This document shows, in pieces, positions 1 through 64,000 of a stretch of 64,000 bases of DNA. How positions within the stretch are numbered: the stretch's first letter is position 1; each line of letters starts with the position of its first letter. The stretch lies in the IMG/VR virus record IMGVR_UViG_3300037502_002145, positions 51,872-115,871 of that record; one strand, 5' to 3'. Below the pieces are notes generated by a model that was not told where the DNA came from, made no database searches, and saw only the letters and a program-made list of their open reading frames with translations. This stretch comes from a virus. Position numbers and translations under genes: made by a program.

Positions 1-410
1 ACAACATAATCTTCAATAAACATTGTACGATTAATTTTATCTTGAATTCTTTGAGCTTCATTGTTATAAACAGTTACGTCAAGGTACTTATTTTTCAATC
101 TTTCAATTATCTTAGAATTGTTATTTACTTTTTTTATTTTGTTATTTATGATTTCTGTATATTTATTGTTTCTTTGTTGATATGTATTAGAATATTTATA
201 ATGATCACGAATTTTTATCAATAACTCTATTTTTTTTCTGTCTACGCACTTATTTCTTATATCTCTTATAGTGCGTAGTATCTGATTATCAGAAAGTCCT
301 ATTATTTCTTTAAGATCTTTTGATTCATTAAATGTATTATTAATATTGTAGTCAAATTCTTTTAATCTACCTGAATGAAATTTACGCACATATAATGGTC
401 TATTTGTCAT
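1..410 (-). CDS. Hypothetical basic protein, 5' part of the gene (runs off the left edge)
   Basis: The open frame starts at an ATG read leftwards from 410, 8 nt after a GGAGG site, and stays open to base 1, giving at least 136 residues. The visible part is rich in Lys, Asn and Ile and looks largely helical. I do not recognise the family. It follows a minus-strand helicase-like gene and a small gene in the same direction, so it probably belongs to the operon driven from about 2410. The coding frame is convincing; the function is unknown. Confidence 0.7.
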   Translation of the reverse strand, partial: MTNRPLYVRKFHSGRLKEFDYNINNTFNESKDLKEIIGLSDNQILRTIRDIRNKCVDRKKIELLIKIRDHYKYSNTYQQRNNKYTEIINNKIKKVNNNSKIIERLKNKYLDVTVYNNEAQRIQDKINRTMFIEDYV

Positions 411-415
411 TAGAT

Positions 416-460
416 TTACCTCCAATTCTCCTTAAATATTATTTGTTTATTTAATGCCAT
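416..460 (-). CDS. Possible 14-residue leader peptide
   Basis: An ATG preceded by TTGGAGG opens a 14-codon frame. Its last codons contain the ribosome site of the next gene (start at 410). This arrangement would couple translation of the downstream gene to the peptide. The peptide is not recognisable, and the frame could be fortuitous. Confidence 0.35.
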   Translation of the reverse strand: MALNKQIIFKENWR

Positions 461-500
461 TATCAAACCTCCAATTTCTTTGTTAGATATATTTAAAGTT

Positions 501-767
501 TTATATTAGTTTCGTTTTAGCTTGTTCTTCTAAAACCTTAAAAATATAATTTACTTTTCCATATGAACTTGTGATAGTAGCAATTCTTTTAATTAAATAT
601 GATTTATAATCTTCATAAATGGTCAATAAAAGAGATAAATCATAATTTTGTGTTAAAATTTTTATTTTCTTACCAACGTATCCATTCAGTGCCGTATTAT
701 TATTTAATAATTCCTCTATAATACCCTTATGTAGTTGAATTCTTAATTCTTTATTTACGTTATCCAT
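501..767 (-). CDS. Small hypothetical protein (88 aa)
   Basis: It starts at ATG 767 with AAGGAG 7 nt upstream and lies 13 bp after the helicase-like gene, so the two are co-transcribed. The protein is mixed-charge, probably helical and of unknown family. Its stop codon falls inside the recurring AATATAAAAC box (498-507 on the minus strand). Confidence 0.65.
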   Translation of the reverse strand: MDNVNKELRIQLHKGIIEELLNNNTALNGYVGKKIKILTQNYDLSLLLTIYEDYKSYLIKRIATITSSYGKVNYIFKVLEEQAKTKLI

Positions 768-780
768 TAACTCTCTCCTT

Positions 781-1995
781 TTAATGTTTTATATTAGTGC
801 CGTTAGATACTTCATCAATCCATTGTATAAGTAGTTTTCTCATTCTACTACTTGGTATGTATAACCAAATTTCTTTATTTTCTCTTATTGCAGATCTCCA
901 TATAAACTGTAGCATTTCACTTACGGCATAAGCATCTTCCTCAACAGTAATACCATTCTGTGTAAAGAAATTCTTAATGCAAGGATTAAAATATTTGTTA
1001 ATCAAGTAAGCAACAGCAATTCTATCTCTATATTCATTTGTTGCTCTAACATTGGAAGATACAAAGCCTTTGGCATAACCTTTACCTGCTACCAATGGTT
1101 TAAATTTTTTGAACGTAGTCCATAAGTTTTCACTTGATTTTGTTTTTGTATAATTCTTAAAATAATTACCGGTTGCATTCTTTAGTTGTTTCATTAATTG
1201 ATTATTCTGATTCCTTAAATACCAAGTTTTTGAGAGGGATGATTCCATATCTCCTATACGATTAAGCTTTGCATTATCGCAAATATGTATTAATTTATTA
1301 TAATCAGGTACTTTGTAATCAACAACCTCAGTAGTAAACTCATAGTTGTTTATATTGTCGCCCTTAATGTACAAATATGTATACTCAACCCCGTAGTAGT
1401 CATAGTAATACTTTTGAGTTTGAGCATTGAACATGTAGGTTAATATATAAATATTTCTAAATGCTCTAAAAGTAGTAATAGGGAACAACCACAACATAGC
1501 AACATCACTATATATGGCTAAACAATGTAAATCACATAACCTTTTTTCATCTTGAAATTTACCATCGTAATCTTTAGCATGCCAATTTAATAATCCATTC
1601 TCATCAACATGAACATATTTGTCTAGCATAGTGTTTAAATCATCTTTAGATATCTCGTATGGTTCTATGACATCAGCCACCTCATCCATAATTAACGTAT
1701 AATTATTAGCATAAGCAAGATCAATTATTTCTTCATCAAACATACTAAACAGTGAATGAGTAGATACAATATTGTATCCTTTCTCAAACAGATGTTTAAT
1801 ACCATTTAATTTACTTCCATATGTCTCTGGTTGTTTAAAATTTTTATTAACACAACTAGTCATTATTCTTTTTACTTCTGTCAGATATGGGGTTATGTAT
1901 AAAAACTTTACATCATCATCTGAATTGTTAATAAAGTTTATACTACTGCTGGTCTTACCAGCTCCCATAACTGCATCAATTACATTTACATTCAT
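781..1995 (-). CDS. SF2 helicase-like P-loop ATPase (404 aa)
   Basis: The start at ATG 1995 has AAAGGAG upstream. A Walker A loop (AVMGAGKT, residues 8-15) sits at the extreme N-terminus, and a Walker B motif LIMDE follows at 101-105. Near residue 370, QFIWRSAIR resembles the arginine-finger motif VI of superfamily 2 helicases. Phage replication or recombination helicases have this arrangement, so DNA unwinding is the likely role (inference). It is the first gene of a minus-strand operon whose promoter is near 2410, and the two genes downstream are hypothetical. An ATPase of another P-loop class is possible, but the Walker B and motif VI pairing favours SF2. Confidence 0.7.
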   Translation of the reverse strand: MNVNVIDAVMGAGKTSSSINFINNSDDDVKFLYITPYLTEVKRIMTSCVNKNFKQPETYGSKLNGIKHLFEKGYNIVSTHSLFSMFDEEIIDLAYANNYTLIMDEVADVIEPYEISKDDLNTMLDKYVHVDENGLLNWHAKDYDGKFQDEKRLCDLHCLAIYSDVAMLWLFPITTFRAFRNIYILTYMFNAQTQKYYYDYYGVEYTYLYIKGDNINNYEFTTEVVDYKVPDYNKLIHICDNAKLNRIGDMESSLSKTWYLRNQNNQLMKQLKNATGNYFKNYTKTKSSENLWTTFKKFKPLVAGKGYAKGFVSSNVRATNEYRDRIAVAYLINKYFNPCIKNFFTQNGITVEEDAYAVSEMLQFIWRSAIRENKEIWLYIPSSRMRKLLIQWIDEVSNGTNIKH

Positions 1996-2361
1996 TCAAT
2001 TCTCCTTTCATTTTTCTAGAACCTTTTTTCTCTGATTTGGTTCTAACTCATTTTTAAAGAATGTAGTGTTTAATAGGGTTGTAGCGATTCGGATTTTATG
2101 GTTAAAAACATTAAAAGTTCTAAAATTTTTTACAAACCTAGTAAAATCAATGGTTGTAGCCTATACCCTTTAAGAGAGAAGGATATAAAAGTACTAAAAT
2201 ATAAAAATAATAATTATCTCTCTGAGAAATGGCGTCTTTTTGCCATTTGGAAGAGACAGACATCGTTTGGCTTTTTCAAACGGTGGTTGCTATGTTTACA
2301 CTAGTTATCCGTCTAAGATTAATTTTATCAATTTAACACCTCCTATGTTGAATAATTTTCA
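1996..2361 (-). promoter_or_regulatory. Structured 5' leader of the minus-strand operon
   Basis: About 370 nt separate the promoter from the helicase-like gene. Read on the minus strand, a GGAGG site (around 2335) precedes a possible 8-codon TTG-started peptide. Two hairpins follow: 2261-2269 with 2277-2285 (9 bp, one G-T pair) and 2227-2233 with 2242-2248 (7 bp). A peptide followed by hairpins suggests attenuation-type control, but this is inference. I see no other gene here. Confidence 0.4.
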
Positions 2362-2424
2362 GTTTTATATTAATCTCATTAAACTATATCATACCAATGA
2401 TTAGGTTGTCAACAGTTTTATATT
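2362..2424 (-). promoter_or_regulatory. Promoter of the minus-strand operon flanked by two AATATAAAAC boxes
   Basis: Read on the minus strand, an AATATAAAAC box (2424-2415) directly precedes TTGACA (2412-2407). An AT-rich -10 region follows at about 2390-2384; the best fit is GATATA at 16 nt spacing, which is weak. A second AATATAAAAC box (2371-2362) lies just downstream of the start region. Confidence 0.55.
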
Positions 2425-2519
2425 AATTTCCTTAAATATTTTTAGTTCATTTTCTTTCTGTAGAGAAAGATATAAGCCATTGTAATTCTATAGGTATATT
2501 AGTTATCCTTTTCATAGTT

Positions 2520-2559
2520 AAAATAGCTCTACCAAACTCACAGAAAGCCTAGGGATATT
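2520..2559 (+). repeat. 40-bp dispersed repeat, copy A
   Basis: This is one of three 40-bp copies (others at 6763-6802 and 6952-6991). All begin AAAAT, carry TCTAC at offset 8-9 and end TAGGGATATT; the middle is variable. Copy A lies between the minus-strand operon promoter and the parM gene, and copies B and C lie beyond the par/FtsK block, near the origin. Confidence 0.6.
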
Positions 2560-2623
2560 CCTACATCATTATCTTAGGTGGTATTTCTATATAAATTGAT
2601 AATAAGTACAAGCAGTTGATATT

Positions 2624-2728
2624 TTTCATGTAAAATCATTAAATTACAGTCACATTTCATGTAAGTTTCTCATATAGTGTATTAACAAATCAAAATTATC
2701 AACAAATGTAGCATGATATTTCATGTAA
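2624..2728 (+). repeat. Candidate parC centromere repeats upstream of parM
   Basis: Three exact direct copies of TTTCATGTAA lie at 2624-2633, 2655-2664 and 2719-2728, immediately before the parM-like gene. In ParMRC systems the centromere that binds ParR is usually a set of ~10-bp repeats just upstream of parM, which also acts as the operon operator. The position and repeat length fit, but binding is inferred. The rest of 2460-2623 holds no gene. Confidence 0.5.
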
Positions 2729-2753
2729 TTACATTAATTTTCAAGGAGGCTAT

Positions 2754-3674
2754 ATGAGTAAGATTAAAGGATTGGATCATGGTTATCTCTATACTAAGGA
2801 CAATGAGAAGCGTATATTTAGGTCAGCATTTACTAAGTCAGGTTTAGCTATGGGAGCAACATCATTTATCACTATTAATGGAGTTGACCATTCTGTTGGT
2901 ACTGGTAATAGAACAATTTCATTTGATAAAACTGATTCTGATATGAATGAGGTGGGAACATTAACAATGTTAGCTATGGACGGAGACAATGATTATTATC
3001 TTGTAGTTGGATTGCCTATAAGCCAATATCAATCTCAAAAGGATAAGTTTAAGAAAATGATTATGGGATACAACGATAGAGAAGTAATATACCGTGGTAA
3101 GAAGATGGATATTAAGATTAACGATGTATATGTATTACCACAGGGAGTAGGAGCATTACTTAGTCTTGATGAGTTAAAGGGTAATATCGTTATATTTGAC
3201 TTTGGTGGTTTAACTATTGATATTGCCAGTATAGAAATTGTATATGGCAATCCAGTGTTGAAGAAATATGATACATGGACTGAGGGAATACAGAAGATTT
3301 ATTCTAGAGTGGTTAATGCAGTTAATGAGAAATATAATCTAACACTTGATGTATCAGAGGCAGAGAATATATTAGTTAATGGTTTAACTTTATATGGGGA
3401 GAAAGTGTCAACTGATTTTCTTGAGCCAGTATTAAGACAATATCTTGACCCTATACTAACCAATTTCAAAGTTAACTTTACCGATATTAATTCACAAGTT
3501 TATCTATGTGGTGGTAGTGCTATTATATTTGAGAGTTTGTTTAAAACACATTTTCCACATGCAAGGTTAATGTACAATAGTCAATTTGCTAATGCAATCG
3601 GATATCATAAGTGTGGCTTACAAAAGTACGGACATTTATGTGACATTAAACCACAGCCGATATGTAGGAGGTAA
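2754..3674 (+). CDS. parM: ParM/StbA-like actin ATPase for DNA segregation
   Basis: 306 residues, ATG 2754, AAGGAGG upstream. Actin-fold signatures are visible: a phosphate-1 motif near residue 8 (LDHGYLY), phosphate-2 DFGGLTID at 149-156 and an adenosine motif CGGSA near 250. ParM-family proteins polymerise with ATP and push plasmid copies apart when bound to the ParR-parC complex. Direct repeats upstream and a small gene 5 bp downstream (candidate ParR) complete the expected cassette. The family call is firm; the exact subfamily (ParM or Alp) is not determined. Confidence 0.88.
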   Translation: MSKIKGLDHGYLYTKDNEKRIFRSAFTKSGLAMGATSFITINGVDHSVGTGNRTISFDKTDSDMNEVGTLTMLAMDGDNDYYLVVGLPISQYQSQKDKFKKMIMGYNDREVIYRGKKMDIKINDVYVLPQGVGALLSLDELKGNIVIFDFGGLTIDIASIEIVYGNPVLKKYDTWTEGIQKIYSRVVNAVNEKYNLTLDVSEAENILVNGLTLYGEKVSTDFLEPVLRQYLDPILTNFKVNFTDINSQVYLCGGSAIIFESLFKTHFPHARLMYNSQFANAIGYHKCGLQKYGHLCDIKPQPICRR

Positions 3675-3679
3675 TTGTT

Positions 3680-3973
3680 ATGGGTAAGAAGAAAATTAAG
3701 TCTGAAGATGATAGGCTAAAAATTGAAGTGACATTTAAGAAAACAGAATTTGAAAGAGATTTGTACTCACGTATAGATATGAGCAGTATAATGATTGGTA
3801 AAGCAGTGTGGATGAAAATAGCAGCATTAGAGAAATTGGAAAGAGATGAGAATCAATCATTTTATAGGCAATCAGATGAATATAAAAATAATCAATATAT
3901 TCAACAAGAACATAAAGATGATATTCCATTAGCAGAAGAAGGATTAAATAACTTGTTGAGTATGTTTAGCTAA
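3680..3973 (+). CDS. Candidate ParR-like centromere-binding adaptor (97 aa)
   Basis: This small charged protein is encoded 5 bp after the parM-like gene with a good ribosome site (GGAGG). The N-terminal ~45 residues are basic and could form a ribbon-helix-helix DNA-binding fold; the C-terminal part is acidic and ends in a short hydrophobic tail, as in ParR proteins that bind ParM filaments. The assignment rests mainly on position and size. It could be an unrelated small protein. Confidence 0.55.
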   Translation: MGKKKIKSEDDRLKIEVTFKKTEFERDLYSRIDMSSIMIGKAVWMKIAALEKLERDENQSFYRQSDEYKNNQYIQQEHKDDIPLAEEGLNNLLSMFS

Positions 3974-3985
3974 AGGAGGTCTTCA

Positions 3986-5248
3986 ATGGCAGCAAAGAAA
4001 AGTTTTAAGAAGAATATCGTTACTAACAGTATGTATTCATTACTAAGTGGAGTTGGATTACAGGCTTTAATGCCTATGTTTGTTGAGAATGGAGGTGGTA
4101 CTGAAAATCTATTGTTATATCTGTTAAAGGCATTTGGTATATTGGGTATATTCTATTATGCATGGACTTGGAGTAAATTTGATAAGCTATTTGAGAATTT
4201 AGGGCTAGGTATAGATGGTGCTTACCCTATAATGAAAAGTAAGCGTAAGACAGATTATAGCGAGATATATAAGTTTACATTACCTAGAGGATTGAGTTTG
4301 GCTGACTTTGATAAGCATAAAGATGCGATTGAACAATTCCTCGGCAGAAAGATAGATATTAAGTATACTTACAAGGAGATTTATATTGAGGTGTACAACG
4401 AGAATCAGAAGACGTTGTATGAATATGTACCTACTAAAATTAAAGGTGAAGTTCCTATTATGGTGGGATATGACCGTAAGGGTGAATTACATGGTTGTGA
4501 TTTATCAGATGGTGAACCACATATGGGTATCTATGGAGAAACTGGTAGTGGAAAAAGTACCGTGCTTAGAGCTATAATAACCAATTTAATTCTTATGTCG
4601 AATGTTATACTTCATCTAGTGGATCTTAAAAATGGTGCAGAACTTAATATTTTCCGTAAGTCTAGTAAGGTTAAAAGTTTTTGTAGGAGTATTAATGAAA
4701 CAGAAAAGTTACTCGAAGATTTAGTTTCTGAGGTTGATAGACGATATGATTTGTTTTATGAAAATGATGTTAAGGACATAAAAGAGTATAATAAAAAATT
4801 CAAAAATAAGAAAATGAATTATCAGGTGTTAGTTATAGATGAGTTTGCAGACTTAAAGCCAAAGTCCGATAGTATGAAGAGCTTAAAAGAACTAGGACGT
4901 AAAAGTAGAGCATCAGGAGTCCACATCATAATTGCGACTCAAAGACCTTCATCTACAGTGTTAGATGGAGATATTAAAGCCAACGTAACCTCTATACTTG
5001 GCTTAAAAACCATGAATGGAACAAATAGCTCAGTAGCCATGGATGAAACTGGATTAGAAAAATTAAGAGGTAAAGGTCATGGTATATTTAAGCGTGGGGG
5101 AAAAGTTGAGATTCAAGCTCCATTCTTAGATCCGGATAGAGCTAGAGATCTAATTAAGCATACGTTTATTGATAAGAAAGTTGAAAAAGAAGTCAAGAAT
5201 GGTAATGTATCAGAGGATAGTATATTAGAGGCGGTGAGTAATTTATGA
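3986..5248 (+). CDS. FtsK/TcpA-like membrane-anchored DNA translocase
   Basis: 420 residues, ATG 3986, with AAAGGAGG upstream. A hydrophobic segment at residues 42-60 can anchor it in the membrane. The motor domain has Walker A GETGSGKS (184-191), Walker B VLVIDE (281-286) and a downstream ATQRP motif typical of FtsK/SpoIIIE enzymes. It lacks the gamma domain of chromosomal FtsK, matching short plasmid and ICE versions (TcpA, Tn916 Orf21) that handle DNA during replication, segregation or conjugation. The last codons overlap the next gene by 4 bp, so the two are translationally coupled. Confidence 0.85.
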   Translation: MAAKKSFKKNIVTNSMYSLLSGVGLQALMPMFVENGGGTENLLLYLLKAFGILGIFYYAWTWSKFDKLFENLGLGIDGAYPIMKSKRKTDYSEIYKFTLPRGLSLADFDKHKDAIEQFLGRKIDIKYTYKEIYIEVYNENQKTLYEYVPTKIKGEVPIMVGYDRKGELHGCDLSDGEPHMGIYGETGSGKSTVLRAIITNLILMSNVILHLVDLKNGAELNIFRKSSKVKSFCRSINETEKLLEDLVSEVDRRYDLFYENDVKDIKEYNKKFKNKKMNYQVLVIDEFADLKPKSDSMKSLKELGRKSRASGVHIIIATQRPSSTVLDGDIKANVTSILGLKTMNGTNSSVAMDETGLEKLRGKGHGIFKRGGKVEIQAPFLDPDRARDLIKHTFIDKKVEKEVKNGNVSEDSILEAVSNL

Positions 5249-5805
5249 CAACTAGAGATAGTGCGATTGTTAATTTTCTAAGTGATTGTAAAGTGGCTAG
5301 AACATCTACAATTGCTGAGATATTCTTTCCAAGTCCACATGCGTGTTATAAACGACTACAGGTGTTGTATAAAAATAAAAAGGTTAAGAGGACGAGAGAT
5401 TTTGTATCATGTGAGTATGTATATCATTATAAAAAGAATCTACCCCAACAATTAACACATAGTTTGCTGGTTACTGACTTTTATCGTGAGCTGCATAGGA
5501 AGTGTGAGGTGTTAAGCTTTAAGATTGAGCCTGTAATGGATAATATACGACCAGATGCAGTATTTGGCTATAAGTTTCATGGTAAGCCTTATATGGGGCT
5601 ATTAGAGGTTGAAATAAGCAATAAAGGATTTAATAGTGGTAAGTATGAAAAATTTTATTCTAGTGGCGATTATAAGAAGTTTTTACCGGTTATGCCTACT
5701 ATATTTGTTGTTGGGAATAAGGAGAAGATTAAATTACCAAAGGACAGTAAAGTTAACTATAACGTAATAGACTTGGAATTTAATGAGTTTAGACTATATG
5801 TATAA
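5245..5805 (+). CDS. Replication-relaxation family protein
   Basis: 186 residues overlapping the FtsK-like gene by 4 bp. The N-terminal ~55 residues form a winged-helix-like domain (RTSTIAEIFFPSPHACYKRL). The C-terminal half contains a nuclease-like core (IRPDAVFGY, GLLEVEIS). This matches the Replic_Relax family, which is usually encoded beside FtsK/TcpA-like ATPases on Gram-positive plasmids and integrative elements. Its biochemical role in that pair is not well defined. The gene is followed by a strong terminator. Confidence 0.7.
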   Translation: MTTRDSAIVNFLSDCKVARTSTIAEIFFPSPHACYKRLQVLYKNKKVKRTRDFVSCEYVYHYKKNLPQQLTHSLLVTDFYRELHRKCEVLSFKIEPVMDNIRPDAVFGYKFHGKPYMGLLEVEISNKGFNSGKYEKFYSSGDYKKFLPVMPTIFVVGNKEKIKLPKDSKVNYNVIDLEFNEFRLYV

Positions 5806-5812
5806 AAGACTT

Positions 5813-5851
5813 AAAGGGTGGATGTAAAATAATCCCCCCTTTATTTTTTTT
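5813..5851 (+). terminator. Rho-independent terminator of the par/FtsK operon
   Basis: An 11-position stem with one mismatch (5813-5823 with 5832-5842) is followed by a run of T residues (5844-5851). It lies just after the replication-relaxation gene. Confidence 0.85.
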
Positions 5852-5897
5852 GTTTATTTGTTTTAATATTGGACATACTGTGGGTGAGGTGAAGTCT

Positions 5898-6431
5898 ATG
5901 GAAGAGTTAATAATTTTAGTATTGATATTATATTGTATGTATGCATTTGGTAATCAGTTTACTAAGATAGAATATCAAAAATTTAAGAATAATAAGCCAG
6001 TAGGAGATATTGGTGAGAAAATAGTTAAGAGTAGACTAGATAGATTATCTGATGAATTTGTTGTTTCTCATGATGTTTATTTTGGTAATGCCCAGATAGA
6101 TCATCTAGTTGTTAGCCATGAGAAGAATATTATATTTGTGATTGAGACTAAGATGTGGGGAGGTATTATTACTGGGGAATGTAATGATGCTAAGTGGGAA
6201 CAGAATAAGGGTGGTCAGATTAAGTATTTAGATAATCCTATGATGCAGAATAAATATCATTGTAGGGTGGTAAGAAAGTATTATCCGGACTATAAAGTTT
6301 ACAATGTTGTTGTCTTTGTGAGAAATACAAACGTACCAAATTACCCTAGCGTTATGAATGAGAATAATTTAGTTGATTATATTTATAGGGTATCTAAAAA
6401 GGTATCTAATAGGGTTATAATTGGGGTATAA
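5898..6431 (+). CDS. NERD-domain nuclease-related protein, membrane-anchored
   Basis: The best start is ATG 5898, 8 nt after GGTGAGG, giving 177 residues; an upstream frame extension is unlikely. Residues 3-17 are hydrophobic (LIILVLILYCMYAFG) and may anchor the protein. Then come GDIGEKIV, NAQIDHLVVS and FVIETK, the E...QID...ExK pattern of the NERD branch of the PD-(D/E)XK fold. NERD proteins are inferred nucleases or DNA-processing factors common on plasmids. It has no clear promoter of its own and follows the terminator by 47 bp. Confidence 0.7.
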   Translation: MEELIILVLILYCMYAFGNQFTKIEYQKFKNNKPVGDIGEKIVKSRLDRLSDEFVVSHDVYFGNAQIDHLVVSHEKNIIFVIETKMWGGIITGECNDAKWEQNKGGQIKYLDNPMMQNKYHCRVVRKYYPDYKVYNVVVFVRNTNVPNYPSVMNENNLVDYIYRVSKKVSNRVIIGV

Positions 6432-6762
6432 ACAGATTGGTTGTCTATATCCCTACATATCTAGCTTTTATCATATTTAGGACAAACTTTATTAATCCTT
6501 TATCATCATTTTTACTGCTGCTACTACTTCCCCCTCTCTCAACCCTTTAGTCTGTGGTTTGCCTTTTCCCGTTTGCACACTCTGTTGTTTCCCAGTAGCG
6601 TACATTTATGTATTCATTCATTATAGTTATAGTATTGACATAATGACGATGAATTATACTTGTTTGTAGAATGTAATATATGGAAATTTTAAAAGTAGTT
6701 TTATATGGGCTGTTTTAAGCGTTTATTTTTGTTTAGGTATAGTAGATATCCTAAAATGATTT

Positions 6763-6802
6763 AAAATGTGTCTACGGACGTGTAGGAAAGCGTAGGGATA
6801 TT
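6763..6802 (+). repeat. 40-bp dispersed repeat, copy B
   Basis: Same length and conserved ends as copies A and C (AAAAT...TCTAC...TAGGGATATT). It lies in the G-rich half of the origin region. Confidence 0.6.
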
Positions 6803-6951
6803 GTTATACATAAAGATTTAGTGTGGAGATTAGATATTAGATAAATGAGATTTATATGCTGGTTGATTGTGGTAATTAAAATATATTAAATATTTGAAAG
6901 GATTTAAGCTAGTTTTATATTGTAGGTAAGGTTTATATCACCCAAGTGGTA

Positions 6952-6991
6952 AAAATGGCTCTACGGGCTTATACGGAAGTCTAGGGATATT
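6952..6991 (+). repeat. 40-bp dispersed repeat, copy C
   Basis: Third copy, 189 bp after copy B. The conserved flanks and exactly equal length with a divergent centre suggest a site bound at both ends or a conserved RNA or single-strand structure. Confidence 0.6.
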
Positions 6992-7609
6992 ATAAATTAA
7001 TTATATATGTGGTGATTACAATTAAGCAGACCTTTTGGTAATATGATCTGCTTATTGTGTTGATGATAATTTGTGGGGAGTATATCAAAAATATCACTGG
7101 GATAGTTTAAAGGATTATTTGGGTTAAGTCAATGGTAATAATTTGAAAACTTCGGTGATGGTATAGTTTGAAGTTGGAGTTTTGTTAGTCGTGATAAGGG
7201 TTTGAGGGGATTTTATGGTGTGATATATTGGGTTAAGTTTGAGTGATAAAAGTTGTAAATTTGGGTGATTTGGGTATGATTCGGAGAAAAGCCAGTGTTT
7301 ATAAGGGTTTGAGAGATTTGTGGTGATTTTGGTGAAGTCGGGTAATTGAGTAGGAAAAGTGTGGAGATGGTTGATTTTACTAGGGTTGTCGGATTTTAGG
7401 GTTGTATAATTATACATAATGGGAGTGAGTTTGGTGGGTGAGTTAAAATGGCTGGAATGGTTGATTTTAGTGGGTTTTACCGAAGTGGGTATCGAATAAA
7501 AATGGGGGAAATTTGGGGGAAATTGGGATGGGAGTTGGATTTTTGAGGTAAGAGGTGAGTGGAATAGATAGGGGCTATTTGGCTATAGAAAAAGTGTCTA
7601 AAAATGTAA

Positions 7610-7626
7610 ATATACCCGGGGTATAT
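7610..7626. repeat. 17-nt palindrome in the origin region
   Basis: ATATACCC and GGGTATAT are perfect 8-nt inverted arms around a single G. The GC-rich core stands out from the AT-rich surroundings. It lies about 250 bp before the DnaA boxes. Confidence 0.5.
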
Positions 7627-7878
7627 AGATAAATAATGTCATACATTAGTATAGTAATATATGATATTTACTAGTGTTTTAAAGGTTAATATGGTTTTAT
7701 GTAATTTTACCATATTAACTATTATGTGATATTAGTTGAATTGTGACAGTAAGTGGGATCAAGCTTAAAATGTATAGTATACTTTGCATTATTATCATTA
7801 ATCTGGTATGGTTGATATTAATAATTGACAGTGCCAGAGTTCGTTTTAGTCACTTTACTTTTTCAAGTTACTAAAAAG

Positions 7879-7974
7879 TTATCCACAATCTATCCACATT
7901 TCTATCCACAATATTCATCTCAATCACAAAAGTTATCCACATTATCCACATAGTTATCCACCGGTTTATCCACA
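7879..7974 (+). other. Candidate replication origin: seven same-strand DnaA boxes
   Basis: Seven boxes lie within 96 bp, all in one orientation: TTATCCACA at 7879, 7933, 7942 and 7966, CTATCCACA at 7890 and 7902, and TTATCCACC at 7954. TTATCCACA is the standard bacterial DnaA box. The cluster sits at an abrupt strand-composition switch and within a gene-free region, as expected for an origin opened by host DnaA. No Rep initiator gene is recognised in the window, which also favours host-initiated replication. Confidence 0.8.
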
Positions 7975-8394
7975 ATACATTATGAATAACTATTCACTAT
8001 AAAGCATAATATTACATCTATGTATATCCTACTAATTTACTCAGATATAAACTTTACTGACTACTTACCACAATTCAGTCACTATAATATTCATATCAAT
8101 TTACTATGCATACTATATATTAATAATCTATTTAGACAACTATCGAATTAGTTTATCGCTCTAACCATAATCCTAACTGGAAATAAAATATATCAATATT
8201 AATCCAATACTATTATACCACACCAAGTCAACCGGTTACACCAAACTTGATCCAAAATCCATTCTATCACCTACAATATATAGTACCCAATCCCAAGTAA
8301 TCCCACTCATAACCACTATATATAGCATAGCAAACTGCACAAATAATAACTATATATACCCAATATATTTGGTAATAATTACACCAATAAAACT

Positions 8395-8435
8395 AATATA
8401 AAACTATAGACAAATAAGTTGAACTATGATATAAT
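8395..8435 (+). promoter_or_regulatory. Promoter with upstream AATATAAAAC box, driving the early small-gene region
   Basis: AATATAAAAC at 8395-8404 is followed by TAGACA (8407-8412), a 17-nt spacer and TATAAT (8430-8435). It is the last promoter seen before the long run of + strand small genes, which begin about 290 nt downstream. Confidence 0.7.
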
Positions 8436-8726
8436 AAAGATAGTTAAAGAAGAGATACACAAGTAACCAACAAACCCAATAAGTCGCAAGTCGCACACAC
8501 TGTACAATGATAATTGAATATAGGTTTTAAATTAACAACAGTAATATAACACAATGTAATTATATCATACTAGCAACTTATAACTGAAATAATCTTGATA
8601 CCTGAATCAGAGTAGGATATACACGAAAAGATGGAGGATAAAACAACAGCAAAAATAAATTGTTATGACTTGTTAGTATTAATAAATACATTGTAACAAA
8701 CAAAAAATATAATGGAGGTATTCACT

Positions 8727-9113
8727 ATGAAAAGTAAAAATGAGAAATACAACTACATTATTACAAACTATGATAAATATAACCTTGAATTAACTAATGA
8801 GTATGACATGTTAATGCTGTTAAACAAACTAGAAGCATACGGAGAAACATTAGATAGTTTACACGATCTTGACGGTAACATGGACGGTTTTTGTGATTTA
8901 GTAGTAACAAATAACAGTTTATACACTGATTCAGAAGTTGCAAACGCCGTTATGGAATGTAATGCATTTTATGAAAGTAAAGAACAGTATTTAAAATATA
9001 CAGAAGAAGAAGGAGAAGACTTAGAGTTTTTATCTGAATTATGGGATAATCAATTAGAAGATGGAACAATAGTAAAAACAACAGATGGTTATGTTGAATT
9101 AGCAATCGTATAG
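8727..9113 (+). CDS. Acidic hypothetical protein (128 aa)
   Basis: ATG 8727 is chosen because TGGAGG lies 9 nt upstream; an earlier in-frame ATG contains that site. The protein is very acidic, with clusters such as EEEGEDLEF near the C-terminus. It is the first gene after the origin. Acidic DNA-mimic inhibitors (ArdA-like) occur in such positions, but no family motif is recognised, so this is only a possibility. Confidence 0.7.
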   Translation: MKSKNEKYNYIITNYDKYNLELTNEYDMLMLLNKLEAYGETLDSLHDLDGNMDGFCDLVVTNNSLYTDSEVANAVMECNAFYESKEQYLKYTEEEGEDLEFLSELWDNQLEDGTIVKTTDGYVELAIV

Positions 9114-9131
9114 AAAAGGGGTAAACAGAAT

Positions 9132-9272
9132 ATGAAACGTGAAACATTGGAACAAATAGCAGTCGATATTTTATCTCTATCAATGGAACACAATGGAGAA
9201 GAAGATCAAATAATAGAAGAAGTTAAAAACTTATCTGATGAAGAATTACAAAGATTTGTAAACGAATTATAA
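9132..9272 (+). CDS. Small acidic hypothetical protein (46 aa)
   Basis: An ATG with AAAAGGGG upstream opens a 46-codon frame encoding a helical, acidic peptide. It lies 18 bp after the preceding gene in the same direction. No family is recognised. Confidence 0.55.
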   Translation: MKRETLEQIAVDILSLSMEHNGEEDQIIEEVKNLSDEELQRFVNEL

Positions 9273-9313
9273 ATTGAACTAACATTTTATTCATATTTTA
9301 GGAGGTACAGGCA

Positions 9314-9493
9314 ATGAAAAAATATACCTATAGTCAACTACCTGCAAGCGGTAAAAAATTAGCACTAGACAATTATCGTTGCATAGTTGAACGTAAAGCA
9401 AGTAATAAAGAAGCCCAAGAGTATTATAATATGGGTGACGGTTACAATCCTATATTATTTAATAGTGAAGGGAATGAGGTAGACAACGATTAA
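9314..9493 (+). CDS. Small hypothetical protein (59 aa)
   Basis: ATG 9314 follows AGGAGGT. The N-terminus KKYTYSQLPASGKKLALDNYR looks like a short conserved phage peptide, but I cannot name a family. Part of the early small-gene run. Confidence 0.6.
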   Translation: MKKYTYSQLPASGKKLALDNYRCIVERKASNKEAQEYYNMGDGYNPILFNSEGNEVDND

Positions 9494-9540
9494 CAGTAAA
9501 TAGAATTAAGAATTTATCAATATTATAGGAGGATCTATCC

Positions 9541-9654
9541 ATGAAAGAAAATCAAATAATCGTAGGTTATAAAGAAGGCAAGAAAGTTAAAATTAAAGGT
9601 AGTAAGTTAAAATGGAACGTATTAGAACCTATTACCCTAACAGTTGTAAAATAG
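9541..9654 (+). CDS. Small basic hypothetical protein (37 aa)
   Basis: ATG with GGAGG 9 nt upstream. A short Lys-rich, beta-type peptide of unknown function. Confidence 0.5.
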   Translation: MKENQIIVGYKEGKKVKIKGSKLKWNVLEPITLTVVK

Positions 9655-9660
9655 TTAGTC

Positions 9661-9709
9661 ATAGCATAACGGACGGCGTTTTAAATTGGTTCAATTCCAA
9701 TAATGCTAT
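9661..9709 (+). ncRNA. Minimal tRNA-like structure lacking an anticodon arm
   Basis: A perfect T-arm is present: stem ATTGG/CCAAT (9685-9689, 9697-9701) around the 7-nt loop TTCAATT. Flanking arms ATAGCAT (9661-9667) and ATGCTAT (9703-9709) form a 7-bp acceptor-like stem with one bulged A. Between them only a 4-bp hairpin with a 5-nt loop containing GG (9668-9680) fits. It is too short for a decoding tRNA (49 nt). It may be a degenerate tRNA or a stable tRNA mimic. No CCA is encoded. Confidence 0.45.
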
Positions 9710-9749
9710 TATGAAATAAATATAAAACATAAAAGGAGATTAAGACAAT

Positions 9750-10418
9750 ATGAAAAACACTAAAATTTTAGAAATGATTAACAATGGAGAAATTGAAGAA
9801 CTAAAAGCACTATTACAAGATGAAATTTACAATGATACGCTAAACAGTAAAGCAGGATCAAAACAACGTTATGCGGCTATGAAACGTTATCAATCAAGTA
9901 TTGGTAAATATGATAATGAATTATTTAAACGTGTAGGCACTAACATTGATATTAAAGGAGAAAATTACAATTGTTTTATTGACGGTGTATGCCTTGCATT
10001 AACAACTGAAAACATTGGTGAACTAGAAAAACATGATAACAATAAACACGGTGAATATTTTAAAGTCGAAAGAATGATACCTGATTTATACATACCTCAC
10101 GGTAAAGTTAATTATAAAGAAATTCTAGCAGAAGCAAAACAATTAGGATATAAATTCTCTAAGGTAGCTAAAAATAATAAAATCACTGTTAAAATAAGCA
10201 ATGAACACTTAAACGTTGCTCTATTAGAAAAAGCATATAGCATAATAGATGATGGAGAAGAAGCAGAAATATTTATACCTAATGATAATGGAAAAAGTCC
10301 AGTAATATTTAAAACTTCAATTGGTATTTGTTTAGTGTTACCGATTAATATTAACAGCGATAATAATTTAGACTTAGTTATATTTGAAACAGAAATAAAA
10401 AATAAAAAAGTAGCTTAA
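9750..10418 (+). CDS. Hypothetical protein (222 aa)
   Basis: ATG 9750 follows AAGGAG. The N-terminal 45 residues are helical and basic, then a mixed alpha/beta region follows with acidic stretches. No catalytic motif or family is recognised. It is one of the larger proteins of the early region and is preceded by an AATATAAAAC box (9719-9728). The frame, start and length make it a secure gene. Confidence 0.7.
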   Translation: MKNTKILEMINNGEIEELKALLQDEIYNDTLNSKAGSKQRYAAMKRYQSSIGKYDNELFKRVGTNIDIKGENYNCFIDGVCLALTTENIGELEKHDNNKHGEYFKVERMIPDLYIPHGKVNYKEILAEAKQLGYKFSKVAKNNKITVKISNEHLNVALLEKAYSIIDDGEEAEIFIPNDNGKSPVIFKTSIGICLVLPININSDNNLDLVIFETEIKNKKVA

Positions 10419-10456
10419 TGAAATAAATATAAAACATAAAAGGAGGTAATAATATT

Positions 10457-10597
10457 ATGGATCTTGAAAAATTTTTAATAGAGTATGGGTTTTCAAATGA
10501 ACAAATAAAAACACTTATAAAAAAACGTACACTTAAAACAATGCACGGGGCTTATAAGTTAGATAAAAACAACAAGTTAACACTTAAAAGATATTAA
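10457..10597 (+). CDS. Small basic hypothetical protein (46 aa)
   Basis: ATG with AAAAGGAGG upstream, preceded by an AATATAAAAC box at 10426-10435. A Lys-rich helical peptide; function unknown. Confidence 0.55.
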   Translation: MDLEKFLIEYGFSNEQIKTLIKKRTLKTMHGAYKLDKNNKLTLKRY

Positions 10598-10648
10598 ATA
10601 GACTATAAAATCCTTGTTTTGTTGACAAGGTAGAAAAGAGGTAAACAG

Positions 10649-10840
10649 ATGCAAAACATTAGAAGAAAGTTAGTTGATAAACTTTGTCAGAACTGGAAAT
10701 TTGATATAAATAATTTTGATAACATCATCATTACAGTAAATAATAAAGGCTATTCAAGAAAAATATATAATCGTTTCTATCCTGAACATGCATATATTAA
10801 TTTTAAAGGTGAAAAGTATTATTTTGAGAAGGAGAGGTAA
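10649..10840 (+). CDS. Small hypothetical protein (63 aa)
   Basis: ATG 10649 follows AGAGG. Basic, aromatic-rich and of unknown family. Just upstream, CCTTGT and ACAAGG form a 6-bp hairpin (about 10612-10631). Confidence 0.6.
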   Translation: MQNIRRKLVDKLCQNWKFDINNFDNIIITVNNKGYSRKIYNRFYPEHAYINFKGEKYYFEKER

Positions 10841-10847
10841 ACAAATT

Positions 10848-11090
10848 ATGAAAACGGTTGATAATGATAAAATGACAATTACCTATGAAGATGAAAAGCT
10901 ATCATGTAAGAAATTTATTTATTTAACTTATGCAGATAGTAGCGACATAACATTTATCATGGAAGATATAATTGATATAAAATCAGGGCAATACGTTAGC
11001 ATGGAAGTAAAAGGCTTTTTCTTTGGTGAACCAACAATGGAAGGACTAAACGAATATTATAATAAGTTAAAAGCAGAATTCACATTATAA
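10848..11090 (+). CDS. Small hypothetical protein (80 aa)
   Basis: The start at ATG 10848 is supported by GGAGAGG upstream; earlier in-frame ATG codons lie in the previous gene. A beta-rich acidic protein of unknown function. Confidence 0.6.
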   Translation: MKTVDNDKMTITYEDEKLSCKKFIYLTYADSSDITFIMEDIIDIKSGQYVSMEVKGFFFGEPTMEGLNEYYNKLKAEFTL

Positions 11091-11111
11091 AATGAAAGGA
11101 AATAATAATAT

Positions 11112-11309
11112 ATGATTATTCAAGCAAGTAAAACAGAGGAAAATATTTATTTCAACTATGGAGAAGTTAACGAAACAGATCTAGAAAAATTAAAAGATAT
11201 AGCAGAAGACATATTTCCTATACTGTGCAATTCATGGAATTGCGATGATATTACATTCAGATTTGTAAATAACAAAAAAATAATCGATACATTTAGATTA
11301 TGGAGTTAA
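11112..11309 (+). CDS. Small acidic hypothetical protein (65 aa)
   Basis: ATG 11112 after AAAGGAAA. Acidic, mixed alpha/beta, not recognised. Part of the tightly spaced early run. Confidence 0.6.
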   Translation: MIIQASKTEENIYFNYGEVNETDLEKLKDIAEDIFPILCNSWNCDDITFRFVNNKKIIDTFRLWS

Positions 11310-11360
11310 ACAGAAACAGTAAACAAAACAATTATTTGATTTAAATAGAAGGAGTTTAAC

Positions 11361-11534
11361 ATGATAACAAAAAGTGATATAGAAATGAAAACTTATGCAA
11401 TATGGAAAGATCAGAAAGTAATAGGTTATATTGAACTAACAGAAGAACAAGCAAACAAATTAAACAGTAATCCTTTAACTGGTTTATATTTTGGTTTTGA
11501 CAGAGTAACGAATCCAGAAAAGTATGTACATTAA
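11361..11534 (+). CDS. Small hypothetical protein (57 aa)
   Basis: ATG with GAAGGAG upstream. The sequence resembles a short beta-strand protein with a central helix (TEEQANKLNS); not recognised. Confidence 0.6.
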   Translation: MITKSDIEMKTYAIWKDQKVIGYIELTEEQANKLNSNPLTGLYFGFDRVTNPEKYVH

Positions 11535-11573
11535 TAGAAAGGCTATTTGATCTTATAAGGAGGTTATAAAACA

Positions 11574-11810
11574 ATGTTTGAAATTGACAAAGATTATTTT
11601 GCAGACAATCCGCGAAATTATGATGATTGGATTAAGTATCCGATTACAGTATTCAAAAGAACAAAAAATTATTTATGGATTTACCACAAACACACGTTAA
11701 AAGATGAAGAGACTATAAGCGAGGATAAGTGCAAAAAGGTTAAAATTTATATGACAAATGGAGGATATGAGGGAATAAAAGTTAATGATGCATATTTTTA
11801 TGCAGCATGA
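11574..11810 (+). CDS. Small hypothetical protein (78 aa)
   Basis: ATG 11574 follows AAGGAGG. Rich in aromatic and charged residues; no family recognised. Confidence 0.6.
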   Translation: MFEIDKDYFADNPRNYDDWIKYPITVFKRTKNYLWIYHKHTLKDEETISEDKCKKVKIYMTNGGYEGIKVNDAYFYAA

Positions 11811-11847
11811 AAGGGTTATTTTATCACTAGGAAGGAGATATTGAACA

Positions 11848-12189
11848 ATGATTAAAGAAGAGTTAAAACAGAAAATAGAAGAACATAAACAGGAAAATAT
11901 AAGATTATATAACATTTTCCAATATAGATTACATGATGAAGAAATGCAAACTCTAATTAATCAATGGAGAGAAGGTAGCGCAAAATTAAAAGCATTAGAT
12001 AATGAATTGAATCAACTGGAAATGAAAGAACGTGACGAAAAACTAGCAAGCAAAGGTAATAAACAGGAAACAAAAACTTTTATAAATGGTTACGGAGAAT
12101 CAACAAACAAATATATAACAAGTTCAACATATGAAAGAGCAGAAAAGCGAAGACAAAAAGAAGTATTGTCTTTTATGGGTAATAGATAA
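11848..12189 (+). CDS. Coiled-coil hypothetical protein (113 aa)
   Basis: ATG after AAGGAG. The first ~70 residues are almost entirely charged and polar with heptad-like leucines, suggesting a coiled coil. The basic C-terminus may contact nucleic acid. Function unknown. Confidence 0.6.
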   Translation: MIKEELKQKIEEHKQENIRLYNIFQYRLHDEEMQTLINQWREGSAKLKALDNELNQLEMKERDEKLASKGNKQETKTFINGYGESTNKYITSSTYERAEKRRQKEVLSFMGNR

Positions 12190-12223
12190 AAAGTATTAAA
12201 CACAATAATAGGAGGGTTATAAC

Positions 12224-12391
12224 ATGTTAACATTTGAGGAAATAAGTACAACACAAACAGAAGATAAAGAGTATATCGCAATAGGTGACAACGACAAGGA
12301 ATACGACGCACACTGGACAACAAAATATAACGGTGTAATGTTCTTTTGTATTCCTTCAACCGTTCAAGTGTTAGGATATAAAGAAAAATAA
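12224..12391 (+). CDS. Small hypothetical protein (55 aa)
   Basis: ATG 12224 with GGAGGG upstream; an acidic 55-residue protein of unknown family, last gene before the next promoter. Confidence 0.55.
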   Translation: MLTFEEISTTQTEDKEYIAIGDNDKEYDAHWTTKYNGVMFFCIPSTVQVLGYKEK

Positions 12392-12415
12392 ACAATAATA
12401 ATATAGTACAAACTA

Positions 12416-12445
12416 TTGACAAAACTACTAGTTATATAGTAAAAT
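12416..12445 (+). promoter_or_regulatory. Promoter of the RHH regulator gene
   Basis: TTGACA at 12416-12421 and TAAAAT at 12440-12445 with an 18-nt spacer. A diverged version of the upstream box (ATATAGTACAAAC) precedes the -35. The spacer holds dyad-like repeats (ACTAGT, ATATAGT) that could be an operator for the small DNA-binding protein encoded next. Confidence 0.55.
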
Positions 12446-12470
12446 AGTTATTGTAAGGAGGTTATAACAC

Positions 12471-12638
12471 ATGCCAAACAATCAAGCTAAACAGCGTAAG
12501 TCAGAAATCGGGATTAGCTTTAAAGTGAATAATGATTTTTATAAGAAAGTCAAGATACAAGCTACAGAAGAAGAAAAGACAATAAAAGATTTTATCATCG
12601 AATTAATGGAGCAGAAAACAGGAACTAAAAACAAATAA
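12471..12638 (+). CDS. Ribbon-helix-helix DNA-binding protein (55 aa)
   Basis: ATG with AAGGAGG upstream. A basic N-terminus leads into a strand (EIGISFKV) and two helices (NDFYKKVKIQATEEEKT, IKDFIIELMEQ), the pattern of Arc/MetJ-type repressors and antitoxins. It probably binds DNA as a dimer and may regulate its own promoter 30 bp upstream and the 557-aa gene downstream. No partner toxin is adjacent. Confidence 0.65.
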   Translation: MPNNQAKQRKSEIGISFKVNNDFYKKVKIQATEEEKTIKDFIIELMEQKTGTKNK

Positions 12639-12668
12639 TAATAACAATATGAAACGGAGGAAATAAAA

Positions 12669-14342
12669 ATGTCAACATATTATGAATATAGGGAAGTTGG
12701 AGTTATGATTGCACATAAATTAATGAATATGGAAGGTTGGAAAGTTTACGGATATCATGCAGACGAAAGCGACAGTATGACAGATTATTATTCTCCTGCA
12801 TGTTGGAACGGAGTAGCAGAAAAGAACGGCTATATTTTATGTGTAAATGTTTACGGATCAGCAAAACAAGAGGAAATAAGAAAATACAATTATAAAAACT
12901 TTTCTTATAGTAATGATATAAGCGAAAAGATCAAAAAGCTTGAAGCAATGACAACAGAACGAGGTGCAAGTGAACAGGAAGAACAAAGCGCAAAAATGAT
13001 GATTGAAAAATTACAGAAAAAAGCAGAAACAGAAGTAGAAAACAATAATAAATATGTTGTTACAGGTTATATGCCTGGACATATGGCACACCCTCCAAAG
13101 TGTAACTGGCATATAGAGAAAGATGGCGTTATTATTGCAAAGGGTAACGGAATACTAAAATATAGTGAAGTTGATAATTATTATAAATACGATAGTTATA
13201 AAAAAGATATGAATGATTTTAGAAAGAAGTCAAAAGCGGAATATATAAAGGAATATGTAACAGATTATCAAAGACGATATAACGAATCAGATGTTGAAAA
13301 GATCACAAAATGGGCTGAAAGTCATTATAATGATATGTTAAAGAAAAGTAATTTAATGAAACAATTTGAAGAATTTGTGAATAAATTAGATACAACTTGC
13401 GGTTGTTTAGTTGGTGAAGGTAGTCTTGAAACATACGAAAAAATCACTGTAACAGAATATAAAACAGAAAATAAAGCAATAGAAACAACAAGCGGAAGTA
13501 TTAAAGAAGGTCAATGCTTTATAGTAAAAACTTCTTTTAATTATGGTCATAATAAAGGTTATGTTTACCGTATACATGAAACAGAATATAACGGAAGAAA
13601 AGGTTTTCATGCGGTAAAACTAAACGGAAAATTAACAAAGGAATGCACAGGTACAGCCAACAAATCTAATTATTGGTATTTGACAGAAAATTTTATAAGA
13701 TGGTTTGAAAAGGGAAGTCTTTCTTTCTGTAACATTGAAGAAGTTAAAACACCTTACGAAGTGGAAAAGGTAGTTAAAAAGGTTATTAAATCAGAAATGG
13801 AAGAACAACCAAAACAAGAAAAGAAAGCAACCACAAAACAACCAGAACGGACAGCAACAACAAAATCAAATAATCTGACATATGATATTAAAGAAGATAC
13901 TGACACCAGAGACAACAGCAAAATTTATGTTGTAAAGGTTATCGAAAAACTAGACAAAGACGAATATATAAAAGTTAATAACTATATGAAGTCAATCGGA
14001 GGATATTATAGCAAATTCAAACATGGCTTTATATTCAAGAATGATCCTACAGAATTTCTGAACAGTGATATTAAACATGAAGAAACAACAACACAAGAAA
14101 AACAAAAACAACAAGCTGAGCAGCCAACACCAGAAGTCAAGCAGCCAGAAGTGAAACCGATTGATTTTGAGATAGAACAAAAGGATAAAATCTGGTTAGT
14201 TAAAATTAAAGATAATTTATCAAAGGATAAGTTTGCAGAGGTAAAACGAAATTTTGCAATACTCAAAGGGTTTTATTCTGGTTTGCATAGTAGTTTTATT
14301 TTCAAATATGATCCAACCGAAAAATTACAAAACAGTGCATAA
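12669..14342 (+). CDS. Large early protein with two C-terminal repeats (557 aa)
   Basis: ATG 12669 after CGGAGG. The N-terminal half is alpha/beta with a Cys pair (CGC near residue 240) and no known catalytic motif. The C-terminus has two copies of a ~48-residue unit (about 420-465 and 510-555) sharing the pattern KIxxVKxxxxLxKDxF/Y...GxYSxxxxxFIFKxDPTE, separated by a Gln/Pro/Lys-rich linker. Similar repeats occur in large polyvalent or anti-restriction proteins of mobile elements. It lies 15 bp before a methylase gene, so the two may act together to protect incoming DNA (inference). Confidence 0.65.
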   Translation: MSTYYEYREVGVMIAHKLMNMEGWKVYGYHADESDSMTDYYSPACWNGVAEKNGYILCVNVYGSAKQEEIRKYNYKNFSYSNDISEKIKKLEAMTTERGASEQEEQSAKMMIEKLQKKAETEVENNNKYVVTGYMPGHMAHPPKCNWHIEKDGVIIAKGNGILKYSEVDNYYKYDSYKKDMNDFRKKSKAEYIKEYVTDYQRRYNESDVEKITKWAESHYNDMLKKSNLMKQFEEFVNKLDTTCGCLVGEGSLETYEKITVTEYKTENKAIETTSGSIKEGQCFIVKTSFNYGHNKGYVYRIHETEYNGRKGFHAVKLNGKLTKECTGTANKSNYWYLTENFIRWFEKGSLSFCNIEEVKTPYEVEKVVKKVIKSEMEEQPKQEKKATTKQPERTATTKSNNLTYDIKEDTDTRDNSKIYVVKVIEKLDKDEYIKVNNYMKSIGGYYSKFKHGFIFKNDPTEFLNSDIKHEETTTQEKQKQQAEQPTPEVKQPEVKPIDFEIEQKDKIWLVKIKDNLSKDKFAEVKRNFAILKGFYSGLHSSFIFKYDPTEKLQNSA

Positions 14343-14357
14343 TAGGAGGAATTAAAA

Positions 14358-16019
14358 ATGTTTACAGACAACAAAGACTTCTACCCAACCCCAGACCATC
14401 TAATTAACAAGATGGTTTCGGGATTAGATTTTAATTACATACACAGTATACTAGAACCATCAGCCGGTAAAGGAAATATAATTGATAAGTTAAAAGAAAT
14501 TGAAAAGCCAGCTTACAGTTATAGTAGTAAGAAATATAATTTTGATATTGATTGTATAGAAATTGACGATAATTTGAGAAGCATATTAAAAGATAAAAAC
14601 TATAGGTTAGTATATAACGACTTCCTGACCTATGATACTATGAAAGAATACGATTTAATTATAGCAAATTTTCCATTCTCAAGCGGTGTCAAACATATGC
14701 TAAAAGCTCTAGAAATGCAAGAAAGAAACGGAGGCGCAATAATATGCCTATTGAACGCTGAAACGCTTAAAAACGATTATACAAACGATAGAAAGTTATT
14801 AAACAGAAAGTTATCAGAGTATAGTGCAACTATTGAATATTTACAAGAATCATTTATAGGAGCAGAACGCAGTACGTCAGTTGAAGTAGCACTAATTAAG
14901 GTTAAATTACCAGAAGTAAAAAGAGATAGTTTTATATTAGATGGACTAAGAAAAGCACAAGAACAGCGAGAAATTGAAGAAACAGAACAAACAGCAATAG
15001 TTGAGAATGATTTCTTTAAATCAATTATTGACCAATACCAATTAGAAGTTGAAGCTGGTATTAATTTAATAAAAGAATATAAAGCAATGAGCAAATATAT
15101 CCTTTCAGAGTTTGCAAAGGATGAAGAGACAGGCGAAACAATCCAAAAAGGAAATTGTATTTTAAAATTAGATTTGTCAAGTTATCACGATGGGTATAGA
15201 AGTAATCTTACAATAAACGGATATATAAAAGAAGTGCGTAAAAAGTATTGGAAAGCTTTATTTAATAATAAAGAATTTGTTGGAAAGCTTACCGAAAATT
15301 TAAGGCAAGACTTTTATAATAGACTTGAAGATCTAAGTAATTATGATTTTTCATTATATAATATTTATGAATTAAAAATAGAAATGAGCAAAAAAGTTGT
15401 TAAAGGCATTGAAGAAACAATCATTTCATTATTTGAAGAATTAAGCCATAAGCACTCATGGGATAAAGAGTATTCAAGCAACATTCATTATTATAACGGC
15501 TGGAAAACTAATAAAAGTTGGATCATTAATAAGAAGGTTATTATTCCTTTAAATGCTTATGATAACTATTCAGGACGATTTCAACCGACAAAATACCCAT
15601 CAAAAGCAATTGATAAACTTACAGACATTGAAAAGTGTTTTAATTATCTTGACGGTGGATTAACAGAGGCAATAGACATTGAAGAGTCTTTGAAGTTTGC
15701 AGAAGAATTCGGGGAAACAAAAGACATACAACTAAAGTATTTTACAGTAACATTTTATAAAAAAGGTACTTGTCATATTGTATTCAGTGATGAAAAATTA
15801 CTCAAAAAGTTTAATATATTTGGATCGCAACAAAAGGGCTGGTTGCCACCATCTTACGGTAAATCAACATATAAAGATATGTCAGCAGAAGAAAAAGCCG
15901 TTATAAACGAATTTGAGGGCGAGAAAGCATATCAAGATACACTTGCAAATAAGAATTATTATATATTCAATTCCAATAGCATATTAATGTTAGAGGATAA
16001 TGTCGAAAAATCAGCTTAA
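14358..16019 (+). CDS. DUF4942-type adenine methylase-like protein (553 aa)
   Basis: ATG after AGGAGG. Residues 8-12 (YPTPD) and LEPSAGKGNI near 37 form the start and motif I of an S-adenosylmethionine methyltransferase. An acidic motif CIEIDD lies near 70, and ANFPFS near 100 replaces the NPPF/Y motif IV of N6-adenine methylases. The last 350 residues are of the DUF4942 kind seen with such domains on plasmids and phages. Likely role: modification of the element's own DNA against restriction. The NFPF variant leaves activity uncertain. Confidence 0.7.
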   Translation: MFTDNKDFYPTPDHLINKMVSGLDFNYIHSILEPSAGKGNIIDKLKEIEKPAYSYSSKKYNFDIDCIEIDDNLRSILKDKNYRLVYNDFLTYDTMKEYDLIIANFPFSSGVKHMLKALEMQERNGGAIICLLNAETLKNDYTNDRKLLNRKLSEYSATIEYLQESFIGAERSTSVEVALIKVKLPEVKRDSFILDGLRKAQEQREIEETEQTAIVENDFFKSIIDQYQLEVEAGINLIKEYKAMSKYILSEFAKDEETGETIQKGNCILKLDLSSYHDGYRSNLTINGYIKEVRKKYWKALFNNKEFVGKLTENLRQDFYNRLEDLSNYDFSLYNIYELKIEMSKKVVKGIEETIISLFEELSHKHSWDKEYSSNIHYYNGWKTNKSWIINKKVIIPLNAYDNYSGRFQPTKYPSKAIDKLTDIEKCFNYLDGGLTEAIDIEESLKFAEEFGETKDIQLKYFTVTFYKKGTCHIVFSDEKLLKKFNIFGSQQKGWLPPSYGKSTYKDMSAEEKAVINEFEGEKAYQDTLANKNYYIFNSNSILMLEDNVEKSA

Positions 16020-16035
16020 GTTATTCAACGTAATT

Positions 16036-16076
16036 AATATAAAACTATTGACAAATGGGTAAAGTAGTATTATAAT
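16036..16076 (+). promoter_or_regulatory. Promoter with AATATAAAAC box
   Basis: The box at 16036-16045 directly precedes TTGACA (16048-16053). A 17-nt spacer leads to TATAAT (16071-16076). A second box (16092-16101) lies in the leader, followed by a small hairpin (GTCTT/AAGAC near 16130). Confidence 0.8.
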
Positions 16077-16165
16077 GATATTAACATAATAAATATAAAA
16101 CTGAAATATCAATAAACTTGTAATTTTATGGTCTTAATAAGACTAAGACAGAAAGGATGACAAAC

Positions 16166-16387
16166 ATGTTATATATAGAAGATAAAAATAAATTAACAAC
16201 TGAGCAATTAAAGTATAAAACTAATTCACCTCAATATCACTTCTTTGAAAGCTTATTTAAATATGGATGTTATTGGCTAGGAAGAACACATAAAGAGGGT
16301 ATAGAATTCGAAAATGAAATGATATCTGTATTAGACAAATTGGGGATAAAATACAATATTGTACCAAATTTTAAACTAGAAATCTAA
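16166..16387 (+). CDS. Small hypothetical protein (73 aa)
   Basis: ATG 16166 is preferred because GAAAGG is 9 nt upstream; an earlier ATG overlaps that site. An aromatic-rich protein of unknown family; first gene of the operon from the 16050 promoter. Confidence 0.6.
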   Translation: MLYIEDKNKLTTEQLKYKTNSPQYHFFESLFKYGCYWLGRTHKEGIEFENEMISVLDKLGIKYNIVPNFKLEI

Positions 16388-16427
16388 TATAAATAATAGA
16401 ATTTATCTTATGAAAGGAGACAAACAA

Positions 16428-16556
16428 ATGGATAATTGGGAGCATGAAATGTTTCAACAAATGTGTATTGAAGACGATATTTATGAACAAAAAGACGAAC
16501 AAAGAGAATATGACGAATGTATGTCTGATTATTATAGCGGTAGTATGCAAATATAG
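16428..16556 (+). CDS. Small very acidic peptide (42 aa)
   Basis: ATG after AAAGGAG. About a third of the residues are Asp or Glu. Function unknown; acidic peptides on mobile DNA sometimes mimic DNA. Confidence 0.5.
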   Translation: MDNWEHEMFQQMCIEDDIYEQKDEQREYDECMSDYYSGSMQI

Positions 16557-16595
16557 ATAAAAAGCAGATTTCATATAAGAAAGCGAGGTATATTA

Positions 16596-16769
16596 ATGGA
16601 AGATAAAATTATGCAGATAATTAAAGAAGACGAATTCTTTTGTCCTAACGAAACGGGATTTTATGATAAACCACAAGAAACATTTAACGCAATTAAAAAA
16701 CTAGTGGATAAAGGATTAATAAGAAAAAGAAATTGTTTAGGGTTAGCATATGAATTAAACAAACAGTAA
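16596..16769 (+). CDS. Small winged-helix-like protein (57 aa)
   Basis: ATG after GCGAGG. The pattern MQIIKEDEFF...TFNAIKKLVDKGLIRKR resembles the recognition helix and wing of a truncated winged-helix domain. Function unknown, possibly regulatory. Confidence 0.5.
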   Translation: MEDKIMQIIKEDEFFCPNETGFYDKPQETFNAIKKLVDKGLIRKRNCLGLAYELNKQ

Positions 16770-16805
16770 ATAAAAGAATGTTTCTATTAACAGAAAGGAA
16801 TCAAA

Positions 16806-17072
16806 ATGGAAAGAAGAAAAGTGTTATTTACTACTGGTATGACAGATGATAAACAGATAATTATTACAGATGCATCAAAAGAAGAAATTGAAAAGTGGTG
16901 TTATAGATATAATGAATCATTAGAAAATGGGAAAAGTATAGAACCATTTGACACTTTAAAAACTCAATACTATGTGAAAGAATTACATGATTCTGAAATT
17001 GATGATAATGAAAACGTAGACATTATTGGATATGACGAAGTATACGATCTATTTGATTATTACAGTAAATAA
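16806..17072 (+). CDS. Small acidic hypothetical protein (88 aa)
   Basis: ATG after GAAAGG. Acidic C-terminal half; no family recognised. Confidence 0.6.
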   Translation: MERRKVLFTTGMTDDKQIIITDASKEEIEKWCYRYNESLENGKSIEPFDTLKTQYYVKELHDSEIDDNENVDIIGYDEVYDLFDYYSK

Positions 17073-17117
17073 AAAGTAAATTTTATAAACAATAAACATA
17101 TAATGGAGGATTCAATC

Positions 17118-17246
17118 ATGAAACAATATTATTACATCCTAATCAATGGCAAGAAAGCCTATACTAACGATAATCCACCAGCTAAGAAAATCGCAATATT
17201 AACACAGACAATAAACAATTTCAAGCATAAAACTATGATTTTTTGA
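17118..17246 (+). CDS. Small basic peptide (42 aa)
   Basis: ATG with TGGAGG upstream; Lys-rich, beta hairpin-like start (YYYILINGKKAY). Function unknown. Confidence 0.5.
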   Translation: MKQYYYILINGKKAYTNDNPPAKKIAILTQTINNFKHKTMIF

Positions 17247-17271
17247 TAACAATACTAATATAAAACTTAAA

Positions 17272-17335
17272 GCTACTATTATACCGGATAATTGATTGAT
17301 ATATAGTCAAGTGGGTTCAACTCCTACTAGTAGCC
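17272..17335 (+). ncRNA. Compact tRNA-like structure with a UAU in the anticodon position
   Basis: GCTACTA (17272-17278) pairs perfectly with TAGTAGC (17328-17334). The T-arm is GTGGG/CCTAC around TTCAACT (17311-17327). A tiny D-arm-like hairpin has a 5-nt loop ending GG (17280-17290). A 6-bp stem (17292-17297 with 17305-17310) closes a 7-nt loop GATATAT, putting TAT at positions 34-36, which would read AUA. The variable loop is absent and position 33 is A rather than U, so it may not decode. An AATATAAAAC box precedes it. It is either a degenerate tRNA or a tRNA mimic. Confidence 0.5.
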
Positions 17336-17366
17336 ATTCCATAATAAACGAAAGGAGAGAAACACA

Positions 17367-17492
17367 ATGTCAACCTTTTACGACTGGTTGAAACTAAAGA
17401 AAGGTATTACAAAGAAATTATACGGTTGTTTGAGCCTTATTAAACAGAACGACCTCAGGGATGAATACTATAAATTATCAAAGAAACATTAG
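17367..17492 (+). CDS. Small basic peptide (41 aa)
   Basis: ATG after AAAGGAG, 32 bp beyond the tRNA-like structure. Lys-rich helix; function unknown. Confidence 0.5.
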   Translation: MSTFYDWLKLKKGITKKLYGCLSLIKQNDLRDEYYKLSKKH

Positions 17493-17507
17493 AAAGGAAA
17501 TTAAACA

Positions 17508-17651
17508 ATGAAGAAGAATACATACAATAAAACAGACAAGATACTAACAGAAAGCATAGATTTAATAAACAGATCCAATAGACTAATTAATGACTTAACA
17601 GAGTTAGCAACAAAGTTAGAGCAGCTTAACGAAAGGATGGTAAAACAATGA
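17508..17651 (+). CDS. Small coiled-coil peptide (47 aa)
   Basis: ATG after AAAGGAAA; heptad-like Leu/Ile spacing suggests a coiled coil. It overlaps the next gene by 4 bp (ATGA), so translation is coupled. Confidence 0.55.
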   Translation: MKKNTYNKTDKILTESIDLINRSNRLINDLTELATKLEQLNERMVKQ

Positions 17652-17836
17652 TATATTTAAACTATTTTAAACGATATATAAGCCGATATAGCCGGTTAGA
17701 ATTAGTAGGCATAGTATTTACTCTCTTAATGAGTTTGTGGCTCATATTAAGCTATATGGACATTGTAGCGAATAATCTTAGCACTTATACGTATGCGAAA
17801 TGGAATATAATAATTCTATTATCAAATATATTTTAA
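17648..17836 (+). CDS. Small membrane protein (62 aa)
   Basis: A basic N-terminus (KRYISRYSR) is followed by a hydrophobic segment at about residues 20-40 and another near the C-terminus. Its start overlaps the preceding coiled-coil gene, which suggests a membrane and cytoplasmic pair such as a phage spanin- or holin-like unit, but this is speculative. Confidence 0.55.
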   Translation: MIYLNYFKRYISRYSRLELVGIVFTLLMSLWLILSYMDIVANNLSTYTYAKWNIIILLSNIF

Positions 17837-17843
17837 CGATATT

Positions 17844-17888
17844 AATATAAAACTTTATATTGACATTGAGTTTGAATAGTATTATAAT
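17844..17888 (+). promoter_or_regulatory. Promoter with AATATAAAAC box
   Basis: Box 17844-17853, TTGACA 17860-17865, 17-nt spacer, TATAAT 17883-17888. It drives the XRE regulator gene through a long structured leader. Confidence 0.8.
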
Positions 17889-18105
17889 GATAGTAGTTAA
17901 ACAGATTGAAGAAAACTGGAAAAGGTTGTATAATGTATCAATAAAATATTGATTTTATTGTATATAATGGTAACTTGAAAACCAGCGTCTTATTTGATAT
18001 ACTGAATAAGGCACATAAGTCTTATAAATGATTATTATTGTTCTCTTTACAAATTACAATATCATCATTGCCTTATGTGCTATTTTTATATAAGGAGTGA
18101 CAATA
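17889..18105 (+). promoter_or_regulatory. Attenuator-like structured leader of the XRE regulator
   Basis: A hairpin of 8 bp (AATAAAAT with ATTTTATT, about 17940-17959) lies upstream. GCACATAAG (18011-18019) is complementary to CTTATGTGC (18072-18080), which is followed by a T-run (18083-18087). Together these form a terminator-like stem with a wide loop immediately before the ribosome site of the regulator. This suggests conditional termination; the signal is unknown. Confidence 0.45.
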
Positions 18106-18318
18106 ATGATTAAATCAAAATTAAAAGTATTACTAGCTTTACATGATATGACACAAAAGGAGTTGGCAGAAAAGACAGGCGTAAGACCTGAGACTATAAG
18201 TAATATTATCAATAATAAAATACGTCAAATTCCAGTAGATGCATTGAATTCTATATGTTATCTATTTGATTGCCAACCGAATGATGTATTTGAATTTACC
18301 AAAGAAAATAACGAATAA
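18106..18318 (+). CDS. XRE-family transcriptional regulator (70 aa)
   Basis: ATG 18106 follows AAGGAG; an upstream in-frame GTG overlaps the ribosome site. A single Cro/C1-type helix-turn-helix covers residues ~10-60 (MTQKELAEKTGVRPETISNI). The size and fold fit phage Cro-like or immunity repressors. Its own leader and the promoter directly downstream (18342) are likely targets. Confidence 0.8.
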   Translation: MIKSKLKVLLALHDMTQKELAEKTGVRPETISNIINNKIRQIPVDALNSICYLFDCQPNDVFEFTKENNE

Positions 18319-18341
18319 ATAAAAATAATTTAAAATAACCG

Positions 18342-18370
18342 TTGACAAATATGCTTATTCGTTATATAAT
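18342..18370 (+). promoter_or_regulatory. Consensus promoter without the box
   Basis: TTGACA (18342-18347), 17-nt spacer, TATAAT (18365-18370). It has no AATATAAAAC box, unlike most promoters in this window. It drives the 97-aa gene and the tnpB gene. Confidence 0.8.
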
Positions 18371-18420
18371 TATAAATGTAAAGAGAACATAGTAATTACA
18401 TTTATAAGGAGGAAATAAGC

Positions 18421-18714
18421 ATGAGCAAAGAAGATTTAAGTAAAGTAGTAGATTTACAAGAGGAACTTGGTAATCCGTTCATCGTAATACATAAGCCAAA
18501 AGCAAAGAATAAAATAGTTGAGTACGATTCTGACACCGCAGCTTTTGATATTATGAATAATGAAATGATATTTGATTTTTGGGAACTGGAAGGCTTTAGT
18601 ATTGGATTAGATAAAATCAAATCAGTTATTACCAATGTAATTGACAACATGACAGTTGTGTATTTGAAACTTAAATATGGAAATACAATAATGTTACATT
18701 TTATGAGTAGATAG
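18421..18714 (+). CDS. Hypothetical protein (97 aa)
   Basis: ATG after AAGGAGG. Mixed alpha/beta, no known motif. It is co-transcribed with the TnpB gene 30 bp downstream, which may be an insertion that arrived later. Confidence 0.6.
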   Translation: MSKEDLSKVVDLQEELGNPFIVIHKPKAKNKIVEYDSDTAAFDIMNNEMIFDFWELEGFSIGLDKIKSVITNVIDNMTVVYLKLKYGNTIMLHFMSR

Positions 18715-18744
18715 CTCTTGTATTTTGAAAGGAAGTGAATTGTA

Positions 18745-19965
18745 ATGAAAACCACAAGAGCAGAACAACATATTATCAAAAAGAACAATCCTTTATGGCA
18801 AGTAGTAGACATCATGTGTTTTAAATCTAAGAACCTATATAACTTTGCCAATTATATTATAAGGCAAGAATTTATCAACAATGGTAACTGGATACATTAC
18901 AATTCACTTTTTGATTTATGTAAAGAAAGTGAACCATATAAAGATTTAGGTAGCAATGTTGGTCAGGCAACATTAAGATTGTTGGATAAAAACTGGAAAT
19001 CATTCTTCAAAGCCATAAAAGATTGGAAACAGTATCCAAGTAAGTATTTAGGTAGACCTAGATTACCAAAGTATAAACCTAAAGATGGTAGATTTATTTT
19101 AAGTATTGATAATAATAAGGTAATGCTGAAGGATGGCTATATATACTTTGCTTGGAAACCATTAAAAGTATTGAATAACCACTTTATTACTAAAATACCA
19201 CAAGATTGTAAAGTATTTCAATGCAGATTTATACCAAGTGGATCAAATTATACAATGGAAATAGTATATGAGATTGAAGTATCTGAACAACCGGAACATT
19301 CAGAAAGAATTATAAGCATTGATTTAGGAGTTGATAACTTTGTAACTATTACAAATAACATTGGACTAAAACCATTTGTTATTAAAGGCGGAGTAATTAA
19401 GTCAGTAAATCAATATTATAATAAAGAAAAAGCAAGAATACAATCCGAATTGAAAAAGGTTAATAAAAAAGATTGGAGTAATAAGTTACAGAAGTTGACT
19501 GATAAACGTAATAACAAAATTAAGTATTTGATGCATGTTTATAGCAAAAATATTATTGATTACTGCTTAAAGAATGGGATTGATACTATTGTATGCGGTT
19601 ACAACAAAGAGTGGAAACAAGAATCTGAAATGACTAAGAAAACTAATCAAAAATTTGTAACCATACCATATGAAATATTTATAAGCATGTTAGATTATAA
19701 ATCATTAGATAGTGGCAAGAAGTTTATTTTGAATGAGGAAGGCTATACGTCTGGAACATCATTTTTAGACAACGAAGAACCAATTAAGACTAACTACAAT
19801 AAAAGTAGAAGAGTTCATAGAGGTTTATTTGTTAGCAACAATGGTATTAAAGTCAATGCTGATGTAAACGGAAGTTACCAGATAATGAAGAAAGTATTCC
19901 CAAACGTCTTTGACAATGGGATAGAGGGTGCAGGTTTACACCCAATGGTATTTAAAATTGCCTAA
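18745..19965 (+). CDS. tnpB: TnpB-family RNA-guided nuclease with rearranged active site (406 aa)
   Basis: ATG after AAAGGAAG. RuvC-I is SIDLGVDNF. At RuvC-II the canonical Glu is missing: the sequence is TIVCGYNKEWKQ. RuvC-III is NADVNGSYQI. The usual CxxC zinc ribbon is replaced by EEGYTSGTSFLD, whose Glu residues could supply the missing acid. This matches a known TnpB branch in which the RuvC-II glutamate has moved. TnpB cuts DNA guided by an RNA made from the end of its own element. No TnpA transposase is nearby, so it depends on help in trans or is domesticated. Confidence 0.85.
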   Translation: MKTTRAEQHIIKKNNPLWQVVDIMCFKSKNLYNFANYIIRQEFINNGNWIHYNSLFDLCKESEPYKDLGSNVGQATLRLLDKNWKSFFKAIKDWKQYPSKYLGRPRLPKYKPKDGRFILSIDNNKVMLKDGYIYFAWKPLKVLNNHFITKIPQDCKVFQCRFIPSGSNYTMEIVYEIEVSEQPEHSERIISIDLGVDNFVTITNNIGLKPFVIKGGVIKSVNQYYNKEKARIQSELKKVNKKDWSNKLQKLTDKRNNKIKYLMHVYSKNIIDYCLKNGIDTIVCGYNKEWKQESEMTKKTNQKFVTIPYEIFISMLDYKSLDSGKKFILNEEGYTSGTSFLDNEEPIKTNYNKSRRVHRGLFVSNNGIKVNADVNGSYQIMKKVFPNVFDNGIEGAGLHPMVFKIA

Positions 19966-20002
19966 GTGATTGATAAATCCATAAATCGGTTATAAAAACC
20001 GA
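19926..20002 (+). ncRNA. Candidate omega RNA scaffold at the tnpB 3' end
   Basis: Hairpins GGGTG/CACCC (19926-19930, 19939-19943) inside the end of tnpB and TCGGTT/AACCGA (19986-20002) just after its stop are typical positions for TnpB guide-RNA scaffolds. The element's right end, and so the guide start, cannot be fixed from one copy. Confidence 0.4.
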
Positions 20003-20040
20003 ATAAATTACTTATTTTACAGAAAGGAGAGCATAAAACA

Positions 20041-20199
20041 GTGTACTTTGCAATAGGAGTTATATATTTAATATACGTAATAATAAGTCACTTAACATAT
20101 CCAAAAAGAGCAGATAAACAGACGAGAGAATATAGAGAAAAACAAGATAAGGAGCTGGGATTAGAGCCATGGGAAGTAAGATACAAGAAGTTTCAATAA
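20041..20199 (+). CDS. Small membrane protein (52 aa)
   Basis: GTG start after AAAGGAGAG. The first ~18 residues are hydrophobic and the rest is charged, so it is probably a single-pass membrane peptide. It overlaps the next gene by 31 bp. Confidence 0.55.
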   Translation: MYFAIGVIYLIYVIISHLTYPKRADKQTREYREKQDKELGLEPWEVRYKKFQ

Positions 20200-20399
20200 G
20201 CAAGATAGAAAGATATGTAATATATGATTTAATTGAATCGGCAGGGTTTAGAGTAGTTTCAACAAATAATGCAGTAACATTAGAGGATACAACATCAAGA
20301 GAAGCAGATAAATACTCCGATTTGACGTTTAAAAGCCTCGTAGAAGCAGTTTTTGCAATCGCACCATATATTTGTAACCAAATTAAATTAACGGCTTAA
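20169..20399 (+). CDS. Hypothetical protein (76 aa)
   Basis: ATG 20169 lies inside the end of the preceding gene, with AAGGAG further upstream. Mixed alpha/beta; no family recognised. Confidence 0.6.
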   Translation: MGSKIQEVSISKIERYVIYDLIESAGFRVVSTNNAVTLEDTTSREADKYSDLTFKSLVEAVFAIAPYICNQIKLTA

Positions 20400-20417
20400 T
20401 GAAAGGAGTATAGAACT

Positions 20418-20558
20418 ATGTGGATATTAAAATTATTACTACTACCTTTTATTGGTGGAATTGATTATTGTAACACAATGAGAAAAATTAAAAAACTAGA
20501 TAATGATCCAACTAGTACAATAAAGAGTGATGACTGGTATAGAAAAAATGGTAAATGA
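20418..20558 (+). CDS. Small membrane-associated peptide (46 aa)
   Basis: ATG after AAAGGAG. It has a hydrophobic N-terminus (WILKLLLLPFIGG) and a charged tail. Directly upstream of the recombinase gene; function unknown. Confidence 0.5.
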   Translation: MWILKLLLLPFIGGIDYCNTMRKIKKLDNDPTSTIKSDDWYRKNGK

Positions 20559-20572
20559 AAGGATGATTGATT

Positions 20573-21556
20573 ATGTGCTATAAGACAGAGAAACAGAAAA
20601 AAGAAAAGTTAAAACTAAAAGAAAAAATAAATGATTTACCTAAGTTTATAAAAGATTATTTTTCATATTTAAACAGTAATGTAACAAAATTAAATAACTG
20701 TGGCATCATAAGGAGTTTTCTTGAATGGTTAATATCTGAAGGAATAATAAAAAACAGCATAGTAAATATCACACCATCAGATTTAAGTTTGGTTACAGAC
20801 ATAGATTTAATTGAATATTTAAGTGGATTAAATAACAGTTTATCATCAATTAACACTAAAAAAAATGTAATAAGTGGATTTTGGGCTTATTTATTAGATA
20901 AAGAATATGTAAAAACCAACATTGTAAATAAAAAGCTACACGATAAATTTAAGGCAAAAGATAAAGAAGTAGTAGTACCAACAGACGAAGATATTTATCA
21001 GTTTATAGTTAATATTAATAATATCAAAAATGAAACTATAGCATTAAGAAACATTGCAATTGTAAGGTTATTCATGGGTAGCGGAATCCGAATTGAAGAA
21101 TTAGTTGGATTAGACGTTATAGATTTACATTTTGAAAACGAAGATGAACCATATGTGGTTGTCATGGGTAAGGGCATACAAGATGAAGACGATAAGCAAA
21201 ATGTTGCAATTAATAAGGCTGCTATGGATGCCATTAATGATTATTTACAAGTAAGAAACACAATTCCTGACATTAAAGAAACAAAAGCTTTATTTATATC
21301 AGAACAGTTGAATAAAGAAACCGGTAAAAGAACAAGAGTTGCTCAAAGTTCAATACAAGATTTTTTTAGAAAATACAGTAATGGAGCGATTCACCCACAT
21401 CTATTAAGACATTATGCTGGTACTAAAATGTATGAAAACAGTAATGATATTGTAGCTGTAGCCGCTCAATTAAGACATGGTGATGTAAACACAAGTAGAA
21501 AGTTTTACATCAAGAATAATAAGAGTGCAACTTATAAAGCGTTAAACAGTTTTTAA
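20573..21556 (+). CDS. Tyrosine recombinase / integrase (327 aa)
   Basis: ATG 20573 has AAAGGA 9 nt upstream; an in-frame TTG at 20567 is too close to that site. An N-terminal core-binding domain (to ~125) is followed by a complete catalytic set: R173 (GIRIEE), K200 (MGKG), H276 and R279 (HPHLLRH), H302 (LRHGD) and Y312 (RKFY). It should carry out site-specific recombination, for element integration or resolution of multimers. No att site could be identified. A pair of regulators follows directly. Confidence 0.88.
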   Translation: MCYKTEKQKKEKLKLKEKINDLPKFIKDYFSYLNSNVTKLNNCGIIRSFLEWLISEGIIKNSIVNITPSDLSLVTDIDLIEYLSGLNNSLSSINTKKNVISGFWAYLLDKEYVKTNIVNKKLHDKFKAKDKEVVVPTDEDIYQFIVNINNIKNETIALRNIAIVRLFMGSGIRIEELVGLDVIDLHFENEDEPYVVVMGKGIQDEDDKQNVAINKAAMDAINDYLQVRNTIPDIKETKALFISEQLNKETGKRTRVAQSSIQDFFRKYSNGAIHPHLLRHYAGTKMYENSNDIVAVAAQLRHGDVNTSRKFYIKNNKSATYKALNSF

Positions 21557-21601
21557 TTTGATTTACTAGTATTAAAATGATAATATAAGAGGTGATAATA
21601 A

Positions 21602-21826
21602 TTGACTAAAGTAAAGTATTATAGATTAAAGAACAACTTAAAACAGACCGAATTATCATCAATAAGTGAGGTTAAATTAAGCACAGTACAAAAGTTAGAT
21701 AGTGGGTTCAATGATATAAGAAAGTCTAGTTATGACACTATAGAGAAGATTGCTGGTGCTTTAAGTGTAGAGGTAGAAGATCTAATTGGATTTATTAATG
21801 ATGAAGATACGGCATATGGCGAATAG
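21602..21826 (+). CDS. XRE-family regulator (74 aa)
   Basis: TTG start 21602, 6-8 nt after GAGGTG. The helix-turn-helix covers residues ~8-60 (LKQTELSSISEVKLSTVQKLDSG). It lies between the recombinase and a 154-aa gene and may control them. Confidence 0.75.
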   Translation: MTKVKYYRLKNNLKQTELSSISEVKLSTVQKLDSGFNDIRKSSYDTIEKIAGALSVEVEDLIGFINDEDTAYGE

Positions 21827-21837
21827 GGGGATGTGTA

Positions 21838-22302
21838 ATGAATAGAAAAGAAATAATTAATATTATGAGAAACGTTGAAGTTGAAAATCTTACTAATGTT
21901 CAAAAAGACATGGTAAAATCAATACTAGAAGGCAAGTTAGTTGAAGATATTGCAATAGAAAAAAATACTTCAAGTGAAAAGATATTGAAAATCATTAAAA
22001 AAATAGTTAAGAACGAAATAATTAGGAATAAGCAAATATCAATATTAAATATTAATAATAAAACAGATATTAATATGTCAAATTTTTTAACCAACAGCAA
22101 GCACGATCCAATATTGTTTGATAATCAATATTTATTGTCTTATCAAGATGTTATAAGCATTATCGATTCTGCCAGAAAAGGAGAGGTGAATGTAAAAGAG
22201 ATAAGCAATTTATTAGGAGGCGTAAAATCATTAGAGTTTAATTCAAAAACGTTTAATAAAGTATTTGAGTTTGGAAAATTTTTACCAGAAAAATTATTAT
22301 AA
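21838..22302 (+). CDS. Hypothetical protein with sigma-like helix-turn-helix (154 aa)
   Basis: ATG after GGGGGATG, 11 bp beyond the XRE gene. Residues 17-60 (LTNVQKDMVKSILEGKLVEDIA...) resemble a sigma-70 region 4 or LuxR-type helix-turn-helix. The remainder is unfamiliar. Possibly a DNA-binding accessory factor. Confidence 0.55.
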   Translation: MNRKEIINIMRNVEVENLTNVQKDMVKSILEGKLVEDIAIEKNTSSEKILKIIKKIVKNEIIRNKQISILNINNKTDINMSNFLTNSKHDPILFDNQYLLSYQDVISIIDSARKGEVNVKEISNLLGGVKSLEFNSKTFNKVFEFGKFLPEKLL

Positions 22303-22342
22303 TCTACATAAAACAGAGATTCTAATTGGAAGGAGAGATACA

Positions 22343-22581
22343 ATGGCAAACAACTTAATGAATTATTTAAAACTATATTAGTTTGTGGTGGCTTAAAAGA
22401 TAGTGCTGAATATATATCCAACTTAATGGGTGAGAAAGAATATATAGAAAATGAAACAACTCACACCAAACCACTTATGACACCTGCACAAGTCAGATTA
22501 ATGGCAGACGATGAAATGTTGATTATCTGCAAGAACAAACGACCAGTTAAAGACAAGATGATGGATTTAATCGTAGCATAG
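22343..22581 (+). pseudogene. Frameshifted remnant of a VirD4/TraG-type coupling protein
   Basis: ATG 22343 with GGAAGGAG upstream opens only 12 codons. A +1-shifted frame then runs to TAG 22581 and reads like the C-terminus of type IV coupling proteins, including LMTPAQVRLMADDEMLI and KNKRPVKDKMM. Restoring a single A in the A-run near 22348-22351 joins the start to this frame. No Walker motifs remain. This suggests conjugative-plasmid ancestry with loss of transfer, or a very small programmed-frameshift product, which is less likely. Confidence 0.6.
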
Positions 22582-22592
22582 GGGGTGTATAG

Positions 22593-23180
22593 ATGACTAA
22601 CAATAATAGTAATAACAAAAACAAGAAGCAACATTATGTTATGCCTTATGAAAAATTGAGGAAAGAAGCCATAAAAGATGGTCAAAAACTCAATTCACAA
22701 CTTAGAGGAATTGTAGTTAAGACAACGTTATTTGCTGGGGTTGTAGCTTCTTTAAAATACTGTAATAACACAGAACAGAATATATCTGAAGCTGAAGTGG
22801 TTAAGCCTGTAAGTATAGAAGAAATACAAAAAAATTACGAAAAATACAATCCAGAAATGTTTGACATAGATGAATTACTTAATGATTATAACAGCGCATA
22901 TACTATAGAAGATGTAAAAGAAGTAAATGAATTATATTCAGGACAATATATTGAACTAACAGGAGAGATTAAAAATGAATATATCGGATCAGTTGATGGA
23001 GATTTTATCACTTTACAAGGTGAAGAATCTAAGTGGATGAGCGTCCAGTGCAATATTGAAGATAAACTAGAACTTGAAGAATTAAAAGAATACAAGGTGG
23101 GTGATGATATAACAATACAAGGTTATTGCGTTGGAGGAAATGGTTTAAGTGTGAAGATTAACGATTGTATAATCAAGTAA
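22593..23180 (+). CDS. OB-fold (tRNA_anti-like) exported or membrane protein (195 aa)
   Basis: ATG after GGGGGTG. A Lys/Asn-rich N-terminus precedes a hydrophobic stretch (residues ~38-54). The C-terminal ~80 residues (GQYIELTGEIK... VQCNIED ... GDDITIQGYCVGG ... INDCIIK) have the strand pattern and paired cysteines of tRNA_anti-like OB-fold domains common in secreted proteins. Binding target unknown. Confidence 0.65.
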   Translation: MTNNNSNNKNKKQHYVMPYEKLRKEAIKDGQKLNSQLRGIVVKTTLFAGVVASLKYCNNTEQNISEAEVVKPVSIEEIQKNYEKYNPEMFDIDELLNDYNSAYTIEDVKEVNELYSGQYIELTGEIKNEYIGSVDGDFITLQGEESKWMSVQCNIEDKLELEELKEYKVGDDITIQGYCVGGNGLSVKINDCIIK

Positions 23181-23193
23181 AGGAGTGAAATGT

Positions 23194-23301
23194 ATGACAA
23201 TCTTAATTAAGAAAAAGAAATATAATACTAAGACAGTAATTAGAAAAATTAAGAGAGTACTTTTTACAATAGCTAGTGCAACTGAATACACAATGTGGTA
23301 A
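23194..23301 (+). CDS. Small basic peptide (35 aa)
   Basis: ATG with AAAGGAG upstream; strongly Lys/Arg-rich. Could be a nucleic-acid-binding peptide. Function unknown. Confidence 0.45.
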   Translation: MTILIKKKKYNTKTVIRKIKRVLFTIASATEYTMW

Positions 23302-23359
23302 AATTGAAGGTACAAAAGATAAATATTACAGGTGATTAACTTAAAAGAGGACAATATTT

Positions 23360-23980
23360 ATGAAAATAATAAATGAGTTAAAAAAAGTTTTTTTTGATAA
23401 AATTAATGCAAAAACTAATATACAGAGTATTAATATATCTATTAAAGAAATAATTCATATTTTAATTTTAGCAACTGCTATACAAACATTTGGAACAATG
23501 ATATTGCAACTGCTTTATTTATTAGAGGTGGATTCAATTAAAATTTATTTTGAGTATGTAGAAAATTTTGATATTGAAACTAGTTTATTTTATAGGATTT
23601 TTTACACTCCCATATTAGAAGAAATTTATTTAAGGTTTGTTATTTTAAAAATATTTTTTATACAACTGATGGAATTATCTTTTTTTGTTGCTAATATTAT
23701 TCAATCTATGATTTTTGCTGTGATGCATGGTAATATTGTACAGGTCTTTTACTCATCTTTATTTGGCATTTTAGTATGATGTTTATATGTTAAATATAAG
23801 AAACTATTGATATGTGTTATATTTCATGTATATATGAATTTTACTGGAAATATTGCTACATCAATAATACATCCTATATTAGATAACAAATTACTAATTG
23901 TAATATTTATAGTAATTGGTGGTATGGTAACGTTTATGGAGATTAAAAGATTATTTTTTAATAATAATTTAACAATATGA
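23360..23980 (+). pseudogene. CPBP-family membrane protease interrupted by an in-frame TGA
   Basis: The first 139 codons (ATG 23360) contain several membrane helices and the CPBP motifs EEIYLR and AVMHGN. A TGA at 23777-23779 stops translation, but the same frame continues for 66 codons and supplies the missing third motif HVYMN and a last membrane helix. CPBP (Abi) proteases act on prenylated or regulatory membrane proteins and are linked to bacteriocin immunity. The TGA probably replaced a Gly or Trp codon. TGA is used as a normal stop elsewhere here, so recoding is unlikely. Confidence 0.7.
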
Positions 23981-24335
23981 AAGAAGAGTAGTTTTATTTG
24001 GAAAAATACACCATAAATGGTGTGTTATAATACCTTTTTATAAAAATATAACATAATTAATATAAAACTTTAAAAAATGTATTGACACTTTTACCTTTAG
24101 GTGTTATATTTATATCACAAAGCAAACAATAATATAAAACTTTAAAATTGTTTGCATAATACATCAAGGAAATGAATATAATACTATATAAAGGTGAAGG
24201 AGAGTGTCTGATAAATATGAATAATACAATATGTTTATATTGAATACAAGTGAATTGATAAGGAGAAAAAATAATGAAAAATATTAAAGATGATTCTAGC
24301 TGACTAATAATAATGAAATGAGAGGATGATTATAT
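23981..24335 (+). promoter_or_regulatory. Promoter region of the mazF-like gene with two hairpins
   Basis: A 7-bp hairpin (ACACCAT/ATGGTGT near 24010) could end upstream transcription. A box (24059-24068), TTGACA (24082-24087), 17-nt spacer and TATATT (24105-24110) form a promoter. Downstream, GCAAACAAT (24122-24130) and ATTGTTTGC (24147-24155) form a 9-bp hairpin whose loop contains a second AATATAAAAC box. Two tiny frames with ribosome sites follow: 8 codons near 24218 and 9 codons at 24274-24303. They could be leader peptides. Confidence 0.6.
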
Positions 24336-24764
24336 ATGAATAATACTATGATTAAAAATGATCAATTCAATAAAGTAAAACGAGAATTTAAAAGAGGCGA
24401 AGTTTGTTGGGCATACTGTCCTGAATTAGAAGATAGTCAAATTCAAGGTGGGTGGAGACCTATAGTTATTATTGCAAATGACAAAGCTGGTAAGTATTCA
24501 CCAACACTACAATATATACCATTAACGACTGAAATTAAAAGAGAAGATTTACCTATTCATGTTGTACTTAAATCTGGAAACTTGAAAGAAACTTCAATGG
24601 CATTAGGAGAACAATTAAATTGTATAGACACTCACAGAATAAAAAGTACAATCGGAATGGTTTCAAATAGAGATATGTATTTAATAGAGATGATAGCACT
24701 AAAGCAACTGGGAATCAATGTGTATGATTTTATGAGAAATATGAAACTCCAACATGTAGGATAA
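24336..24764 (+). CDS. mazF: MazF/PemK-family endoribonuclease toxin (142 aa)
   Basis: ATG after GAGGATG. Signature regions: RGEVCWAYCPE, GGWRPIVIIAND, IPLTTE, LPIHVVL and SMALGEQLNCID, the conserved core of MazF toxins that cut mRNA at short sequences. No MazE-like antitoxin gene is adjacent; only tiny peptides precede it. It may be a stand-alone phage version or be controlled by its leader. Confidence 0.85.
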   Translation: MNNTMIKNDQFNKVKREFKRGEVCWAYCPELEDSQIQGGWRPIVIIANDKAGKYSPTLQYIPLTTEIKREDLPIHVVLKSGNLKETSMALGEQLNCIDTHRIKSTIGMVSNRDMYLIEMIALKQLGINVYDFMRNMKLQHVG

Positions 24765-24770
24765 TTTGTA

Positions 24771-24800
24771 TTGACAAAAAATGCAATTATATGCTAATAT
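24771..24800 (+). promoter_or_regulatory. Promoter of the DGxHR operon
   Basis: TTGACA 24771-24776 and TAATAT 24795-24800 (18-nt spacer) lie just after the mazF-like stop and before the 415-aa gene. No upstream box. Confidence 0.6.
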
Positions 24801-24848
24801 TGAATTAATACAGTTACATATTTATATTGTTAGGGGGCGATAATATAT

Positions 24849-26096
24849 ATGAAGATGGATGAAGATAAACTTAGAGAAGTTTTAAGAGAAGCAATTTTAG
24901 ATTTAAATAAAAAACCAAATTATATAGAAACAAGATTTAAAGAAATGATGCATACGATGTATAATATAACACCGGGGGATTCGGCAGATATATTAAATGG
25001 TAAGCTTGCAGTTGAACTAATGTCTGATGATATGATGTTTAAATTAACTAGTGTGTTATTTGAGATTAACTCACATCTAGATGATGGATATAATACAATA
25101 AAATTAGATGTGACCAAGTATTTTTTTGACAATGAAATTAATAAATACAAAGAAAAGATAAAAAAAGAAAAAGTATACGGTGATATAATATTTGATAATT
25201 GGCTTAAAATTGATGAAGATCATTATAAAGTTGTATTAGAAAACGATGAACTGTATGAATTGTGTAGTACAAATAGAATTAGATACAATCCTGAAACACA
25301 AAGAGATTTAACAATAAAAGAAACTAAGACTGGTATAGTAAAGCAAATAACTTATTCTGAAGACGCTTTAAATGATATAGTATTGTCGATGGAAAACAAT
25401 CGATATATAACTGACGATTTGAGTTTTAATGTTAATCCGGATTATTATGAACCACCTAGAGTAATTAATAATAAGTTAGTCGCTTCTGGAAAAACGGTAT
25501 TTGATTGTATTGACGGATATCATAGAATAAAAGCGTTTATAATAGTGAAGATGAAAAACCCAAATTGGAACAAAAGAATGTCAATTAATATAATGAGTTT
25601 TGATAAAGATAAGGCTAATCAGTGGATAATACAACAAGACGAAAAAGTTCATTTATCAGATGAACAAGTAACTAGATCTGATAATACCGATGCTGCTAAT
25701 GCCATTATAAAAAAATTAAATGAAAGTAGTACGTTTATTTTTAGAGATACATTATCTGACATTAAGTATAGTTTGAATAAAATGATAAATAAAATTTTTA
25801 ATCCTAAAAAACTTAATACAATTCAAGATAGACAGGATGCAGCCAAGTTAAGTAAAACAATTGAAAAAAATATTAATGATTTAATTGAAGAAAAAAATCT
25901 ATTTAGCAGTCCTTTTACAAAAGAAGAATGGTTTGTATATCTTTATTTATTAAAATACAGTTTAGACAGTAAAAAAAACTTCGTAGATGTTGTTAGTAGC
26001 ATATCAGTTGATGTTATATTAAACGAAATTGCTTTTGTGAATGAACCATTAAAAAAACATTATAATTTATTAAATGAGGTGATTAAAAATGTATAA
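24849..26096 (+). CDS. DGxHR-domain (ParB/DndB-like) protein (415 aa)
   Basis: ATG 24849 with GGGGG upstream (ATG 24855 is also possible). The central part contains FDCIDGYHRIKAF, the DGxHR core of ParB-like nuclease and DndB-type domains, preceded by RYNPETQRDLTIKE, another element of the fold. The C-terminal ~150 residues are helical. Relatives of this fold bind or modify DNA, for example in phosphorothioate systems, but this one is unassigned. Its last codons overlap the next gene by 8 bp, so the pair forms one unit. Confidence 0.6.
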   Translation: MKMDEDKLREVLREAILDLNKKPNYIETRFKEMMHTMYNITPGDSADILNGKLAVELMSDDMMFKLTSVLFEINSHLDDGYNTIKLDVTKYFFDNEINKYKEKIKKEKVYGDIIFDNWLKIDEDHYKVVLENDELYELCSTNRIRYNPETQRDLTIKETKTGIVKQITYSEDALNDIVLSMENNRYITDDLSFNVNPDYYEPPRVINNKLVASGKTVFDCIDGYHRIKAFIIVKMKNPNWNKRMSINIMSFDKDKANQWIIQQDEKVHLSDEQVTRSDNTDAANAIIKKLNESSTFIFRDTLSDIKYSLNKMINKIFNPKKLNTIQDRQDAAKLSKTIEKNINDLIEEKNLFSSPFTKEEWFVYLYLLKYSLDSKKNFVDVVSSISVDVILNEIAFVNEPLKKHYNLLNEVIKNV

Positions 26097-27051
26097 TCCA
26101 AAGCAAAAAGAATGGTATATGAAAGATAGTAACTACGAAGAAACGACTGTAGAATTATTAGAAAAGATATTTAATTCAACTGAGTTTGAAGAAAATAATG
26201 TTTTTGAAAAAGACGTGTGTTATTTTAATCAATTAGAGGTTACAGATCTTTTAAAAAGTTTAAATTCTAAATCAAGATTGAGGCTGCAAAATATTTGTGT
26301 ATATTTAAAAAAATATTATGACTGGTGTTATAGAAAAAATATAGTTCAAAATATTGACAATCCATTTGATAGAACTATTACTGACATAATTATTGACGAT
26401 ATAATACCAAAAGAGGATATTAGTGATAAATATTTTAATGAAGAAACATTGTTGGAGTACAAAGATAAAGTAAAAGACCCAATGAATAAATTTATTTTAT
26501 ATGCGATATATAGTAGTATTAAAGGTGATGAATATTGTGATTTAGTTAATTTAAAAATGAGTGATTTAGACGAAAAAAATAAGACTGTTACAACTATAAG
26601 TGGAAGGATTGTAGAGGTAAATGATTTATTCATACAACTAATGAAAGACGCTGACAGACAAACACATTACTATCCAAATGGTGAAATACCTGAAACAAAT
26701 TTTGATAATAATCGTTATCCTGATAGTCCATATGTTATTAAGACCTGTAGAGCAACTCCTGATCCTGTAAAATACCAAATAGTAGCAAACAGATTAAAAG
26801 TAATAAAAAATCAAACAGAAAATGAGTTTATGAGTGTTAACATATTATATAAGAATGGGTTAGTTAATTATATACAGAAAAAATTTGCTCTTAAAAACAT
26901 TACATTAAAAACAGCGCTTACTCAAAAAATAAATGGTAGAACATACACTTATGATACAGAAACAGAACAATATATTAAAGAGTTTGGATCATTAATTACG
27001 GTAAGAATGTTAAGAAGAGAAATAGTAGATTATTTGAATTGTTATGAATAA
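26089..27051 (+). CDS. Tyrosine-recombinase-like protein without catalytic residues (320 aa)
   Basis: Overlaps the preceding gene by 8 bp. Residues ~50-95 look like the helical core-binding domain of tyrosine recombinases (LKSLNSKSRLRLQNICVYL). The next part resembles their catalytic fold (FILYAIYSSIKGDEYCDLVNLKMSDLD) but has Lys where the first Arg should be, and no HxxR or catalytic Tyr pattern is visible later. It probably binds DNA without cutting it and works with the DGxHR protein. This is inference. Confidence 0.5.
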   Translation: MYNPKQKEWYMKDSNYEETTVELLEKIFNSTEFEENNVFEKDVCYFNQLEVTDLLKSLNSKSRLRLQNICVYLKKYYDWCYRKNIVQNIDNPFDRTITDIIIDDIIPKEDISDKYFNEETLLEYKDKVKDPMNKFILYAIYSSIKGDEYCDLVNLKMSDLDEKNKTVTTISGRIVEVNDLFIQLMKDADRQTHYYPNGEIPETNFDNNRYPDSPYVIKTCRATPDPVKYQIVANRLKVIKNQTENEFMSVNILYKNGLVNYIQKKFALKNITLKTALTQKINGRTYTYDTETEQYIKEFGSLITVRMLRREIVDYLNCYE

Positions 27052-27057
27052 TTTTTT

Positions 27058-27086
27058 GGTGGAGAAATCCGCCTTAAAATTAAGGC
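27058..27086 (+). terminator. Two overlapping hairpins after the DGxHR operon
   Basis: GGTGGA and TCCGCC pair around a GAAA loop (27058-27073). GCCTTAA and TTAAGGC (27071-27086) form a second, mutually exclusive stem. There is no good T-run, so function as a terminator is uncertain. Confidence 0.4.
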
Positions 27087-27194
27087 TAATATGATAAATA
27101 TAAAACTAACATAGAATAAATAAGCATTGAAATATTTATTAAAATATGATACTATATTAACAGAACATGTGTTTGTATTTTGCTAAACAAAAAA

Positions 27195-27237
27195 AATAAT
27201 AGTCCAGTAACTTTGGTCGGCTGACTGGACTATTATT
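27195..27237 (-). terminator. Strong 14-bp hairpin with U-run on the minus strand
   Basis: 27195-27208 and 27224-27237 are perfect inverted 14-mers around a 15-nt loop. On the minus strand the stem is followed by a run of T, so it would stop leftward transcription; on the + strand the 3' side lacks T residues. No minus-strand gene lies to the right, so its role is puzzling. The next 90 bp (to 27329) hold an imperfect inverted repeat, AAGGT...ACCTT, and no gene. Confidence 0.55.
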
Positions 27238-27329
27238 AGATATAAACCTATATACGCATAAGGTGTTTATATTATAACATATAATACCTTACGTATCAAC
27301 AATTTTAATTAGACACGGGAGGGTTTTAA

Positions 27330-27725
27330 ATGAGCTATAGTGAAAAAAAATGTATTGGATACCCAAAAACTGAAATAACAAAAATCAACATCGAAAGATT
27401 GAAAAACCAATTAAAACAATTTGAGAATGTTAATGAACTTGTTGAATACACAGTAACAGAAAGCTTTAAAAAAAGACAAGATATTACATATAGTTTATAT
27501 AACTTAAAGATAGAAACTGAAGATGAATACGTAGTATGTGATGATGCAGATGGTGTATTAAGTGAAGAAAGTGAAGAAATTTTAATCGTAGATCCAGTGT
27601 TAAGAATGTTTTTAATTGAATCTATTAATGAAATCATAGAAACATGTTATGAAGACGATAACCATTATTATGTTAAAATCATGTTCAAAGATGGGACAAT
27701 AGATATAAATGCATTAATTAACTAA
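27330..27725 (+). CDS. Hypothetical protein (131 aa)
   Basis: ATG after GGGAGGG. An acidic alpha/beta protein with no known motif. It is followed by its own terminator. Confidence 0.65.
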   Translation: MSYSEKKCIGYPKTEITKINIERLKNQLKQFENVNELVEYTVTESFKKRQDITYSLYNLKIETEDEYVVCDDADGVLSEESEEILIVDPVLRMFLIESINEIIETCYEDDNHYYVKIMFKDGTIDINALIN

Positions 27726-27733
27726 GAGAGAAA

Positions 27734-27760
27734 GGCAGTCTAACGGCTGCCAAATTTTTT
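27734..27760 (+). terminator. Rho-independent terminator
   Basis: GGCAG (27734-27738) pairs with CTGCC (27747-27751), followed by six T residues (27755-27760), just after the 131-aa gene. Confidence 0.8.
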
Positions 27761-27775
27761 AAATTCAAGGAAATA

Positions 27776-27820
27776 AATATAAAACTGAGTGTTGACAAGT
27801 GGTAATACATGTGATATGAT
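27776..27820 (+). promoter_or_regulatory. Promoter with AATATAAAAC box and extended TGTGA -10
   Basis: Box 27776-27785, TTGACA 27792-27797, 17-nt spacer, TATGAT 27815-27820 preceded by GTGA. It shares the GTGATA-type extended -10 with promoters at 46653 and 57474. The next ATG is only 8 nt after the -10. Confidence 0.8.
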
Positions 27821-27828
27821 TAACTCAG

Positions 27829-28023
27829 ATGATAAAGAGAGGGGCGAAAGCTGGTGAATTCAAGTTGAAAACTTATAGAGATATTCAAATTCTAGATATA
27901 AAAATCAAATACAACGAGAAATTAATTAAAATAGAAGAAACAAAAGATAAACCAGATCAAAAGAAAATAAATAAATGGTTAGAAAACATAGAAATACATG
28001 AGAAAGAGAAGAAAGAAGATTGA
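27829..28023 (+). CDS. Small basic protein, probably from a leaderless mRNA (64 aa)
   Basis: The frame opens at ATG 27829, 8 nt after the -10 hexamer, so the predicted transcript starts at or within one or two bases of the start codon. An internal TTG (27865) lacks a good ribosome site. The protein is Lys/Glu-rich, helical and unrecognised. Confidence 0.55.
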   Translation: MIKRGAKAGEFKLKTYRDIQILDIKIKYNEKLIKIEETKDKPDQKKINKWLENIEIHEKEKKED

Positions 28024-28082
28024 TGAAATAGGAGTTTTATTCACCAAGGTTATTAATATAAAACTAAAAGGAGTTAGAATAT

Positions 28083-28406
28083 ATGTGGAAATGTAGAATG
28101 TGCGGTAAAGAGTATAATGATATTAAAGATGTAATGAGTTGTGAATCCAATTGTTATCCTGAATATGAAAAGAAAAGACAAGAAAAATTCAATGCTGAAT
28201 TAACAGAAGATATGAATAAGTTAAACACATTAAGAGAAGAATACATAAGATTTTCAGAAAAGATGTTAAATAAATATGATAAAAAGAGTTTAGTTAAATT
28301 TCTTGGAATGTTTGGAGTACAAAACACGTTTACGATTGACATGGTTAGAAACAAAGAACAATATGGAAATAATGTATTAGACAAGATATTTGGCTTAATA
28401 GAATAG
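28083..28406 (+). CDS. Zinc-finger-like phage protein (107 aa)
   Basis: ATG after AAAGGAG, preceded by a box (28055-28064). It starts WKCRMCGKEY and has further cysteines (SCESNCYP) that could complete a zinc site. The rest is a helical charged segment. Function unknown. Confidence 0.6.
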   Translation: MWKCRMCGKEYNDIKDVMSCESNCYPEYEKKRQEKFNAELTEDMNKLNTLREEYIRFSEKMLNKYDKKSLVKFLGMFGVQNTFTIDMVRNKEQYGNNVLDKIFGLIE

Positions 28407-28467
28407 GAATCAAAGAAGTCTTTTATAAAGAAACTAATATAAAACTAAAACAAGAAAGGATGTTTAA

Positions 28468-29283
28468 ATGGAGAATGAATTAAAAGTAACTGGTAAGCAA
28501 ACATTTATGGGAATTGAAATTCCGGTAATAGAAGGAGGATTTGGAGAAGATAAACGAATTGTAACAGCTAAAACTATTTCAGAGATACATAACATTGAGA
28601 TTAAAGAGATCACAAAATCAATAAACCGCTTAATATCAAAGAACAGGATAAAAGAAAATGTTGATTATGTTGATATAATTTCACAGGTAAACACTTTACC
28701 TATGAATCTGGAAGAGGTTTTTGGTATTAAACCAGCTTATTTATCAAGAACACAAAATGCATTTATTTTGTCTGAAAGAGGATATTCAAAATTAATCAAG
28801 GCAATGGATGATGATAAGTCTTGGGATGTAATGGATCAATTTATTGATGAATATTTTGATATGAGAAAAGTGATTAAAACTGTTATATCAGAAAGAACAC
28901 TTGCTATTGCTGGCATTGTTGATGCTAAAACAGATGTAGAAAGAGCAGTTGCAATTAGTGATTTTGAAAAAGTAATTACACAGCCTCTAGTTAAAGTGAT
29001 TGAAGAACAAAAGCCTTTAGCTGCATTAGCAGAATTGAGAATAGACAAAAAGGGTTGTTATTCATTAACCGATGTAACTAAAACTTTAGGATTGAAAAAG
29101 GGTCAGATTACAAGATGGGCTAAATCCAAAGAATACATACATAAGAAACTAAGTGAAGTTAATCAAGCTGGTGAACAATTTTTCAAGGTATATTCATCAG
29201 ATGGAGTACATAACAGTATTGGTATTAAAGATGAAGGTTTACAAGAGATAAATATGAAATTAGAAGAAATTAAAACTTATTAA
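28468..29283 (+). CDS. ORF6N/KilA-type phage antirepressor (271 aa)
   Basis: ATG after GAAAGGATG. The N-terminal ~130 residues (VTAKTISEIHNIEIKEITKSINR... FILSERGYSKLIK) match the ORF6N DNA-binding domain. The C-terminal ~80 residues (YSLTDVTKTLGLKKGQITRW) match the antirepressor KilAC-type domain. Such proteins relieve repressor control or regulate phage genes. A box (28436-28445) precedes it. Confidence 0.82.
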   Translation: MENELKVTGKQTFMGIEIPVIEGGFGEDKRIVTAKTISEIHNIEIKEITKSINRLISKNRIKENVDYVDIISQVNTLPMNLEEVFGIKPAYLSRTQNAFILSERGYSKLIKAMDDDKSWDVMDQFIDEYFDMRKVIKTVISERTLAIAGIVDAKTDVERAVAISDFEKVITQPLVKVIEEQKPLAALAELRIDKKGCYSLTDVTKTLGLKKGQITRWAKSKEYIHKKLSEVNQAGEQFFKVYSSDGVHNSIGIKDEGLQEINMKLEEIKTY

Positions 29284-29329
29284 CACGAAGAAATAAAACC
29301 AAGATTTTATAAAGAGAAAGGAGATTACT

Positions 29330-29509
29330 ATGACTTGTGAAAAATGTGGTAACGATGATGGCGATAAATATTGTTTTCCACCGGAAGAAGGAAACGATCA
29401 ATTTGAAACACTAGAATATGAAAGTTCAACATCAAACTGGGATGATTGGGATTTTTGTGGAAGTTTTAAATGTAAAAAATGTGGGCATATTAGAACGGTT
29501 AGTCAGTAA
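29330..29509 (+). CDS. Zinc-ribbon peptide (59 aa)
   Basis: ATG after AAAGGAG. CEKCG at the start and CKKCG near the end form a probable zinc ribbon; the middle is acidic. Function unknown. Confidence 0.6.
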   Translation: MTCEKCGNDDGDKYCFPPEEGNDQFETLEYESSTSNWDDWDFCGSFKCKKCGHIRTVSQ

Positions 29510-29560
29510 AACTGGTATTTCATCAACGTCACTAATATAATACCTAGAAAGGAGATTGCT

Positions 29561-29689
29561 ATGATTTACGTTTTGCCACCTACTACTGAAGATAAATATG
29601 GAGAAGAATTCCACAAGCCAACTCAGGCTGAATTAGACGATATTTTCAGAGAGGAGGATGGCGAAGATGAGTCTATACAAGATAATTGA
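29561..29689 (+). CDS. Small acidic peptide (42 aa)
   Basis: ATG after AAAGGAG. Acidic C-terminus; its end overlaps the next small gene by 23 bp. Not recognised. Confidence 0.5.
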   Translation: MIYVLPPTTEDKYGEEFHKPTQAELDDIFREEDGEDESIQDN

Positions 29690-29780
29690 ATTATTGGTAT
29701 ACATAGTTTGTGGCGGATATATTACATATAGTGTTTTTACATGTATTGGAATAGTGTCAGGAAGAAAAAGAACGAGATAA
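29667..29780 (+). CDS. Small single-pass membrane peptide (37 aa)
   Basis: ATG 29667 lies inside the preceding gene with GAGGAGG upstream. One hydrophobic helix (residues ~7-30) and a basic tail (GRKKRTR). Function unknown. Confidence 0.5.
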   Translation: MSLYKIIELLVYIVCGGYITYSVFTCIGIVSGRKRTR

Positions 29781-29812
29781 AAGTCAATTTTTATTAAGTG
29801 GGAAGGAGTAGT

Positions 29813-30247
29813 ATGGAAAGATTAACAAAGCAATATTCTGCTGGTTATGGGTTATTAAAAACAAATGATGAATTTTGTGATTCTTACTGTAAAAAACAGA
29901 TGGTTGAAACGTGTAATGAATGTGCTATTAATGAAGCAATACATAAATTGGCAGAGTATGAAAATACAGGACTAACACCAGAAGTTTGTAAAAATTATAA
30001 ACTGTTTGAAGACGAAGTTATAGCCAGTGGTAGAGATTTTAACTACATATTAAAATTATTAAAAGATGATGTAAAGCGTAAACCTATGAAACCAGAAAGG
30101 TTAACATATAAAGCCTTGCTTGAATTGGGTTGGAGATGGCAATGCCCCAATTGTATGGCAGCAACTGGTGAAAACATTTATCACCCAGATGTAACGGGTG
30201 ATGAAAACTATTGTTGCACTTGTGGACAGAAACTTGATTGGAAATAA
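29813..30247 (+). CDS. Phage protein with C-terminal zinc ribbon (144 aa)
   Basis: ATG 29813 is chosen because GAAGGAG precedes it. It has scattered cysteines near residues 27-42, a motif LAEYENTGLTPE seen in many phage hypothetical proteins, and a C-terminal CPNC...CCTCG ribbon. Function not established. Confidence 0.65.
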   Translation: MERLTKQYSAGYGLLKTNDEFCDSYCKKQMVETCNECAINEAIHKLAEYENTGLTPEVCKNYKLFEDEVIASGRDFNYILKLLKDDVKRKPMKPERLTYKALLELGWRWQCPNCMAATGENIYHPDVTGDENYCCTCGQKLDWK

Positions 30248-30276
30248 AATGTGGATTTTAAATGGAAAGGCGTAAC

Positions 30277-30447
30277 ATGAAAATTAAAAATAAAAAAGTA
30301 AGAGATGTCTTACATGATGTTATTAAGGATCTTGCAAATGCAAGTAAAAATTCGTATAGTCTTGTAGGAGCAACTAGAAGAGATATTGACTCGGCAAGGT
30401 CGAGGATAAACACACTGTTAACGTTAATTGATTTTGAAGAAGAATAG
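30277..30447 (+). CDS. Small hypothetical protein (56 aa)
   Basis: ATG 30277 after AAAGGCG; an upstream in-frame ATG lies before that site. Helical and basic; unrecognised. Confidence 0.55.
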   Translation: MKIKNKKVRDVLHDVIKDLANASKNSYSLVGATRRDIDSARSRINTLLTLIDFEEE

Positions 30448-30461
30448 AAAAGGAGAATAAT

Positions 30462-30674
30462 ATGAATAAATTTAGTCAAAGAGAGAATGAATTAATAACA
30501 CATTGCTGGGATGAACCGGATAAGGTTAAGATCAATATTGATCCAACTACAAAAAGGGCAGTTATATACAACGCAGAAGATAATAAGATACTTTGTACAC
30601 TAAGAAACAATGATGTTTTGGCGGAGCAGCTAATCTATTTATGTGACATAAAACCTACATATAAAAAGTTGTAA
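30462..30674 (+). CDS. Small hypothetical protein (70 aa)
   Basis: ATG after AAAAGGAG, 14 bp beyond the previous gene. No family recognised. Confidence 0.6.
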   Translation: MNKFSQRENELITHCWDEPDKVKINIDPTTKRAVIYNAEDNKILCTLRNNDVLAEQLIYLCDIKPTYKKL

Positions 30675-30691
30675 ATTTTATCAAGAAAATA

Positions 30692-30732
30692 AATATAAAA
30701 CTATTGACATGGTGATTTGAGTGTGCTACAAT
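30692..30732 (+). promoter_or_regulatory. Promoter with AATATAAAAC box
   Basis: Box 30692-30701 abuts TTGACA (30704-30709); 17-nt spacer; TACAAT (30727-30732) with GTGC before it. A second box follows at 30755-30764, just before the ribosome site. Confidence 0.8.
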
Positions 30733-30783
30733 TACTTTATCACCTAAGGACATTAATATAAAACATAAAAGGTGGTGAGAACA

Positions 30784-30993
30784 GTGAGAACAAAGGGGTT
30801 GTGTGTTTGCAGAAAATGTGGTAACACTTTTCATCAAAGCAAGATAAAAAAAATACATAAAGAAGTGTTAGGAATAGATTCAATTGAATTAGTATGTCCT
30901 AGATGCGAAAGTTTTAATTTTGGGTTGATTAATTATCGTGAGTTATTTTCTTTAGAAGGTGTTTACAAAACTAGCAGATTTTTTAATAGATAA
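30784..30993 (+). CDS. Zinc-ribbon protein (69 aa)
   Basis: GTG 30784 follows AAGGTGGTGAG. CxCRKCG near the N-terminus and CPRCES around residue 40 form a zinc ribbon. Possibly nucleic-acid-binding; function unknown. Confidence 0.6.
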   Translation: MRTKGLCVCRKCGNTFHQSKIKKIHKEVLGIDSIELVCPRCESFNFGLINYRELFSLEGVYKTSRFFNR

Positions 30994-31023
30994 TAATCAT
31001 ACATTAGAAAGGAGCTGGGTCAA

Positions 31024-31230
31024 ATACAATCATGGAAAAGTGTTGAGATCACAAAAGAAGATTTTAATAAATATAGGTGGTGTACAAAAGAAGAAATTAG
31101 AGAATATATAACTAGCCTAAGTATTAAGTTAGGGTGGAAACCTAGTGTCAGAGGTTATAAGGACACCAGATTGAAGGTTGATAATGGTAAATATTATGCT
31201 GAATGGCTACATGAATACAGTATATATTAA
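31024..31230 (+). CDS. Small protein with apparent ATA start (68 aa)
   Basis: A 68-codon frame, ending WLHEYSIY, has no ATG, GTG or TTG near its ribosome site. GAAAGGAG (31007-31014) is followed 9 nt later by in-frame ATA 31024. The protein has Trp and Arg/Lys residues typical of small phage proteins; no family recognised. One of several genes here with a non-AUG start. Confidence 0.5.
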   Translation: MQSWKSVEITKEDFNKYRWCTKEEIREYITSLSIKLGWKPSVRGYKDTRLKVDNGKYYAEWLHEYSIY

Positions 31231-31352
31231 GTAAAGGATATTAATATAAAACTTAAATTAAATAAAATAAAACCGTGTTTTTATCAAGAAAAAAAGAAGT
31301 TTTACAATGGAATAATCAAAAATATTAAGATTGTTCCAAATCAATTATTAAA

Positions 31353-31600
31353 TATAATTGCGGTATATTCCCATGCCGAAAGGTGAGAACTTAATACATA
31401 ATGAAACGAAATTTAAATGTTACTCACCAAAGCTTGAAATATAGCAGGCTGCTTAATAGCAGACATTTCAGTCAACCTCTAATAATGTAAATTATATAGT
31501 AGGTCGACAATCCTAGTAATTAAAATATTACTTAGATATTTATTGTTAATCTTAAACAGAAAAAATTATCTTAAAATAAGTCAAAAGTAATAGGTCGACA
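31353..31600 (+). ncRNA. Candidate tracrRNA of the Cas12f CRISPR system
   Basis: TATAAT at 31353-31358 with a weak TTGTTC 16 nt upstream (31331-31336) gives a promoter. The segment then has stems 31361-31366/31373-31378 (6 bp), GGTGAG/CTCACC 31382-31387/31423-31428 extended by a bulged AAC/GTT, and TGAAAT/ATTTCA (31435-31440/31465-31470) enclosing CTGCT/AGCAG. At 31542-31557, ATTGTTAATCTTAAAC is complementary to the first 16 nt of array repeat 3 at 15 of 16 positions, i.e. an antirepeat. Position, structure and antirepeat match type V-F tracrRNAs; the 3' end is a guess. Confidence 0.75.
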
Positions 31601-31648
31601 ATCGAGACTGTGAAACACATTATAAATTCTTGATATTTTGAGTATCGG

Positions 31649-31875
31649 GTTTAAGGATAAACAATGTTGTAATGTGAATCATTCCGAATTGGTATAACGT
31701 TAGACGAATACAACGTTTAAGATAAATAATATTGTAATGTGAATGAGTCTGGGGCTGAAAACGCTAGCACAAGTAGTTTAGGTTTAAGATGAACAATATT
31801 GTAATGTGAATCTCTATTCAGTGCTAAGTATACTAGAACTAATCCGTTTAATATAAATAATATCTTAAGTTGAAT
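31649..31875 (+). CRISPR. Four-repeat CRISPR mini-array next to cas12f
   Basis: Repeats lie at 31649-31679 (31 nt), 31715-31744, 31782-31811 and 31846-31875 (30 nt). Each begins GTTTAA and ends in GAAT; the first three end TGTAATGTGAAT, and the last is degenerate, as the final repeat often is. Repeats 1-3 differ at a few central positions. Three unrelated spacers (31680-31714, 31745-31781, 31812-31845; 34-37 nt) separate them. The array ends 46 bp before the nuclease gene, on the same strand. Too small for reliable detection by default array finders. Confidence 0.88.
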
Positions 31876-31921
31876 AAATATAACAATAATATATATAACA
31901 AATAGTAAAAGGAGAATGTAA

Positions 31922-33202
31922 ATGTCAGATAGATTAACCATATGTAGAAAAATAAAACTTTATCCAGTAGGAGATAAAGAAGAAATAAATAGGACATACA
32001 AATTTATAAGAGATGGTCAGTATTATCAATATAAAGGTTTAAATTTATTAATGGGGCAATTAGTAAGTAAGTTCTATGAGTGTGGAATGGATCTAAAAAG
32101 TCAAATATTTAAAGATTGGCAAAATGTTAATTTATGTAATACAAATCAGTTTTTAGATTTAGATTTTGCAAAAGGAGTTGACACTAAATCTTTAATAAAG
32201 CAAAAAGTAAAACAAGATTTTTCAACAGCTATAAAGAATGGATTAATGAAAGGTGAAAGAAATCCACCTACATACAAAAGAGATTTTCCATTATTGACAA
32301 GAGGAAGAGATTTGAAATTTTATCATGAATATGAAGATTATCCAGAATTTTTAAGTAATTTACGTAAGAATAATGATGTTGTATTTATTAAGTGGGTCAA
32401 TGGTATTGTATTTAAAGTGGTGTTAGGCAATCCTAAAAAATCACAAGAGTTAAGAAGTGTGATTCAACAGATATTTGAAGAAAATTACAAAGTTCAAGGA
32501 AGTACGATAGAAGTGAATGATAAGGAAATAATATTAAACTTATCAATATCAATACCAAAGAAAACAATAGAACTTAATGAAGATACATCTATTGGAGTAG
32601 ACTTAGGAATCGCAGTACCGGCTGTGTGTGCCGTTAATAACAATGATTATAAAAAGTGTTTTATAGGCTCTAAAGATGACTTTTTAAGAGTTAGAACACA
32701 ATTGCAAAATCAAAGGAAAAGACTTCAAAGATCACTAAAATCAACTTCTGGTGGACATGGAAGAAGTAAAAAATTATCTTCGTTGGATAATTTAAAAGAT
32801 AGAGAATCAAATTTTGTTCAAACTTACAATCATTATGTTAGTAAGCAAGTAGTGGATTTTGCAATTAAAAATAAAGCTAAATATATTAACATGGAAGATT
32901 TGAGTGGTTTTGATTCAAGTGAGTTTATATTGAGGAATTGGAGCTATTATCAATTACAACAATATATAACATATAAAGCAGATAAATATGGAATAGAAGT
33001 TAGATACATTAATCCATATCATACATCTCAAATATGCTCTTGCTGTGGACACTGGGAAGAAGGACAGAGAATTAATCAGTCAACATTTGTTTGTAAGTCT
33101 TGTGGTTATTCTGTTAATGCAGATTTTAATGCTGCAAGAAATATAGCAAAGTCAGATAAATATATTTCTAAGAAAGGAAGTGGTTCAGTTGCAAAAGAAT
33201 AA
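31922..33202 (+). CDS. cas12f: Cas12f1-like miniature RNA-guided DNA nuclease (426 aa)
   Basis: ATG 31922 after AAAAGGAG. The C-terminal RuvC domain has D227 (GVDLGIA), E325 (YINMEDL) and D401 (NADFNAARN), with a zinc site CSCC (372-375) and CKSC (391-394). Residues 276-305 (GGHGRSKKL...) and PPTYKRDFPL (115-124) match the pattern I know from Cas12f1 proteins such as AsCas12f1 (about 420 residues). A mini-array and tracr-like RNA lie directly upstream. Cas12f works as a dimer on one guide RNA. No cas1, cas2 or cas4 gene is near, so new spacers must come by recombination or in trans. Confidence 0.9.
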   Translation: MSDRLTICRKIKLYPVGDKEEINRTYKFIRDGQYYQYKGLNLLMGQLVSKFYECGMDLKSQIFKDWQNVNLCNTNQFLDLDFAKGVDTKSLIKQKVKQDFSTAIKNGLMKGERNPPTYKRDFPLLTRGRDLKFYHEYEDYPEFLSNLRKNNDVVFIKWVNGIVFKVVLGNPKKSQELRSVIQQIFEENYKVQGSTIEVNDKEIILNLSISIPKKTIELNEDTSIGVDLGIAVPAVCAVNNNDYKKCFIGSKDDFLRVRTQLQNQRKRLQRSLKSTSGGHGRSKKLSSLDNLKDRESNFVQTYNHYVSKQVVDFAIKNKAKYINMEDLSGFDSSEFILRNWSYYQLQQYITYKADKYGIEVRYINPYHTSQICSCCGHWEEGQRINQSTFVCKSCGYSVNADFNAARNIAKSDKYISKKGSGSVAKE

Positions 33203-33257
33203 TTGATTAAATCAATGATACTAATATAACACAATAACAAATAAAAAGGAGATAGTT

Positions 33258-33701
33258 ATGGATAATAATGACGAATATTTAAAGAAACTAAATAACATGA
33301 TTAAAATGTCGGTAGAAGACGTAATGGCATTAAACAATTTATTAACAGGTGTTAAGCAGGGTACAAATAAAGTTGATAACGTAGTTAGAATTAATGGTAA
33401 CAACTTTACAGATTACGATAAGGCTATTCAGTACATAAACAACTTGAAAAACAAAGATTCATCCTATACTTGGTATGAATACAATGTACAGAAATTTGGT
33501 ATAGGATATGCAATTCTTAAGTGGTGTCAATCTAATGATAAGTATTACAATGAAAGAATGCTTAATTTAGCAATCAGTGAATACTCAGATAATATCAGTA
33601 AAAACGAAGGCGATTTTGCAAAACAAGTTTTAGAAATTTACAACAAAATTCTATCATTACCACAGTACAGAGGAAAAAGATTTGAAGGATTAACTAGATA
33701 A
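33258..33701 (+). CDS. Hypothetical protein (147 aa)
   Basis: ATG after AAAAGGAG. A helical, Asn-rich protein of unknown family downstream of cas12f; separated by 55 bp with a diverged box, so it could be co-transcribed. No motif links it to CRISPR function. Confidence 0.6.
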   Translation: MDNNDEYLKKLNNMIKMSVEDVMALNNLLTGVKQGTNKVDNVVRINGNNFTDYDKAIQYINNLKNKDSSYTWYEYNVQKFGIGYAILKWCQSNDKYYNERMLNLAISEYSDNISKNEGDFAKQVLEIYNKILSLPQYRGKRFEGLTR

Positions 33702-33733
33702 AATGAGAATTATATTCAGAAAAGGAGAATTGA

Positions 33734-34177
33734 ATGAGTACTAGAATGATATTTATTGAAGAAGAATTAGCTGGTAAGTTAGAAATAATTAACGATGTTG
33801 TAAAGATCAACAACGATGATATTAATAAAATCATTAAGAGATTGGCAGATGATACTACGCTAATGAGTGAGTGTTTGGATGAAAATGTTTTAAGGTTTAA
33901 ACTTCATGCTCAACAGACAAGGGATGCTTATAAAAAAGTAGTAGAAGAAATTGAAAAGATGATTATAGAAGAATTTAGAAAACATCCTATGGTCGATGAA
34001 GTTAATTATATAGAAATTCCAAATCCAAGTGTGCGAGGAAAATATTCAACAAGACTGGATATAGATGAAACACTTGATGATATAAATTCAATTAGAGAAA
34101 AGGTCAAACATTATGTAAACAATGAAGTATTTAGAGCACTTGTTGAGGTTGGAGAAAGATATATGAGTAAAAAATAA
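33734..34177 (+). CDS. Helical hypothetical protein (147 aa)
   Basis: ATG after AAAAGGAG. Long charged helices suggest a coiled coil or helical bundle. Not recognised. Confidence 0.6.
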   Translation: MSTRMIFIEEELAGKLEIINDVVKINNDDINKIIKRLADDTTLMSECLDENVLRFKLHAQQTRDAYKKVVEEIEKMIIEEFRKHPMVDEVNYIEIPNPSVRGKYSTRLDIDETLDDINSIREKVKHYVNNEVFRALVEVGERYMSKK

Positions 34178-34217
34178 CGAACATAAAAATTGATTCTGTG
34201 CTGAGAAAGGAGATTTA

Positions 34218-34451
34218 ATGAAACAAGAAACATACTTTTGCGACTTATGCCATCAACAGGTAGAAAAAGACAAATTACATATAGGTTATTTTGTAAATAT
34301 ATTAAACAGTGGTTTTGGATTAAAGGATGATGAAAAATATACGGATGAAAAACTTGATCTGTGTGATAAATGTTTAGATTTATGTACTCCGGTGATTAAG
34401 TATGGAGATAAATTTAAGGTGCGAGAATATAACAAAGGTGGATACCTATAA
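34218..34451 (+). CDS. Zinc-finger-like small protein (77 aa)
   Basis: ATG after AAAGGAG. CDLCHQQV at the start and CDKCLDLC near residue 55 form two Cys pairs. Probably zinc-binding; function unknown. Confidence 0.6.
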   Translation: MKQETYFCDLCHQQVEKDKLHIGYFVNILNSGFGLKDDEKYTDEKLDLCDKCLDLCTPVIKYGDKFKVREYNKGGYL

Positions 34452-34482
34452 AAACAACATTTTATAGTGAAGGAGAATTTAA

Positions 34483-34629
34483 ATGAATAGAAAATATATT
34501 ATTGAACTTACAGGAATTAATGAAGATTATCAAGATGATGTAGAAGGAAATATAGAAGAACTTTTTAACAATGTCGTAGAATTTTCAGAAGAAATAAAAA
34601 TAACAGATATTACAGAAGATGAAGAGTAG
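34483..34629 (+). CDS. Small acidic peptide (48 aa)
   Basis: ATG after AAGGAG; about one third Asp/Glu. Function unknown. Confidence 0.5.
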   Translation: MNRKYIIELTGINEDYQDDVEGNIEELFNNVVEFSEEIKITDITEDEE

Positions 34630-34672
34630 TAGATAAATGTAACATTTTATTGGGAAAATAGGAGGTGGCTAT

Positions 34673-35095
34673 ACGAATATTTTAGAGTGTTCTTCAAAAG
34701 GCGATAAGAGATTTTCTGCTTTCTTTGCTTGGATTACATTATACGGCAAGAACGCAAATATAGAAACTCATTATCAAAGTTGTAAAAGATTTAATGATTC
34801 TACAATTGACAAAGTAAAGGGTAAACAACCTGATTACATAGTTATAAACGGAAAAGAGTTAGATAAGAAATACTTAACACCATTTTATAAATTACTTTGG
34901 GTAAAGTATTTAGATATGCATCCAGAATTAGTAGAATACGCAAGTAAGTTTGATGATTTTCATGACGTATTCAAAGGTAAGAATACTATCAATTGCCAAG
35001 CAGACGTAGTTAGACAATATGTTAAGCAAGGTAGAAAAAGCATTATGGACGAAGAACTGGTTAAAGAGTTTATAAGTAAATTAAAGAGTAAATAA
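34673..35095 (+). CDS. Phage protein (NILECSSKGDKRFSAF type) with apparent ACG start (140 aa)
   Basis: GGAGG (34661-34665) is followed 7 nt later by in-frame ACG, and the first residues (NILECSSKGDKRFSAFFAW) look like the true N-terminus of a phage hypothetical protein seen in many clostridial and bacillus phages. No ATG/GTG/TTG lies nearby in frame; the first in-frame ATG is about 80 codons in. The rest is alpha/beta with basic helices. Function unknown; the non-AUG start is the notable feature. Confidence 0.6.
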   Translation, partial: TNILECSSKGDKRFSAFFAWITLYGKNANIETHYQSCKRFNDSTIDKVKGKQPDYIVINGKELDKKYLTPFYKLLWVKYLDMHPELVEYASKFDDFHDVFKGKNTINCQADVVRQYVKQGRKSIMDEELVKEFISKLKSK

Positions 35096-35115
35096 TTTCA
35101 GAAAGGATAAAATAA

Positions 35116-35433
35116 ATGTTTAGTCAAGTAATAAAACAGCAAGAAGCTGAAATATCATTGCTAAAAATGGAATTACAAGCGTATAAAGACTCCGAAGAAC
35201 AAGGATTATTAGTTAAACTTCCATGTAGAGCTGGTGATACTATTTACGATATTTATGAATTTATCAATAACAGATGTCAACCTGAAATTATTGAATATAA
35301 GGCAGATACAATTGGAATAAAAAAAGATAAAAGTGGTAGATTATATTTTATTATTGATAGTACTATATTTCACCCAGAAGATTTCGGAAAAACTGCATTT
35401 TTAAATAAAGATGATGTGATAAAAAAATATTAA
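35116..35433 (+). CDS. Common phage protein with LPCRAGDTIYDIY motif (105 aa)
   Basis: ATG after AAAGGA. A short N-terminal coiled coil (residues 5-28) precedes a beta domain with LPCRAGDTIYDIYEF and a C-terminal HPEDFGKTAFLNKDD. This pattern recurs in many Firmicutes phage genomes without an assigned function. Confidence 0.65.
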   Translation: MFSQVIKQQEAEISLLKMELQAYKDSEEQGLLVKLPCRAGDTIYDIYEFINNRCQPEIIEYKADTIGIKKDKSGRLYFIIDSTIFHPEDFGKTAFLNKDDVIKKY

Positions 35434-35479
35434 AGTACAAATAAATGAGGCATTTTATTTAGAGAAAGGAGGTGATAAA

Positions 35480-36667
35480 ATTTATAAAACAAAGATAATA
35501 CCAGTTAAATGCGATAAAAATGATTATGAATATCTAAAGGGGTTAAATAAATTATCTGCCGAAGTATGGAATTATTGTGTAAAAATTGATAAAGAATATT
35601 ATGAGCTTAATGGTAAACATATGGATATGAAAACTATGCAATTTGCTGTAAAGGGATGCGTTAAACTACATGCAAAAGGAATAAATCATGTATACAGAAA
35701 ATATTTAACGGCTAGGGATGCTATGTTTAGATCAATTAAAGCAAAACATAAAAACAGCAACAAAGTGAAATTGCCATATAAATGTAAGAGATATTTTAAT
35801 ACTGGATGGGATTACCAAAGCATAATTTGTGATTATAATAAAGGGTTGTTAAAATTGTCAAGACCTGTCGGGATAGCTACAGATGGCAAAAGACAAAGAG
35901 CATCGCCTGTAAAGTGTTATACAAAAGAGATACCGCAAAATGTAGTTGAGATAGAGTTAACATATAAAAATAGATTAAACTTAGTCATAAAATATAAAGA
36001 GCCCGATATTACACGGAACATAGCTTCTGCTAATTCAGCCGCTATTGATTTAGGCGAAATACATAGTGTTGCTTCAATAGATAATAACGGCAATGCAATT
36101 ATCATTACAGGCAGAAAAATAAGAAGCATAAAAAGACTGAGAAATAAGGAGCAAGGAAAACTACGCTCCAAGATGTCAAAATGTAAAAAGTATAGTAAAC
36201 AATATAAGAAATACAATCGTGCTTTATATCATATTAAATACGAGAGTGAAAAGCAGATACTTGATTGTGTTCACAAGATAAGCAAATTATATCTTGATTA
36301 CTGTATAGAAAATCAAATATCTACAGTGTATTATGGTGATTTAGATAATTGCACTAGAAATAGTTCTGAAAGAATCGGAAAGTTTGTTGGTCAAAAGCTT
36401 AACGAGTGGAATTATGGTAAATTAACTTCACAATTGCACAACAAACTAGAACAATACGGAATAAGACTGATTAAAATTAATGAAGCATATAGTTCTCAAA
36501 CATGTCCGAATTGCCACAAAAGACACAAACCAAAAGGGAGGAATTACATATGTGAATGTGGTTATAAACAGCACAGAGATTTAGTTGGAGCAATAAATAT
36601 ATTAAATTTTAATAGCACGACAAAAATAAAACTATATGAAACATTTAAGTATCTACGGATAGAGTAA
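35480..36667 (+). CDS. tnpB: TnpB-family RNA-guided nuclease with ATT start (395 aa)
   Basis: The first ATG in frame is at 35612, but homology-like sequence (KTKIIPVKCDKNDYEYL, SAEVWNYCVKI) extends upstream to ATT 35480. That codon lies 7 nt after AAAGGAGGTGAT, an extended Shine-Dalgarno sequence. RuvC residues appear intact: AAIDLGEIHS, VYYGDLDN and QHRDLVGAINIL, with zinc ribbon CPNC...CECG. TnpB cuts DNA guided by RNA from the end of its element. No TnpA is nearby. The downstream RNA is described separately. Confidence 0.85.
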   Translation: MYKTKIIPVKCDKNDYEYLKGLNKLSAEVWNYCVKIDKEYYELNGKHMDMKTMQFAVKGCVKLHAKGINHVYRKYLTARDAMFRSIKAKHKNSNKVKLPYKCKRYFNTGWDYQSIICDYNKGLLKLSRPVGIATDGKRQRASPVKCYTKEIPQNVVEIELTYKNRLNLVIKYKEPDITRNIASANSAAIDLGEIHSVASIDNNGNAIIITGRKIRSIKRLRNKEQGKLRSKMSKCKKYSKQYKKYNRALYHIKYESEKQILDCVHKISKLYLDYCIENQISTVYYGDLDNCTRNSSERIGKFVGQKLNEWNYGKLTSQLHNKLEQYGIRLIKINEAYSSQTCPNCHKRHKPKGRNYICECGYKQHRDLVGAINILNFNSTTKIKLYETFKYLRIE

Positions 36668-36741
36668 TCTGAAGTAGTAGATGGCTAGGTTGGAGTCCTA
36701 AGTAGCTCACTTGCTATGAAAGTGAAGAATTTTCAGTGATG
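36668..36741 (+). ncRNA. Candidate omega RNA 3' part of the second tnpB
   Basis: Directly after the tnpB stop, hairpins such as CACTT/AAGTG (about 36711-36725) lead to GAATTTTCAG. This layout resembles the guide-RNA scaffold at the right end of IS605/IS607-type elements. The guide would begin near 36735, but the boundary is uncertain. Confidence 0.45.
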
Positions 36742-36770
36742 AAAAAGCCAACCAAACGGGCTTTTTATTG
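36742..36770 (+). terminator. Rho-independent terminator
   Basis: AAAAAGCC (36742-36749) pairs with GGCTTTTT (36759-36766). The T-run is part of the stem. It would end the tnpB/guide RNA transcript. Confidence 0.75.
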
Positions 36771-36837
36771 CAAGGAAACAAATATAACACGGTAACAATT
36801 AAATTAATATAAATAATACATATTAAAGGAGAATCGA

Positions 36838-37575
36838 ATGGCAGAGATTGATGTTAGAGATTTAAAAAAGAGTGTGTTTAATACCTTATACGAAATTGAT
36901 ACGAGAGAAAGAAGTGTTAAAAAAGACACTGGAAGAACTCAATTAAATTATCTTCCTTGGGCAACTACATATTCGGAGGTTTGTAAGCACTTTAATGACG
37001 TTGAGTATGAATTCTTAACTAATACTGAAACCACCGAGATAAAAACGATCAAAAAAGTTGATGAAAATACCACTATTGAAACGACAAAAAGCATTACTCA
37101 GGAAATTCCTTATACTGTAACAGAAGCAGGTTTAGAGGTAAATACAAAGATTACGATCAATGGCATTACAAAAACTATGAGATTACCAGTTTATGATTCA
37201 TCTTTTAGAAGTATGAAATTAGAACCATATGAATACAAAACAAAAAATGGCGGGGGAACAGTTCCAGCAGCAACAATAGCAGACATTTACAAGTCCATAA
37301 TGCGTTGTTTCGCAAAGAATTTAAGTATGTTTGGAGTGGGCTTGAATTATTGGACAAAAGAAGATGCTCCGGAGTCTGTTCTGCAAATGAACAAACTACA
37401 AGCTGAGTGTATGGAATTAATTAAGAAAAAAGTTGGCATATCTGATAACGCTAAAGCAAAAGTAGAAGAACTTTGTAAGAATGCTGATGAATCTGCAAAC
37501 GGAGATCCAAGATTAATTGAAAACGTAGAAGTATTAGAAACACTTAAAAAGGCATTAATGGCAGTTAGAAAATAG
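36838..37575 (+). CDS. Sak-type single-strand annealing protein (DUF1071, 245 aa)
   Basis: ATG after AAAGGAG. LNYLPWATTYSEVCKHF near residue 35 and the KNGGGTVPAATIADIYKSIMRCFAKNL region match DUF1071/Sak recombinases of phages. These bind single-stranded DNA and anneal complementary strands. The SSB gene follows 53 bp downstream, as is usual. Opens the replication and recombination module. Confidence 0.82.
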   Translation: MAEIDVRDLKKSVFNTLYEIDTRERSVKKDTGRTQLNYLPWATTYSEVCKHFNDVEYEFLTNTETTEIKTIKKVDENTTIETTKSITQEIPYTVTEAGLEVNTKITINGITKTMRLPVYDSSFRSMKLEPYEYKTKNGGGTVPAATIADIYKSIMRCFAKNLSMFGVGLNYWTKEDAPESVLQMNKLQAECMELIKKKVGISDNAKAKVEELCKNADESANGDPRLIENVEVLETLKKALMAVRK

Positions 37576-37628
37576 ATAATGCAATCAATAACAAAAAAAT
37601 AAAAACAATTAAAAGGAGATTACAAATT

Positions 37629-38069
37629 ATGAACAAAACAATTCTTATCGGAAGATTAACAAGAGATCCAGAAGTAAAATATTCTCAAGGAGCAAATCCA
37701 ACAGCCGTAGCAAAATATTCTTTAGCCGTTGATAGAAAGTTTAAGAAAGATGGAGAACCTGACGCTGACTTTATTAACTGTGTAGCTTTTGGCAAAGCTG
37801 GGGAGTTCGCAGAAAAATACTTGAAACAAGGTACTAAGATTGCAGTCGTAGGCAGAATTCAAACTGGTAGTTATACAAATAAAGACGGTCAAAAAGTATA
37901 CACGACAGACGTAGTTATTGAAGAACAAGAATTTGCTGAAAGTAAATCAAGTGGAGGATCAGGTAACGGAAATAGCAAGAACTCCAGACCAGAACCAAGT
38001 AAGGCTAATGGTGACGGGTTTATGAACATACCATCCTCAATAGACGATGAGGAGCTACCGTTCCAATAG
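37629..38069 (+). CDS. ssb: Single-stranded DNA-binding protein (146 aa)
   Basis: ATG after AAAAGGAG. MNKTILIGRLTRDPEVKYS begins a typical bacterial/phage SSB OB-fold, followed by a Gly/Ser-rich linker and the acidic tip DDEELPFQ that recruits partner proteins. Coats single-stranded DNA during replication. Confidence 0.96.
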   Translation: MNKTILIGRLTRDPEVKYSQGANPTAVAKYSLAVDRKFKKDGEPDADFINCVAFGKAGEFAEKYLKQGTKIAVVGRIQTGSYTNKDGQKVYTTDVVIEEQEFAESKSSGGSGNGNSKNSRPEPSKANGDGFMNIPSSIDDEELPFQ

Positions 38070-38078
38070 GAGGTGTAC

Positions 38079-38675
38079 ATGGGTTACACGCACGGAGTTA
38101 AGTGGACTGAAGAATCAATAATTGACGGTATCCTTGGTGTTAAAAACACCTTGGGTATCGAGTATATGCCCAGTAAGAAAGAAATGGCATCTGTAACGGG
38201 GAATAAAAAACTGTCATGCGCTATGACTAAACATGGTGGTCATATCTATTTTAGGGACTTATTAGGATTAGAAGAAAAAGAAAGTTGTAGTAAGTTAGGT
38301 GATGAAAACGAAATGTATGTAATGGATTTATTAAAAGAAAAAGGATATAAACCTAGAAAGACTCCGCCTAGGCATCCATATGACATTCTAGTAAATGATA
38401 TTGTAAAAATAGACGTTAAATCATCTAATGTGATACCAAGCAGAGTTAAGGGAATAAATGAGTTTACATTTTCTATTAATAATGAATTTCCAAAATGCGA
38501 CTTGTTTGTTTTTATTACAATTTTGGGAGACAATAGGGATCTATACATAATACCAAGTAAATATATAATGCAAAGTCAATTGGCAGTCTGCGAAACAAGT
38601 AAATATCAGAAATACAAAAACAGATTTGATTACATTGAATCATATTTAAAACTTCACAACAAAATTAATAATTAA
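38079..38675 (+). CDS. PD-(D/E)XK-like nuclease (198 aa)
   Basis: ATG 38079, 7 nt after AGGAGG. The N-terminal ~75 residues look like a small helical DNA-binding unit (GILGVKNTLGIEYMPSKKEMA). Then HPYDILVNDIVKIDVKSS gives the D...(D/E)xK nuclease core. Similar proteins act as phage endonucleases or Holliday-junction enzymes; the exact role is not determined. Follows ssb by 9 bp. Confidence 0.65.
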   Translation: MGYTHGVKWTEESIIDGILGVKNTLGIEYMPSKKEMASVTGNKKLSCAMTKHGGHIYFRDLLGLEEKESCSKLGDENEMYVMDLLKEKGYKPRKTPPRHPYDILVNDIVKIDVKSSNVIPSRVKGINEFTFSINNEFPKCDLFVFITILGDNRDLYIIPSKYIMQSQLAVCETSKYQKYKNRFDYIESYLKLHNKINN

Positions 38676-38723
38676 GTAGTATATTATCATGTTAATTAAC
38701 TGTGAAGATACCACGGAGGACAT

Positions 38724-39200
38724 ATGAATAAAGAAAAGGAATATGTTTGTGGTTATCGGCATTGTAAACACTGTGGAGTAAAAGTGCCATCTAGTCAAGC
38801 AATAAAAGATGGCACTAGATACTACCACCAAGATTGCCACAAAGAGAAAGAAGAGAAACAAAAAATATGTGACTTGTATTATAAGTGTTACAAGTCAACA
38901 GAAGATTGTCATGTTGTCAGAAAAGCGATAGCTCAACTAATTAATGAACAAAATTTTACTAGTGAGTATGTATTGTACGTACTATGTCAATCTATAATAC
39001 AAAAAATACCTTACAAGAGTATATTCACGCTAAGCTACATAGTTAAAAATGACATGCAAATAAAAAAGAAATATAACGATTTTAAAATTAAAGAAAAAAT
39101 TAAGGATTTTAAATTTGATGATACACAAACTATTAAAAGAGAAGATTTTAATTACAAGAAGAACACGAAGTCTTCATGGGAAGATACTTTATTTGGATAG
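38724..39200 (+). CDS. Zinc-finger helicase-loader-like phage protein (158 aa)
   Basis: ATG after GGAGG. CGYRHCKHCGVKV with a later HxxC can bind zinc. A helical domain with YKSIFTLSYIV follows, and a C-terminal tail SSWEDTLFG ends the protein. It is encoded 12 bp before the replicative helicase, where DnaD- or loader-type proteins often sit. The loader role is inferred from position. Confidence 0.5.
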   Translation: MNKEKEYVCGYRHCKHCGVKVPSSQAIKDGTRYYHQDCHKEKEEKQKICDLYYKCYKSTEDCHVVRKAIAQLINEQNFTSEYVLYVLCQSIIQKIPYKSIFTLSYIVKNDMQIKKKYNDFKIKEKIKDFKFDDTQTIKREDFNYKKNTKSSWEDTLFG

Positions 39201-39212
39201 GAGGATAGTTAA

Positions 39213-40559
39213 ATGGATTTACCATATGACGTAAGCGCAGAAAGAGGAATAATTTGTACATTAATCATGTATCCTCAATTTATTTTTGAAGTATCTACTT
39301 TAAAAGATAGTCACTTTTATGATAAGCAAAATGGAGTTTTATATTGGGCAATACAAGAGTTAGTTAACAAAGGCATAATGAAATTTGATGAAAGCAATTT
39401 GTTAATTCAGATAAATACAGATGCAGAAAAATCTAAAGTCATAGGAAAAGACATTGAAGATCAACTTTGTGAATTGGTTGATAATTCAGCTTTACTAGCA
39501 AGGTCTTCTGAGCAAGAGTATAAAGCGTTAGTAAATAGGGTTATTGGATTAGGATTTAAGAGAGAATTATACCAAGAAATTAAGAAAATAGAAAATAAGT
39601 GCTTAACTGACTCAACAAACGATATATCTAAAATAAATGCAGATATAAATAAAACCATTGACGGTTTAGCCGTTAAATACATAACAGGTAACAATATTGT
39701 GAATTTTGGTGATAAGTTAGAAAAATTATGGAATAGGCTGGTAGAGAACAGAAATGGAGACGGAACAGTAGGTTATCCTACGGCGTGGGGGTCTTTGGAT
39801 CAGTTTATTACATATCGCAAAGGTGAATTAACAGTAATTGAAGCTCAGAGAAAGCATGGTAAATCGGTTGTAGGTATGAACGAAACGTTCCATCTGCTTA
39901 AATGTGGGCTTGCCGTAGTTTATTTTGATACGGAAATGAAAGACGATATATTCTTTTCAAGACTGATTTCGCACATGACTGGAATCCCAGAAAAAAACGT
40001 GTTATCAGGTGGATACACAGAAGAAGAAGAAAACGTAATTTTTAATGCTATGAAGTGGATTAAAGATAGACAATTAATTCATGAATATGATCCTTCATGG
40101 ACAAAAGAAAGAGTAATTACGGAATGTAAAATATTAAAAAACCAAGGAAGATTAGATTTCTTTATTTATGACTACATAAAAGATACAAGTGGTAAAACAT
40201 CAATGGGTGAGGTTTACTTGGAATTGGGTCATTGGTGCAATGATATAAAGAACAAAATCTGCGGTGCTTTAGACATACCGGGATTAACTTTTGCACAATT
40301 GAACAGACAAGGGCAAACAGGAGATTCATTTAAAATTGAACAGTATGTAACCACAGGTATTACATGGCGACCAAAAACAGAAGAAGAATTAGCTAGAGAC
40401 GGTAAAGAATGTGGGAATTACTGCATGATTATTAATTTTAATCGTATAGGAGATAGTCATAGTGACGGAGATTACATAGATTTTGTATTTAAAAAACCAA
40501 CATTAACAATTGAAGAAGCTGCTCAACAACATAAACGAGAAAATACACCATTTGAGTAA
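39213..40559 (+). CDS. dnaB: DnaB-like replicative DNA helicase (448 aa)
   Basis: ATG after AGGAGG. An N-terminal helical domain (1-110) is followed by a RecA-type motor. The Walker A region EAQRKHGKS has Lys217 and lacks the first Gly, as in divergent phage DnaB proteins. VVYFDTEM, FFIYDYIKD (Walker B) and FAQLNRQG (sensor) follow. Probably a hexameric 5'-3' helicase at the fork, partnered with the primase encoded 12 bp downstream. Confidence 0.85.
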   Translation: MDLPYDVSAERGIICTLIMYPQFIFEVSTLKDSHFYDKQNGVLYWAIQELVNKGIMKFDESNLLIQINTDAEKSKVIGKDIEDQLCELVDNSALLARSSEQEYKALVNRVIGLGFKRELYQEIKKIENKCLTDSTNDISKINADINKTIDGLAVKYITGNNIVNFGDKLEKLWNRLVENRNGDGTVGYPTAWGSLDQFITYRKGELTVIEAQRKHGKSVVGMNETFHLLKCGLAVVYFDTEMKDDIFFSRLISHMTGIPEKNVLSGGYTEEEENVIFNAMKWIKDRQLIHEYDPSWTKERVITECKILKNQGRLDFFIYDYIKDTSGKTSMGEVYLELGHWCNDIKNKICGALDIPGLTFAQLNRQGQTGDSFKIEQYVTTGITWRPKTEEELARDGKECGNYCMIINFNRIGDSHSDGDYIDFVFKKPTLTIEEAAQQHKRENTPFE

Positions 40560-40571
40560 GGAGGATTTTGA

Positions 40572-41603
40572 GTGACTTCCAAGGACAAAGTAAAGGAAAT
40601 TCTATTATCAGACAGAAATAATATTGTTTATATACTTGAGGAATTGGGATGTCACAAAATAAATCCTAATTTTTCAAGGTATGAAATAAGGTGCGCTTTA
40701 CCAGATGGAGAAACAAGCACTAGTGTTTCAATAAAACTTGAAAGTTATATTCCTTGTCATGTGTTTTCTCGTGGTGGTTGGGATAATTATGAAACAAAAG
40801 ATTTTATAACACTGGTTCAATTCATTAAAGGAATAAATTTTTACGAGAGCTTAAAGTGGTTGTGCTTAAAATTGCGTGTTGATTATGAAGAAGAAACATA
40901 CACAGAAACGTTAGACATTGTACATGAGTTAAGGAGATTAAAAAGAAAAGAGAATTATAAGAGTGATATCATTCATCATCCTAAACTAGATAAGACAATA
41001 TTAAAACAGTATAAACCATGCATAGTTAAAAAGTGGGTATTAGAAGGTATATCAGAAGAAATACAGCGAAAATACGGGATAAGAAATGATGAAAGAGGTA
41101 TGCGCTGGATTATACCTATTTATGATGAAAATAATAACTTGATAAGTGTAAAAGCTAGGACTTATGCTCCTAATTGGGAAGAGATGGGTATAACGAAATA
41201 CATATATTACTATAAACTTAACGGGAATGACATTCTGTTTGGATTAAATTTTAACAAGCTATCAATAAAGCAACACGACGAAATTATCTTATTCGAGGCA
41301 GAAAAATCTGTTATGGCTGCGGATTCATACGGATACGACTGGTGTGGATCAGTAGGAACTAACGGTATAAATAAACATTTATTGAAGAAGATATTGTCAT
41401 TAAAGTGCTCAAATTGCGTAATAGCATTTGACAAAGACGTGAAGTATCAAGAATCCTTAAAAGAGGCTAGAAAACTAAGCAAATACATGAACGTATACAT
41501 AGTTATTGATAATGAAGATTTATTAAAAGAAAAACAATCTCCTGTAGATGTAGGAAAAGAAATCTGGGAACAACTGTACAGAAATCGGATTAGAGTGAGG
41601 TGA
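40572..41603 (+). CDS. dnaG: DnaG-type primase with TOPRIM domain (343 aa)
   Basis: GTG 40572 after AAGGAGG. The N-terminal ~100 residues resemble the zinc-binding domain (CHKI...RYEIRCALPDG, KDFITLVQFIKGINF) although the Cys set is reduced. A catalytic core with RGMRWIIPIYDENNNLISVKARTY and TOPRIM motifs LFEAEKSVMAAD and VIAFDKDV follows. It lays RNA primers for lagging-strand synthesis. Confidence 0.85.
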   Translation: MTSKDKVKEILLSDRNNIVYILEELGCHKINPNFSRYEIRCALPDGETSTSVSIKLESYIPCHVFSRGGWDNYETKDFITLVQFIKGINFYESLKWLCLKLRVDYEEETYTETLDIVHELRRLKRKENYKSDIIHHPKLDKTILKQYKPCIVKKWVLEGISEEIQRKYGIRNDERGMRWIIPIYDENNNLISVKARTYAPNWEEMGITKYIYYYKLNGNDILFGLNFNKLSIKQHDEIILFEAEKSVMAADSYGYDWCGSVGTNGINKHLLKKILSLKCSNCVIAFDKDVKYQESLKEARKLSKYMNVYIVIDNEDLLKEKQSPVDVGKEIWEQLYRNRIRVR

Positions 41604-41607
41604 AAAT

Positions 41608-42387
41608 TTGAGTTATAAAAAACTATTAGATGGAATGACATGGAGTTTTTCTCGATTGCATTTGTATGAAACATGTCCTTATGCTTTTTATAAAAAATAC
41701 ATAGAAGAAGAAGAGGGAGAAACAAACTTTTTTGCAGAGAATGGAGCGATAATGCATCAGATTATTGAGAAAATCTTAAAATGTGAATTATCTATAGAAG
41801 ACGCTCCTGCTTATTATATTGATGAATATGAAAATATATATTCAAAAACAAAAGAGTCAACAATGGAAAATATTTTTAACAAGTGTTTAGATTACTTATG
41901 CACATTAGATGAGTTAGATAAGGATAAATATGAAATTGTGTGGGTTGAGGGTAAAGTTAATTTTAAAATAGGTAAGTATAATTTTAGAGGTTATCCTGAC
42001 TTGATTTTAAGAGATAAAAATACTGACGACCTTTTGCTCATTGATCACAAATCTGTTGACTATTTCTTTAAAAAAGACGGTAAGAGTGTTTTAAAAAATC
42101 AAATTGAAGGGTTTAATGCTTATAGCCATCAAATGTATTTGTATTGTAAATGGATAAAAGAACATTTTGGGAAATTCCCTACGAAGATAATTTGGAATCA
42201 TTTTAAAGATAATGGTAAATTTTCTATTATCGAATTCAACCTACAAGACTATGAGAAGACTTTAGAGTGGGCGGTTGAAGTTATCAATAAAATCTACAAA
42301 GACAAAATATTTAAAGAGAAAAAGAGTTATATGCAAGATTATGTGCTATGTGATTATAGGTACTCATGTGAATATAAAGATGATTAG
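41608..42387 (+). CDS. RecB/Cas4-family PD-(D/E)XK nuclease (259 aa)
   Basis: TTG 41608, 5 bp after the primase stop, with GAGGTG overlapping its end. WSFSRLHLYETCPYAFYKKY is the conserved start of PDDEXK_1/AddB-C-terminal nucleases. GYPDLILRD and LLLIDHKS provide the catalytic D and DxK. A C-terminal Cys pair could bind a 4Fe-4S cluster. Likely a replication-associated exonuclease. Confidence 0.8.
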   Translation: MSYKKLLDGMTWSFSRLHLYETCPYAFYKKYIEEEEGETNFFAENGAIMHQIIEKILKCELSIEDAPAYYIDEYENIYSKTKESTMENIFNKCLDYLCTLDELDKDKYEIVWVEGKVNFKIGKYNFRGYPDLILRDKNTDDLLLIDHKSVDYFFKKDGKSVLKNQIEGFNAYSHQMYLYCKWIKEHFGKFPTKIIWNHFKDNGKFSIIEFNLQDYEKTLEWAVEVINKIYKDKIFKEKKSYMQDYVLCDYRYSCEYKDD

Positions 42388-42398
42388 GAGGTGATAAA

Positions 42399-45300
42399 GT
42401 GTCGGAGTTATTGAACATTGTAAATAAAGTAAAAGAAAGATTGAGTTTTCAGTTTTCATATGATACAAGTAAATGGATAAATGAAATGAATATGATGATA
42501 GAAAATTATCATAAACACACAACTTGGTCTGACTTAGTTCAGATGGATTCAGCTACAGATATAAATGAATTTATTAGTTTGTCTGATTCATATGGGTGTC
42601 AATGTTATTTTTCTGGCGAACATGGATTTCAAGGTGAGTGGCTATATGTGTACGACATTTGTAAAAACACTCAAGATGATAAATATAGAACTAAAAATAA
42701 ACTATCCAAACCAATTAAATTCAGGTATTCAACTGAAGCGTATTGGGTTAAAGATATTAATGAAAAAGATAATACAAATTGTCATATTGTAATAGTTGCC
42801 AGAACATATCAGGCAATGAGAAAACTTAATTATTTAATATCAATAGCTCATACAGATGGGTTTTATTATAAGCCAAGACTAGATTTAAACCTACTATTTC
42901 AATTAAGTAAAGAAGAGGTTTATATAACTTCTTCTTGCATTGCTGGGTGGAAATATGATGACGCACAAGAAATATGGTTGAGGTTTTTTGAACACTTTGG
43001 AGATAGCTTCTTTTTAGAATATCAAGCAAATAATACCGATAAACAAAAAAAGATAAATAGGTTGATATATCAATTATCTAAGAAACATGGTATTCAAACA
43101 ATTATTGGTTTAGATACTCATTATATTAATGAAGAAGATAGAATAAAGAGAGATAATTTATTAAAAAGAAAAAGCCTATCATATCCAGAAGAAGACGGTT
43201 GGTATATGGATTTTCCCAATGGCAAAGAAGTACATAAAAGAATGATAGAGCAAGGGGTATTACCAACAGAAGAAATAATTTATGCTATGATGAATACGCA
43301 TGTTTTTATTGATGGTTGTGATGATGTAAAAATAAATACAGACTTTAAAATACCAATACTTAAAGAATACCAAAATCACACGTACAAAGAAAGATCTAAT
43401 ATATTATTGGATTTACTTAAGAAAAAATACAATGAAGAAGAGTGTCAGACAAAAGATAGAGAAGATGGAATGTATTATGAATATGGAGAAGTTGATGGAA
43501 GTCATACTGTAGATTACTTTTTAGATAACTACGCTTTAGTTAATCTTGCAAATACAAAATATGGCGGTCAATTAACTCCTACATCCAGAGGTAGTGCAAG
43601 TTCTTATTATTCTAGTAAGTTATTAGGTTTTACCACTATGGATAGATTTGAATCCGAAGTACCGATTTATCCTGAAAGATTCATTACCAAAGAGAGAATT
43701 TTATCATCTCATCAAATGCCAGATATAGATTTTAACGTTAGCAATCAAGAACCATATGTACTAGCAGCTAAAGAGTTATTTGGTGAGCATGGGTGCTATC
43801 CTTTGTTGGCAACAGGAAAATTAGGAGAAAAGTCAGGATTTAAGTTGTACGCCGATATAAGGGGAATTGAACCTAGTATTGCGAATGAGATTTCTAAATG
43901 TATTGATCAATATAACGAAGCGTTAAAACAAGTCGATGATGAAGAAGATAAAAAAGATATTCACATTGAGGACTACATAACATCTCCGAAGCATTTAAAA
44001 ATATTCAACGACAGTAAATCATATCAAGGCATTATAGAGCAAGCAAAGGTTCATGCGTGTGGTTTCTTTTTATTCAACGGTAATATTAACGAAAAAGATG
44101 TTGTGGGATATGGAGATATTCGATATGAAATAGGTCTTATCAGATGTTCTTCTGAAAGTACAGGTAAGACAACAATCGTTGCGTGTATCGAAGGTGGATT
44201 ATTGGATTCTTACGGCTATGTAAAGGATGATTTTCTTATAGTTGATGTTGTAGGTATCATTTACAAATTGTATAACAGTATTGGAATGAAAGTACCGACT
44301 GTTGGCGAGTTAAGAAAAATGGTAAATGGAGACACTAAAACATGGAGGATGTATGAAATTGGTGCTACTTGTAGTTTAAACCAATGTGAAAAACCAGCGA
44401 CGACAAAAAGAGTAATGAAGTACAAACCAAAGGAGATAAAGGAGCTCGCCGCATTTATAGCTGGAATTCGCCCGGGCTTTAAATCATTGATTGATGGATT
44501 CCTTAATAGGATTGAATACAGTAACGGAGAAAAAGCTATAGATGATCTGTTAAAAGATTGTTTTCAATACATGCTTTATCAAGAGGCGGTTATGAAAATA
44601 TTTTCCTATCTTGGTATTCCAATGAAAGAAAGTTATGATACGATTAAAAAAATAAGTAAGAAAAAGCTTGTAGGAGAAAAACTTGCTCATGTAGAAGAAA
44701 CTCTAAAAAGCCACTGGTTAGATAATATAGGCAATTTAGATAACTTTGAGCCTGTTTACAAGGTTGTAAAAGACAGTGCGAGATATTCATTTAATGCTCC
44801 ACATGCCTTGGCTATGGCAAACGATTCATTATATGAAGCATGGGTAAAGGCTCATCATACATCTACTTTTTATGAAGTCACCTTAAATCATTATCAGGAT
44901 AAAGGAGATAAGAATAAAGTTGCTGCGTTAATAAAAGAAGCAATGTCTATATTCGGCTATACTATGGGTAAATACGAATATGGAAAAGACAATTCCAAAT
45001 TTACAGTAGATGACACAGAAAAAGTAATTTACCCTAATCTAGCAAGCGTTAAGGGCATCGGTGTTCAAGTTTTAACAGACATGATGGGGATTTATAAAAG
45101 CGGATGCAATAACTTTATAGATATTTGTCAAGCGATCAGGGGAACTAAAATAAACTCTACGGTGTTTAAAAATTTAGTTAAGATAGGTTACTTTAATAAA
45201 TTTGGTTCTGTTAAAAAGTTGATATCGACTCTTGAAATATATGAATATTGGAAAGGTTCAAGTGGTGATGGCAGAAAAACCATATCCAAGTCAGACATTA

Positions 45301-45806
45301 GTGAGTTAGGATTAGAAGATGTAGATTTACATAAATTTGCCACAGATCAAACAAAAAGTGGAAAAACAAGTGATAAGCAATATACTAATTTAGATTGGGT
45401 CGGTTTAGTTAGAGAACTGTCCTCTAAATTGCCAGATGAAGAGTTTGGGATTGGAGTTCTTGTAAAATATCAGTACGAGGTTCTTGGATACATTGACTAT
45501 ATTAACCCTAAGTTAGACACGAGATATGCAGTTATAACTGATTTAGATTGTACTTATTCACCTAAATTTAATGCATATTGTATTGCCAATGGTAAGACGG
45601 CTGAAATGAAGATACATAAGAAACTAAATTACAATGACAAAGAAACAAAAGTTAGTTTTCAACAATGTCCTGTTGAAGATGGTGACATAATTTATTTAAG
45701 ACAATGTAAGAAAAAACAGAGACAAAAGAAAATAAACGATGATTGGGTTGACATACCTGACGTATTCGACTGGTGGATTAAAGATTATTATAAGGTGGTG
45801 ATTTAA
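42399..45806 (+). CDS. dnaE: DNA polymerase III alpha subunit (1135 aa)
   Basis: GTG after AGGAGGTGAT. A PHP domain starts with NYHKHTTWSD (residues 37-45). The polymerase core has TSRGSASS (396-403) and PDIDFN (442-447), where the last Asp of the usual PDIDFD is Asn; the first two are the catalytic residues. HALAMAND (about 800) and a helix-hairpin-helix/OB-like C-terminal region follow. It is a family C replicase, so the element makes its own polymerase. Confidence 0.9.
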   Translation: MSELLNIVNKVKERLSFQFSYDTSKWINEMNMMIENYHKHTTWSDLVQMDSATDINEFISLSDSYGCQCYFSGEHGFQGEWLYVYDICKNTQDDKYRTKNKLSKPIKFRYSTEAYWVKDINEKDNTNCHIVIVARTYQAMRKLNYLISIAHTDGFYYKPRLDLNLLFQLSKEEVYITSSCIAGWKYDDAQEIWLRFFEHFGDSFFLEYQANNTDKQKKINRLIYQLSKKHGIQTIIGLDTHYINEEDRIKRDNLLKRKSLSYPEEDGWYMDFPNGKEVHKRMIEQGVLPTEEIIYAMMNTHVFIDGCDDVKINTDFKIPILKEYQNHTYKERSNILLDLLKKKYNEEECQTKDREDGMYYEYGEVDGSHTVDYFLDNYALVNLANTKYGGQLTPTSRGSASSYYSSKLLGFTTMDRFESEVPIYPERFITKERILSSHQMPDIDFNVSNQEPYVLAAKELFGEHGCYPLLATGKLGEKSGFKLYADIRGIEPSIANEISKCIDQYNEALKQVDDEEDKKDIHIEDYITSPKHLKIFNDSKSYQGIIEQAKVHACGFFLFNGNINEKDVVGYGDIRYEIGLIRCSSESTGKTTIVACIEGGLLDSYGYVKDDFLIVDVVGIIYKLYNSIGMKVPTVGELRKMVNGDTKTWRMYEIGATCSLNQCEKPATTKRVMKYKPKEIKELAAFIAGIRPGFKSLIDGFLNRIEYSNGEKAIDDLLKDCFQYMLYQEAVMKIFSYLGIPMKESYDTIKKISKKKLVGEKLAHVEETLKSHWLDNIGNLDNFEPVYKVVKDSARYSFNAPHALAMANDSLYEAWVKAHHTSTFYEVTLNHYQDKGDKNKVAALIKEAMSIFGYTMGKYEYGKDNSKFTVDDTEKVIYPNLASVKGIGVQVLTDMMGIYKSGCNNFIDICQAIRGTKINSTVFKNLVKIGYFNKFGSVKKLISTLEIYEYWKGSSGDGRKTISKSDISELGLEDVDLHKFATDQTKSGKTSDKQYTNLDWVGLVRELSSKLPDEEFGIGVLVKYQYEVLGYIDYINPKLDTRYAVITDLDCTYSPKFNAYCIANGKTAEMKIHKKLNYNDKETKVSFQQCPVEDGDIIYLRQCKKKQRQKKINDDWVDIPDVFDWWIKDYYKVVI

Positions 45807-46340
45807 ATACTAGAAAGATATAAGTACAGTGAAACTGAGTTAACTCAGCTATTAAAATCCATAGTGATTTTAATTGATACACGTGAAAAGAAAAACGATA
45901 ATATTACTAGTTATTTTGACAAACATAAGATACCGTATGAAGATATAACTATGTCAAATGGAGATTATAGTTTTAAGTTACCAGCTAACCCCGAGTTGGG
46001 AATTATGAGAGATGAACATTTCTGTGACGAAATATTTATAGAGAAGAAAAATTCTCCTGAAGAACTATCTGGAAACTTTGCTCAAAATCGGACTAGGTTT
46101 GAAGAAGAATTCTCAATTTCAAAAGCAAAGCGTAAATATCTACTGATCGAGAATTGTAGTTATCACGACATCGTAAAGGGTAATTATGACACGAAATATC
46201 ACTCAAAGAGTTATTTAGGTAGTCTACATAGTTTTAATAGTAAATATAACCTTGAAGTGGTTTTTATGCCTGATAATTCGTATACCCCGATCTTCATATA
46301 TGCAACTTTTCAATATTATCTAAGAAATATATTAAAGTAG
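45807..46340 (+). CDS. ERCC4-type nuclease with ATA start (177 aa)
   Basis: GTG 45864 has no ribosome site, whereas ATA 45807, directly after the polymerase stop, lies 8 nt from AAGGTGGTGAT and adds the residues LERYKYSETELTQLL expected in this family. The nuclease core is ILIDTREKK, NGDYSF and IFIEKKNSPEEL. ERCC4-type enzymes cut branched or flapped DNA. Closely coupled to the polymerase gene. Confidence 0.75.
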   Translation: MLERYKYSETELTQLLKSIVILIDTREKKNDNITSYFDKHKIPYEDITMSNGDYSFKLPANPELGIMRDEHFCDEIFIEKKNSPEELSGNFAQNRTRFEEEFSISKAKRKYLLIENCSYHDIVKGNYDTKYHSKSYLGSLHSFNSKYNLEVVFMPDNSYTPIFIYATFQYYLRNILK

Positions 46341-46348
46341 GTGAGTAG

Positions 46349-46600
46349 ATGGATTATTGTGTAAGTAAGCAATACGGACACTTTGTTCAAATGTGGAGAG
46401 TTTTTGCAAAAGACAAAGAAGAAGCATGGAAAATAGCAGAAACAGAAGGCAGGTTAATGTATCAAAATGTTTATGAAGAGATTTATCCAGATAGAAATTA
46501 TGTAAAGAGTATGGAAAAGATTAGTGACAACCAGATATCTAAAGAGCAATATAATATTTGGTTAGAAGAAGCTATTTCCCTCGGAATGAAATTAATTTAA
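46349..46600 (+). CDS. Hypothetical protein (83 aa)
   Basis: ATG after GTAGGTGAG. An aromatic and charged protein with WRVFAKDKEEAWKIAE. No family recognised. Last gene of the replication operon. Confidence 0.6.
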   Translation: MDYCVSKQYGHFVQMWRVFAKDKEEAWKIAETEGRLMYQNVYEEIYPDRNYVKSMEKISDNQISKEQYNIWLEEAISLGMKLI

Positions 46601-46615
46601 AAACTTAAGGAAATA

Positions 46616-46687
46616 AATATAAAACTGTATTGACAAAGGATTAAACCTGTGATAAGATTAAATCATACCAAACGGACGGTATGATTT
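46616..46687 (+). promoter_or_regulatory. Promoter with box and a perfect hairpin at the mRNA 5' end
   Basis: Box 46616-46625, TTGACA 46630-46635, 17-nt spacer, TAAGAT 46653-46658 preceded by GTGA. Immediately after, AAATCATACC (46660-46669) and GGTATGATTT (46678-46687) form a 10-bp perfect hairpin, at or next to the predicted transcript start. It could protect the mRNA 5' end or be an operator. A second box lies at 46722-46731. Confidence 0.75.
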
Positions 46688-46813
46688 ACATATTGCGGGT
46701 TTATTTTATAACAAGGACACTAATATAAAACCGGAACAAGTAAATAAAAGTTAAATTTCATTTACAAATCAACTAAAAACAATATTATACAATGAAAAGG
46801 AGATTGAAGTAAA

Positions 46814-47803
46814 ATGGTAGGAATTTATATGATTAAGTGTTTATCAAATGGGAAATGTTATATTGGAAAAGCGAATGATGTATTATCAAGAGAAAGACAA
46901 CATTTTTCTAAATTAAGAACAGGAAATCATCCAGTGCTGAGAATGCAAGAAGACTACAACAAATATGGATGTGATAATTTCAAATTTTCAATACTGGAAG
47001 AATGTACAGAAGACAAGTTGAACCACTTAGAGGATTATTACATATTGTCAAATCACACTGTTGAGAGTGGATATAACAGCAAGCGTGGGGATGTAGTTTC
47101 TCTTTCGTGTGAAGATTTTGATTATGTTGAGGAATTTAATTGGATGCGTAAAATAAATAATGCAAAAACACAATCAAATACTACGTTCAGATGGTTATGC
47201 TTACAATTGTTTATTAATGATTTGAATGAATTAGGCAAATCTAATTACAGTATTTCAGAATATTTAAAAGGAATAAAAGACAAGGATACGAAGTTTTATA
47301 TCGAGGTTGATAGATTGTCAGGAAGAAAACCAGAAGAGATTTCTGTTGACAATGTTATTAGGTTATATGATAAATATGTGATTTATGTTGAGTCAGCTAA
47401 AATTCCTCAAGAATATATTGAATATAAAAACAATATGATTCAAGAACTTCGTAATAGACTTAATGATATTATGAATATGGTTATAAATCCGAATTTAAAA
47501 TACGAAAAATATTCGACCCTTGAAGATGCTTTATTAAAACATGAAGGAATTGAAGAAATAATAATTAGATTAGAAGATGGAGGTCTTGATTATAGAAATA
47601 GCAATGGTACTTTTTACTTATATGAAGGGGATAATTTCAATGACAACGATGATATAACTTCTTCTCTTGTTGAAATGTTGATGGGAGAAGACTGTGAGTG
47701 GGGAGGATTTGCATTATTTATTGCAGCAATAGAAAGAAAAATGACTTTGACACTAAATGATGTTTTGAATATGGATCTAAAGCCTTACATATCAATTATT
47801 TAA
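46814..47803 (+). CDS. GIY-YIG endonuclease (329 aa)
   Basis: ATG after AAAAGGAG. The N-terminal ~90 residues carry GIYMIKCLSNGKCYIGKA, RERQHF and LNHLEDYYI, the GIY-YIG catalytic core. The long C-terminal part (helical, acidic) is unfamiliar and lacks obvious NUMOD modules. Homing endonucleases and phage DNA-repair nucleases use this fold. The free-standing position suggests a mobile or competition nuclease. Confidence 0.78.
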   Translation: MVGIYMIKCLSNGKCYIGKANDVLSRERQHFSKLRTGNHPVLRMQEDYNKYGCDNFKFSILEECTEDKLNHLEDYYILSNHTVESGYNSKRGDVVSLSCEDFDYVEEFNWMRKINNAKTQSNTTFRWLCLQLFINDLNELGKSNYSISEYLKGIKDKDTKFYIEVDRLSGRKPEEISVDNVIRLYDKYVIYVESAKIPQEYIEYKNNMIQELRNRLNDIMNMVINPNLKYEKYSTLEDALLKHEGIEEIIIRLEDGGLDYRNSNGTFYLYEGDNFNDNDDITSSLVEMLMGEDCEWGGFALFIAAIERKMTLTLNDVLNMDLKPYISII

Positions 47804-47879
47804 ACCATAAACGAATGCTATATTAGCAACAAAATATTAATAGAACACTGTTTTTATTCGCAAATTTAAGGAGGAGATT

Positions 47880-48770
47880 ATTATAAATAAAGAATTATTA
47901 ATTCCACCTTGTGCATATCAGGGTGGAAAACAAAGGTTAGCTCCACAGATTGTAGATATTTTCTTCAAGGAAAATGAGATTAATGAGGATACAAAATTCT
48001 ATGATATATGTTGTGGAAGTGGTGCGATATCATTAGAGCTAATTAATAGAGGTATTAAACCCAACAATATACATATGGTTGACATTTCACCTTGGGGAAA
48101 GTTTTATAAAATGATAGGCGATGGGACATTCGATTTACAGAAGTTTAAAGAATTTACAGACTCTATTCCTAAAGATATCACACAAATAAAACAGTATGCA
48201 TTAAGCATAATCAATAAACCAGTAGATGATGATATGATGGTTTATCATTTCTTATTCTTACAAGCTTGTGCATTCGGTTCAACTGCAACATGGGTGGATA
48301 ATGGCAAATGGTGTAAAGCAGGAGGGCTAAGAGATTATTGGCTACCAACTGAAACGAGCAATCGTAAAAGTCCAGTAAATCCTATGATGCCAATGCCAAA
48401 CACTTTATATGAAAGAGTAGTTAATATATACAACATATTAAACAATAAGATTAATGGATATTGTATGGATGTATTTCATTTTTGTTATGTGTTAGATGAA
48501 GAGTGGGATGTTAATAAAAATAAGAATCTTATCGTCTATATTGATCCGCCATATATGAATACACAGCAATATGGATTTAGCTTTAATATTTATGAATTAG
48601 AAAGTCAAATATGGAATAATGCTCCAATCTACATATCAGAGGGTATCAAAATGGAAAGGGCTAAAGTATCACACCTGCTTTCAGAAGGTAGAACTAAAGG
48701 AAATATTAATGGGAATGCTAAAAAGAAGCCAGTTGAAGAATATTTGAATGTTTTTACATACATTAATTAA
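47880..48770 (+). CDS. D12-class DNA adenine methyltransferase, non-AUG start (296 aa)
   Basis: The first ATG is 65 codons in (48075), but the frame is open with family-typical sequence from 47880: IPPCAYQGGKQRLAP and motif I FYDICCGSGA lie upstream of it. The only starts near AAGGAGGAG are ATT 47880 and ATA 47883. Motif IV is VYIDPPY. It should methylate adenine in a specific sequence; no restriction partner is nearby, so it is an orphan, perhaps protecting the element. Confidence 0.8.
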   Translation: MINKELLIPPCAYQGGKQRLAPQIVDIFFKENEINEDTKFYDICCGSGAISLELINRGIKPNNIHMVDISPWGKFYKMIGDGTFDLQKFKEFTDSIPKDITQIKQYALSIINKPVDDDMMVYHFLFLQACAFGSTATWVDNGKWCKAGGLRDYWLPTETSNRKSPVNPMMPMPNTLYERVVNIYNILNNKINGYCMDVFHFCYVLDEEWDVNKNKNLIVYIDPPYMNTQQYGFSFNIYELESQIWNNAPIYISEGIKMERAKVSHLLSEGRTKGNINGNAKKKPVEEYLNVFTYIN

Positions 48771-48822
48771 ACTAAAATGCAAACAAAATTCCACTTTAAT
48801 TGAGTTTTCAGAAAGGAGTAAA

Positions 48823-48990
48823 ATGTTTAAAACAAAAAGATGTCATTATAGCAAGAGTAATACTAGCGAAGATAAATCACTGGAAGATACATTGAATGAG
48901 ATATCAAAGATTGGAACAATAAGATTTATAACATCAGAATATTATGGTGGATCAGAAGTTGGCTACACAATTGTTTATGAATTAGAATAA
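48823..48990 (+). CDS. Small hypothetical protein (55 aa)
   Basis: ATG 48823 after AAAGGAG. Basic N-terminus, then a beta-type segment (GTIRFITSEYYGG). Not recognised. Confidence 0.55.
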   Translation: MFKTKRCHYSKSNTSEDKSLEDTLNEISKIGTIRFITSEYYGGSEVGYTIVYELE

Positions 48991-49020
48991 ATTCAGGTAT
49001 TAGTTGGAAAGGAGTATTAA

Positions 49021-49233
49021 ATGAAAGGAACGTATAAAGGTTGCGAAATAGAAGTCACAAAAGAAAAATCATTAGCCGGTTATAAGATGTTATTTTATAA
49101 TATATTTGACGTATCTAATGGGCTTGAGGTCACTAGTGGTTACTCTGAAGGTGGTGATAAGGTAGTAGAGTTTTATGAATCATTAAAAGAAGTTGTAGAC
49201 GATTATAAGGATCACCCAGCGGACTATGAGTAA
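49021..49233 (+). CDS. Small hypothetical protein (70 aa)
   Basis: ATG after AAAGGAG. KGCEIEVTKEKSLAGYKMLFY begins a small alpha/beta protein of a kind seen in phages; function unknown. Confidence 0.6.
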   Translation: MKGTYKGCEIEVTKEKSLAGYKMLFYNIFDVSNGLEVTSGYSEGGDKVVEFYESLKEVVDDYKDHPADYE

Positions 49234-49344
49234 TAAATAAACATAATAAATATAATACTGTAAATCAAAGTTGAGTTTGATGTGGTTTTAAACAACTAAT
49301 AACAAATATTTAAAACAGAAAGGAATAAATAATCCTAGGTAAAT

Positions 49345-49356
49345 GTCTGCGCAGAC
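49345..49356. repeat. GC-rich 12-nt perfect palindrome
   Basis: GTCTGCGCAGAC is a perfect palindrome with 67% GC in AT-rich surroundings, 15 bp before the PAPS reductase-like gene. It may be an operator or a local hairpin. Confidence 0.4.
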
Positions 49357-49370
49357 GATAAGGAAGATTA

Positions 49371-50684
49371 TTGAATCCTATTTTTAATGAATACATACAA
49401 TTTTTAAATGATGCAAGTAAAAATAAACCTCCAGAGTTGAAAGAATTAAAAGAAGGATACTTTTGGTTGGATAAATCAATTATAAAATGCATTGATATGC
49501 AAGGCAATGTTCATAAGATTTTAAGAGTTAATATAGCAAACGATTTAACACATATCACCCTAACAAAGCCAAAGACAGGATATTCAAAACTAGACAACAT
49601 TGAATTAGCCAGTTGGGAAGATTTGATTACAAATAATATAAAATATTTAAAAGAAATAGAATCTGAGTCGTTAAGTTTAATTAGAGGTAAACTTGCTAAA
49701 TACAAAGAATATACACCGATAACACCAATTTCTACAGGTAAAGATTCAATGATTACAGATCATCTAGTAAGAGAAGTTAAAAAAGATGTGCATGACATAT
49801 TTAATAATTCAACGCTTGATTGTGCAGAAACATATAAAATGGCAAAAGCACATCCGAATTGTGAAATCTTAACACCAGATGAAGGGTTTTATCAATACAT
49901 AGAAAGAGATAATGTTATTCCAACTCGCTTCGCACGATTCTGTTGTAGGATTTTTAAAGTAGGAGAGATGGTAAAACGACTAGACCATAATAAAAAGTAT
50001 CTGTTCTTCATGGGCATGAGAAACGAAGAAAGTGATACCCGTAGTGATTATGGAGATGAGTGGGTTAATTCGGCAGAATGGGGAGATACAGAATGGCAAG
50101 GTATTTTACCTATCAGAAAATGGTCTGAGTTAGATGTGTGGTTATATACGTTTTGGAAGAAACTTGAGATAAATCCTAAGTACAGAAAAGGTTATTCAAG
50201 AGTTGGTTGTGCAATTGCTTGCCCCTACTATACAAAATCTACTTGGATATTAGATGTTTATTGGTATCCTACCATGAGAAAAAGATGGGAAGAAATTTTA
50301 AGAAAAGATTTCATTAATAATAAGAAATGGATAGTAATGAATTGCACAATAGAAGAATACATAACGGCAGCATGGAATGGCGGATCGTATAGAAATGAGC
50401 CAACACAAGAAGTAATTGAAGAATATGCTAAATACAATGATTTAGAAGTTGATGTAGCTACTAAATATTTCAATAAGGTTTGCAGTAACGGATGTAAAAA
50501 TACCAAAGGTAAAGAATTAAAAATAAAAGATAAGGCGGTTCTTGGTATGAACATGAAACTTTATGGCAGGCATATTGAAAAATTTAAGTGTAAGAAGTGC
50601 TTAATGAAGGAACTTAGATGGAGTAAAGAGGAGTGGAACAATCAAGTTGCCAGATTTAAAGATCAAGGTTGTAAACTATTTTAA
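49371..50684 (+). CDS. PAPS reductase-like protein with Cys-rich C-terminus (437 aa)
   Basis: TTG 49371 after AAGGAAG; an in-frame stop 12 nt upstream excludes an earlier start. PISTGKDSM (about residue 122) is the PP-loop of PAPS reductase/DndC-type enzymes. RFCCRIFK, FFMGMRNEESDTR and LPIRKWSELDVWLYTFW follow. The C-terminal ~80 residues add CSNGCKNTKG and CKKC, possible metal ligands. These enzymes activate sulfate or sulfur; phage versions are poorly understood. Confidence 0.8.
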   Translation: MNPIFNEYIQFLNDASKNKPPELKELKEGYFWLDKSIIKCIDMQGNVHKILRVNIANDLTHITLTKPKTGYSKLDNIELASWEDLITNNIKYLKEIESESLSLIRGKLAKYKEYTPITPISTGKDSMITDHLVREVKKDVHDIFNNSTLDCAETYKMAKAHPNCEILTPDEGFYQYIERDNVIPTRFARFCCRIFKVGEMVKRLDHNKKYLFFMGMRNEESDTRSDYGDEWVNSAEWGDTEWQGILPIRKWSELDVWLYTFWKKLEINPKYRKGYSRVGCAIACPYYTKSTWILDVYWYPTMRKRWEEILRKDFINNKKWIVMNCTIEEYITAAWNGGSYRNEPTQEVIEEYAKYNDLEVDVATKYFNKVCSNGCKNTKGKELKIKDKAVLGMNMKLYGRHIEKFKCKKCLMKELRWSKEEWNNQVARFKDQGCKLF

Positions 50685-50724
50685 TACATAGTAAAAATAT
50701 AAAACTTATAAGGAGAATGTAAAA

Positions 50725-51294
50725 ATGAGAATAGATATTATGACAGATATTGAAACGTTGGGCAGAGGAGATAATACAACAGTATTTCAGATTGCAGCGT
50801 GTGCTTTTGATATTACAACAGGGAAAATATTAAACACCTTTAACCAAATAGCTAATATTGAAAAGGATAAAGATGTTCCAATTGATGGTGGTACTTTACT
50901 TTGGTGGTTGAAGATCAATAAAGAGTTATTGACTGAATTGTTAGACAAAGGAAATGTATCGCAGAAAGAAATGTTTATAAACTTTAAAGATTGGATTAAA
51001 GAGTTATGCGATGACGAAACAAATGTATTCTTATGGGGTAATGGTATTCTGTTTGATAATAAATTAATTCAATCTAAAATGAAACAGTATAATATTGAGT
51101 ACCCAATCTTTTATAGAAACGATAGAGATATGAGAACAATTGTTGAGTTGGCGGCTTTAAAGACGGGGGTAAAAACAGAGAAGGAATTTAGAAACATTAA
51201 CAGGGGCAAAGAATATGTTGAGCATGATGGATTAGATGATGTTAAAGCTCAGATTGATGTTTTATCAAAAGCTTGGAATATTTTATTGAATTAA
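50725..51294 (+). CDS. DEDD-family 3'-5' exonuclease (189 aa)
   Basis: ATG after AAGGAG. DIMTDIETLG supplies the DxE, FLWGNGILFDN the middle Asp and EHDGLDDVKAQI the final acidic motif. The pattern is that of RNase T/Rv2179c-like exonucleases that trim RNA or DNA ends. It lies 40 bp after the PAPS reductase-like gene. Confidence 0.8.
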   Translation: MRIDIMTDIETLGRGDNTTVFQIAACAFDITTGKILNTFNQIANIEKDKDVPIDGGTLLWWLKINKELLTELLDKGNVSQKEMFINFKDWIKELCDDETNVFLWGNGILFDNKLIQSKMKQYNIEYPIFYRNDRDMRTIVELAALKTGVKTEKEFRNINRGKEYVEHDGLDDVKAQIDVLSKAWNILLN

Positions 51295-51297
51295 CAT

Positions 51298-51310
51298 ACT
51301 ATATATAGTG
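51298..51310. repeat. ACTATATATAGT palindrome, first of three downstream copies
   Basis: ACTATATATAGTG follows the exonuclease stop. The same palindrome occurs at 55627-55640 and 55659-55672, and nearly at 8313-8327 (CCACTATATATAGCA). AT-richness makes chance copies possible. Confidence 0.4.
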
Positions 51311-51415
51311 TTAGATGGGTTAATATATACAATATATAGATATATAAAACGAATAAAATGTAATTTTTATTTAGTTTAATGCGATTAATATAAAACAATA
51401 ATAAAGGAGAATGTA

Positions 51416-52768
51416 ATGGAAAAAGTTAAATTAACGATGAATGAGTTATTTAGTGGTATAGGAGCACAGAAACGTGGTATTAATCTTACCGAATTATTTG
51501 ATTGTGAGGTAGTTTGCACTTCAGATATTGATAAAGAAGCGATGCTTAGTTATGCAGCTATACATAATAGTTTAACAGAAGAAATGATAAATACATATGA
51601 TCAATATCCAAGTAGAGAAATTATGGCTCAACTACTTTCAGAAAGAAATATTGGTTACGATTTTAAGAATAATAAACCATATGATTGGAACAAACACATT
51701 AAACAAAAGAAAAATAAAACATTAGAAAAATATTACTTAGCGTGTGTTTTGTCTGATAATCTTGGAGATATAAGCTTAATTAAAGAATTACCATATGCTG
51801 ATTTATGGACTTATTCTTTTCCTTGTCAAGATTTAAGTGTTGCTGGTAAAGGGGCAGGTATTAAAAAAGGAACTAGAAGTGGATTGTTGTTAGAGGTTGA
51901 AAGACTATTAGAGATTGCAGTTAATAATGAAACACAACCTAAAATTTTAATGCTAGAAAATGTAAAAAATCTAGTTGGAAAAAATAATAAAGATGATTTT
52001 GATGCCTGGCTAAGTAAGCTTGATGAGTTAGGTTATAATACATATTGGCAAGTTGTTAATGGAAAAGATTGTGGTATTCCACAAAACAGAGAACGTGTTT
52101 TTGCAATTAGCATAAGAAAAGAATTTGACACTGGATTATTCGAATTTATGAAACCGTTTGATAATGGTCTACGATTGAAAGATTTTCTTGATTACATAGT
52201 TGAAGATAAATATTATATTAATACTGAAAAAGCAAATAATTTAATAGAACAAATAATAAAAAGGGGATATAAAAGCAACACTGTATTAGTCAAAGATCAG
52301 GCAACTAATTATAGCAAAGATATTGAATTCTCAAACACTTTAATGGCTAGAGATTGGAAGGGGTTTGGAAATCAAGATATGGTCGCAGTGGTAGAATCAA
52401 TAAGAATAGGTGGTTTATTTGATGATGATAAGAAACATCAAGCTGGTAGTATTTGGGATGTTAGTGCCATGTCTCCTACCATAGACACATGTCAAGGAGG
52501 ATATAGAGAACCATGCATTTTAACTAAAGACACAGTTTTAAAAATTAGAAGATTAATACCTAAAGAGTGCTGGAAACTTATGGGTTTTGCGAGTACAGAC
52601 ATTCAAAAGGCGATGAACATAGGTATTTCAGATACTCAATTATATAAACAAGCAGGAAATTCAATTATTACATATTGTATCAAATTATTAATGGAACATA
52701 TATACAAAGCACAGTTTGATAATACATATATTTGCTATGATGAATATGTCACAACAAAATTAATATAA
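51416..52768 (+). CDS. dcm: DNA (cytosine-5) methyltransferase (450 aa)
   Basis: ATG after AAAGGAG. ELFSGIGAQ (motif I), FPCQDLSVAGKG (motif IV with the catalytic Cys), MLENVKNLV (motif VI), CGIPQNRERVFAI (motif VIII) and KQAGNSI (motif X) are all present. The central target-recognition region is of usual length. No restriction enzyme gene is adjacent; an orphan methylase likely shields the DNA from host restriction. Confidence 0.95.
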   Translation: MEKVKLTMNELFSGIGAQKRGINLTELFDCEVVCTSDIDKEAMLSYAAIHNSLTEEMINTYDQYPSREIMAQLLSERNIGYDFKNNKPYDWNKHIKQKKNKTLEKYYLACVLSDNLGDISLIKELPYADLWTYSFPCQDLSVAGKGAGIKKGTRSGLLLEVERLLEIAVNNETQPKILMLENVKNLVGKNNKDDFDAWLSKLDELGYNTYWQVVNGKDCGIPQNRERVFAISIRKEFDTGLFEFMKPFDNGLRLKDFLDYIVEDKYYINTEKANNLIEQIIKRGYKSNTVLVKDQATNYSKDIEFSNTLMARDWKGFGNQDMVAVVESIRIGGLFDDDKKHQAGSIWDVSAMSPTIDTCQGGYREPCILTKDTVLKIRRLIPKECWKLMGFASTDIQKAMNIGISDTQLYKQAGNSIITYCIKLLMEHIYKAQFDNTYICYDEYVTTKLI

Positions 52769-52785
52769 CACAATAAAGGAGTGAT

Positions 52786-52971
52786 ATTATAGAAGATTAT
52801 ATTTACGGTCAACTATTAACTAGAAATAAAGAAGATACAATCAGAGAATATTTTGTTATTCCATGCCAAAAGTGGTTCTTTATACGTTGGATGTTTAAGC
52901 TGGGATGGGATTATAGAGGAGAGACAGAAGTTAACGATGGCTATATTATCACTCTGACACGCAACAAATAA
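52786..52971 (+). CDS. Small protein with ATT/ATA start (61 aa)
   Basis: AAAGGAGTGAT is followed by in-frame ATT 52786 and ATA 52789; no ATG/GTG/TTG is in frame nearby. The product (YIYGQLLTRNKEDTIREYF... GWDYRGETEVNDGYIITL) has the look of a real small phage protein. Function unknown. Confidence 0.55.
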   Translation: MIEDYIYGQLLTRNKEDTIREYFVIPCQKWFFIRWMFKLGWDYRGETEVNDGYIITLTRNK

Positions 52972-53025
52972 AACAATCCTAGAAATAGGTTGTTATAGAT
53001 ATCAAAACTATAAGGAGGAATTAAA

Positions 53026-53238
53026 ATGATTCGATTAATAGGAAATCATGGTTGTTCAAGATGTGAAATGACAAAGAAAATATTAGAAAATAAAGGTATT
53101 GAGTATACATACGAATATCTATCTAATCTTTCAGAAGCTGAACAAACAGATATTATGGAAATGGCAAAAGAAAAGGGAATGATGGCTATGCCAATGATAC
53201 TCAGAGACAATAAACTAATTGACATGAAGGAGATATAA
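53026..53238 (+). CDS. Glutaredoxin-like protein (70 aa)
   Basis: ATG after AAGGAGG. RLIGNHGCSRCEMTKKIL contains a CxxC redox site, with MPMIL as the cis-Pro loop. Encoded 1 bp before the anaerobic ribonucleotide reductase, which it may reduce. Confidence 0.78.
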   Translation: MIRLIGNHGCSRCEMTKKILENKGIEYTYEYLSNLSEAEQTDIMEMAKEKGMMAMPMILRDNKLIDMKEI

Positions 53239-53239
53239 T

Positions 53240-55141
53240 ATGTATTTTAAAACAACTTACACAGAAGAATTTGATGATTTATATATGCACTTAAAAGCAA
53301 AATATCCACAAAAATTATTTGATCTTGATGGTATTGGTAAACAGTTAGATATGTCTGAATTTAGTAAGAACTTTTTTGCATCAAGTGTAACGGCAGATGC
53401 AAGTATAGACGCTAATGCTAACGTAGATGATGTGTCCGTTATCGCTTACAACACTGAATTACCTAAGCCATTTTTTAAGATCAACAGTTACTACGTATTA
53501 TGGAAAGAATTAAGAAGATTATATGGGTTAGAAGTAGCCAATAACATAGTTGAATTACAATTAACTGGGGGTATTTACATACATGATTTTCATGGAGTAG
53601 GAGCTGGTATGCCGTATTGTTTTAATTATTCTACATACGACATAATGACCAAAGGACTCCCTATGGTTAAAAAAGTTAAATCGTTACCACCTAAGCACCT
53701 ATATGCATTCAAATCACAACTAGAACAATTTACCGTTATTGCATCAAATTCAACATTAGGAGCTACTGGATTAGCAGATTTATTGGTTGTAATGAGTTAC
53801 TACGTTAATAACATACTAAAAAGCAAAACAGACGCACACTTTAAGTTTGAAACAGAAGAAGATTGCTGGATTTATGTAAAAGAGAACATTATTTCTTTTA
53901 TTTATACAATTAACCAACCAATGAGAGCAAATCAATCCCCATTTACAAACATCAGCATTTATGATGAATATTTTTTAGATAAGTTATGTGATGATTATCT
54001 TTTTCCAGACGGTTCAAATCCTAATAAAGAGATAGTAAAAAACCTACAGAAAATATATTTAGATATTATGAATGATGAATTACGTAGAACTCCGCTAACT
54101 TTTCCTGTGACAACGGCTTGTTTTTCAATTGATAGTGAAAATAACATAAAAGATGAAGCATTTTTAAGGTTTATTGCTGAACAAAATAAGGAATATGGGT
54201 TTATCAATATATATTGTGGCGACAGTTCAACGCTTTCAAGTTGCTGTAGGTTAAGATCAGAACAGAAATCAGAATACTTTAATTCATTTGGTAGTGGTTC
54301 AAGTAAAATTGGTAGCCTTGGAGTGTGTTCAATAAATTTCCCAAGATTAGCTATTCAGTTCCCTAATAGAGAAGACTTTTTACAACAACTAGTAAAAATG
54401 GTAGAAGTCTGTGCGAAAGTTAATAATGCAAAAAGGCACATAATCGAAAAGAGAATTAAAAATGGGAATGAGCCACTATACACGTTAGGATATATGGAAT
54501 TGTCAAAACAGTATTCAACGGTGGGGGTCAACGGTTTTAATGAATGTATTGAGATTTTAGGGGAAGATATACTAGAAGAAAATGGTCAAAATCTTGCTAT
54601 CGAAATATTAGATACAATTAATTTAACCAACACAAAGTTCCAAAAGCAATATAATGCGCCACACAATTGTGAACAAGTACCGGCAGAAGGTTTGTCAGTT
54701 AAATTAGCAGACAAAGATAAACTGCTTGGATATCAACATGATTATGACATTTATAGTAATCAATTTATTCCTCTAGTAACAAATGCAGATATGTTAGATA
54801 GAATTAAATTACAAGGGATGTTTGATAAACATTTCTCAGGTGGAGCAATATGTCACTTAAATGTTGATTCTAAAATTGAGAAAACTGAAGACATAATGGA
54901 TCTAATTCGTATTACTGCAAAGATGGGCGTTGTTTATCATGCTATCAATTATGTATTAGAAGAATGTGAAGATGGTCATATGAGCGTAGGAAATGGCGAA
55001 GTATGCTCAATATGTGGAAAACCAATTATTAATAAATACACTCGTGTTGTTGGATTCCTTACTAATGTAAAGAATTGGAATAAAACACGTAGAGAAAAAG
55101 ATTTTCCTAACCGTCAATTTTACGGCGGAGTACAAGTGTAA
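53240..55141 (+). CDS. nrdD: Anaerobic (class III) ribonucleoside-triphosphate reductase (633 aa)
   Basis: ATG with AAGGAG upstream. Regions YIHDFHGVGAGMPYCFNY, RANQSPFTNISIYD and the C-terminal RVVGFLTNVKNWNKTRREKDFPNRQFYGGVQV match class III reductases; the Gly in VVGFL is the likely radical residue. An ATP-cone is absent. The usual two-CxxC zinc site before it is reduced to one CxxC (VCSICGKP). It makes dNTPs without oxygen. Its stop overlaps nrdG (TAATG). Confidence 0.9.
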   Translation: MYFKTTYTEEFDDLYMHLKAKYPQKLFDLDGIGKQLDMSEFSKNFFASSVTADASIDANANVDDVSVIAYNTELPKPFFKINSYYVLWKELRRLYGLEVANNIVELQLTGGIYIHDFHGVGAGMPYCFNYSTYDIMTKGLPMVKKVKSLPPKHLYAFKSQLEQFTVIASNSTLGATGLADLLVVMSYYVNNILKSKTDAHFKFETEEDCWIYVKENIISFIYTINQPMRANQSPFTNISIYDEYFLDKLCDDYLFPDGSNPNKEIVKNLQKIYLDIMNDELRRTPLTFPVTTACFSIDSENNIKDEAFLRFIAEQNKEYGFINIYCGDSSTLSSCCRLRSEQKSEYFNSFGSGSSKIGSLGVCSINFPRLAIQFPNREDFLQQLVKMVEVCAKVNNAKRHIIEKRIKNGNEPLYTLGYMELSKQYSTVGVNGFNECIEILGEDILEENGQNLAIEILDTINLTNTKFQKQYNAPHNCEQVPAEGLSVKLADKDKLLGYQHDYDIYSNQFIPLVTNADMLDRIKLQGMFDKHFSGGAICHLNVDSKIEKTEDIMDLIRITAKMGVVYHAINYVLEECEDGHMSVGNGEVCSICGKPIINKYTRVVGFLTNVKNWNKTRREKDFPNRQFYGGVQV

Positions 55142-55602
55142 TGAATATTCTAAGTACACAATACACCCTTGCAACAAAATCATTAGATATATACGTGGCT
55201 GGTTGCAAGGGGCAGCCACACTGTAAAAACTGTCATAATCCTGAAAGCTGGTGCTTTGACAATGGAAAACCGTATATACCATTCTTCCATAAACACATAA
55301 AAAATAAACTGATTGAGTTTGATATTGCAATAGAAAATATAATGGTTTTTGGTGGTGAACCATTAGACCAAACATACGAAGATATTTTAACCTTACTTAT
55401 GAGATTGAGTGATTATAATAAATCAATTTGGTTATTTACGAGATACGAATTAAATGAAGTACCCGAAGAAATAAAAGGAATATGCGATTACATAAAGTGT
55501 GGTAGATACAGAGAAGATTTAAAGTGTGAAAATAACATAAGTTATGGTATAAAACTTGCTACAAGTAATCAAAAAGTATTTAAAAGAGGAATAGACTACT
55601 AA
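55141..55602 (+). CDS. nrdG: Anaerobic ribonucleotide reductase activating protein (153 aa)
   Basis: The start overlaps the nrdD stop by 1 bp. GCKGQPHCKNCHNPESW holds the radical-SAM cysteines (CX5CX2C, a common phage spacing), followed by FGGEPLDQ. It installs the glycyl radical on NrdD using S-adenosylmethionine. Confidence 0.92.
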   Translation: MNILSTQYTLATKSLDIYVAGCKGQPHCKNCHNPESWCFDNGKPYIPFFHKHIKNKLIEFDIAIENIMVFGGEPLDQTYEDILTLLMRLSDYNKSIWLFTRYELNEVPEEIKGICDYIKCGRYREDLKCENNISYGIKLATSNQKVFKRGIDY

Positions 55603-55626
55603 TTGTAGTGTAACACTAATTATAAA

Positions 55627-55672
55627 CACTATATATAGTGGTATACGCTTAACACAACCACTATATATAGTA
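55627..55672. repeat. Pair of CACTATATATAGT palindromes
   Basis: Two near-identical 14-nt palindromes (55627-55640, 55659-55672) lie in the gap after nrdG, 32 bp apart (about three helical turns), a spacing suited to a dimeric DNA-binding protein. Confidence 0.45.
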
Positions 55673-55721
55673 AATATTTGTAAATAAAACAGCTATTTTA
55701 TTAAGAGAGAAAGGAGTGTTT

Positions 55722-56018
55722 ATGAAAAACGAAGAAAGATATATAAAATCTTCAGACAGAGGCGAATTTAAGTATGAAGTATTAGAAGCAGATGAATGGA
55801 CTGGAAGAATTGTATTAGAAGAGTGTATTTATAACGATAAATCAGTGGGTACAATAAGAAATAATTGTGGTGAATATGAAATAGAAATAGACAATCTTAT
55901 AAATGATCCTGTTTATATTTTTGAAACTAGATCATCTCGAAAATTAGCTAGACAATTATTAGAGCGAATTATTAATAACGATATTTCTAATAATGGGAAG
56001 AACAATAAATATAAATAA
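55722..56018 (+). CDS. Hypothetical protein (98 aa)
   Basis: ATG 55722 after AAAGGAG. Acidic N-terminal half, basic C-terminus (GKNNKYK). Not recognised. Confidence 0.6.
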   Translation: MKNEERYIKSSDRGEFKYEVLEADEWTGRIVLEECIYNDKSVGTIRNNCGEYEIEIDNLINDPVYIFETRSSRKLARQLLERIINNDISNNGKNNKYK

Positions 56019-56058
56019 AAGTATATTTTTATTAGGTAAAAAGAAAGGAGAATTAATC

Positions 56059-56259
56059 ATGAGAATTAAATTAGTTTATGAATCAAATTTATGTTGGGTT
56101 ACATCAAGAATTGTAGAGGTTCAATCCAACATCTCAGATGAAGATATTAAAGCTTTGTTTGAATTAAATCTAGGCGTTAAATACGACGATAACACCTGTT
56201 ATTGGGTTGTATTAGATGAAACTGTAACTGAAAAAGAAATGTTAGCTTATACAGAATAG
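56059..56259 (+). CDS. Small hypothetical protein (66 aa)
   Basis: ATG 56059 after AAAGGAG. A beta-type N-terminus with Trp and Cys; acidic end. Unknown. Confidence 0.6.
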   Translation: MRIKLVYESNLCWVTSRIVEVQSNISDEDIKALFELNLGVKYDDNTCYWVVLDETVTEKEMLAYTE

Positions 56260-56268
56260 GAGGATTAT

Positions 56269-56907
56269 ATGCCAAGAGGACGTAAATCAGAAGAAACAAA
56301 TAATGGTGTACTAAACTTAATTGCACTAGATGAAAACTTAATTGAAGATAACACCAAAACGCCTAATATACAGATTGATGATTGTGGTGGAATTTCGGTT
56401 GACAAGAATGGTAATTGGGAGTTAGTTAAAATTGATCAGACTACTGTTACAGAGGATAATATTAAAACTGCTACAAATTCATTTGGTGATAAATACACCA
56501 TAGGAGATACATATCAACAATGGTCATCAATGGGTAAATACTTAGATTCTTATGTAAGTGCAGTTGAAACATATGCAAAGTTAAGATTCTTAGATGAAGT
56601 AAGCAAATTAAAATATTGTAGAGATATTTCAAAGCTTGTCGAAATTCAAACTGAGATTAAGGATTCTATTAGTAAATTTGCAGTAGAAAACGTTGTACCA
56701 CAGATTGTTAAAGATATTGGATTATCTATGAATCAGCTACAATCAATTAAGAAAGACATCGCTGAACTACAAGAATTAAAGAAAACAATGATCGAAGATT
56801 GCAATGAATTTATGAATGTAGTTGCAGAGAAACGAAATACGATGATAGCCAAAGGCATTATTGAGCAGAAGAAAACCAAACATAGAATCAAGGAGGAAGA
56901 GCAATGA
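56269..56907 (+). CDS. Helical hypothetical protein (212 aa)
   Basis: ATG after AGGAGG. Basic start (PRGRKSEE), acidic middle and a long coiled-coil-like C-terminal half (residues ~105-210). The last codons overlap dut by 4 bp. Possibly a DNA-associated or scaffold-like protein; not recognised. Confidence 0.6.
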   Translation: MPRGRKSEETNNGVLNLIALDENLIEDNTKTPNIQIDDCGGISVDKNGNWELVKIDQTTVTEDNIKTATNSFGDKYTIGDTYQQWSSMGKYLDSYVSAVETYAKLRFLDEVSKLKYCRDISKLVEIQTEIKDSISKFAVENVVPQIVKDIGLSMNQLQSIKKDIAELQELKKTMIEDCNEFMNVVAEKRNTMIAKGIIEQKKTKHRIKEEEQ

Positions 56908-57419
56908 AAATAGGAGAAAATGATTTAGTATTCGCAAAGATTAAGAATGGGGCTATTATCCCAAGCAAGAGAGAAGAAGACGCTGGTTATGATGTATTTG
57001 CTTGTTTCGATGAAGATTTTATGTATTTTAAACCACATCAAACAAGGCTAGTTCCTACGGGTATAGCAAGTGCGTTAAATCCTAAGTATTATATACAAAT
57101 AGAGGAACGTGGTTCTACTGGAAGCAAGGGCATTAAGAAATCGGCAGGTATCATAGACTCAGGATATAGGGGAGAGTGGTTCATTGCTATCACAAATGTA
57201 AATGACGTACCGATGATAATAGCTAAAGATACCGTAACCAATAAAGACATATTTGGTGATATTAATATGAATCATATTATTTACCCATACAACAAGGCAA
57301 TTGCTCAAGCCATAGTACATGAAGTGCATATAATGAATATCACAGAACTATCATATCAAGAATTATTGTTAATAGAATCTGAACGTGGAACTGGTTCATT
57401 AGGAAGTAGTAAAAAATAA
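56904..57419 (+). CDS. dut: dUTPase (171 aa)
   Basis: ATG after AAGGAGG. Trimeric dUTPase motifs: DAGYDV (1), ERGSTG (2), GIIDSGYRGEW (3) and the C-terminal RGTGSLGSS (5). It hydrolyses dUTP to dUMP, keeping uracil out of DNA and feeding thymidylate synthesis. Confidence 0.95.
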   Translation: MKIGENDLVFAKIKNGAIIPSKREEDAGYDVFACFDEDFMYFKPHQTRLVPTGIASALNPKYYIQIEERGSTGSKGIKKSAGIIDSGYRGEWFIAITNVNDVPMIIAKDTVTNKDIFGDINMNHIIYPYNKAIAQAIVHEVHIMNITELSYQELLLIESERGTGSLGSSKK

Positions 57420-57436
57420 TATATTTTAACAAAATA

Positions 57437-57479
57437 AATATAAAACTATATTGACAACCGTTTTGTGGTGTGATAGAAT
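57437..57479 (+). promoter_or_regulatory. Promoter with AATATAAAAC box and extended -10
   Basis: Box 57437-57446, TTGACA 57451-57456, 17-nt spacer, TAGAAT 57474-57479 after TGTGA. GGTGTGAT overlapping the -10 is an inverted match (one G-T) to ATCGCACC about 45 nt downstream. A second box (57545-57554) precedes the ribosome site. Confidence 0.8.
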
Positions 57480-57570
57480 TAGTTAACAGCAAAGGTAATG
57501 GCTAGAAACTAAGGAATATCGCACCATTTTATTGCAAGGAGATTAATATAAAACAGAAAGGAGAATAGCA

Positions 57571-57906
57571 ATGTTTAAGAAGAAAGTTAAAGAAGTAATC
57601 GTCACAGAAGATAAGCTACCAGAAGGCACGGATGAAGTAGTGAGGATACGTGATATTATTATACCGCCAGAATATCATAAGCATAAAGTAAGTTGGTATA
57701 AGATCAAGAAAGCAATTGATTACTATAATGAGAATGGGGCATTTGACAAGCCTATTAGTATTATGGTTGAGATTACAAGAAACGATAGTTTAAATGGTAA
57801 TAAGCCAAATAAGTTACATTTAGTAGATGAGTATTCAAGATACATAGCTGCTAAATATTATCTTGGATTAAAAACTATTCCAGTTACATACATAAGTATT
57901 GATTAA
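57571..57906 (+). CDS. ParB-like domain protein (111 aa)
   Basis: ATG after AAAGGAG. VVRIRDIIIPPEYHKHKVSWYKIKKAIDYY and LHLVDEYSRYIAAKYYLGLKTIPVTYI follow the strand and helix order of ParB/Srx-type nuclease domains, without a helix-turn-helix. Possibly a small DNA-binding or nicking factor; role unknown. Confidence 0.6.
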   Translation: MFKKKVKEVIVTEDKLPEGTDEVVRIRDIIIPPEYHKHKVSWYKIKKAIDYYNENGAFDKPISIMVEITRNDSLNGNKPNKLHLVDEYSRYIAAKYYLGLKTIPVTYISID

Positions 57907-57992
57907 GGATATTAATATAAAACATAAAATCAAAGTTTGATTAAGAAGCACTGTTGGTAACAAGTGGTCTAATTAAAAAAGGAGTGATAAAG

Positions 57993-58508
57993 ATTGATAG
58001 CTTAGAATTAGCTAAAGAATTTGGTAGAAATCACAAAGATGTTTTAGAGAGTATATCCAATTTTTTGAAGAGAAATAAAGAATATGAAGAACATTTTGTT
58101 ATTGGTCAATATAAAGCTAGTAATGGGAAACATAATAAGCGATATATAATGAGTGATATTGCTTACAACATTATGAGTGAAAAATTTAAATATAATATTA
58201 GATCACAAAGGCTAGAATACATATTTGGCAATGAAATATATGATTATTTTTCTAAATTAGGCTATACTATCGAAACACAAAAACTAGTTTGTAATAAATA
58301 TAAAGTAGATTTCTACATAGAATCACTTAATTTAGTGATTGAATACGATGAGGAACACCATAAAATTAAAGATAATAATAAAAATGACAAGTTAAGACAA
58401 AAAACAATAGAAAAAGAACTAAAGTGTAGTTTTATAAGAATACCAGAAACTATTAGTATTGGTGAAGCAATAGGTATAATAACTAAATACATATTAAAAA
58501 TTGCATAA
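57993..58508 (+). CDS. Rha-type regulator fused to a VSR/DUF559-like nuclease, ATT start (171 aa)
   Basis: ATT 57993 lies 8 nt after AAAGGAGTGAT and is the natural start; an upstream TTG frame would run through the ribosome site. Residues 1-95 (DSLELAKEFGRNHKDVLESI) match phage Rha regulators. The C-terminal 75 residues (YKVDFYIESLNLVIEYDEEHHK... KLRQKTIEKELKCSFIRI) match the DUF559/Vsr-like PD-(D/E)XK fold, with likely catalytic D, E and H residues. It probably binds and cuts DNA. Confidence 0.7.
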   Translation: MDSLELAKEFGRNHKDVLESISNFLKRNKEYEEHFVIGQYKASNGKHNKRYIMSDIAYNIMSEKFKYNIRSQRLEYIFGNEIYDYFSKLGYTIETQKLVCNKYKVDFYIESLNLVIEYDEEHHKIKDNNKNDKLRQKTIEKELKCSFIRIPETISIGEAIGIITKYILKIA

Positions 58509-58559
58509 TAAAAGGTGCATTTTATTGATATTAATTAAGAAAGAAGAGAGGTAAGATAT

Positions 58560-59681
58560 ATGAGCGAATGCTATGAATTAACACTAACACAGAACTATGT
58601 TTCTGATTGGAATTTCTGTGATGCAATTAGGGAGCTTATCCAAAATGGAACAGATCAAGAAATATTGGATAATGAAAATAAGTTTTCGATTAATTATGAT
58701 AAAAAGTCAGAAACATTAAGATTGATAAACACTAAATCAAAGCTAAAAATTAACACTTTGCTTTTAGGTAAGAGTAGCAAAAGTAATAATGAGGATACTG
58801 TTGGTCAATTTGGAGAGGGATATAAAATAGCAGCACTTGTTTTAAACAGATTAGGAAAAACGTTTACTATTTATAATAATGAAAAGAATGAAATATGGAC
58901 ATCGAGATTTAAAGATAGTAAGAAATGGCTAGACAAAATTTTGGTATTTGATGTGGAAGAACATATAACTGATGATGTCGGATTAGTTATTGAAGTGGGC
59001 AATGTAACATATAAAGACAATAATGACATTTATGATATATGGCTTGGGTTTTATGAGGTTGAAAAAATTGAAACTACATATGGTGATATTTTAACGGAGG
59101 AAGAATTCAAGGATCAGATTTTTGTAAACGGACTAAAAGTTGCTTGTAATGAAGATATGGAATATGGATATAACTTCAAGCCAAGGTATATTAAGCTCGA
59201 GAGAGACAGAAAGACTTGCGATGGATGGCAAGCAAGAGATACTACTTCATTAATGATTGCAGAAGCAATGGTTCAAGGTAAACTTGAAATAGAAACAGTT
59301 AAACGACTAGTCGAAAAAAATACTGACGATGTGTACAACTTAGAATTTAACGGATATACAAAAGATGTAAAAGAGGTAAAAAAGATGCTTATTAGTGAAT
59401 TTGATAAGCAATACACTGCTCCATTTTCAATACCTGTACAATCACAAGAAGACATAAATAAAGTTAAAGCATATGGTGGAAACCCAGTAATTGTACCACA
59501 CAAAGTTGCATCATTACTAAAAGAAGAATCTGCTAACAGAATTAGGGATTTAATAGCTTTACCAACTGAAAAAACATTAACTTTAAGAGAAAAATTTCAA
59601 AGATGGTATGATATTTATGCCAACAAACTTGAAGAAGAACCAAAGAAAGATTTATCAAATTTAATTAATGAATTAATGTAA
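58560..59681 (+). CDS. GHKL-family ATPase (373 aa)
   Basis: ATG after AAGAGAGG. The N-box AIRELIQNGTDQ (residues ~23-34) and the G-box GQFGEGYKIAALVL (~80-93) define the Bergerat ATP-binding fold shared by Hsp90, MutL and MORC proteins. The rest is unfamiliar. Conformational ATPases of this kind occur in phages and defence systems; the partner is unknown. Confidence 0.72.
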   Translation: MSECYELTLTQNYVSDWNFCDAIRELIQNGTDQEILDNENKFSINYDKKSETLRLINTKSKLKINTLLLGKSSKSNNEDTVGQFGEGYKIAALVLNRLGKTFTIYNNEKNEIWTSRFKDSKKWLDKILVFDVEEHITDDVGLVIEVGNVTYKDNNDIYDIWLGFYEVEKIETTYGDILTEEEFKDQIFVNGLKVACNEDMEYGYNFKPRYIKLERDRKTCDGWQARDTTSLMIAEAMVQGKLEIETVKRLVEKNTDDVYNLEFNGYTKDVKEVKKMLISEFDKQYTAPFSIPVQSQEDINKVKAYGGNPVIVPHKVASLLKEESANRIRDLIALPTEKTLTLREKFQRWYDIYANKLEEEPKKDLSNLINELM

Positions 59682-59730
59682 GGTTTATAAAAGATGTATT
59701 TTAACAGGGTAAGAAAGGAGTCAATACAAA

Positions 59731-59946
59731 ATGGGAAAGATTTTGTCTAAAAAAGATTTACAATATGGCTGTTTTTTGGCAGGTTATAATTGCGTGAAAT
59801 GTGGCAAAACAGTAATAGTAAAAAATTTTAGCTGGGGAACTGATAAACTTGGATTTGGTGACACAGATGGAATTTCATTTGAATTAGACAAATTAATGAA
59901 GAAAAAAGAAATCAATTATTGTTGCAAATGTGGGTCTGAATTATAA
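59731..59946 (+). CDS. Zinc-ribbon protein (71 aa)
   Basis: ATG after AAAGGAG. CVKCGKT and CCKCGSEL flank an acidic middle, forming a zinc ribbon. Function unknown. Confidence 0.6.
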   Translation: MGKILSKKDLQYGCFLAGYNCVKCGKTVIVKNFSWGTDKLGFGDTDGISFELDKLMKKKEINYCCKCGSEL

Positions 59947-60001
59947 AATCTAAATATCATAGTGAATTGAATTAGGATTTTATTAAGAAAGGAGTGGGAT
60001 A

Positions 60002-60145
60002 ATGAACGAGATAGAGATTGATAATTTAATTTTAGAACTTAGTAGATTATGTTTTACAGTGTCAGCAGGAACGTATTATTCAGAGACATGTTTAGAATTG
60101 GATGATGTAATTGAATTACTTAAAGAAAAATTACTTAAAACTTAA
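60002..60145 (+). CDS. Small hypothetical peptide (47 aa)
   Basis: ATG after AAAGGAG. Acidic helical peptide with two Cys; not recognised. Confidence 0.5.
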   Translation: MNEIEIDNLILELSRLCFTVSAGTYYSETCLELDDVIELLKEKLLKT

Positions 60146-60202
60146 GATAATAGGTAGTTTGATTTACAACAGACTAATAAAACAGTAAAGGAGTGGTTAC
60201 AT

Positions 60203-60361
60203 ATGATTGAAATGTATGAGAAAGCCACTGGTAGAAAAGTGATTATATATGACATAACAGAAGATGGTCACGGTTATGCTAAATTCTTAGTACGTAAAAA
60301 TGGTGCATGGGTTTGGAGAAGTGCTAAACATTATATTCCGGTTGAAGAAAATTTGATATAG
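60203..60361 (+). CDS. Small hypothetical protein (52 aa)
   Basis: ATG after AAAGGAG. Beta-type sequence with Trp residues (KNGAWVWRSAKHY). Unknown. Confidence 0.55.
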   Translation: MIEMYEKATGRKVIIYDITEDGHGYAKFLVRKNGAWVWRSAKHYIPVEENLI

Positions 60362-60375
60362 AAAGGAGAATTATA

Positions 60376-60684
60376 TTGGATAAATATTTAATTTTTATTG
60401 AAACAGGAGGTTCACAAGGAGATTATAAGATTAGTTATTCTCACTACTATATATGTGAAGGAACAACTGAGGAAGAGGCTGTAATCAATTGGTATAACAA
60501 AGTAAATAATTACATGAAAGAACTTTATAAGACCGATCAGTATAAAAATTACAAATATAACCAAACAAAGCCAAAATTAACTTGTGAAAATGGAGTTTGG
60601 AGAGAAAGTGGTTATATTTTACAAGTAATAAAGTTAAAAGAATTTGAAGATAATGGAGTTTGGAAAAAGCTTAAATGGATATAA
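60376..60684 (+). CDS. Hypothetical protein (102 aa)
   Basis: TTG start after AAAGGAG. Aromatic-rich; EGTTEEEAVINWYNKV and ESGYILQVIKL are reminiscent of small phage proteins, not assigned. Confidence 0.6.
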   Translation: MDKYLIFIETGGSQGDYKISYSHYYICEGTTEEEAVINWYNKVNNYMKELYKTDQYKNYKYNQTKPKLTCENGVWRESGYILQVIKLKEFEDNGVWKKLKWI

Positions 60685-60717
60685 ATGTGTTATTTTATTA
60701 AGAAAGGACGTGTATAA

Positions 60718-60831
60718 ATGATAATCAAACGCAACTGGAAAAAGCAAAAGGGATTCAGAACTTATTATTATACCGGCTATTTCCTGTTTGGGATTATACC
60801 ATTGTTCATTGTTAGCGATTATATAGCATAA
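60718..60831 (+). CDS. Small membrane peptide (37 aa)
   Basis: ATG after AAAGGACG. A basic N-terminus and one hydrophobic helix (YFLFGIIPLFIVSDYIA). Function unknown. Confidence 0.5.
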   Translation: MIIKRNWKKQKGFRTYYYTGYFLFGIIPLFIVSDYIA

Positions 60832-60865
60832 GGATATTAATATAATACTGAAAGGAAATGAAGAT

Positions 60866-61066
60866 ATGACTAAAACAACAAGATTATGTAACAAATGCGG
60901 AAGAGAAATTGAGAGTTTTAATGATTTTACTTTAATCTATCAGTTTGGCTATGAATCTAAGTTTGATGGTGATTATTTAAATCTCGATTTATGTGGTTGT
61001 TGCTTGGATGAATTTGTGGATCACCTAATTGCAACGTGTCAAATAAAGCCTGTAATTGAAAATTAA
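60866..61066 (+). CDS. Zinc-binding small protein (66 aa)
   Basis: ATG after AAAGGAA. CNKCGREI and CGCC form a likely zinc site. Similar in plan to the protein at 34218-34451. Function unknown. Confidence 0.6.
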   Translation: MTKTTRLCNKCGREIESFNDFTLIYQFGYESKFDGDYLNLDLCGCCLDEFVDHLIATCQIKPVIEN

Positions 61067-61115
61067 TACATAACAACACTAATATAAAACTATAAACAAT
61101 TTAAGGAGAAAAGTG

Positions 61116-61790
61116 ATGATAAAAAGAATGCTAAGTATCGTGCTGATTATAGCTGGTACGACAACACTTCTTATCTCATGGAAGACTCACACTACTGTGT
61201 CTTCGGCTAATGAGAGTAGAAGACCAGTAATACAAGGAGAAAGATATTACAATATCGAAGAAACAAAAGAGGAATTAGTATTAAGCAGCATGGAAGAAGA
61301 TATTACATATACAGTCGGCGAAAGAGAAGTAGTCGGCTTAACGGTTAGTAAGTTGAAGGTTGAGAAAAAAGAACCAGAACCATTATACGATTTTACGGAT
61401 GAAGAAATTGCTATATTGGAACGTATAACTGAAGCAGAATGTGAAGGTAAAGATGTTGACTCTAAAAAGAACGTTGCCAGTGTAATAATCAATAGAGTAA
61501 ATAGTGATAATTTTCCATCCACTGTTGAAAAAGTGGTGTTTCAGAAAAAGCCGTCGATTCAGTTTGCACCAACTGAAGATAAAAGATATTACAAAGTTGA
61601 GATTACTCAAGAAACAAAAGATGCAGTTAAAACAGTTTTGCATGATGGGGTTACTACTGAAGCTACTTATTTTACCAACATGGATAATGTTACATCTCCA
61701 AAGTTAAAGCGATGGTTTAAAAATAGCTTAGAGTTCTTATTTAAAGATGACGCAAATCATAGTTTTTTTATCGAGAAGGATGGTGATTAA
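61116..61790 (+). CDS. SleB-like cell wall hydrolase (224 aa)
   Basis: ATG 61116 after AAGGAG. A membrane anchor or signal (residues 3-20) is followed by a variable region. The C-terminal Hydrolase_2 domain begins near residue 90: ERITEAECEGKD has the catalytic Glu, then VASVIINRVNS, FAPT and ATYFTN. Such enzymes cut peptidoglycan, as in spore germination; in phages they help entry, lysis or cell wall remodelling. Confidence 0.8.
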   Translation: MIKRMLSIVLIIAGTTTLLISWKTHTTVSSANESRRPVIQGERYYNIEETKEELVLSSMEEDITYTVGEREVVGLTVSKLKVEKKEPEPLYDFTDEEIAILERITEAECEGKDVDSKKNVASVIINRVNSDNFPSTVEKVVFQKKPSIQFAPTEDKRYYKVEITQETKDAVKTVLHDGVTTEATYFTNMDNVTSPKLKRWFKNSLEFLFKDDANHSFFIEKDGD

Positions 61791-61943
61791 TTGTACGAAG
61801 TACCAGATAACCATTACATATTAGATGCATACGAAAGAGAAGAGGAAAGATTGCAACGGCGCAGAGAAAGAGAAGAGTCTGAAGAAGATATAGAAGTTGA
61901 GGAATTACCTTATTATATAGAAGTTGAGGAGGTGGAAGAATGA
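61791..61943 (+). CDS. Small highly acidic peptide (50 aa)
   Basis: TTG start directly after the hydrolase stop, with AAGGATGGTG in the end of that gene. More than a third Glu/Asp. It overlaps the next gene by 4 bp. Function unknown. Confidence 0.5.
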   Translation: MYEVPDNHYILDAYEREEERLQRRREREESEEDIEVEELPYYIEVEEVEE

Positions 61944-62167
61944 CAATTGGATGGATAATATTTGTAGCTGTAATTTTAGTTTTACTGGTGGTTATTCCAA
62001 CTATGAGAATGAGTAGTATGTGTAGTCGAGAAGAAGAAAGAAATGCTAATCCGTATGATACGTATACTGTTGGTCATTGCGAGAGATTACATAAAATAGC
62101 AAATAAGTCTGTTGTTATCGATAATGGACATATAACTGAATTTGTTGAAGAAAAGGAGAACGAATAA
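61940..62167 (+). CDS. Small membrane protein (75 aa)
   Basis: ATG after GAGGAGG. One N-terminal membrane helix (IIFVAVILVLLVVIP), then a polar domain. Chained to its neighbours by overlaps (ATGA before, A shared after). It could act with the hydrolase. Confidence 0.6.
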   Translation: MTIGWIIFVAVILVLLVVIPTMRMSSMCSREEERNANPYDTYTVGHCERLHKIANKSVVIDNGHITEFVEEKENE

Positions 62168-62421
62168 TGTTAATACAAAAAATAATGAAAGCAATTGAAT
62201 ACGAGCAATTAAAGATTGATATATTTAGCGACGAGGTGATATTCCTTTTGTGGGATGGTGAACTACCTATTGTATATGATATTAAAGATAAGACAATTGC
62301 AGTAAGCACTGAATATGCAAATGGCAGTATTGACCTTACAAGTGAAGATGTTGAAATTTTAAGCAACGTTATGAAGATATTAGAAGAACATAAAGAAGAA
62401 ATTGCTAGTTGGTTTGAGTAG
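62167..62421 (+). CDS. Hypothetical protein (84 aa)
   Basis: ATG overlaps the previous stop by one base (TAATG). Acidic alpha/beta; unknown family. Confidence 0.6.
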   Translation: MLIQKIMKAIEYEQLKIDIFSDEVIFLLWDGELPIVYDIKDKTIAVSTEYANGSIDLTSEDVEILSNVMKILEEHKEEIASWFE

Positions 62422-62433
62422 GAGGATGACGGA

Positions 62434-63159
62434 ATGAAAGTTTATTTAAATAGTATTACAGGTATTGATGATGCAATAATTTCAATGTATATGAGCAAAA
62501 GAAGTTGGACACGAGAAAAGGAGGTTGACATTAGAAAACTTGTTGAAACATGTACATATAGAAACGGCAGAACAAAACAAGGCTTAGAAGATGAAGTTGT
62601 AAATAGGTTTGATTCTGAATTATTAAAGATTTTTAAATGGGGTAAAAAACATATTACTTTATTAAGATATATGGATATCTCTGTGACTGTTCAAGGTTTA
62701 CATAGAGGAGCTACAGATGATTTTGATTCACATGCAAAAAGACTAGATAATAGAATTGTGCGAAGTAGTACTCGATTAGCAACTTATACAACTGAAGAAA
62801 TTTCAGAATGGTATGAAGACAAAATAATTCCTACAGATATAGCGTTAGCTTATTTGGGAATCAATACTCCAGAAGAGATTGTATATAACAATAATATATA
62901 TGTTAAATCGCCAAATGGATACATATTAAAGGGCATGGAAAATCTCCACGATGTTAGACGAGGGTTATATATGTTGTCTTTACCAATGGATTTTATATTT
63001 AAGGTTAATGTAACAGAATTTGCTCATATAGTAAAAGAGAGAGACAAGAATAGCTCAGCAGCTCCAGAATTGAAATTGATGATTGAATCATTAATAACAC
63101 AATTAGAAGAATGGTATCCAATGTTAAATAGAAAATTGTTCTATGATATTAAGAATTAG
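62434..63159 (+). CDS. thyX: ThyX-like flavin-dependent thymidylate synthase (241 aa)
   Basis: ATG after AGGAGG. SHAKRLDNRIVRSSTRLATYT partly matches the RHRxxSxxxxSxR motif region of ThyX, though the motif is diverged. The C-terminal FKVNVTEFAHIVKERDKNSSAAPELKLMIESLITQLEEWYP matches the conserved ThyX end. ThyX makes dTMP from dUMP, which dUTPase supplies. The divergence leaves activity uncertain. Confidence 0.65.
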   Translation: MKVYLNSITGIDDAIISMYMSKRSWTREKEVDIRKLVETCTYRNGRTKQGLEDEVVNRFDSELLKIFKWGKKHITLLRYMDISVTVQGLHRGATDDFDSHAKRLDNRIVRSSTRLATYTTEEISEWYEDKIIPTDIALAYLGINTPEEIVYNNNIYVKSPNGYILKGMENLHDVRRGLYMLSLPMDFIFKVNVTEFAHIVKERDKNSSAAPELKLMIESLITQLEEWYPMLNRKLFYDIKN

Positions 63160-63172
63160 GAGGTGATAAATA

Positions 63173-63727
63173 ATGATTGCTCTATTAGGTTATAGTGCAA
63201 GTGGTAAATCTACTATTGAAAGAGAATTGGTTAAACAATACAAAATGAATAAGATTGTATCTTATACTACCCGCCCACCGAGGCTAGGAGAATTTGACGG
63301 AGAAGACTATCATTTTATTTCAGAACAAGAATTCTTAAAAAGAAAATCTGTCGGATATTTTGCAGAAACAACTAGCTATAATACAGTATATGGCATATGG
63401 CATTACGGAACGGCATTAAAAGATATAACGGATGATAAGGTATGCGTAATTAATCCTGAAGGACTTAGGCAACTAAAACAACATAATCTAAATATTACAA
63501 GCTTCTATATTGATATAGATGAAGTTACCATAATCGACAGATTAAAGAAACGTGGTGACAATGAAGAAGAATATATGAGTAGATTAGAAAGAGATAGATT
63601 GGATTTTGCCAATATACATAATGAGGTTGATTTTGTTATAGGTAACAATAAGAACCAATTAACACCACTAGAAATGACTTCTATCGTTTATCTTTTGAGT
63701 AAGGCAAAGGTGGTGTCTAATGAGTAG
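63173..63727 (+). CDS. gmk: Guanylate kinase-like protein (184 aa)
   Basis: ATG after AGGAGGTGAT. P-loop GYSASGKST (residues 6-14), SYTTRPPRLGEFDGEDYHFIS (GMP-binding) and a lid-type RLKKRGDNEEEYMSRLERD follow the guanylate kinase plan. It would convert GMP or dGMP to the diphosphate. Confidence 0.88.
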   Translation: MIALLGYSASGKSTIERELVKQYKMNKIVSYTTRPPRLGEFDGEDYHFISEQEFLKRKSVGYFAETTSYNTVYGIWHYGTALKDITDDKVCVINPEGLRQLKQHNLNITSFYIDIDEVTIIDRLKKRGDNEEEYMSRLERDRLDFANIHNEVDFVIGNNKNQLTPLEMTSIVYLLSKAKVVSNE

Positions 63728-63890
63728 TCAAGATCAATTATTAATCACCCTAGATAAGAATTACCACTTTATCAGAGAGCAGATTGTACATGGCGAGTTT
63801 AAGAATGCGGTGGAAGGATGTAAGTTGTTGGCAAATTATATGAGCGTTAAGGTGAAAGAGTTGGGAGAGGAGAATGAGGAAAATAAATAA
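63720..63890 (+). CDS. Small hypothetical protein (56 aa)
   Basis: ATG overlaps the kinase end by 8 bp, with AAGGTGG upstream. Helical, with a Glu-rich tail. Unknown. Confidence 0.55.
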   Translation: MSSQDQLLITLDKNYHFIREQIVHGEFKNAVEGCKLLANYMSVKVKELGEENEENK

Positions 63891-64000
63891 ATTATATATT
63901 GATTTCGATGGAACAATGGTGAACACGATCAAGAAAGTGGTTGAATTATACCATGCAGACTACAGTAGTCATCCTGATTATATAAAACATCACTGGACGG
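63874..64000 (+). CDS. HAD-like hydrolase, 5' part (runs off the right edge)
   Basis: ATG 63874 overlaps the previous gene, with GGGAGAGGAG upstream. LYIDFDGTMVNT is the catalytic DxDGT motif of HAD phosphatases, probably a 5'-nucleotidase of the nucleotide pathway. 42 residues are visible. Confidence 0.75.
   Translation, partial: MRKINKLYIDFDGTMVNTIKKVVELYHADYSSHPDYIKHHWT

What the first reader, a model, noticed from the sequence alone, without database searches (positions are those of the whole stretch)
31353..33202. Self-contained type V-F CRISPR unit: Cas12f1-like nuclease, mini-array and tracr-like RNA, without cas1/cas2
The 426-aa protein has all three RuvC acids (D227, E325, D401), a CxxC/CxxC zinc site and the GGHGR and YKRD segments I associate with Cas12f1. 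Directly upstream on the same strand are four repeats of 30-31 nt with three 34-37-nt spacers, and a structured RNA with an antirepeat. No adaptation genes occur in the window. On a mobile replicon this could target competing plasmids or phages, as reported for other minimal mobile CRISPR systems. Its short size and divergence from AsCas12f1 make it a candidate new compact effector.
Basis: partly seen in the sequence, partly recalled or inferred. Interest (0 to 1): 0.93.

Follow-up and report, generated by a model that had tools for sequence, protein, structure and literature searches.

The report
Phage-borne miniature CRISPR-Cas12f unit
A large phage of gut-type (Clostridia-related) bacteria carries a complete miniature DNA-cutting CRISPR system (one small nuclease, its guide-RNA scaffold and three stored target sequences) but no genes for adding new targets; systems of this kind are already known in phages, and this one is a fairly distant relative of nucleases already used for gene editing.

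Summary
Window 31361-33202 (+) holds a tracr-like RNA, four 30-31-nt repeats with three 34-37-nt spacers, and a 426-aa protein with an intact RuvC triad and zinc site. The protein is a Cas12f1: its best solved relatives are CnCas12f1 and RhCas12f1 (51% and 45% identity), and a tree puts it in a mostly phage-borne sister clade of these (97/99), far from the two IS605-type TnpBs of the same phage. Nearly all relatives (38-59% identical) have an adjacent array of about 66-nt period. A covariance model built from relatives only finds the window's RNA exactly where expected (E = 7e-6) and nowhere else in the 116-kb phage. No Cas1, Cas2 or TnpA was found in the record. The host element is a large tailed phage with integrases, distantly like Clostridioides phage phiCDIF1296T. 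No protospacer was found for any spacer, so the proposed targeting of competitors stays inference. Phage-borne V-F systems without adaptation genes are known (huge phages, landfill viruses), so this is a new member of a known kind. The freshest lead lies in the relatives: several have scaffold and repeat contiguous in cis, a natural single-guide layout.

The parts
31361..31432 (+). Conserved 5' module of the tracr-like RNA: stem 1 CGGTAT/ATGCCG, AAA linker, stem 2 GGTGAG/CTCACC
   Evidence: cmsearch with model R1, built from relatives only: 36.5 bits, E 6.9e-6, single hit in the window and none in the rest of the phage; covariation over 11 units; fold z = -3.8 for 31358-31565
31433..31558 (+). 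3' part of the tracr-like RNA: further stems, antirepeat at about 31541-31557 (pairs with the repeat 5' half), and a possible short pairing near 31462 with the repeat 3' half
   Evidence: duplex and sgRNA-style folds
31588..31648 (+). Second copy of TARTAGGTCGACAATC plus a weaker second antirepeat candidate, between tracr RNA and first repeat
   Evidence: direct repeat D5; duplexes of -13.3 to -13.8 kcal/mol with R1-R3; function unknown
31649..31679 (+). CRISPR repeat 1 (31 nt, one extra G)
31680..31714 (+). Spacer 1 (35 nt)
   Evidence: no protospacer
31715..31744 (+). CRISPR repeat 2 (30 nt)
31745..31781 (+). Spacer 2 (37 nt)
   Evidence: one 19-nt match in a GC-rich viral contig, chance level
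31782..31811 (+). CRISPR repeat 3 (30 nt), best partner of the antirepeat
31812..31845 (+). Spacer 3 (34 nt)
   Evidence: no protospacer
31846..31875 (+). CRISPR repeat 4, degenerate terminal repeat
31922..33202 (+). Cas12f1 nuclease, 426 aa, intact RuvC D227/E325/D401 and zinc site
   Evidence: PDB sequence hits, PADLOC Cas12u3 411 bits and Cas12f 407 bits, tree, fold search

Best explanation
A compact type V-F1 (V-U3-like) CRISPR-Cas interference unit carried as cargo by a large temperate-type phage. The tracr-like RNA and the four-repeat array are transcribed from the same strand (inferred). Repeat and antirepeat pair, giving guide RNAs with the spacer 3' of the repeat (inferred from anatomy). 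The Cas12f1, probably as a dimer as in its solved relatives, uses them to cut double-stranded DNA next to a 5' C-rich PAM (PAM inferred from the sister clade only). The unit has no adaptation genes, so spacers come from host machinery in trans or by recombination between phages (inferred from spacer turnover in relatives). Its likely role is to let the phage or its lysogen exclude competing phages, plasmids or satellites; this last step has no direct support.
For: Protein closest to CnCas12f1 (366 bits) and RhCas12f1 (323 bits), ISDra2 TnpB only 28 bits; PADLOC Cas12u3/Cas12f above 400 bits; tree with 97/99 support; CnCas12f1 is the top Foldseek hit, and the RhCas12f domain aligns at TMt 0.84-0.86. 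Catalytic triad and zinc cysteines intact. Array with chance excluded. Arrays of about 66-nt period beside the gene in nearly all relatives. The RNA family has compensatory changes at 8 of 12 pairs, 99% of cells paired against 26-47% in slid controls, and was recovered in the window by an independent model. No Cas1/Cas2/TnpA in the record. The phage has portal, tail, polymerase, helicase and integrase genes. Related phages L005-L007 have almost identical Cas12f and almost wholly different spacers, and no Cas1 was found in the six relatives' phage records searched.
Against: No expression data. No protospacer for any window spacer or for the relatives' spacers tested, so neither activity nor target class is shown. 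The repeats have diverged and antirepeat pairing with R1 and R4 is no better than many shuffles: the array may be ageing. The nearest relative is only 59% identical, so the PAM may differ from the sister clade's.
Confidence: 0.88

Rival explanations
1. An IS200/IS605-type TnpB with its omega RNA, and chance repeats nearby.
For: NCBIfam calls it guided_TnpB (196 bits, cut-off 100); database records call relatives 'transposase'; the phage has two real TnpB-family genes.
Against: ISDra2 TnpB scores only 28 bits in the PDB search against 366 for CnCas12f1; tree; no TnpA in the record; array not chance and conserved beside the gene in relatives; scaffold RNA conserved, with repeat and spacer after it.
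Confidence: 0.03
2. A decaying CRISPR remnant: the protein is intact but the array no longer makes useful guides.
For: Repeats 81-90% identical, R4 decayed, R1 with an insertion, weak pairing for R1/R4; no adaptation genes; no targets found.
Against: Open frame with every conserved residue kept; R2 and R3 pair well; scaffold stems intact; small arrays lacking Cas1 are the norm in phages (PMC7162821).
Confidence: 0.2
3. A regulatory system: guides silence or edit host or own genes rather than attack rivals.
For: Some phage Cas14 spacers hit host genes (PMC7162821); solitary guide units sit by relatives' genes.
Against: Triad intact, so it should cut; the 20-nt seeds of the window spacers have no match with 4 or fewer mismatches elsewhere in the window; spacer 3 not in the seven relatives' genomes or phage records tested; spacers turn over among related phages.
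Confidence: 0.1

Closest known systems
CnCas12f1 (PDB 8hr5) and the C. novyi PICI Cas14a locus (PMC8473940)
   Same: Same tree neighbourhood; C. novyi repeat gttttagtttaactatgtgaaatgtaaat resembles the window repeat GTTTAAGATAAATAATATTGTAATGTGAAT; carried on a mobile element with an adjacent array
   Different: 497 aa against 426; 51% identity over 343 aligned positions; the Cas14a locus is on a phage-inducible island, not on a large phage (that CnCas12f1 is that locus's protein is assumed, not tested)
RhCas12f1 (PDB 9nzp; PMC10090079)
   Same: Similar length (415 aa), 45% identity, CRISPR array and tracrRNA; C-rich PAM (NCCD) shown there
   Different: Sister clade; bacterial genome; PAM of the window protein untested
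Type V-F / Cas14 systems of huge phages (PMC7162821) and V-F1/V-U3 effectors of landfill viruses (PMC12607003)
   Same: Phage-borne single-effector units with short arrays, typically without Cas1/Cas2
   Different: Not compared sequence by sequence here; the phage in hand is about 116 kb, not a huge phage
Alicyclobacillus phage MMB025 Cas12f (PV686781, L011)
   Same: Cultured phage with Cas12f directly beside an annotated CRISPR
   Different: 30% identity; groups with AsCas12f1/OsCas12f1
Bacillus arachidis plasmid NZ_CP127374 Cas12f (L010)
   Same: 45% identity, homologous repeat (GTTTTAAATGAACTATATAGAATGTGAA) and antirepeat
   Different: Two array-plus-tracr units flank the gene; groups with Cn/Rh

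Membership tests
Type V-F1 CRISPR-Cas12f | Effector groups with Cas12f1, apart from TnpB | tested here: met
   PDB and PADLOC scores; tree
Type V-F1 CRISPR-Cas12f | RuvC D-E-D triad and zinc cysteines | tested here: met
   D227, E325, D401, C372/375/391/394 aligned with references
Type V-F1 CRISPR-Cas12f | Adjacent CRISPR array | tested here: met
   four repeats, three spacers; arrays in nearly all relatives
Type V-F1 CRISPR-Cas12f | tracrRNA with antirepeat | tested here: met
   scaffold family; antirepeat pairs with R2/R3 beyond shuffles, R1/R4 not clearly
Type V-F1 CRISPR-Cas12f | RNA-guided, PAM-dependent DNA cleavage | not testable with these tools
   needs biochemistry
IS200/IS605 TnpB | TnpA partner in the element | tested here: not met
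   no Y1_Tnp match in the 115,871-bp record; many TnpBs are solitary, so weak alone
IS200/IS605 TnpB | Closest relatives are TnpBs and guide comes from the transposon end | tested here: not met
   tree and PDB scores; guide region is an array; transposon ends were not searched for specifically
Phage-borne CRISPR without adaptation genes | Replicon is a phage, no Cas1/Cas2 | tested here: met
   structural genes, Cas1 and Cas2 absent; the record may be incomplete
Inter-element competition CRISPR | Spacers match phages or plasmids | tested here: inconclusive
   no protospacers found

The most novel reading that the evidence does not exclude
The window's unit belongs to a phage-borne Cas12f1 lineage that uses natural single-guide RNAs: a short scaffold (72-116 nt to the end of the repeat) fused in cis to a repeat and guide, alone or at the head of a mini-array. 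That would be an arrangement between the TnpB omega RNA and the dual tracr/crRNA of other Cas12f systems, and some phages would keep solitary, fixed guides with a separate job. In the window itself antirepeat and first repeat are 90 nt apart, so it would show only a split or looser form.
Probability: 0.3. Interest if true: 0.65.

Novelty: new member of a known kind. Interest (0 to 1): 0.42.

Why it matters
It adds an intact, small (426 aa) Cas12f1 with a well-supported guide-RNA scaffold, in a clade next to the C-rich-PAM nucleases used for editing but with no characterised member that we found. Its relatives have shorter, cis-fused scaffolds that would be convenient as tools and bear on how the TnpB omega RNA became split into tracrRNA and crRNA. 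Closely related phages with different spacers and no Cas1 pose a testable question: how do phage arrays renew themselves without adaptation genes?

Tried and rejected
TnpB reading: rejected on scores, tree and lack of TnpA. Rfam: no family at gathering score; the weak CRISPR-DR42 hit lies on the opposite strand with E 0.55. Spacer targets: blastn of phages and plasmids gave nothing significant; exact 18-nt seeds in IMG/VR gave none for S1 and S3 and one 19-nt match for S2 whose flank (CTTT) is not C-rich, chance level. Relatives' spacers found only themselves. Self-targeting: nothing beyond controls within the window; spacer 1 alone was searched in the whole record. Exact repeat search in IMG/VR: none. 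Promoter and terminator scans: no more than shuffles. MAFFT alignment of the full scaffold module misplaced stem 2 because loops vary; I used loop-excised, hand-registered units instead (A3), and then an ordinary alignment without the window (A4) as an independent check.

Full report
What is there. The window lies at 51872-115871 of a 115,871-bp virus record. ORF 31922-33202 encodes 426 aa. Upstream on the same strand lie four repeats (31649-31679, 31715-31744, 31782-31811, 31846-31875) with spacers of 35, 37 and 34 nt. Two successive steps of about 66 nt match at 53 of 60 positions; the best of 300 dinucleotide shuffles reached 39. The fourth repeat is decayed, which fits a leader-distal end next to the gene and a leader on the tracr side.

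The protein. Solved relatives in order are CnCas12f1 8hr5 (366 bits), RhCas12f1 9nzp (323), Al3Cas12f (231) and AsCas12f1 (172); ISDra2 TnpB scores 28. PADLOC gives Cas12u3 411 and Cas12f 407 bits. NCBIfam has no fitting Cas12f1 model among the hits and names it guided_TnpB, which explains why databases call such proteins transposase. In a tree of 20 rows (PDB rows are the fragments printed by HMMER) the window protein sits at the base of a nine-row clade of phage, prophage and genome-borne proteins (97/99), sister to Cn/Rh/B. arachidis (84/91), with AsCas12f1 and OsCas12f1 separate and the two TnpB-family proteins of the same phage as distant outgroup on long branches. The triad D227/E325/D401 and four cysteines are kept. 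An AlphaFold2 model (mean pLDDT 75, pTM 0.52, nine-sequence alignment) has CnCas12f1 as best Foldseek match; whole-chain TM is only 0.46 with a large rmsd, probably because domains are placed differently, but the RhCas12f domain fits at TMt 0.84-0.86 and rmsd about 3.

The guide RNA. Relatives found in IMG/VR, GTDB and plasmids have a common scaffold: a 6-bp stem with a 6-nt loop, a three-base linker, and a second 6-bp stem closed by a loop of variable length. On 11 hand-registered, loop-excised units 99% of cells pair, 8 of 12 pairs have changes on both sides, and sliding the partner drops pairing to 26-47%. Because that alignment was chosen by eye, an independent test was made: a covariance model from eight units of L003, L008, L015 and L021, without the window, found window 31361-31432 at E 7e-6 as the only window hit with E below 1 and none in the rest of the phage. 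It also found loci it was not built from: L030 (E 7.5e-8), L032 (1.4e-6), L004 (2e-4) and L029 (4e-4), with L005-L007 weaker (E-values are rough). In the window further stems follow, then an antirepeat at 31541-31557 that pairs with R2 (-17.5 kcal/mol, 1/300 shuffles as good) and R3 (-19.4, 2/300), less convincingly with R1 and R4. An sgRNA-style fold gives the two stems, extra stems and a repeat:antirepeat helix.

The company it keeps. Arrays of 61-69-nt period lie beside the gene in L003 to L008, L010, L015, L021, L030 and L032 to L034; the depositors annotated a CRISPR beside the more distant L011. In L029 only a single scaffold-repeat unit was seen. The position varies: upstream in the window, L003 and L021, downstream in L004-L008 and L015, both sides in L010. 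Phages L005, L006 and L007 have nearly identical Cas12f and, apart from one spacer shared with two differences between L005 and L006, different spacers. None of the six phage records searched has Cas1 (L005's record was not searched). The Roseburia genome with the L003/L009 prophage has Cas1 on another contig, so supply in trans is possible there. The systems are rare: 3 of 397 and 4 of 392 sampled genomes of two bacterial groups at E below 1e-60, query genomes included.

The carrier. The record has portal, tail, FtsK-like, PolIII alpha, DnaB-like, primase and anaerobic NrdD genes and several integrases or recombinases, and one protein with the MrpR core-binding domain; MrpR is, from my own knowledge, the SPbeta repressor. 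Its polymerase is nearest to human-gut phages (45%), then to Clostridioides phages such as phiCDIF1296T (31%). A large temperate phage of Clostridia is likely; host and temperate life are inferred. Cas1, Cas2 and TnpA are absent from the record, with the caveat that it may be incomplete.

How it works. Shown: the anatomy, conserved catalytic residues, and a conserved, covarying scaffold. Inferred from studied family members: dimeric, guide-directed cleavage of double-stranded DNA; [quoted passage not shown] The PAM of this clade is unknown. What it attacks is unknown: all searches for protospacers failed. Defence against rivals is the standing interpretation for such units (PMC7162821, PMC11656645), not a result here.

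What is known already. Type V-F effectors in phages, mostly without Cas1/Cas2, were reported in 2020 (PMC7162821). V-F is enriched on plasmids (PMC9071438). C. novyi islands carry Cas14a with a similar repeat (PMC8473940). Landfill viruses encode many type V effectors, V-F1/V-U3 among them (PMC12607003). The finding is therefore a new member of a known kind.

A lead beyond the window. In L003, L008, L015, L021, L029 and L030 the scaffold runs straight into a repeat that folds back on the antirepeat, then a guide. Some units stand alone, as short as 72 nt (L003 6301-6372); the guide of that one matches nothing else in its phage or host with up to 3 mismatches. This looks like a natural single guide. 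I did not find it described for Cas12f in the two literature searches made, which cover open-access papers only. It needs RNA data.

Noticed in passing
L003 6301-6372, L008 6733-6850, L015 2837-2948, L021 2768-2858 and 4392-4502, L029 2530-2645, L030 2847-2951: Scaffold, antirepeat and repeat are contiguous and fold as one RNA followed by a guide: natural single-guide layout, some as solitary units without array.
   Followed up: partly
window 18745-19965 and 35621-36667: Two further TnpB-family ORFs in the same phage have Gly at the aligned RuvC-II Glu column and no TnpA in the record; they may be rearranged-site or nuclease-dead (TldR-like) proteins.
   Followed up: no
L005 2375-2680, L006 6540-6708, L007 6540-6850: Nearly identical phage Cas12f genes with almost wholly different spacers and no Cas1 in the L006 and L007 phage records (L005's not searched): spacer turnover without own adaptation genes.
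   Followed up: partly
window 31497-31512 and 31588-31603: A 16-nt element TARTAGGTCGACAATC is duplicated on either side of the antirepeat; the second copy precedes another weak antirepeat candidate.
   Followed up: partly
L010 3960-4320 and 6250-6600: Bacillus arachidis plasmid Cas12f gene is flanked by two inverted array-plus-tracr units with near-identical tracr sequences.
   Followed up: no
L004 1156-1232, L007 4794-4870: A tRNA-like sequence (TAA anticodon region) directly upstream of the phage Cas12f gene.
   Followed up: no
L004 2840-3180: Further short repeats (CACTAAAG..TTATAAT and inverse) between the scaffold RNA and the array, possibly a second degenerate array.
   Followed up: no
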